A program made the translations under genes and the position numbers. DNA of 21,649 nt from a virus, in the IMG/VR virus record IMGVR_UViG_3300049846_002724, positions 1 to 21,649 of that record. The stretch is one strand, 5' to 3'. Positions 1 through 21,649 of the stretch are shown here, piece by piece. Every line of letters begins with the position of its first letter. The first letter of the stretch is position 1. Below the pieces are notes generated by a model. The model did not search any database. It was not told the DNA's origin and saw only the letters and a program-made list of their open reading frames with translations.

Positions 1-94
1 GTATAAATCAGATTATTCAAATAGATTCTTTTATTCTCAAGAGGAATGTGAAAAATTTGCAGAAGAAAATAAAGAGTATCTTAATCATTATTAA
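1..94 (+). CDS. C-terminal end of an unidentified protein (partial)
   Basis: An open frame runs in from the left edge and ends at a TAA at 92-94, giving the last 30 residues of a protein. The visible part is polar and aromatic, with an acidic stretch near the end (EECEKFAEENKEYLNHY), which suggests a terminal helix. The stop lies two bases before the ATG of the ThyX gene, so the two are probably co-transcribed and translationally coupled. No start or domain is visible and no function can be given. Confidence 0.55.
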   Translation, partial: YKSDYSNRFFYSQEECEKFAEENKEYLNHY

Positions 95-96
95 TA

Positions 97-984
97 ATGT
101 CTATTAAAGCAGAAATCATAGCAGATTCCGTTAATTCAGTTGGATGTCGTTTAACTACATATGTCCTTGAGTATCCGCGCTTTATCCATAGTGAGATAAT
201 GACTCACAGAGTCTTTTCTAAAAATGCGGCAAGCTCAAGAGCTATCCCAGTAGAAAAGATGATCCAGCAGGTTATTGACAATCCAGCTATGCCTGTGTGG
301 TGGGGAAAAAACCAAAGCGGAATGCAGGCAAAAGAGGAATTGGATGACATCTTTAGAAAACATTTTTGGGGGGATGAAAACGGAAATTATTTAGAGACCT
401 TGACCGACAAAGGTCTTGCTAAAAAAATATGGCTACAATCTAGAGATAGCGCTATAGAACAAGTTAAAAAACTCCTAGAGTTAGGACTTCATAAACAAAT
501 AGCTAATCGAATTCTTGAGCCGTGGTTTAATATCCGTGTTATTCTTTCTGGCACAGAGTTTGAAAATTTCTACAAACTTCGTGCACATCCGGATGCCCAA
601 CCAGAGTTTCAAACTCTAGCGTATATGATGCAAGATGAACATAAAAAATCTATACCGAAACAGCTGAGGCATGGAGAATGGCATATTCCATTTGGGGATA
701 GAATTGACGAGGATAAAATTGTAGCGGAATTGGGCGTTCAAAAATATGAAGAGGAATTTGAAAAGATTAAACATAAAATAGCGGTGGCTAGATGTGCTCG
801 TGTCTCTTATCTAAACTATGAAGGTAAAGATAATTATTTAGCAGACGTTAAATTATGCGATAGACTATTTTTATCTGAGCCAAAACATCTATCTCCTACA
901 GAACATGTAGCTCAAGCATTAGATTCAGATCAATTTATTGGTAATTTTAGAGGATTCAAACAATACCGTAAATTTATAGAATAA
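97..984 (+). CDS. thyX: Flavin-dependent thymidylate synthase (phage ThyX type)
   Basis: Makes dTMP from dUMP using methylenetetrahydrofolate, FAD and NADPH, in the cytoplasm. The 295-residue protein carries the ThyX signature in its phage form at residues 37-48: His37-Arg38, Ser41, Asn43, Ser46 and Arg48 match HRxxSxNxxSxR. The Glu usually following the Asn is Ala here, as I recall from other phage ThyX-like proteins. Later conserved-looking blocks include VARCARVSY (about residues 229-237) and LSPTEHVAQAL (about 266-276), and the C-terminus is aromatic and basic (FRGFKQYRKFI). The length is slightly above the 220-250 residues of typical bacterial ThyX. The ATG at 97 follows the upstream stop directly, with no Shine-Dalgarno. 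It probably supplies thymidylate for phage DNA synthesis by the replisome encoded downstream. The family is secure; activity with the altered motif is inferred. Confidence 0.88.
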   Translation: MSIKAEIIADSVNSVGCRLTTYVLEYPRFIHSEIMTHRVFSKNAASSRAIPVEKMIQQVIDNPAMPVWWGKNQSGMQAKEELDDIFRKHFWGDENGNYLETLTDKGLAKKIWLQSRDSAIEQVKKLLELGLHKQIANRILEPWFNIRVILSGTEFENFYKLRAHPDAQPEFQTLAYMMQDEHKKSIPKQLRHGEWHIPFGDRIDEDKIVAELGVQKYEEEFEKIKHKIAVARCARVSYLNYEGKDNYLADVKLCDRLFLSEPKHLSPTEHVAQALDSDQFIGNFRGFKQYRKFIE

Positions 985-985
985 T

Positions 986-1306
986 ATGAGCGAAAAAAAA
1001 TATTCTTGTAAATACGTATTGAAAGGTGGAGATTATTCTTCTGAAGGCGTCTTAGTTGGGACGATAGAAGATATAAAAAAATCTATCAAGAAGAAATTTA
1101 ATAAAAATTTAAAGCTTAGCTCTAATACTGAATTTGGTATTTTAGTTTTCCAAGACGAACTATCTCCAATAGAAATAGCTGGAATAGTTTTCAATTTAAA
1201 AGATTTGAATGTTCATACGTCTAAAGTTGAACATGGGTTAGCAGAAATTGAATATTTGATAGATTCAACATTCGCAATAGATTCGTATAATAAATTAAAA
1301 GTATGA
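986..1306 (+). CDS. Hypothetical protein, 106 aa
   Basis: I do not recognise this protein. It has a basic, Lys-rich N-terminal third (KKSIKKKFNKNLK around residues 31-43) followed by alternating beta-type and helical stretches, with no Cys cluster and no membrane segment. The ATG lies one base after the thyX stop. The end overlaps the VWA gene start in an ATGA junction, so it sits in a tightly coupled cluster thyX - this gene - VWA. It is a soluble small protein by composition; a function cannot be given. Confidence 0.7.
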   Translation: MSEKKYSCKYVLKGGDYSSEGVLVGTIEDIKKSIKKKFNKNLKLSSNTEFGILVFQDELSPIEIAGIVFNLKDLNVHTSKVEHGLAEIEYLIDSTFAIDSYNKLKV

Positions 1307-1944
1307 AACAAAATAAATCAGAAATAGTAATCGTTTTAGATAGATCAGGATCGATGGCATCGATTAAAAACGATATGCAAAACGGACTTAAGTCGTTTTT
1401 AGATAAACAAAAACTTGAGGCTGGAGAGTGTACAATTACTTGTTATCAATTTGATTCTGAAATTGACAGAATTTTAGAAGACGTTGATATTAAATTAATT
1501 AGCTCTATCAGTTTAGATCCTCGTGGTTCAACACGTTTGTTTGATGCTATAGGAACGGCTGTTGATGAAGTCGGAAAACGTTTGAGCGCTAAACCTGAAA
1601 GCGAACGTCCAGAAAAAGTATTTGTACTAGTTATTACAGACGGGGAAGAAAATTCATCTCATTTGTATAATAACGAGAGAGTGAAAGAGATGATTAAACT
1701 TCAAGAAGAAAAATATTCTTGGAAGTTCATTTACTTAGGAGCTAATCAAGACGCCTTCTTAACAGGTCAAAAATATGGATTCTCTGGGCAAACTTCTATG
1801 AAATATTCCACTTCTTCAGTTGGTATTCAAAATACTTTTGATACTCTTTCTAGAGGTGTAAGCGTCATGAGATGCGATCACGACGGACTCGCGGCATCTT
1901 ATTCATTCTCTGAAGAAGAACGTAAAATGGCAGTAGCAGAATAA
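1303..1944 (+). CDS. von Willebrand factor A (VWA) domain protein
   Basis: A 213-residue protein that is almost entirely one VWA (Rossmann-like) domain with a metal-ion-dependent adhesion site. The MIDAS residues are visible: Asp13-x-Ser15-x-Ser17 in VLDRSGSMAS, Thr77 in the RGST loop and Asp113 in VITDGEE. It has no signal peptide or membrane segment, so it acts in the cytoplasm. Stand-alone cytoplasmic VWA proteins often work as metal-dependent scaffolds with AAA+ ATPases (MoxR/VWA pairs), but no MoxR-like ATPase is in this window. The C-terminal third contains a Ser/Thr/Gly-rich segment and a charged tail. The gene overlaps the preceding ORF by four bases (ATGA). The fold assignment is strong; its partner and role in the phage are unknown. 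Confidence 0.85.
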   Translation: MKQNKSEIVIVLDRSGSMASIKNDMQNGLKSFLDKQKLEAGECTITCYQFDSEIDRILEDVDIKLISSISLDPRGSTRLFDAIGTAVDEVGKRLSAKPESERPEKVFVLVITDGEENSSHLYNNERVKEMIKLQEEKYSWKFIYLGANQDAFLTGQKYGFSGQTSMKYSTSSVGIQNTFDTLSRGVSVMRCDHDGLAASYSFSEEERKMAVAE

Positions 1945-1945
1945 A

Positions 1946-2122
1946 ATGAGCCCAAATCAAATTCGTACTTTAGCTCAAGAGATAGCTAAACAGTCTCTTA
2001 TTGATTTCACAAAATCAGAAATGTTAACGCCAGAAGCTGCGGAAACATTTAAACAGTCTGTCATTGACAGTGTAGAAATATGCCTTTCCGGGTTTGTTGA
2101 GCAATATGATACGATCCCGTAA
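1946..2122 (+). CDS. Hypothetical small protein, 58 aa
   Basis: A short ORF filling the space between the VWA gene and the next leader. ATG lies one base after the VWA stop and TAA is at 2120-2122. The product begins MSPNQIRTLAQEIAKQSLID and looks like two or three amphipathic helices with a negative net charge. No motif is recognisable. Supporting evidence is the intact frame, the coupled start spacing typical of this region, and the otherwise unexplained gap. It appears to end this operon segment, because the next gene has its own A/C-rich leader. Confidence 0.6.
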   Translation: MSPNQIRTLAQEIAKQSLIDFTKSEMLTPEAAETFKQSVIDSVEICLSGFVEQYDTIP

Positions 2123-2152
2123 AAACAACAACAATAAAACAAAAAAAACAAC
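2123..2152 (+). promoter_or_regulatory. A/C-rich, Shine-Dalgarno-free translation leader
   Basis: The 30 bases before the ATG at 2153 consist of A and C with a single T, read as CAA-like repeats and A runs ending in AACAAC. There is no purine-rich Shine-Dalgarno. Very similar leaders precede the genes at 15414 and 21464 but not the other genes, so it is probably a strong, unstructured ribosome-entry leader. A promoter would have to lie inside the 58-residue ORF; I see only a weak TATGAT at about 2105-2110. Confidence 0.5.
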
Positions 2153-2353
2153 ATGAAACAAGCAACTAAATCAAATCGTACTAAATCGTTCGCCAATCAT
2201 AAGGGTCGTTTCGTCTCCTTATCAACCAAAACTAGAGATAATGGAAATCGTAATTTTTGCGCAAAGATTCTAAATGAATCGCCGTGCTATGTTACATTCT
2301 ATGATATCAATTCTAAGAAGGTTGTAAAAGTCAATAAGAACTCTATCGTCTAA
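2153..2353 (+). CDS. Small basic protein, 66 aa
   Basis: A Lys/Arg-rich small protein, with an N-terminal basic stretch MKQATKSNRTKSFANHKGR followed by what looks like a small beta-strand domain (FCAKI, YVTFYDI, KVVKVNKNSIV). The composition fits a small nucleic-acid-binding beta-barrel, but this is inference from charge and strand pattern only. It has its own A/C-rich leader, so it may be strongly translated. The stop overlaps the next ATG by one base (TAATG), coupling it to the Cys-rich protein and the RecA-like recombinase downstream. Confidence 0.65.
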   Translation: MKQATKSNRTKSFANHKGRFVSLSTKTRDNGNRNFCAKILNESPCYVTFYDINSKKVVKVNKNSIV

Positions 2354-2553
2354 TGACTAAACTTGATTCGTGTCAACATAGATCGCCGGAACCTGTGCAC
2401 TACGGCCCTCCGTGTTGCACGAATCGGCATTTAGGGTACTATTGTACTCTTAGAGGCATTCATGGCTTAACTGAAGAAGTTTGTAATGCCTGCGAGTTTT
2501 ACTTGCAAAAAAAAGAGACCCCATCCGTAAATACCGAAGAAAATGGCAGCTAA
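2353..2553 (+). CDS. Cys-rich small protein, probable zinc-binding module
   Basis: A 66-residue protein with six Cys and several His. Cys7-x-His9 is followed by Cys21-Cys22, Cys31 and Cys44-x2-Cys47. The spacing resembles a small structural zinc module rather than a disulfide protein, since there is no signal peptide and the neighbours are cytoplasmic. The tail after residue 50 is hydrophilic and Glu-rich. The gene starts in a TAATG overlap with the preceding ORF and overlaps the recombinase start by 11 bases, so it is co-translated with the recombinase. It could be a DNA- or RNA-contact accessory factor; no family can be named. Confidence 0.65.
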   Translation: MTKLDSCQHRSPEPVHYGPPCCTNRHLGYYCTLRGIHGLTEEVCNACEFYLQKKETPSVNTEENGS

Positions 2554-3673
2554 AAAGAAAGAAGAACATACCGACTCAAAATCGTTGTTGAAGAACATTC
2601 TTCAACAAAATAAGGACTCACATTATAATTATGTGCAGCCTAAACAGGTTGTTATACCTTCTGGGTCTTTAGCGCTGGACTCTTTAGTAAAGATTAGGAC
2701 TGGCTCGTTCGTAAGAATGTGCGGCAAGGGTAGCGAGCTAGGAAAGACCTCAGAGTGCTTGGTCCTAGCTGAAAATTTCATGAAGACCATGCCAAAGTCT
2801 AAGACTATTTTTGTCAAAGCGGAGGCTAGACTTTCACCAGAAATGCAGGAGCGTTCTGGATTAAAGTACGTTATTGATTCTGACGAATGGGACTATGGAA
2901 CTGTTTTTGTTTTTGGAACAAATGAGTTTGAACTAATAGCTTCTACTTTAGAAACTATGATTCCAAGTATGCATGAAGACGGAGAGCATCTTTGTGTAAT
3001 ATTAGATTCGTTAGACGGAGTTATTCTCAGAAGTGACAAAGAAAAAGATTTGTGGGGTGGAGACGAGAGTGTAAAAGTTGCTGGAGTTCCTCTTTTAACT
3101 AAAATTCTATTTAAACGTTTAGCTCTTCAGGTAGTTCATTATGATGTGTTATTTATAATCACTAGTCAGTACACCTCTGAAATCAAGCTGGACCCCTATG
3201 CTAAGACACCGCCTCGTCAAACTGACGGTTCAGGAGGATTTGCCATCAATCATCAAAGCGACGTTACTCTATCATATCAACCAAGATTTCCGAGTACCGA
3301 TATAATTTTGGAGAAACCAAATGAAAAACCGGACCCAATAAAAAATAAGAAGCTTGGTGTTTATGCTACTGTCGAAGTGCGTAAATCACCAACAGATGTT
3401 ACTGGTCATAGAGTGCGTATTCCAATTAAATCAGATAGAATTGGTTGCGCAATATGGGTTGAAAAGGAATTAGTGGATATGATTGTTGCTTTTGGCCTTG
3501 TGACAAAACGTGGGTCATGGTTTCAATTTTCTGAAGAAATTATTGATTTAGCATTGAAAGATGGAGTAAATATAAAGGCTCAGCATCAGGGCATGAATGC
3601 TTTATACAAATATGTCGAAGACGATGTTAAAGCTTTTGAATGGTTATTGCAGAAAATTAAAGATATTATATGA
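2543..3673 (+). CDS. RecA/UvsX-like strand-exchange recombinase
   Basis: A 376-residue RecA-fold ATPase that would pair homologous DNA during recombination-dependent replication and repair. After a basic N-terminal extension (KKK at 4-6), residues 39-45 (PSGSLAL) match the RecA segment before the core. The P-loop is at 61-69 (GKGSELGKT, compared with GPESSGKT in RecA). The Walker B strand is about 149-157, ending in LDSLDG. The 203-210 segment LFIITSQY occupies the RecA NQ-sensor position, and residues 229-243 (GSGGFAINHQSDVTL) resemble the RecA DNA-binding loop 2 region. The C-terminal part is an extra alpha/beta segment not like bacterial RecA. The first Gly of the P-loop is displaced, which is unusual. 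It overlaps the preceding ORF by 11 bases and the next by four. The family call is strong; the choice between RecA and UvsX subfamily is not settled. Confidence 0.82.
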   Translation: MAAKKKEEHTDSKSLLKNILQQNKDSHYNYVQPKQVVIPSGSLALDSLVKIRTGSFVRMCGKGSELGKTSECLVLAENFMKTMPKSKTIFVKAEARLSPEMQERSGLKYVIDSDEWDYGTVFVFGTNEFELIASTLETMIPSMHEDGEHLCVILDSLDGVILRSDKEKDLWGGDESVKVAGVPLLTKILFKRLALQVVHYDVLFIITSQYTSEIKLDPYAKTPPRQTDGSGGFAINHQSDVTLSYQPRFPSTDIILEKPNEKPDPIKNKKLGVYATVEVRKSPTDVTGHRVRIPIKSDRIGCAIWVEKELVDMIVAFGLVTKRGSWFQFSEEIIDLALKDGVNIKAQHQGMNALYKYVEDDVKAFEWLLQKIKDII

Positions 3674-4080
3674 CATTACTAGACGTTTTTGGAAGGCCAG
3701 TTCGTATAGTATCAAAATCAAGTATTGAGTGGGATAGGCAAGTTTCAAAACCTCAACTTTTGGTTAAAAATTTTCTGTTTCCATTTTGGAAAAGAGACAA
3801 TGTTATCGAAGAGTTTTTAATTCCCGGTACACGATTAAGAATTGATCTTTTCAATTTAACTAAACTTATAGCTATAGAAGTAAATCCAGATGCTTATCAT
3901 GTAAATTACAATAATTTTTTACATAAAAGTCGTACTAACTTTTTAGAAAAAATAAAAGCTGATGAAAAGAAAAGACTGTGGTGTGAAAAAAATAACATAG
4001 AACTAGCTGAATTATACGACGAAGATATTGAAAATTTATCGACTGAATTATTTACAACCAAATACAATATAACATTATGA
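3670..4080 (+). CDS. Small Vsr/DUF559-like endonuclease, copy A
   Basis: A 136-residue protein with the layout of small PD-(D/E)XK nucleases of the Vsr/DUF559 kind: a strand with the first acidic residue (PGTRLRIDL), a hydrophobic turn, then IAIEVN and a downstream aromatic-His (DAYHVN), followed by a long Lys/Glu-rich helix and a final strand (ELAELYDEDI). The usual catalytic Lys is replaced by Asn (E-V-N), so activity is uncertain. It is clearly related to the gene at 4498, sharing W(K/Q)xDxVxEE, TRLR(I/V)D, (V/I)AIE and H-V. It starts in an ATGA overlap with the recombinase gene, suggesting a joint role in recombination or branched-DNA processing. The nuclease fold is inferred from pattern; catalysis is not shown. 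Confidence 0.6.
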   Translation: MTLLDVFGRPVRIVSKSSIEWDRQVSKPQLLVKNFLFPFWKRDNVIEEFLIPGTRLRIDLFNLTKLIAIEVNPDAYHVNYNNFLHKSRTNFLEKIKADEKKRLWCEKNNIELAELYDEDIENLSTELFTTKYNITL

Positions 4081-4337
4081 GCAAAGACGAAATAATTGAA
4101 AAAATTAAAGAGAGCACTCAAAATCTATCGGATACTCAACTCGATAATTCTGGTAGCAAATTTATTTTTGCCGCAATAGCTTTGATTGGGGTTTCGTACT
4201 CCCTCATAAATAATTTAGGCATAGAAAAAGATGCTCAAGAGTTTTGGCCTTTCGGAAAATTTCGTCCCAGCATTGATCCAAAAGAGAATTTAATAGATGC
4301 TTGTTCTTTATTAATTTCTGAAATAGAAAGATTGTAG
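4077..4337 (+). CDS. Hypothetical protein, 86 aa, one hydrophobic segment
   Basis: Not recognised. Residues 1-25 are a charged helix (MSKDEIIEKIKES...), residues 29-48 form a hydrophobic stretch (FIFAAIALIGVSYSLINNLG) long enough for one membrane helix, and the rest is polar and acidic with a terminal helix. The hydrophobic stretch could equally be the core of a small helical protein. It lies between the two related nuclease genes and starts in an ATGA overlap with copy A. The ATG at 4077 is the only sensible start. Confidence 0.6.
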   Translation: MSKDEIIEKIKESTQNLSDTQLDNSGSKFIFAAIALIGVSYSLINNLGIEKDAQEFWPFGKFRPSIDPKENLIDACSLLISEIERL

Positions 4338-4351
4338 GTGTAATAATATAG

Positions 4352-4501
4352 ATGTCATGCTCCATTATTTTTTATAAAAACGGCATACCTGTTGCTATTA
4401 CCATAAAAAAACATGAAAACTCGTTAATTTTTAAAATTAACGAAAATCAATTTTCTATACCTATAGAAAATATAGAAAGAGTTCTTGGTTTTTTTAAATG
4501 A
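4352..4501 (+). CDS. Hypothetical micro-protein, 49 aa
   Basis: A 49-codon ORF lying between the 86-residue gene and nuclease copy B. It begins ATGTCATGC and ends in a TGA that overlaps the next ATG as ATGA, the same junction type used throughout this region, which is the main evidence that it is translated. The product is rich in Ile, Phe and Lys, with strand-like segments (MSCSIIFYKNGIPVAITIKK) and a terminal helix (IENIERVLGFF). No homology is recognisable. It could be a small partner of nuclease B. Confidence 0.55.
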   Translation: MSCSIIFYKNGIPVAITIKKHENSLIFKINENQFSIPIENIERVLGFFK

Positions 4502-4914
4502 AATGGAAGACTTATGCAGGAAAAATAAGACCTCTTTCAGAAAGTAAATTCGCTATCAAATGGGATGAGGATAGCTTGAGTAACTTTCAGTTTAAGATAA
4601 AGCAATTCCTTAAACCTTATTGGCAAAATGATAAGGTAGGAGAAGAAGTTTTATTACCAGATACACGCTTAAGAGTTGACTTTGTCAATTTTACACGTAT
4701 GGTAGCTATAGAATGTAATGGTCTTTTTCATGTTCAGTACACGCCATATTTTCAAAATTCTATTAAAGATTTTAAGTCTCAAGTATTTAGAGATGTATAT
4801 AAAGAACACCTTTTAGAAGAGAATGGTTTTTATGTAGTAGAAATTTACGAAAAGAATTTACCATTAACTGAAAAGTGGATTAGTCAAACCTTTGGTGAAG
4901 GATTCTTATTTTAA
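4498..4914 (+). CDS. Small Vsr/DUF559-like endonuclease, copy B
   Basis: A 138-residue paralogue of the protein at 3670-4080. The shared core is visible: LLPDTRLRVDFVNFT carries the first acidic residue, MVAIECNGLFHVQY carries the Glu and the downstream His, then comes a Lys/Asp-rich helix and the last strand YVVEIYEKNL. The IEcnGxxH pattern is close to the IExDGxxH of DUF559/DUF2726 and Vsr-type nucleases, but the position of the catalytic Asp/Lys is Asn in both copies. Both copies also share an N-terminal segment with an early Trp and a KxFLxPxW motif. ATGA coupling to the 49-residue ORF upstream and a two-base gap to the next gene place it in the recombination/replication operon. The role may be junction or nick processing; this is inferred. 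Confidence 0.6.
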   Translation: MKWKTYAGKIRPLSESKFAIKWDEDSLSNFQFKIKQFLKPYWQNDKVGEEVLLPDTRLRVDFVNFTRMVAIECNGLFHVQYTPYFQNSIKDFKSQVFRDVYKEHLLEENGFYVVEIYEKNLPLTEKWISQTFGEGFLF

Positions 4915-4916
4915 AA

Positions 4917-5462
4917 ATGAATGAACTTATAGAAGATTTTCCAATTTCAAAAAGAGTAAAAACAGCACTGAAAGCAGCTGGGTATATTTGTGCAGATAGT
5001 TTAAGAAATAAGTATGCGGAAGATGTTAAGGATATAGACGGTTTGGGTCAAAAGGGGTGGCTTGAATTGAGGGAGTACCTCTATAATAAATATCGTATTA
5101 CGTTTAAACCAAAACCTAAACCAAAGAAGACAAAAAACTTTTTACAGTCACGACAGCTGGTCGAACATTTCTTTGGTAAGAATGCTAAAATTTTTTGGGG
5201 CAAAGAAATCAAAGTTGCTGACCAATTAATTTCTATTTACGGATTCGAATTATTATCTTCTATACGTTTAAATAAAAAAATTTATTCTCTATCCTATTTT
5301 TTCACTCAAGAAGGGAAGGCGTGTATAAAACAAGCGAGACCAGCTCTGTCGATAGAGACAGCTAAACCTACACAACCTGCGGAAGACACAGGAGAAGCGA
5401 TAGATTTGTTTTCTAACGTAAACATACAGAAGGCTCCAAAGTCGATTAGAGATTTTTTATAG
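4917..5462 (+). CDS. RNAP-alpha-CTD-like helix-hairpin-helix protein, upstream of DnaB helicase
   Basis: A 181-residue two-part protein. Residues 1-59 follow the pattern of the bacterial RNA polymerase alpha-subunit C-terminal domain: IEDFPISKRVKTALKAAG, then a helix, then IDGLGQKGWLELREYL, equivalent to alpha-CTD 'LxLSxRxxNxLKxxxI ... GLGxKSLxEI'. Arg13 sits where the DNA-contacting Arg of alpha-CTD lies. A KPKPKPKK linker (about 64-71) leads to a second helical domain (about 74-140) I do not recognise, then a Thr/Pro/Glu-rich linker containing AIDLF, a weak resemblance to sliding-clamp-binding peptides, and a basic tail ending SIRDFL. It sits one base before the helicase gene, so a helicase-loader or DNA-tethering role is as plausible as a transcriptional one. 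The helix-hairpin-helix fold is well supported; the role is not. Confidence 0.6.
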   Translation: MNELIEDFPISKRVKTALKAAGYICADSLRNKYAEDVKDIDGLGQKGWLELREYLYNKYRITFKPKPKPKKTKNFLQSRQLVEHFFGKNAKIFWGKEIKVADQLISIYGFELLSSIRLNKKIYSLSYFFTQEGKACIKQARPALSIETAKPTQPAEDTGEAIDLFSNVNIQKAPKSIRDFL

Positions 5463-5463
5463 T

Positions 5464-6927
5464 ATGACATATTCTAAACTAAATACGCCACAAGAGCAAG
5501 AGAGGGCTTGCTTGGCTTGTTTTCTACAATATTCAAATAATCTTCCGGATTACAATGGGGTTTTAAAGTCTAATCATTTTGAAAATAAAGTTCATGCAGC
5601 TATTTATACAGCCATGACCGTTGTTTATGCAAACGCTGGGACTATAGATGCTGTGTTAGTTTCTGAAAAGTTAATGGCAATAGGATTAAAACAGTTTGAA
5701 GATCTAAATATTTTTGAATATCTTGAAACATTGTCTCAAATGCTAGTTAAAGAAGAATCTTTGCCTCATTACATATCCAATATTATAAAATATGATTTTG
5801 CCAGAAAAGCAGATAAAGCTTTTGATAATGGTAAAAAAGAAATTAGAGATAGTATAGATAAACCGTTACCTCAGTTAGCTGTTATAATTGAAAATGCTTT
5901 AAAAACAGCTGGCACAGAAAATGTAGCGAATGAAGAAGATCCTATAGATGTATTTTCTGTGATGCCAGATTGGGTTATGAAGTGGGGACAAACTCAGCGT
6001 CCAACATTTCTTAAGGTTCCTTGGCCCGTATTTACTAAGTTGTATGGAGGTCTAAGTTTTGGAGACTTATATGTTATTGCTGCCCCTCCTAAAGTGGGAA
6101 AAAGTACAATTGTAAATTTTTTAGCATATTCTGTAGCTGGAGAATTAGATAATAATTGTAAAGTATTGGTTCTAGATACAGAATTGGAAACGGAAAGAAT
6201 TGTAGCAAGAAATCTAGCCTCCATTTCTAACGTTAATGAGTTTAAAATTAAAAATGGTTTATTTAAAAATAATATTAGCGAAAGCAATCGCGTCGCTTCG
6301 GCATTTAATGTACTTGACAAATATAAAAACCGTGTTTATCATAAATACGTGGCCAATAAATCTATTGATGAAGTTCTTTCTATAGCTCGTCGTTGGCACG
6401 CAAAAAATGTGAAACCGGGCGAAACCTGTTTAATTGTTTACGATTATCTCAAATCAACTCAGGAAAATATCAAAGACGCCTTTGCTGGTTACGAATTGTT
6501 AGGAATGAAAACGGACAAATTAAAAAAGTTAGCTTCAGAACTTCCGTTTACTTCTTGTTTAACAGCTGTACAAACCAATCGAAACAATGAGACGGCCATG
6601 TCAAGTCAGATTGAATGGCATTGTTCCAACATGTATAGACTTGAAAAGAAAACTGCCGACGAAATTTCTGAATTTGGAAAAGAATTTGGCACGCATAAAT
6701 TGGTTGAAGTGAGAGCCCGTGTTCAAGGGGAATTCGCGCAAGGGGCAGACAACTACGTTAAGAAGGTAACTTCAGATGGGGATGTATATGTTACCAATTT
6801 TATCAATTTAAAAATCGACAATTTTAATGTCACTGAATGCGGAAGCTTAGAAGACATTTTCAATTCTACTCTTGGCCAAGTTGATGTTTATAGCAAACAA
6901 AAACAAGGCGAACCAAAATTTTTATGA
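5464..6927 (+). CDS. dnaB: DnaB-type replicative DNA helicase
   Basis: Hexameric 5'-3' helicase that unwinds the fork and recruits primase. The 487-residue protein has the DnaB N-terminal helical domain (begins QEQERACLACFLQ, about 9-110), a linker region to about 165, and a RecA-fold motor. Walker A is at 207-214 (APPKVGKS), the DTELETERIVAR segment (238-249) corresponds to the DnaB SLEM/arginine region, Walker B is at 322-328 (CLIVYDY), and AVQTNR (368-373) is the H3-type sensor. The length is close to bacterial DnaB (about 470). It starts one base after the alpha-CTD-like gene and overlaps primase in an ATGA, so helicase and primase are co-translated, as expected for partners. The extended C-terminus ends QGEPKFL. 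The DnaB family call is strong; phage-specific naming is not possible. Confidence 0.9.
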   Translation: MTYSKLNTPQEQERACLACFLQYSNNLPDYNGVLKSNHFENKVHAAIYTAMTVVYANAGTIDAVLVSEKLMAIGLKQFEDLNIFEYLETLSQMLVKEESLPHYISNIIKYDFARKADKAFDNGKKEIRDSIDKPLPQLAVIIENALKTAGTENVANEEDPIDVFSVMPDWVMKWGQTQRPTFLKVPWPVFTKLYGGLSFGDLYVIAAPPKVGKSTIVNFLAYSVAGELDNNCKVLVLDTELETERIVARNLASISNVNEFKIKNGLFKNNISESNRVASAFNVLDKYKNRVYHKYVANKSIDEVLSIARRWHAKNVKPGETCLIVYDYLKSTQENIKDAFAGYELLGMKTDKLKKLASELPFTSCLTAVQTNRNNETAMSSQIEWHCSNMYRLEKKTADEISEFGKEFGTHKLVEVRARVQGEFAQGADNYVKKVTSDGDVYVTNFINLKIDNFNVTECGSLEDIFNSTLGQVDVYSKQKQGEPKFL

Positions 6928-7826
6928 TCAAAGACATTCTTGAAGATTTAGGTTATAAGCCTCAATCATCAGGCTCTCAGTGGCTACGGATGACGGCTGC
7001 GTATCGAAATGGTACTAGCCTTTCATTAGCTGTTAATAAGGAGACGGGTTGGTTCGAAGACTTTGTTACAGGTCATAATGGCCCTTTGTTCAAATTAGTC
7101 ATGCTTACACTTGGCATCGGAGAACAAGAGGCTCGCAATTATCTTGAAGGCTCATACTTCGCGGCGCAGAAAAATAATGAGGTTCAAGCTGAAAAAATAG
7201 AACAGCAAAAGTTCTTACCCCCTGATTTTTGCGACGACTTACTTCCATCATATTCTTTTTATAAGAAAAGAGGAATAGAAGAATCTGTGCTGAAAGAGTT
7301 TGGTGGCGGGGTTAAAACGTACGGTAAGATGAATAACAGGTTTGTCTTTCCAATATACGATTTTAATAAAAAAATTATAGGGGTAGCGGGACGAGACTTG
7401 TTTCAAAACTCAGTGAGAACTAAGTGGAAAATAATGGGCAGGAAAAACAAGTTTCTGTACCCCCACCATTTGACGAAAGATAATATAGAATCGTCTGGTG
7501 AAGTTATTCTAGTGGAAAGCATAGGGGATGCGCTGGCGCTATACAATGCTGGCATCAAAAATTTCTTAGTCACCTTTGGCCTTAGTATTTCAAAAGACTT
7601 AATATTATATTTAATTCGTTTAAATGTTACCAAAATTATTATAGCGACCAACAATGACGTTGAGAGTAAAGAGAATAGGGGTTTAAGTGCGGCTAATAAT
7701 ATTAAAGCAAAATTACAAAAATTCTTTCAGGCGGATCAGGTAAGAATTGTTCTGCCTTGCAAAAAGGATTTTGGAGAAATGACAAAAGAAGAAATAGCAA
7801 ACTGGAATTTAAGAGCACATGAATAA
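6924..7826 (+). CDS. dnaG: DnaG-type DNA primase lacking the zinc finger
   Basis: Makes RNA primers for lagging-strand synthesis. The 300-residue protein has an N-terminal part that follows the DnaG zinc-binding fold in outline (SLSLAVNKETGWFEDFVTGHNG, then a helix) but contains no Cys there, so it cannot bind zinc in the usual way. Next comes the basic RNA-polymerase subdomain (NRFVFPIYDFNKKIIGVAGRD, about 138-158), then TOPRIM: Glu198 in ILVESIGDALALYNAG, and IIIATNNDVESKENRG at 238-253, where the usual DxD reads N-N-D. It has no C-terminal helicase-interaction domain of bacterial size. Overlap with the helicase (four bases) and the phosphoesterase (eight bases) ties it to the replisome operon. 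The primase assignment is good. Whether it primes alone is unclear given the altered TOPRIM acid. Confidence 0.8.
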   Translation: MIKDILEDLGYKPQSSGSQWLRMTAAYRNGTSLSLAVNKETGWFEDFVTGHNGPLFKLVMLTLGIGEQEARNYLEGSYFAAQKNNEVQAEKIEQQKFLPPDFCDDLLPSYSFYKKRGIEESVLKEFGGGVKTYGKMNNRFVFPIYDFNKKIIGVAGRDLFQNSVRTKWKIMGRKNKFLYPHHLTKDNIESSGEVILVESIGDALALYNAGIKNFLVTFGLSISKDLILYLIRLNVTKIIIATNNDVESKENRGLSAANNIKAKLQKFFQADQVRIVLPCKKDFGEMTKEEIANWNLRAHE

Positions 7827-9288
7827 ATCAGATTATAAAGCTAAAATAACTACAGAATTTGTCTCTAGAGTAAGAGACATGAGGGAGGCAGGACTTTCAG
7901 AGACGGAGCAGCGTAAATTTGTACGTGAATATTTAGGCGTTAGCAAAAGCTGGGGAAATACAATCTATACTGAACTAAAGAAAACTTTTGATGGTATTTC
8001 TGCATATGGACTAGAGTTTGCTTCAGATAGATATGTATACAACACTAACACAGATACATATGTTATCAATCTTAAATGTAAGAGAGATCCTCTTGTAATT
8101 TCTGGAGCTAAACATCGCGCTATTTGCAGAGCTTATTCTAATTGGTCTGACGATTTAACGGCCAATGAAATTTGCGTCAAATATTCTTTGACTCCGGAAA
8201 TATTTGCTGAATATCGAAAGATATTTAATCTATCTAAAGATAAAGAACCTTTAAGCACAGAAGAAGTAGCTATTAATTCTGTAGATGAAAGTGTCGAGAC
8301 TCTTATCGAAGAAAAAAGATATAAAATATATCAGGGGTATGAGAAGCAGGCTTGGAAAGATACTCAATGTAAGGCTAATAAGTGGGATGATTTAAACGCT
8401 AATACGTTAGACACTCTGAGAATTTTATTGGATACATGGACTCCCCCTACTATTTCTAAAAATAAAAAAATTAACAAAAGTGATTCAGGTTTAACTTTTG
8501 TAGCTTCTTTAGCTGACAATCATATAGGGGAAGTTTTTCAAAGGAGCGAAGCGTTTGCGGGCAGAGATTTTAATTCAGATATAGCTTGTCAAATTATAGA
8601 CGATTATGCTAATAAAATTGGAGATACTGTTAGTAAAAGAAACTGCAAGTTTCGCCAATGTTTAGTTTTTATCACTGGTGATTTTTTACACTCGTGTATA
8701 GACGGGAACACTAGAAAGGGAACTCATTTACATAGTGATAAGATTAATGAAGACATGTTTCTGATAGGATTAAACACACTAGTTCATTTCATTAATAAAA
8801 TGGAAGAAACATTCGGATCAGTAAAAGTGTTTTCCGTTCCCGGTAATCATGACTCTGTTGTATTTACATATATGATGTTGGCTGTTGAAAAATTTTACAA
8901 TCAAAACAAGAATGTTGAGTTTGATATTTCAAAAGCTTGGGCCGCACTTCATCGCGTTCAAAATATAGCAATGATAGTTACTCACGGCGGTCACGACACA
9001 CTCAAAAAATCGCTGCCTCCAAAAGGGCTGAAACTGAAGTCTTTTATTCAAGAATTGTTTTTACGACGCTCCGATGAACTAGCTGGATGTACTCAAAAGA
9101 TAGTGCTATCTGGTCATAAACACGCTTTTAGTCAAGAAGATATGGGTTCATTTGAATTCTATTGTTTAGGATCAAGTGTGCAGGGAGATAATTTTGCAGA
9201 TGCTCATGGGTTATACCATACCCCTCGTCAAAACTGTTTAATTTTAAATGACAATCATGTTGTTGAAACAATCCATTACTATCTTTGA
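7819..9288 (+). CDS. Calcineurin-like metallophosphoesterase with N-terminal HTH-like region
   Basis: A 489-residue protein. The C-terminal half is a two-metal phosphoesterase with all signature motifs: D233-x-H235 (SLADNHIGE), G287-D288 (ITGDFLH), G342-N-H-D345 (VPGNHD), H389-x2-H392 (VTHGGHD) and G432-H-x-H435 (SGHKHAF). The set matches Mre11/SbcD-type and related phage phosphoesterases, so a nuclease or nucleotide phosphatase is likely. The N-terminal half (1-215) begins with a helical FVREYLGVSKSWGNTIYTELKK segment that looks like a helix-turn-helix and could bind DNA. No SbcC-like ATPase is in the window. It is coupled to primase by an eight-base overlap and followed by the first real intergenic gap, so it appears to end this operon. 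The catalytic family is secure; the substrate is not. Confidence 0.85.
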   Translation: MNKSDYKAKITTEFVSRVRDMREAGLSETEQRKFVREYLGVSKSWGNTIYTELKKTFDGISAYGLEFASDRYVYNTNTDTYVINLKCKRDPLVISGAKHRAICRAYSNWSDDLTANEICVKYSLTPEIFAEYRKIFNLSKDKEPLSTEEVAINSVDESVETLIEEKRYKIYQGYEKQAWKDTQCKANKWDDLNANTLDTLRILLDTWTPPTISKNKKINKSDSGLTFVASLADNHIGEVFQRSEAFAGRDFNSDIACQIIDDYANKIGDTVSKRNCKFRQCLVFITGDFLHSCIDGNTRKGTHLHSDKINEDMFLIGLNTLVHFINKMEETFGSVKVFSVPGNHDSVVFTYMMLAVEKFYNQNKNVEFDISKAWAALHRVQNIAMIVTHGGHDTLKKSLPPKGLKLKSFIQELFLRRSDELAGCTQKIVLSGHKHAFSQEDMGSFEFYCLGSSVQGDNFADAHGLYHTPRQNCLILNDNHVVETIHYYL

Positions 9289-9369
9289 TAGATTGAAAAA
9301 TATTTTAAATAACAACTATTTTTTATACTACAATATCGAATATGCAATCCAGTTAATATATATCTCAAT
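9289..9369 (+). promoter_or_regulatory. AT-rich intergenic gap, possible promoter for the secreted FN3 protein
   Basis: This 81-base gap between the phosphoesterase and the FN3-like gene is one of the few real gaps in the window. It is strongly AT-rich, with a TTGAAA at 9293-9298 and -10-like hexamers TATACT (9324-9329) and TACAAT (9329-9334), but spacing between these is longer than the sigma-70 optimum. No GC-rich hairpin and no Shine-Dalgarno are visible. It may hold a promoter; the evidence is weak. Confidence 0.3.
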
Positions 9370-10161
9370 ATGAAAATTATATCAGCCTTACTATTGTCGC
9401 TTTGTTTAATTCCTTTAAAAGCCCAACAAATTATGCCTACCAGCACAGAATTAATTACAAGCTGGTATCCAAATACAGAATTAAATTTAGCTGGTTATTA
9501 TGTAAAAATTGGAACATCTAGTGGAGTATACTCCGAAACATTTGATGCTGGTTTGCCTGAAATAAAAACCAAATGCGATGGAGCTAGAATAGCATTTAAA
9601 ATACCTATGCCTATAACTGTAGGCAAATGGTATTCAGTAACAGAGGCTTATAATGCTGAGGGTCAAATTAGTGATCCAAGCGAAGAGATAGAAATTAATG
9701 TTCGGCCAGTTGAAATTCAATATTCATCAGACAATGTTAATTGGCGTGTAGAAAATATGATTTTAGCGTCTTTTACGTCTGCCCAGCTAGAATGTGAAAA
9801 ACCATCTAAACTTCAGCTAATAACAAAAAATACTCAAAAAATATTTAGATATTTTTATAGAGACGAACTAACTCCTCCAGCAACTCTACCAATTTTAGAT
9901 GCTGTAGATATTTATTTAAATTGGACTATTCCAGATCCATCTGAAAATGTCCTTTCTTTTAAAATATACAAACAAAAAAATGGAATATGGGAGCTTCATG
10001 GATTCGCTTATCCGCCATACGCTTCTTACCGTATTACGGAATATGGAGTATATTCTGTGACATCGGTAAACTCTTTTAATATTGAAAGCGACAAATCTAA
10101 TAGCGCTACTGTATATTTTAAACCAGAAGCTCCAACCAGCGCCCGTGTTTTACCAAGATAA
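9370..10161 (+). CDS. Secreted fibronectin-type-III-like protein
   Basis: A 263-residue exported protein. Residues 1-18 are a classical signal peptide: MKII, a Leu-rich core, then PLKA before QQ, giving a likely type I cleavage after Ala18. Two beta-sandwich segments follow the FN3 pattern: about 22-107 (ITSWYPNTELNLAGYYVKIG, GVYS, WYSVTEAYNAEGQISDPSEE) and about 168-253 (LNWTIPDPSENVLSFKIYKQ, YGVYSVTSVNSFNIESDKSN). Between them is a beta-type linker domain. FN3 modules usually bind protein or carbohydrate surfaces. A phage protein with a cleavable signal sequence should reach the periplasm or outer surface. It is unusual in the middle of a replication region. Its stop overlaps the nuclease start by one base. 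Fold and export are well supported; the function is unknown. Confidence 0.7.
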   Translation: MKIISALLLSLCLIPLKAQQIMPTSTELITSWYPNTELNLAGYYVKIGTSSGVYSETFDAGLPEIKTKCDGARIAFKIPMPITVGKWYSVTEAYNAEGQISDPSEEIEINVRPVEIQYSSDNVNWRVENMILASFTSAQLECEKPSKLQLITKNTQKIFRYFYRDELTPPATLPILDAVDIYLNWTIPDPSENVLSFKIYKQKNGIWELHGFAYPPYASYRITEYGVYSVTSVNSFNIESDKSNSATVYFKPEAPTSARVLPR

Positions 10162-11099
10162 TGTTACCTCGTTTATCAGCATCAAAAATTAAAAGCTATA
10201 GCAGCTGTTCTTATTTAGCTTATTTAAAATATCAATGTCAACTACCTTCGTCCGGTAATACGGGTTCAAGATTAGGTAGTACAACCCATGATATATTAGA
10301 ATGCTTAGCTCATCCAAAAAGAAAGAGTATTGTAAGTCAGGCTGTTCAGTGTGGAAATCCATTATCAATACCATGTTTAGATAGGTTTTCTAGAATTCTT
10401 TTAAAAAAACATAAGGAATATACGCCAGAGAATAGGGAAAAAGTTAACACCTTTCTTTTAACTGCGTTAAGATTTGATTTTTATGGGGAAGGATGTTTGT
10501 CTTATGAAACGGAGTATGCTTTTGATATTAACAATGGTAGGTATTGGATAGTTGGATTCATAGACAGAATGTTTGTTTACGAAGACAAAGTACGCATTGT
10601 CGATTTTAAAACCTCTAAATCAAAATTTGCCAAAGGCTCGGATGATATGGAATTTAATGTCCAAGCTTTGATGTATGCCTTGGTAGCATCTAAGCTATAT
10701 CCGGGTAAAAAAATATATGTTGAATTTTTATTTTTAAAATTTACTCAAAAACCCTTAATTCAAATGGAATTTACTAATGCTCAAATAGAAGGATTTGAAA
10801 ACTATTTAGAGTATTTATCTGAATATTTACAGAATTTTGGCATAGAAGAAGCCTTATCTAACATGGCGTCTCAAGACCCAAGTAGAAGATGGCTTTGTGG
10901 CAAAATGGTTTTGTCAGAGAAAAAGGATGGGTCAACAGCTTGGAGTTGTGAATATAGAGCGCCATTTTTATTTTTTGAGGCTGTAAAAGATGGAGTGCCT
11001 ATAAAATCTGCATTTACTAAAAAAGAACTTGACAAATACGAAAAAGATGGTTGTGTAATAGTCCAGCGTAGACACGCCGGATGCCCAAAGCCTCATTAA
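10161..11099 (+). CDS. PD-(D/E)XK nuclease, RecB/Cas4-like
   Basis: A 312-residue exonuclease-type protein of the PDDEXK_1 group (RecB C-terminal, AddB, Cas4). Motifs appear in order: LSASKIKSYSSCSYLAYLKY (5-24) with the N-terminal Cys, GSRLGSTTHDILECLA (35-50) with His43, VGFIDRMFVYEDKVRIVDFKTSK (131-153, key residues Asp135, Asp148 and Lys150), and the QxxxY motif at Gln168-Tyr172. C-terminal Cys residues near WLCGK and WSCEYR could, with Cys16, form an Fe-S or zinc site as in Cas4/AddB, but the typical C-x2-C-x5-C cluster is absent. No cas genes are nearby, so a replication/recombination exonuclease is more likely than a Cas4. It is coupled to the FN3 gene by a TAATG overlap and lies one base before the PHP gene. 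Confidence 0.82.
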   Translation: MLPRLSASKIKSYSSCSYLAYLKYQCQLPSSGNTGSRLGSTTHDILECLAHPKRKSIVSQAVQCGNPLSIPCLDRFSRILLKKHKEYTPENREKVNTFLLTALRFDFYGEGCLSYETEYAFDINNGRYWIVGFIDRMFVYEDKVRIVDFKTSKSKFAKGSDDMEFNVQALMYALVASKLYPGKKIYVEFLFLKFTQKPLIQMEFTNAQIEGFENYLEYLSEYLQNFGIEEALSNMASQDPSRRWLCGKMVLSEKKDGSTAWSCEYRAPFLFFEAVKDGVPIKSAFTKKELDKYEKDGCVIVQRRHAGCPKPH

Positions 11100-11100
11100 T

Positions 11101-11880
11101 ATGGTTCCTTTATTCAAAACTAGCTATTCTCTTCTACGTAGCATTTTAACTTTAGATCCTCGACAGGAGGATAGAGACCCAGAGGCTTCAGATTCGATAG
11201 TTGATATAGCGGTGGAGCACTCTTTAAACAGAGTTTGTATAGTGGATGATTCCATATCGTCTTTACTTCCTTCCATATTAGCTTTTCAAAAGGAAAAAAT
11301 AGAAGTTGTATATGGTTACAGAGTAACTTTTGTAAATGATGTTACGGAAAAAACCGACGACTCTATCAAAACTGGTCATAAAAATATTGTCTTTATTAAG
11401 AATAAGGCTGGTTACTCTAAACTCATTCGTTTAGCCACCTTAGCGGGTACTGATAATTTTTATAAGGAACCTCGCTTATCTTATGCGGATTTACACAAGG
11501 TATGGGATGATGAAGATTTAGCTTTAGCAGTTCCATTCTATGATTCGTTTTTACATAGAAATTTGCTACATGATCACGTTTGCATACCTGACTTTAAATT
11601 TATCAAACCAACTTTTTTTATAGAAGATAATTTATTACCATTCGACTATTTGATACAGGATGCAGCTAATAAATTTGCCAAAGATAATAAATACGACATT
11701 ATAAATACAAAAAGTGTTTATTACAAAAATAGAGATGACTTTGATGCTTACATGGCTATCAAATGTTTAAATCGAAAGGTTTATGGTTCTGGTAGAACTC
11801 TGGAAAGTCCAGACTTAGAACATATGTCTAGCCGAGAGTTTTGTTTCGAATCTTTCCTTGACAAAGTTGATCGCTTTTAA
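11101..11880 (+). CDS. PHP-domain half of a split DNA polymerase III alpha
   Basis: A 259-residue protein that corresponds to the N-terminal PHP domain of DnaE. It starts VPLFKTSYSLLRSI, where DnaE has HLHVHSEYSLLDG. Then come VDIAVEHSLNRVCIVDD (AkelGmpAlaiTDH in DnaE), EVVYGYRVTF (IkPIiGcE), NIVFIKNKAGYSKLIRLATLA (LLAkneeGYkNLikLvS), KEPRLSYADL, and at the C-terminus SSREFCFESFLDKVD, matching the YLKSPEEMxxLF helix that ends the DnaE PHP region. All HxH metal ligands, the TDH His and the GcE Glu are missing, so it is probably structural. In DnaE this domain is continuous with the polymerase core; here it stops exactly at the domain boundary and the core is encoded separately at 12497. The PHP identification is by pattern along the whole length. 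Confidence 0.72.
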   Translation: MVPLFKTSYSLLRSILTLDPRQEDRDPEASDSIVDIAVEHSLNRVCIVDDSISSLLPSILAFQKEKIEVVYGYRVTFVNDVTEKTDDSIKTGHKNIVFIKNKAGYSKLIRLATLAGTDNFYKEPRLSYADLHKVWDDEDLALAVPFYDSFLHRNLLHDHVCIPDFKFIKPTFFIEDNLLPFDYLIQDAANKFAKDNKYDIINTKSVYYKNRDDFDAYMAIKCLNRKVYGSGRTLESPDLEHMSSREFCFESFLDKVDRF

Positions 11881-11882
11881 TA

Positions 11883-12500
11883 ATGAATAAGTTAAATATT
11901 AATCAAACTATTTATTTCTGTGACACAGAAACCGAAAGTCTAAACTTAGACTGTTCGCGCCCATGGGAATTCGCTTGGGTTAAGATGGAAAATGGCATCA
12001 TAACAGATAGTCAATCTAGGTACATTAAGTGGGATAATCTAAAAGTAGGAAAGGAAGCCCAAAAGAAAACTGGGTTTAATCAAAAAAAATACGATCAGAC
12101 AGCTGTTGATCCACAAGTAGTATACGATGAAATAAAAGATTGGTTTCTAGGAGAAGATTTGTTAGGTTTCCATAACGGACTTAATTTTGACGTTTATATA
12201 GTTAGAAACTGGTTTCGTAATATAGGCCAATTTCAAGATTATTCTTGGGCTCGCAGGATAGTAGATACAAATGCCTTAGTGAAGGCTTGGAAGTCTGAAT
12301 CCAAACCTGAGGCAAATTTTGACGCATGGCAATATAAATGGATTAACACTCGAAAGAGAGGTCTTAAATCCAATATTACGGACGTATGTAAGGAGTGGGA
12401 TATTGCAATTGATGAATCTAGAACTCACCAAGGAGATTACGATTGCTATCTAACATCCCAAATATTTAAGAAGGTTGCTTATTTTTTCCAAGAAGTATGA
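11883..12500 (+). CDS. dnaQ: DEDDh 3'-5' proofreading exonuclease (DnaQ-like)
   Basis: A 205-residue exonuclease of the DnaQ/epsilon fold, probably the editing subunit of the phage polymerase. Catalytic residues are visible: Asp14 and Glu16 in YFCDTETESL (Exo I), Asp103 in GFHNGLNFDVYIVRN (Exo II), and His182 with Asp187 in RTHQGDYDCYL (Exo III, H-x4-D, which defines DEDDh). The length matches bacterial epsilon without the C-terminal polymerase-binding tail. It lies between the PHP gene (two-base gap) and the polymerase core (ATGA overlap). This echoes PolC of Gram-positive bacteria, where a DEDDh exonuclease is inserted inside the PHP domain. The enzyme class is secure; that it edits for this polymerase is inferred from position. 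Confidence 0.87.
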   Translation: MNKLNINQTIYFCDTETESLNLDCSRPWEFAWVKMENGIITDSQSRYIKWDNLKVGKEAQKKTGFNQKKYDQTAVDPQVVYDEIKDWFLGEDLLGFHNGLNFDVYIVRNWFRNIGQFQDYSWARRIVDTNALVKAWKSESKPEANFDAWQYKWINTRKRGLKSNITDVCKEWDIAIDESRTHQGDYDCYLTSQIFKKVAYFFQEV

Positions 12501-15046
12501 GTTTTTTCGATCAATTTAAACAAATAGACCCTGAGATTCACGGAATCAGACTTCCAAAATTTAATTTAAATGAGGAAGATTATTCTAAATTAGATATACC
12601 AAAAGGTTTATCTAGTTTGGAGTTATTTCGTTTACTAGTTGAACGAGGTTTTCAAAAAAGATTAGTAAAAGGTTTTGAGTCGGGCAAAGAGTTGTTGTAT
12701 AGAGAAAGGTTAAATAGGGAATTGGCTGTCATAGAACCGACAGACTTTGTCGATTACATTCTAATGGTATGGGACGTTGTTAATACAGCGAATAAGAATA
12801 GTATTGCTGTTGGTAAGGGTCGGGGTTCAGCTGCGTCGTCCCTTGTATTATATTGCCTTGGAATCACAGATATAGACCCTCTTAAGTACGGTCTCTTTTT
12901 CGAAAGATTTTTGTCTGAGGCTAGAACAACTCCAAATATCGTAGACGGTGTAAAATATTATTCTGATGCCGCAGACGTAGACCTTGACATAGAAGATTCT
13001 CTAAGAGAATCTCTTATTGATATCTTGAAAGAGAAATATCAAGGGCACTTTTGTAAGATATCAACATTTTTATCTTTGCAAAGCAAGCGTTGCATTAAAG
13101 AGGTATGTAAAATAGTTCTTGGATATTCAGAAGAACAAAGTAAGCATATATCAAGCTTAATTCCTTCTGTTTTTAATATAGCTATTCCTTTAAAGAAAGC
13201 TGTCGAAGAAGTAGAACAGTTCAAAAAATTTGTAGAGGAAAATCCAAAAGCTTACAAAATAGCTAGAAAGTTAGAAGGCTTAATCTGTTCTAAAGGCTCT
13301 CATGCTAGCGCCTATATTGTTTCGTATAATCCATTAATCGAAACTCTTCCATGTGAAATGGGAGAAGGAGAATTGCTTACTAGCTATGATATGGATTATG
13401 CTCAGTTAAACAATATAAAATTAGACCTATTGGGTCTCAAAGCTATTGGTATTATTAACGAAGTATGCAAAATGCTTAATATCAAACGCGAAGATTTTGA
13501 TATTAATTACGATACTGTTTTCTCGCATTTACAAGATGTTAAACATCCATATGGACTATTCCAAATTAGCGGAGATTGTAACTTACGCGTAGTTAATAAG
13601 GTAAAACCAAAGACGATAGATCACTTAGCAGCGGTAACCGCTTTGGCTAGACCGGGAGCGTTGCAGTTCGTAGATAATTATGCGAGATATGTAAACGAGG
13701 GAGAGTGCAAGTCGGTACATCCATTCTTTGACGATGTGCTATTGCCAACAGCTGGTCTTGCCTTGTATCAAGAGGGTACAATGAAGATGTGTGAAAAGAT
13801 AGGTCTTACGAAAGCTGATGGTGAAGTTATTCGCAAATGCATTGGCAAGAAAAAAGTAAAGGAGATGAAGAAGTGGAAAGATGTAATCTTCGATACCGCA
13901 GAGAAGAATGGATTAGATAAAGAAATCCCAGAAGTTCTATGGAAAATTTTGGAAGATAGCGCCAATTATTCTTTCAATGCTAGTCACTCGTATTCATATG
14001 GATATACATCCGCTGAGACTGTATATCTAAAATACAAATATCCACAACACTTCTTCTTGGCATGTTTGAAGATAGCCGCTTCTAGAAGCGAATTCGTAGA
14101 AGAATTCAGAGCTATTCAACAAGAATTGCCGTACTTTAATATTCAACTTCTTCCACCTCACATTGGTAAAAGCAAATTAGATTTTGAAATTGAAGGTAAT
14201 GACATTAGATTTGGACTTGGGGAAATTAAAGGGGTTTCAGATAAGTCTATTGATAAATTAAGGAATTTCATTTCAGCAGATAAATCTTCTGACTTTCAAA
14301 TTTTTGCAGCCGCAAAAGAAGCTAAACTTAATATCGGAATTTTATCAGCTCTAATTCAGAGTGGGGCTTTAGGTCACACAGTTTGGCAACGGTCTTCAAA
14401 AGTACTAGAGGCCCAAGTATGGAATATATTAACACCAAAAGAGAAATTATTTACACTTCAGAACGAAGCTAAGTACGGAGGCGATCTTATCGCTATGCTT
14501 CGCGACTATTTAAATTGGACAGATTCTACAGGAAAGAAATTTACAAAACTCACTCGCTTAGAAACTATTCGAAAAAAAGCTTCTGGATATTTTCAGATTT
14601 ATAATCTAAATAGTAGAAACGAATTGTTAGCAGCATACTTTTATGAAAAAAACCTTTTAGGTTTTTCATATTCAACTACTTTACAACAAATTTTTGAGTC
14701 CGAAGTTACAGGGTTAAGAACTATAAATAGCATATCTGAGCATGTTGCCGTCAAAGACAGTTATAAATTAATAGCTACAGTTTCAGAAGTTCACTCTGGA
14801 ACCAGTAAGAATGGTAATAAATATTTAAAGCTATCTATTTTTGATGAAACAGGATCTTGCAATGCTATGCTGCTTGGAGATAAATTAGCTCGTTATTTAG
14901 ATAAATTTGAGGAACCAAAAGACGGTGATATTGTATATATTACAGGTAATAAAGGTGATGATATTTTGTGGATTAATCAACTTGAGATACAAAACCATAA
15001 AGTGTACACTAGGTTATCTGAATTAACAAACGAACAAATTGAATAA
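12497..15046 (+). CDS. dnaE: DNA polymerase III alpha catalytic core (C family), lacking its PHP domain
   Basis: An 849-residue replicative polymerase core. Residues 1-105 match the DnaE segment that follows PHP (RLPKFNL, the yerLexEL-type helix, DFVDYILMVWDVV). GKGRGSAASSLVLY (106-119) and ITDIDPLKYGLFFERFL (123-139) are the family signature. The catalytic Asp pair is Asp162/Asp164 in ADVDLDI and the third is Asp310 in IKLDLLGLKAIG. Fingers/thumb blocks follow (SKGSHASAYIVSYNPL, FNASHSYSYGYTSAETVYLK). The C-terminal OB fold covers about 756-835 (YKLIATVSEVHSGTSKNGNK). An insertion of roughly ten residues (TTPNIVDGVKYYSDA) separates FERFL from the Asp pair. The missing first domain is the separate ORF at 11101. 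No clear C-terminal clamp-binding motif is seen. It overlaps the exonuclease start by four bases. Confidence 0.92.
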   Translation: MSFFDQFKQIDPEIHGIRLPKFNLNEEDYSKLDIPKGLSSLELFRLLVERGFQKRLVKGFESGKELLYRERLNRELAVIEPTDFVDYILMVWDVVNTANKNSIAVGKGRGSAASSLVLYCLGITDIDPLKYGLFFERFLSEARTTPNIVDGVKYYSDAADVDLDIEDSLRESLIDILKEKYQGHFCKISTFLSLQSKRCIKEVCKIVLGYSEEQSKHISSLIPSVFNIAIPLKKAVEEVEQFKKFVEENPKAYKIARKLEGLICSKGSHASAYIVSYNPLIETLPCEMGEGELLTSYDMDYAQLNNIKLDLLGLKAIGIINEVCKMLNIKREDFDINYDTVFSHLQDVKHPYGLFQISGDCNLRVVNKVKPKTIDHLAAVTALARPGALQFVDNYARYVNEGECKSVHPFFDDVLLPTAGLALYQEGTMKMCEKIGLTKADGEVIRKCIGKKKVKEMKKWKDVIFDTAEKNGLDKEIPEVLWKILEDSANYSFNASHSYSYGYTSAETVYLKYKYPQHFFLACLKIAASRSEFVEEFRAIQQELPYFNIQLLPPHIGKSKLDFEIEGNDIRFGLGEIKGVSDKSIDKLRNFISADKSSDFQIFAAAKEAKLNIGILSALIQSGALGHTVWQRSSKVLEAQVWNILTPKEKLFTLQNEAKYGGDLIAMLRDYLNWTDSTGKKFTKLTRLETIRKKASGYFQIYNLNSRNELLAAYFYEKNLLGFSYSTTLQQIFESEVTGLRTINSISEHVAVKDSYKLIATVSEVHSGTSKNGNKYLKLSIFDETGSCNAMLLGDKLARYLDKFEEPKDGDIVYITGNKGDDILWINQLEIQNHKVYTRLSELTNEQIE

Positions 15047-15047
15047 T

Positions 15048-15338
15048 ATGTACGACGAACCATCAGTGGACATGGAATCTTTGGAGCCTGTTTTAGCTAT
15101 TCATAGAATTTTTTCTAAAAAAAGTCAAACATGGATTCCTGCCTTAAAAGATATAGCGGATCATGAAGTTTCAGCCCCATGGGCAGCAGCGGTGTTATAT
15201 ATGATTTACGACAGATATATGAGCTGTGTACCCGACGAGCATCAATTAGAATTCCAAAGAAACGTATTCAAAATGTTTGACTTTATGGTCAAAAATAATG
15301 GAGCCGATTATATATATAAAATTGACTGCGACGAATAA
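15048..15338 (+). CDS. Hypothetical protein, 96 aa
   Basis: A small acidic, mainly helical protein (MYDEPSVDMESLEPVLAIHR at the start, YIYKIDCDE at the end). The ATG at 15048 lies one base after the polymerase stop; a TTG nine bases upstream would extend it by three residues, but the ATG fits the spacing used elsewhere. There is no membrane segment or Cys motif. It ends the polymerase operon, because the next 75 bases are a genuine intergenic region with a candidate promoter. Not recognised. Confidence 0.65.
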   Translation: MYDEPSVDMESLEPVLAIHRIFSKKSQTWIPALKDIADHEVSAPWAAAVLYMIYDRYMSCVPDEHQLEFQRNVFKMFDFMVKNNGADYIYKIDCDE

Positions 15339-15371
15339 TTGAGACATATTTCACATTACAGTGTATATAAT
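15339..15371 (+). promoter_or_regulatory. Candidate promoter for the SSB gene
   Basis: A TTGAGA at 15339-15344 is followed after 17 bases by TGTATA (15362-15367), with TATAAT at 15366-15371 as an alternative -10. The stretch is in a real intergenic gap, directly before the abundant-type SSB gene and after the polymerase operon, and the unit closes with a strong terminator. A Bacteroidota-type -7 element (TAnnTTTG) is only approximated by TATAATTTG. Start and sigma type are unproven. Confidence 0.45.
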
Positions 15372-15388
15372 TTGAGTCTGTGACTCAA
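15372..15388 (+). repeat. Perfect 7+3+7 palindrome at the SSB transcript start
   Basis: TTGAGTC-tgt-GACTCAA is a perfect inverted repeat with a three-base centre, immediately after the TATAAT. It is not followed by a T run, so it is not a terminator. It would act either as an operator overlapping the transcription start or as a hairpin at the 5' end of the SSB mRNA. A near copy of its left arm, TTGAGAC, lies exactly 33 bases upstream at 15339-15345. Confidence 0.65.
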
Positions 15389-15413
15389 TCAACAAAATAA
15401 AACAAATACAACA
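15389..15413 (+). promoter_or_regulatory. A/C-rich, Shine-Dalgarno-free leader of the SSB gene
   Basis: The 25 bases before the ATG are almost only A and C, with three T and no G, in CAA-like steps, and would be unstructured RNA. Leaders of the same kind precede the genes at 2153 and 21464. No Shine-Dalgarno is present. Together with the hairpin before it, the layout resembles the structured-then-unstructured leader of T4 gene 32 mRNA. Confidence 0.5.
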
Positions 15414-16127
15414 ATGGCATTAACAAACAAATCAAGTAGTAGTGGGCCTCTTTTAATTTTGAAGCCCGTTTCAAAGAATAAAGATCGCAAAGATATCGAA
15501 CCTTATTATGAAATATCTGAGCCGGGTCCAGATGGAAAATTCAAGGCTAGAGACGACAAGTCAATCAACACAGTGACAGGTCGCCTTGTTCGCATTGAAC
15601 CTCAAGAAGAATCGTATGAAGGAGATACTTACTTTAGAGCTAAGATCTTTTTACGTGATGGCGAAGAAGGTTACATGTTAGCAACTCGACTTAATATAGC
15701 ATCTCGCAGCCTTATCAACTGCTTATTTAATATTCAAGATTTAGATACAGAGATTTCTATCAAGTATTATAGAAGCAGATCTGGTTATGAATCTTTTTAT
15801 GTTTCGCAAGGCGGTGAAAAGATAGGTTGGAAGTTTGAATCCGATGCAATCCCTAAGCCTACCGAAGTTCCATTTAAGGGTAAAACAATTAGAGATTTTA
15901 CAGAGGTAGACAAATTCTTTGTTGAGCAAATTGAAGTTCTTAACAAAAGAATTCAAGATAATAAGCCATCTTATGATACAGAGTCGTCAGACTCGGATCA
16001 GCAAGAAGAGGCTGAGAGCGAACAGCAAGATGTTGAAGAGCAAGCTTCCGTTGAAGTAGCTGCTACTTCACCAGCTACAAAACGAACGAAGAAGTCGGCA
16101 CAAGTCCCCGCCAACTCTCCGTTTTAA
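15414..16127 (+). CDS. ssb: Single-stranded DNA-binding protein (SSB-like)
   Basis: A 237-residue protein that coats single-stranded DNA at the fork. The N-terminal two thirds have an OB-fold-like strand pattern (TVTGRLVRIEPQ, TYFRAKIFLRD, EISIKYYRSRSGYESFYVSQ, GEKIGWKFE). The last 60 residues are a low-complexity acidic tail rich in Glu, Gln, Ser and Asp, ending after a short basic patch in ANSPF. A disordered acidic tail ending in Pro-Phe is the hallmark of SSB (DDDIPF in E. coli) and is also comparable to T7 gp2.5. It is the only gene in its transcription unit, with a candidate promoter, a palindrome and A/C leader upstream and a strong terminator downstream, as expected for a protein needed in high amounts. 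The alternative is another phage OB-fold protein, but tail and context favour SSB. Confidence 0.75.
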   Translation: MALTNKSSSSGPLLILKPVSKNKDRKDIEPYYEISEPGPDGKFKARDDKSINTVTGRLVRIEPQEESYEGDTYFRAKIFLRDGEEGYMLATRLNIASRSLINCLFNIQDLDTEISIKYYRSRSGYESFYVSQGGEKIGWKFESDAIPKPTEVPFKGKTIRDFTEVDKFFVEQIEVLNKRIQDNKPSYDTESSDSDQQEEAESEQQDVEEQASVEVAATSPATKRTKKSAQVPANSPF

Positions 16128-16151
16128 TTCAGTTTTGTAGTTAAAAAAAGT

Positions 16152-16195
16152 CAACAAACCCGTTTCTTAATTGAAGCGGGTTTTGTTGTTTATTT
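16152..16195 (+). terminator. Intrinsic terminator after the SSB gene
   Basis: The inner stem CCCGTTTC (16159-16166) pairs with GAAGCGGG (16173-16180) around a six-base loop TTAATT, allowing one G-U pair. The stem extends outward because CAACAAA (16152-16158) pairs with TTTTGTTG (16181-16188) with one bulge. The 3' side runs directly into a T-rich tract TTTTGTTGTTTATTT. This is the strongest hairpin-plus-T structure in the window and separates the SSB unit from the glycosyltransferase genes. Confidence 0.85.
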
Positions 16196-16208
16196 GTATA
16201 TAATATAT

Positions 16209-17888
16209 ATGCGCAAGAAACGAGTTGCTATACATTCTAATTTAAGTTTAGCAAATACAGGATTTGGACGGAGTATGAAATTTTTACTTTCATACTTATA
16301 TAAAACAGGCAAATACGAACTATCAGAGTATGCGGCTGGGCCAATTAATTGGAGTCACCCAATATGCAAATCTATGCCGTGGCCATGTTTCGGGGCATAT
16401 CCGGATGATAGTGTCGAATTAGAACCCTATCGTAATAATCCAGCCCAAATGACAGCAATTGAATATGGATTATATAATATAGATAGATTTTTAAAACAAC
16501 AGAAACCAGACGTTTTAATAATGTCTGAAGATATATGGGGTATTCCGTATTTAGATAAACCGTGGATAGGCAAGTTTTCTCACGTTTTTTGGACTCCGGT
16601 AGATTCTTTACCACTATTACCTACATTTGAACAGAATAGACATAAGTTTGGAAACTTATGGGTAAAGGCAAGATTTGCTCAAGAAGCTTTAGAAAAAAAA
16701 GGTATTCAATCAGAATATATCCCTGACTTAATTGGGCCAGACGAATTCAGAATATTGTCTGAAAAAGAAAAAAAAGAAGTTCGCAATAAATACGGTATAG
16801 CAGATAATACAGTTATTTTTGGATTTGTATTTAGAAATCAGCTTAGAAAGTTGGTAGGTACACTAATTGAGGGTTTTGCTAAATTTAAAGAACAAAATCC
16901 AAAAGTTGATGCAAAATTGTTTTTACATACATATTGGGCCGATCCTAAAGGTTGGAATATAAATGAATTTATTCAAAGATTTAATGTAAAGAGAGAAGAT
17001 GTTTTAACGACACACGTTTGTAAAGATTGTCGCCATGTTTCAGTTCGCCCTTATTATGGAGAAAACGGGCCATGTTTGTCTTGTAAAGCAGAGCAAAGTT
17101 TAACTACAACAAGCCCTACCGTTGGAGTCTCAGAGGAAGAATTAAACGAGCTGTATAATTTATGTGATGCTTATATTCACCCAGCTAATAGTGGAGGTTT
17201 TGAAATGCCGGTGGCAGAAGCTTTATTTGCGGGTTTACCTATTGCTGTACCAGAATACTCTTTCGGCTCTAATTACACCATTAATCCAGATGTATTTAAA
17301 TTAGAATACTCTATTTATTCAGAATTTGGATCACAATTCGATAAAGCTCAGGTTCATTCAAGTTCAATTTGCGAATTTATGAATTTCATTAATAGCATGT
17401 CTAAAGATGAAAGGTATCAACTAGGTTTTAAATTAAGAAATTGGGCTATTGAAGAATTTGATGGCTATAAAGTATGTAAAAAAATAGAAGAGTTTATTGA
17501 TAAACAGCCATATACAGATTACAATTTTGAATTTGAAACAGAAAATGATTTTAGGCGCAAGTTTATAGAAGGTTTTATTATTGAAAATAATAAGAAACGA
17601 TTATTACTTGTAGAACCCGGAAACCTTTCTGAATGCTTAGACTCTGCGTGTTTTTTAGAACATTTAGAAAAGGAATATCCGAAAGAAGAATGGGATTATT
17701 ATGTTTCGACTAATTACCCAGCTATGTTTCAACATTTACCTTATGTAGTTAAAATTGTTAAATATCATGACTTATTAGATAATGTATTATATTTAGAAGG
17801 TTATGGAGATCACAAAGGATATTTCCAAAAAGCTTTTCATCCACATTTTATTCGTTCAAATCACGAATTACTAAAATTATCTTATTAA
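16209..17888 (+). CDS. GT4 glycosyltransferase with zinc-ribbon insert, fused to the N-terminal half of a GT9-like domain
   Basis: A 559-residue protein transferring a sugar from a nucleotide-sugar donor; the acceptor is unknown. The ATG at 16209 begins MRKKRVAIHSNLSLANTGFG, a typical GT4 N-terminal strand and Gly loop; a TTG at 16194 is inside the terminator T tract and is rejected. The GT-B C-terminal donor domain shows HPANSGGFEMPVAEALFAGL (from His324), with the E-x7-E-type signature. Between the lobes an insert carries C271-x2-C274-x14-C289-x2-C292, a zinc ribbon. After about residue 460 a second Rossmann-like segment begins (KKRLLLVEPGNLSECLDSAC), matching the N-terminal half of GT9 heptosyltransferases; the other half begins the next ORF. 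A TATAAT lies just upstream (16199-16204), very close to the ATG. Confidence 0.82.
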   Translation: MRKKRVAIHSNLSLANTGFGRSMKFLLSYLYKTGKYELSEYAAGPINWSHPICKSMPWPCFGAYPDDSVELEPYRNNPAQMTAIEYGLYNIDRFLKQQKPDVLIMSEDIWGIPYLDKPWIGKFSHVFWTPVDSLPLLPTFEQNRHKFGNLWVKARFAQEALEKKGIQSEYIPDLIGPDEFRILSEKEKKEVRNKYGIADNTVIFGFVFRNQLRKLVGTLIEGFAKFKEQNPKVDAKLFLHTYWADPKGWNINEFIQRFNVKREDVLTTHVCKDCRHVSVRPYYGENGPCLSCKAEQSLTTTSPTVGVSEEELNELYNLCDAYIHPANSGGFEMPVAEALFAGLPIAVPEYSFGSNYTINPDVFKLEYSIYSEFGSQFDKAQVHSSSICEFMNFINSMSKDERYQLGFKLRNWAIEEFDGYKVCKKIEEFIDKQPYTDYNFEFETENDFRRKFIEGFIIENNKKRLLLVEPGNLSECLDSACFLEHLEKEYPKEEWDYYVSTNYPAMFQHLPYVVKIVKYHDLLDNVLYLEGYGDHKGYFQKAFHPHFIRSNHELLKLSY

Positions 17889-17889
17889 A

Positions 17890-19041
17890 ATGCTTTCAGT
17901 ACTTTTACAAACTTATGGCATCAGCCCTAGCGCACAAGAGCGATTTCCGGGTAACATAATTCCTATACCAGAAAAATACATTGTAATTCAAAGCGGAGCC
18001 GAATTACAGTCTCAAAGGTACGATTTTTATCCAGAAGTAATTTCTTTAGTTTTTAACATTTTGCAAAATAAAGGTATTCAAGTTTTGCAAGTTGGAGACA
18101 AAGAAGATTCTCCCATTCCATATGTTACGGATTATAGGGGCGCACTATCTGTTAGACAAGTCTCTTATGTAATACAAAATAGTTTAGGATGTATATCTAG
18201 CAATCTTTTGACATCTTCATTATGTCGCGTTTATGAAAAATCATTGGTTTTTCTTAGTAGCAATTTTCCTAGAAATGAATTAAAAAAAGAGAATAAAAAT
18301 CTTATTTTAATAGAAGGGAAAAAAGATGGGGCGTACACTTATGTAACCGATGAGGAATTTAAAAATATCAACACAATAAAGCCCGAAGAGGTTGCTCAAT
18401 CGATTTTATATGCTCTAGGAATAAATGAAACAATCAAGTTTTCATCTATTTTTATTGGTAAAAAGTTTTCAAATTCTATTTTAGATTTTATTCCAGATTA
18501 TGTATTACCTCAAGATTTTTACGGAAAACCCGTTAACGTTAGATTAGATGTTTTTCACAATCCTATAGATTTGGATCGTATTTCTATTACAAATCCTATT
18601 TTTATTAGTACGAAAAAACCTATAAATTTAACACAATTAAATATAAAAAATATACAGGCTATTACCTTATTTTGTGATAAAGATGTGGACGTAGAATTTG
18701 TAAAAAAATGTATAGCTGCAAATATTAAACTGTTTGTGGTAGTAACTAATTTAGATTACTTAAATGATATTAGATTTAAATTATTAGGTATAAAAGAAGT
18801 ATACAAAAAAATCTTTAATAAACCTCTTGACTTTTCTGATAAATATGCTATAAATTATCATTCTTCTAGAATTTATATTGGTCGTAATAAATTATACCCA
18901 TCTTTAATGCATTACAAACAAAATATAGATTCTCAAGTTTCAAATGCTCAATTCGACCAATCATGGTCGGATAACGAAGACTTTTTAGAAGGACTAGACT
19001 CATTTTACTTTTTTACACATGAACCTAATCAAAATATTTAA
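17890..19041 (+). CDS. C-terminal half of a GT9-like glycosyltransferase plus an unknown domain
   Basis: A 383-residue protein. Residues 29-125 read like the C-terminal donor-binding lobe of ADP-heptose/GT9 transferases: KYIVIQSGAELQSQRYDFYP, then a helix, GIQVLQVGDKED, VTDYRGALSVRQVSYVIQNS, and LGCISSNLLTSSLCRVYEKS in place of the GT9 DSGxxHxA loop, so the loop is degenerate. Residues about 185-383 are an unidentified alpha/beta region, with acidic patches near the end. The ORF starts one base after the stop of the previous gene, and the two together restore a GT9-like two-lobe layout with the break in the interlobe linker. Activity would require the two products to associate. Position and pattern support the GT9 link; the second domain is unknown. 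Confidence 0.62.
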   Translation: MLSVLLQTYGISPSAQERFPGNIIPIPEKYIVIQSGAELQSQRYDFYPEVISLVFNILQNKGIQVLQVGDKEDSPIPYVTDYRGALSVRQVSYVIQNSLGCISSNLLTSSLCRVYEKSLVFLSSNFPRNELKKENKNLILIEGKKDGAYTYVTDEEFKNINTIKPEEVAQSILYALGINETIKFSSIFIGKKFSNSILDFIPDYVLPQDFYGKPVNVRLDVFHNPIDLDRISITNPIFISTKKPINLTQLNIKNIQAITLFCDKDVDVEFVKKCIAANIKLFVVVTNLDYLNDIRFKLLGIKEVYKKIFNKPLDFSDKYAINYHSSRIYIGRNKLYPSLMHYKQNIDSQVSNAQFDQSWSDNEDFLEGLDSFYFFTHEPNQNI

Positions 19042-19339
19042 CAATCCAAATAGATGGATAAAGAATGGCTTTGCCAAATATAAAGATGGAACGCCGGTTC
19101 CTTTTTGTTATCCTTATGGAGACAAACCAAAAGAGCCGTGGGCGATGTCTTTGTATGGAGCTATAGCATATTATACTGAACCAGATTCAGATACGAGAAA
19201 TAAAGTTATGTCTCGCCTATCTCAAGCTATAGAGCGATACACTGGCAAGAATATGTTTGTGGCGGAGTTTAATGACTTACCAGATACCTCATTTGAAGAT
19301 TTAACCAAAGTATTACAAATTTATAGCAAATTACAATAA
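19019..19339 (+). CDS. DUF6197-like hypothetical protein, 106 aa
   Basis: Starts with an ATG 23 bases inside the previous ORF, the longest overlap between supported genes here. The pattern is Trp-x-x-x-Gly-x-Ala near the N-terminus (RWIKNGFAKYKDGTPV), then WAMSLYGAIAYYT, and a C-terminal FNDLPDTSFEDLTKVLQ. This order (Trp-containing start, an x-x-GA segment, a terminal fND...e-D-l motif) is what I recall for DUF6197, a small family of unknown function in actinobacteria and phages; the resemblance is by eye. No catalytic residue is evident. Its stop overlaps the next ATG by one base. Confidence 0.55.
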   Translation: MNLIKIFNNPNRWIKNGFAKYKDGTPVPFCYPYGDKPKEPWAMSLYGAIAYYTEPDSDTRNKVMSRLSQAIERYTGKNMFVAEFNDLPDTSFEDLTKVLQIYSKLQ

Positions 19340-20124
19340 TGTTAGATAATACACCAGATCCAGATAAGCCAAAACGTAGACGTAAAGTAGCAAAAGCTAT
19401 TGATGAGAAAGCTATTTCTAATAGCGAACTTACTTCTACACCTTCTTCAAGTACGTTACCTAGAAAAGAAAACGGAAGAGTTAATTGGCGAGCTTTAATT
19501 GATAAAAAATATTTAGCATTAAATAGAATGAGTTTGGCCGCTAAAGGTATATCGGCAGATACTCTTTCTGAAGAAGACGAGGCTAGATTAATTGAAGAAT
19601 CTCCAGAAGAAGATTTGGTAATTAAATTGGCAGGATTCCGTGAATTAGCGGATTTGAGAGGTTTTTCCTCTTTAGAGCCCAAGGTTGTATCTTGGACTCC
19701 AGAACATGTAGTTGTAAGTGTAACTATAACATGGCTTCCCCATGAGGATTTTAATCATCCTCTTACGGTAGGGGCTATAGCCAGCGCTTCTATATTAAAT
19801 ACAGACAATACATTCTCTAAATTTTTAGAGACTATTGCTGAAAACAGAGCTTTCATTCGTGCCGTTAGACACTCTCTTGGAATTGTATCTTTAGGACAAG
19901 ATGAGTTTAAATTAGACGAAGTTAAGGTTGAAGCGCAAAATACTAAAATTCAATCTTTCTTGAGCGAAGCATTGAAAAATGCTGAATTGTCTATTGATGA
20001 TTTAAAAATTATCGCAGCTAATCACGGATTTACATGGAATGAAAAATGGACTTCTGTGGAAAAAATAGATCCGGCTGCGGCTTTATCTTTCATTGGAGTT
20101 CTAAAAGAAATCAGGAATGACTAA
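19339..20124 (+). CDS. Possible single-strand annealing/recombination protein
   Basis: A 261-residue protein. The N-terminus is a basic, probably disordered tail (KPKRRRKVAKAIDEK, 10-24, then a Ser/Thr/Pro-rich stretch). The central region has alternating strands and helices, DLVIKLAGFRELADLRGFSS (92-111), VVSWTPEHVVVSVTITW (116-132), then AENRAFIRAVRHSLGI (167-182). That last helix resembles the A-x-TRAxxRALxxLGI-type helix of Rad52-like and other phage single-strand annealing proteins. The C-terminal part is helical (SFLSEALKNAELSIDDLKII). The phage already has a RecA-like protein, so a second recombination protein would be an annealase or mediator. This is a hypothesis from one motif and context. 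The gene is coupled to both neighbours by 1- and 8-base overlaps. Confidence 0.45.
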   Translation: MLDNTPDPDKPKRRRKVAKAIDEKAISNSELTSTPSSSTLPRKENGRVNWRALIDKKYLALNRMSLAAKGISADTLSEEDEARLIEESPEEDLVIKLAGFRELADLRGFSSLEPKVVSWTPEHVVVSVTITWLPHEDFNHPLTVGAIASASILNTDNTFSKFLETIAENRAFIRAVRHSLGIVSLGQDEFKLDEVKVEAQNTKIQSFLSEALKNAELSIDDLKIIAANHGFTWNEKWTSVEKIDPAAALSFIGVLKEIRND

Positions 20125-20704
20125 AATCATAACAACATATTGTAATAATCAAAATTTAGAAGATTTAAAAGCTCATATTCCAAAGCTTGGAGTTGATTAC
20201 GTTGTTATTAGTCATCAGCCAATTTTAGGTGAAAAAAATACCGTTGTAAATTACACTCCTTTAGCAGCTCCAGATGAAGCGATTCGAATGGCGGCGGAAT
20301 ATTTAAACTCTTTATCTAAAGATGATTTAAATCAAGAGTTTATCTTTTTAGATTGGGAATCTGTATTTACTTTTTCTTCATTTGAAAGAGACCTTCAATT
20401 GCTTGTTTGTATCAACGATGATTATGATTTATATATAGTCGAAGAACCTATTAGGGCACAAGATTTTAGATTGGCTCCATATATGGAGAATTTGCTAAAA
20501 ATAGCAAACGACTTAAATCTTCCAAACAAAGATAGTTTATTTGAGAAAAATCCATACGTTTTGATACCCCGCTTAATAAAAGGAAATGGGGTAGCCTTAT
20601 TAAAATCTTTTCAAGATTTTCTAAACGTTAGAGGTATTATTCAATCAAATAAGTTTACTGGAGTACTACCAATTTATAATTGCCTATATGGATATAGAAG
20701 ATAA
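20117..20704 (+). CDS. Hypothetical protein, 195 aa
   Basis: Unrecognised. The start MTKIITTYCNNQNLEDLK and GVDYVVISHQP look like a beta-alpha-beta opening of a Rossmann-type fold. Further hydrophobic strands EFIFLDWESVF, LLVCINDDYDLYIVEEP and NPYVLIPRLIKGNG suggest a compact alpha/beta enzyme or glycosyltransferase-A-like domain, but no DxD or nucleotide-binding motif can be assigned with confidence. It overlaps its upstream neighbour by 8 bases and the sigma factor by 17, so all three are translated together. Confidence 0.65.
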   Translation: MTKIITTYCNNQNLEDLKAHIPKLGVDYVVISHQPILGEKNTVVNYTPLAAPDEAIRMAAEYLNSLSKDDLNQEFIFLDWESVFTFSSFERDLQLLVCINDDYDLYIVEEPIRAQDFRLAPYMENLLKIANDLNLPNKDSLFEKNPYVLIPRLIKGNGVALLKSFQDFLNVRGIIQSNKFTGVLPIYNCLYGYRR

Positions 20705-21140
20705 AGTTTTAGAATTCCAAAAAACCGGGGACTCATCTTTAGGAAAGGAAATTTTCAATAGATCGTATGAACTGGCAAATACTATAATTAATTCTAAATA
20801 TACTCAATTTGGATATTACGACGATTTGCTCTCTGAATCTCATGATGCTATTATAGCGGCTGTATACGCTTTTAAAGCTGACGCGAAGGTAAAATTCAAT
20901 ACTTTCTGTTCTGTTTGTATTAATAATCGTATTTTAAATTTCATAAAAAAACAAAAAAGAGCAGAGCAGCTTTTATTGAAAAAACCTCTTGACTTTTATG
21001 AAACTGAATGTAGAGTCGATGCAATAACGGCTCTTTCTACCTTGAGTAGTAGACACAGAGACTCTCTACTACACAATACAGGATCACGCTCGATGAAATT
21101 TAGAGCAAAAAAAGCCTTTTTTAAAAATTTAAATTCATAA
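20688..21140 (+). CDS. Minimal sigma-70-family RNA polymerase sigma factor
   Basis: A 150-residue sigma factor that would direct host RNA polymerase to phage promoters, like the late sigma gp55 of T4. Region 2 is clear: regions 2.1-2.2 in ELANTIINSKY and YYDDLLSESHDAIIAAVYAF (43-62), regions 2.3-2.4 in VKFNTFCSVCINNRILNFIKKQKR (68-91), matching the kFsTYaxxxIrxxIxxxixkxxR pattern. There is no region 3. The end, ALSTLSSRHRDSLLHNTGSRSMKFRAKKAFFKNL (from 115), carries the flanks of region 4 but the first part of its helix-turn-helix appears to be deleted. The ATG at 20688 lies 17 bases inside the preceding ORF. The family is well supported; the timing class of its target promoters is inferred. 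Confidence 0.78.
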   Translation: MDIEDKVLEFQKTGDSSLGKEIFNRSYELANTIINSKYTQFGYYDDLLSESHDAIIAAVYAFKADAKVKFNTFCSVCINNRILNFIKKQKRAEQLLLKKPLDFYETECRVDAITALSTLSSRHRDSLLHNTGSRSMKFRAKKAFFKNLNS

Positions 21141-21141
21141 A

Positions 21142-21459
21142 ATGAAAAACGGAGACGACATAATTAAAAATGCTTCAGCTTTAATAGAAAGCATTGTACC
21201 AGATAAGACTAATACAGCTACAACAATTGGATTAGTTCATTGGAATAATATTGTAAATCATTGTATTATTGAAGGGCTTGGAGCCAAAGAAATCTTAGCT
21301 ATTGTTAATTTTATTAGAGCTATGGCTGTAGTTAATTTGAGAACAGAATCCTCAACTTTAGAAGAAGCAGCTAACTCTGATCATGAAGTCGATTTTACAG
21401 AATCTATTGCCTTTTTAACTGAAAGGCAAGAGCAAACAAAAAACAAAAAAACAAAATAA
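21142..21459 (+). CDS. Hypothetical helical protein, 105 aa
   Basis: Begins one base after the sigma-factor stop and ends in a Lys-rich tail (QTKNKKTK). It looks all-helical, with a hydrophobic central helix pair (LGAKEILAIVNFIRAMAVVNL), an acidic C-terminal third, and no recognised motif. Its last codons form part of the A/C-rich leader of the next gene, because the AAA/AAC-rich coding end merges into it. It could be a small partner of the sigma factor, judged from position only. Confidence 0.62.
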   Translation: MKNGDDIIKNASALIESIVPDKTNTATTIGLVHWNNIVNHCIIEGLGAKEILAIVNFIRAMAVVNLRTESSTLEEAANSDHEVDFTESIAFLTERQEQTKNKKTK

Positions 21460-21463
21460 CAAC
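21433..21463 (+). promoter_or_regulatory. A/C-rich leader of the last gene
   Basis: 31 bases before the ATG at 21464 contain only A and C apart from a single T, ending AACAAC as at 2152. The first two thirds also encode the end of the preceding ORF. There is no Shine-Dalgarno. The third leader of this type in the window. Confidence 0.5.
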
Positions 21464-21649
21464 ATGAAAAAAGTAATTAATATTATTCTCGCCATCGTTA
21501 GTCTTTCTATCCCTGCTCTAGCAGGTGATAAGACTGTGGTTGCTCCACCCGTTCAAGTCGTTGACAATTCGCTTCAATTTACAGCGAAAGCTTTTGCAGC
21601 TAGCGTTATTGAAGATACTGACACGTACGCTTTTGGTGGAGGTGTATCG
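21464..21649 (+). CDS. Exported protein, possibly outer-membrane beta-barrel (N-terminal part)
   Basis: The window ends 62 codons into this ORF. Residues 1-20 are a classical signal peptide: MKKVINIILAIVSLSIPALA, with likely cleavage before GDK. After a short Val/Pro linker the sequence shows alternating polar and hydrophobic residues (LQFTAKAFAASVIEDTDTYA) and a Gly-rich turn (GGGV), a pattern typical of the first strands of outer-membrane barrels. A phage-encoded barrel could block re-infection or change the host surface, but the truncated view allows no more than that. The A/C-rich leader suggests strong translation. Signal peptide is secure; barrel is tentative. Confidence 0.65.
   Translation, partial: MKKVINIILAIVSLSIPALAGDKTVVAPPVQVVDNSLQFTAKAFAASVIEDTDTYAFGGGVS

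Follow-up and report, generated by a model that had tools for sequence, protein, structure and literature searches.

An RNA polymerase alpha-CTD-type domain fused to a recombinase-associated protein and encoded directly before dnaB in uncultured phages

Background

The C-terminal domain of the bacterial RNA polymerase (RNAP) alpha subunit (alpha-CTD, Pfam PF03118) is also found as a building block of small phage proteins such as Mycobacterium phage Marley1013 gp51, Microbacterium phage Mazun gp26 and several BFVD-annotated proteins, and phage use of this module is therefore not new. The protein described here shares with RNAP alpha the fold of its CTD, a family-level match (in its relatives) and the DNA-contact Arg, Gly and Lys residues. 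It differs in that the CTD is fused to another domain, designated X, lacks the alpha N-terminal dimerisation/assembly domain and displays a proline at the position equivalent to E261. Domain X is absent from the other phage proteins mentioned. Among these, Marley1013 gp51 is similar in setting, as its gene also adjoins a helicase gene; however, this neighbour is a ResIII-type (SF2) helicase and not DnaB, and gp51 has its own Cys/His-rich C-terminal part. With an alpha-CTD of 28.2 bits and a gene (L154:2983-3465) overlapping that of the SF2 helicase, it constitutes a separate case of an alpha-CTD by a helicase.

Phage T4 provides a precedent for UvsY-type mediation and for gp59-type helicase loading at D-loops (PMC3016280). 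Like UvsY, X would be a small accessory of a UvsX/RecA-like recombinase, a likeness that for X comes from gene linkage alone (PMC3016280). The fusion protein, here called alpha-CTD-X, recalls gp59 in that it sits with the replicative helicase in the fused clade and might couple recombination to replication, but gp59 is unlike it in size and architecture. No similarity to X was detectable with hhalign for either UvsY (probability 0.1 %) or gp59 (0.2 %), each represented by a single sequence, so that both comparisons were of low power.

Gene neighbourhood of alpha-CTD-X

The window, i.e. the whole IMG/VR virus record of 21,649 bases considered here, contained the following features:

4917..5462, + strand: alpha-CTD-X fusion protein, 181 aa plus stop (open frame; homologues in at least five lineages; purifying selection in relatives)
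4917..5093, + strand: alpha-CTD-type helix-hairpin-helix domain, residues 1-59 (Pfam, PDB profile search, AF2, Foldseek, alignment)
5094..5132, + strand: basic linker of KPKPKPKK type, residues 60-72 (sequence; kept in fused relatives)
5133..5360, + strand: all-helical domain X, residues 73-148 (62-sequence alignment; AF2 helices; free-standing X elsewhere)
5361..5429, + strand: acidic stretch, predicted disordered, residues 149-171 (pLDDT below 50 at 147-168)
5430..5459, + strand: conserved C-terminal tail KAPKSIRDFL, residues 172-181 (62-sequence alignment; tail statistics)
5464..6927, + strand: DnaB-type replicative helicase (Pfam DnaB and DnaB_C, PHROG_19)
2543..3673, + strand: RecA/UvsX-like recombinase (PHROG_97 UvsX-like, E=3.1e-21; gene order)
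4498..4914, + strand: nuclease-like gene directly 5' of alpha-CTD-X (PHROG endonuclease matches; kept in the module)
6924..7826, + strand: primase (TOPRIM), after the helicase (Pfam and PHROG)

The stop codon of alpha-CTD-X runs to 5462 and the first base of the helicase ORF is 5464, leaving the single base between them that the first-pass annotation had reported. The UvsX-like recombinase and two nuclease-like paralogues were found on the 5' side, while the 3' side of the window displayed primase, a phosphoesterase-type exonuclease, a PD-(D/E)XK nuclease, a PHP protein, a 3' exonuclease and a DNA polymerase III alpha protein. A module of X, recA, nuclease, dnaB, primase, RecB-like nuclease, PHP, 3' exonuclease and PolIII alpha recurred across phages. 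Scanning the window against Rfam and for promoters or terminators yielded nothing usable.

The N-terminal domain

The first-pass annotation had read the first 59 residues as an RNAP alpha-CTD, and this was confirmed here. Residues 4-55 of the window protein gave a sole Pfam match, PF03118 (16.3 bits, E=0.008), which for the window copy alone falls below the curated cut-off of 23.8 bits; four full-length relatives, from a set fetched via the helicase and via alpha-CTD-X itself, exceeded it (L005, 25.2 bits; L013, 23.9; L028, 26.9; L109, 31.4). When a profile of six family sequences was run against the PDB, the structures ranked highest were alpha-CTDs (1z3e_B, E=3.8e-4). Two AF2 models (6 and 62 sequences) displayed high confidence over residues 1-60 (block pLDDT 85-94), and alpha-CTDs were on top when the AF2 model was submitted to Foldseek (TMt 0.73-0.83, rmsd 1.4-1.7 A), the best-fitting fold being again 1z3e_B (TMt 0.83, rmsd 1.4 A). 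Foldseek E-values were modest, the best being 7.5e-3, owing to the small size of the domain. Values of dN/dS over the domain ranged from 0 to 0.08 among close relatives, which denotes strong purifying selection. Residues 1-59 are an RNAP alpha-CTD-type helix-hairpin-helix, and chance is ruled out.

A generic helix-hairpin-helix, the alternative against which this assignment was to be checked, was rejected, since L109 matched PF03118 with an E-value of 1.6e-7, whereas HHH_5, the helix-hairpin-helix family ranked next, reached 0.016. Judging from the models, a generic domain would nevertheless be a near alternative; the N-terminal domains of RadA and of RAD51 paralogues were also among the weaker Foldseek matches.

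Alignment with the E. coli and B. subtilis alpha-CTDs placed window residues R13, G44 and K46 at E. coli R265, G296 and K298, and the DNA-contact positions were retained for the most part, with exceptions. At the equivalents of R265/N268/G296/K298/S299, the window displayed R, T, G, K and G (with T16 and G47 as the departures), L007 and L028 both displayed R, N, G, K and G, and L109 displayed K, N, G, K and S. DNA binding may consequently be altered, given the changes at N268 and S299 in the window and the replacement of R265 by lysine in L109.

A true alpha-CTD, as opposed to a generic domain (see the L109 values above), would suit a transcription-linked factor that imitates the CTD of RNAP alpha at UP elements or activators and thereby regulates phage or host transcription or couples it to replication. 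This is nonetheless very improbable: the 181-aa protein contains no alpha N-terminal domain, the CTD alone being matched in Pfam, and those recurring neighbours whose role can be predicted belong to DNA metabolism. Moreover, the position equivalent to E261 was occupied by proline in five out of five fused forms. E261 of the E. coli alpha-CTD is an acidic residue contacting sigma, and proline in its place argues against imitation of RNA polymerase. Of the AT-rich origin, UP element and transcription link evoked by the first-pass annotation, none was found in a cursory search.

Domain X and the C-terminal tail

Domain X was characterised by the motif FWGKEIKVAxxL...SLSYFxTxEG in an alignment of 62 sequences, and the window protein displayed the family motifs WxxE[IM]xxAxxL and SLxxFL together with a C-terminal [DE]F[IL] tail. 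Its AF2 helices spanned residues 75-86, 94-108, 110-114, 125-129 and 131-148 (block pLDDT 85-91 up to residue 140). The tail was highly conserved: Phe180 was invariant in all 62 aligned sequences, and [DE]F[ILFM] was present within the last 22 residues of 71 out of 81 family members, versus 3.0 expected in shuffles.

X proteins had no confident match in Pfam, PHROG or PDB. As to the fold of X, the PDB sequence search gave no notable match, and the Foldseek matches listed were nearly all to the alpha-CTD part. The X family and its fusion with an alpha-CTD appear to be undescribed in the libraries searched, and no literature report combining alpha-CTD, phage and helicase loader was found.

A sliding-clamp-binding tail was considered on account of QLDLDL in L005-type proteins (residues 160-165), which resembles a hexapeptide binding such clamps, and of the weaker AIDLF in the window (5361-5429); as neither was present in L028 or L109, it was rejected and kept only as a lead. 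No sliding clamp domain was detected in 20 related contigs, a set that does not include the window record.

Free-standing X and its linkage to recA

In other phages X is a free-standing protein of ~110-135 aa. A profile search of the fetched loci provided 81 distinct X sequences, of which 71 were free-standing and shorter than 150 aa (a few being cut by contig ends). Fifty-six of these 71 genes were located at -37 to +16 bp of recA, the remaining 15 being at least 0.7 kb away. This first sample had been fetched partly through recA and dnaB, and the search was therefore repeated with X alone. Among the best 80 of 110 confirmed relatives, a RecA/UvsX-like gene was found downstream on the same strand in 80 out of 80 loci, at a distance of -54 to +11 bp in 75 and of 722-826 bp in five; many of these loci belong to related phages, and the 80 are thus not independent events.

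Gene order hence makes X a recombinase-associated protein. The first-pass annotation had called it an unknown domain in a protein that might load the helicase at AT-rich origins. The first half held, in that no confident match to a known family was obtained, whereas the second fits poorly with a family that is tied to recA and not to the helicase (80/80, best 80 of 110). Helicase binding was probably not the ancestral role of X.

The same linkage would accommodate a protein acting with the recombinase only, in which the alpha-CTD adds general DNA affinity in the manner of the RadA/RAD51 N-terminal helix-hairpin-helix and the place before dnaB is without functional significance. The appearance of RadA and RAD51-paralogue folds as weaker matches in the structural search points in this direction too; against it, the position before dnaB was kept across fused lineages only 36-40 % identical to the window protein, and we regard this explanation as quite unlikely.

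The fused clade and the position before dnaB

Alpha-CTD-X was carried by five lineages, namely the window, the L005/L007/L006/L009 and L013 types, L028 and L109. The stop-to-start spacing to dnaB remained between -3 and +5 bp in all of them. The window's clade thereby departs from the rule of the X family, its gene being located directly before dnaB and not before the recA-like gene. No alpha-CTD was found elsewhere in free-X phages (17 records searched).

According to the recombinase tree (84 sequences), rows of the fused clade were grouped on one side of a branch supported at 99/83; the clade as counted includes L101 and L108, both of which end before the position of X, and no full-length recombinase was available from L028 and L109. 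The nearest outgroup was L107, in which an X-like protein with a different N-terminal part precedes recA. In the window's clade, X has acquired the alpha-CTD, and its gene has left the place before recA for the one before dnaB. The N-terminal extension of the L107 protein (L107:6384-6944) was unrelated, which may represent a second N-terminal swap.

No relatives were confirmed among 422 pattern matches in bacterial genomes, and no close relatives were found in GenBank phages by tblastn. A T4-type capsid was not matched in related contigs, in a search that had no positive control.

That every fused lineage keeps the gene immediately 5' of dnaB is what would be expected of a dedicated helicase loader or initiator, whose alpha-CTD recognises AT-rich origin DNA while X and the tail deliver DnaB. 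Alpha-CTD-X moreover fills the slot of another small conserved protein (74 free-X loci) that the fused clade lacks, and the scanned ORFs of the window included no other recognisable helicase loader. Free-standing X, however, was tied to recA and not to dnaB in 80/80 loci (best 80 of 110), a cursory search identified no origin, and similarity to T4 gp59 was lacking in the comparison with one sequence. Such a loader is accordingly possible, but unlikely.

A putative accessory of recombination-coupled replication

Since X is recombinase-associated and was fused and moved to the helicase, a DNA-bound accessory of recombination-coupled replication was favoured over an origin-specific loader; the linkage to a RecA/UvsX-like recombinase similarly favours recombination, or replication coupled to it, over helicase loading at a specific origin. 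On the basis of gene order, conservation and fold, we tentatively propose, at somewhat less than even chances, that alpha-CTD-X is a DNA-binding accessory of a phage recombination-replication module. X would act alongside the recombinase as a mediator-like factor or one that modulates its filament, and its tail could serve as a peptide that docks onto a conserved partner (recombinase, SSB or helicase). The alpha-CTD would bind the minor groove of duplex DNA in a sequence-tolerant way and keep the factor in place at strand-exchange intermediates or forks, the sites at which helicase, primase and polymerase would then be assembled; alpha-CTD-X would perhaps couple recombinase and helicase. By analogy, its job may resemble the hand-off between UvsX, UvsY and gp59 in T4, which does not imply membership of these families. 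Against the accessory function, gene adjacency is an indirect indication, and the move next to dnaB could be neutral shuffling.

A bolder version, in which X forms a new family of recombination mediators in a large group of uncultured phages and the fusion before dnaB hands recombination intermediates to the helicase, thus merging the jobs of UvsY and gp59, is rather unlikely.

The fusion before the helicase, carried by a small group of uncultured phages, is suggestive of a link between recombination and replication. If the accessory function were true, the constant recA linkage would give the previously unnamed X family a testable role, a DNA-binding domain of the transcription machinery would have been reused to place a recombination/replication factor, and there would be a reason for an alpha-CTD to stand before a phage helicase.

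Additional observations

The small protein encoded directly before dnaB in 74 loci of free-X phages (e.g. L040:6654-6935, L081:6634-6933 and L002:4210-4536) displayed a GGY[IL]xFxF-like motif and an acidic tail. Besides the fused clade, several other free-X lineages lacked it.

The two nuclease-like paralogues of the window (3670-4080 and 4498-4914) were similar to each other, ~137 aa long and only weakly matched by PHROG endonucleases; most related phages encoded nuclease-like relatives in the interval from recA to dnaB. A 49-aa ORF at 4352-4501 (+) had a 49-aa counterpart at L005:4638-4787. The protein encoded at 20688-21140 weakly matched sigma-70 region 2 (18.0 bits, under the cut-off) as well as PHROG sigma factors.

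Recombinases of the fused clade (window 2543-3673, L005, L007, L013, L101 and L108) shared the P-loop CGKGSELGKTS, with a lysine where the Walker A motif usually displays Gly or Ala. The same position was occupied by Ala in L107 and by Gly or similar residues in other lineages.
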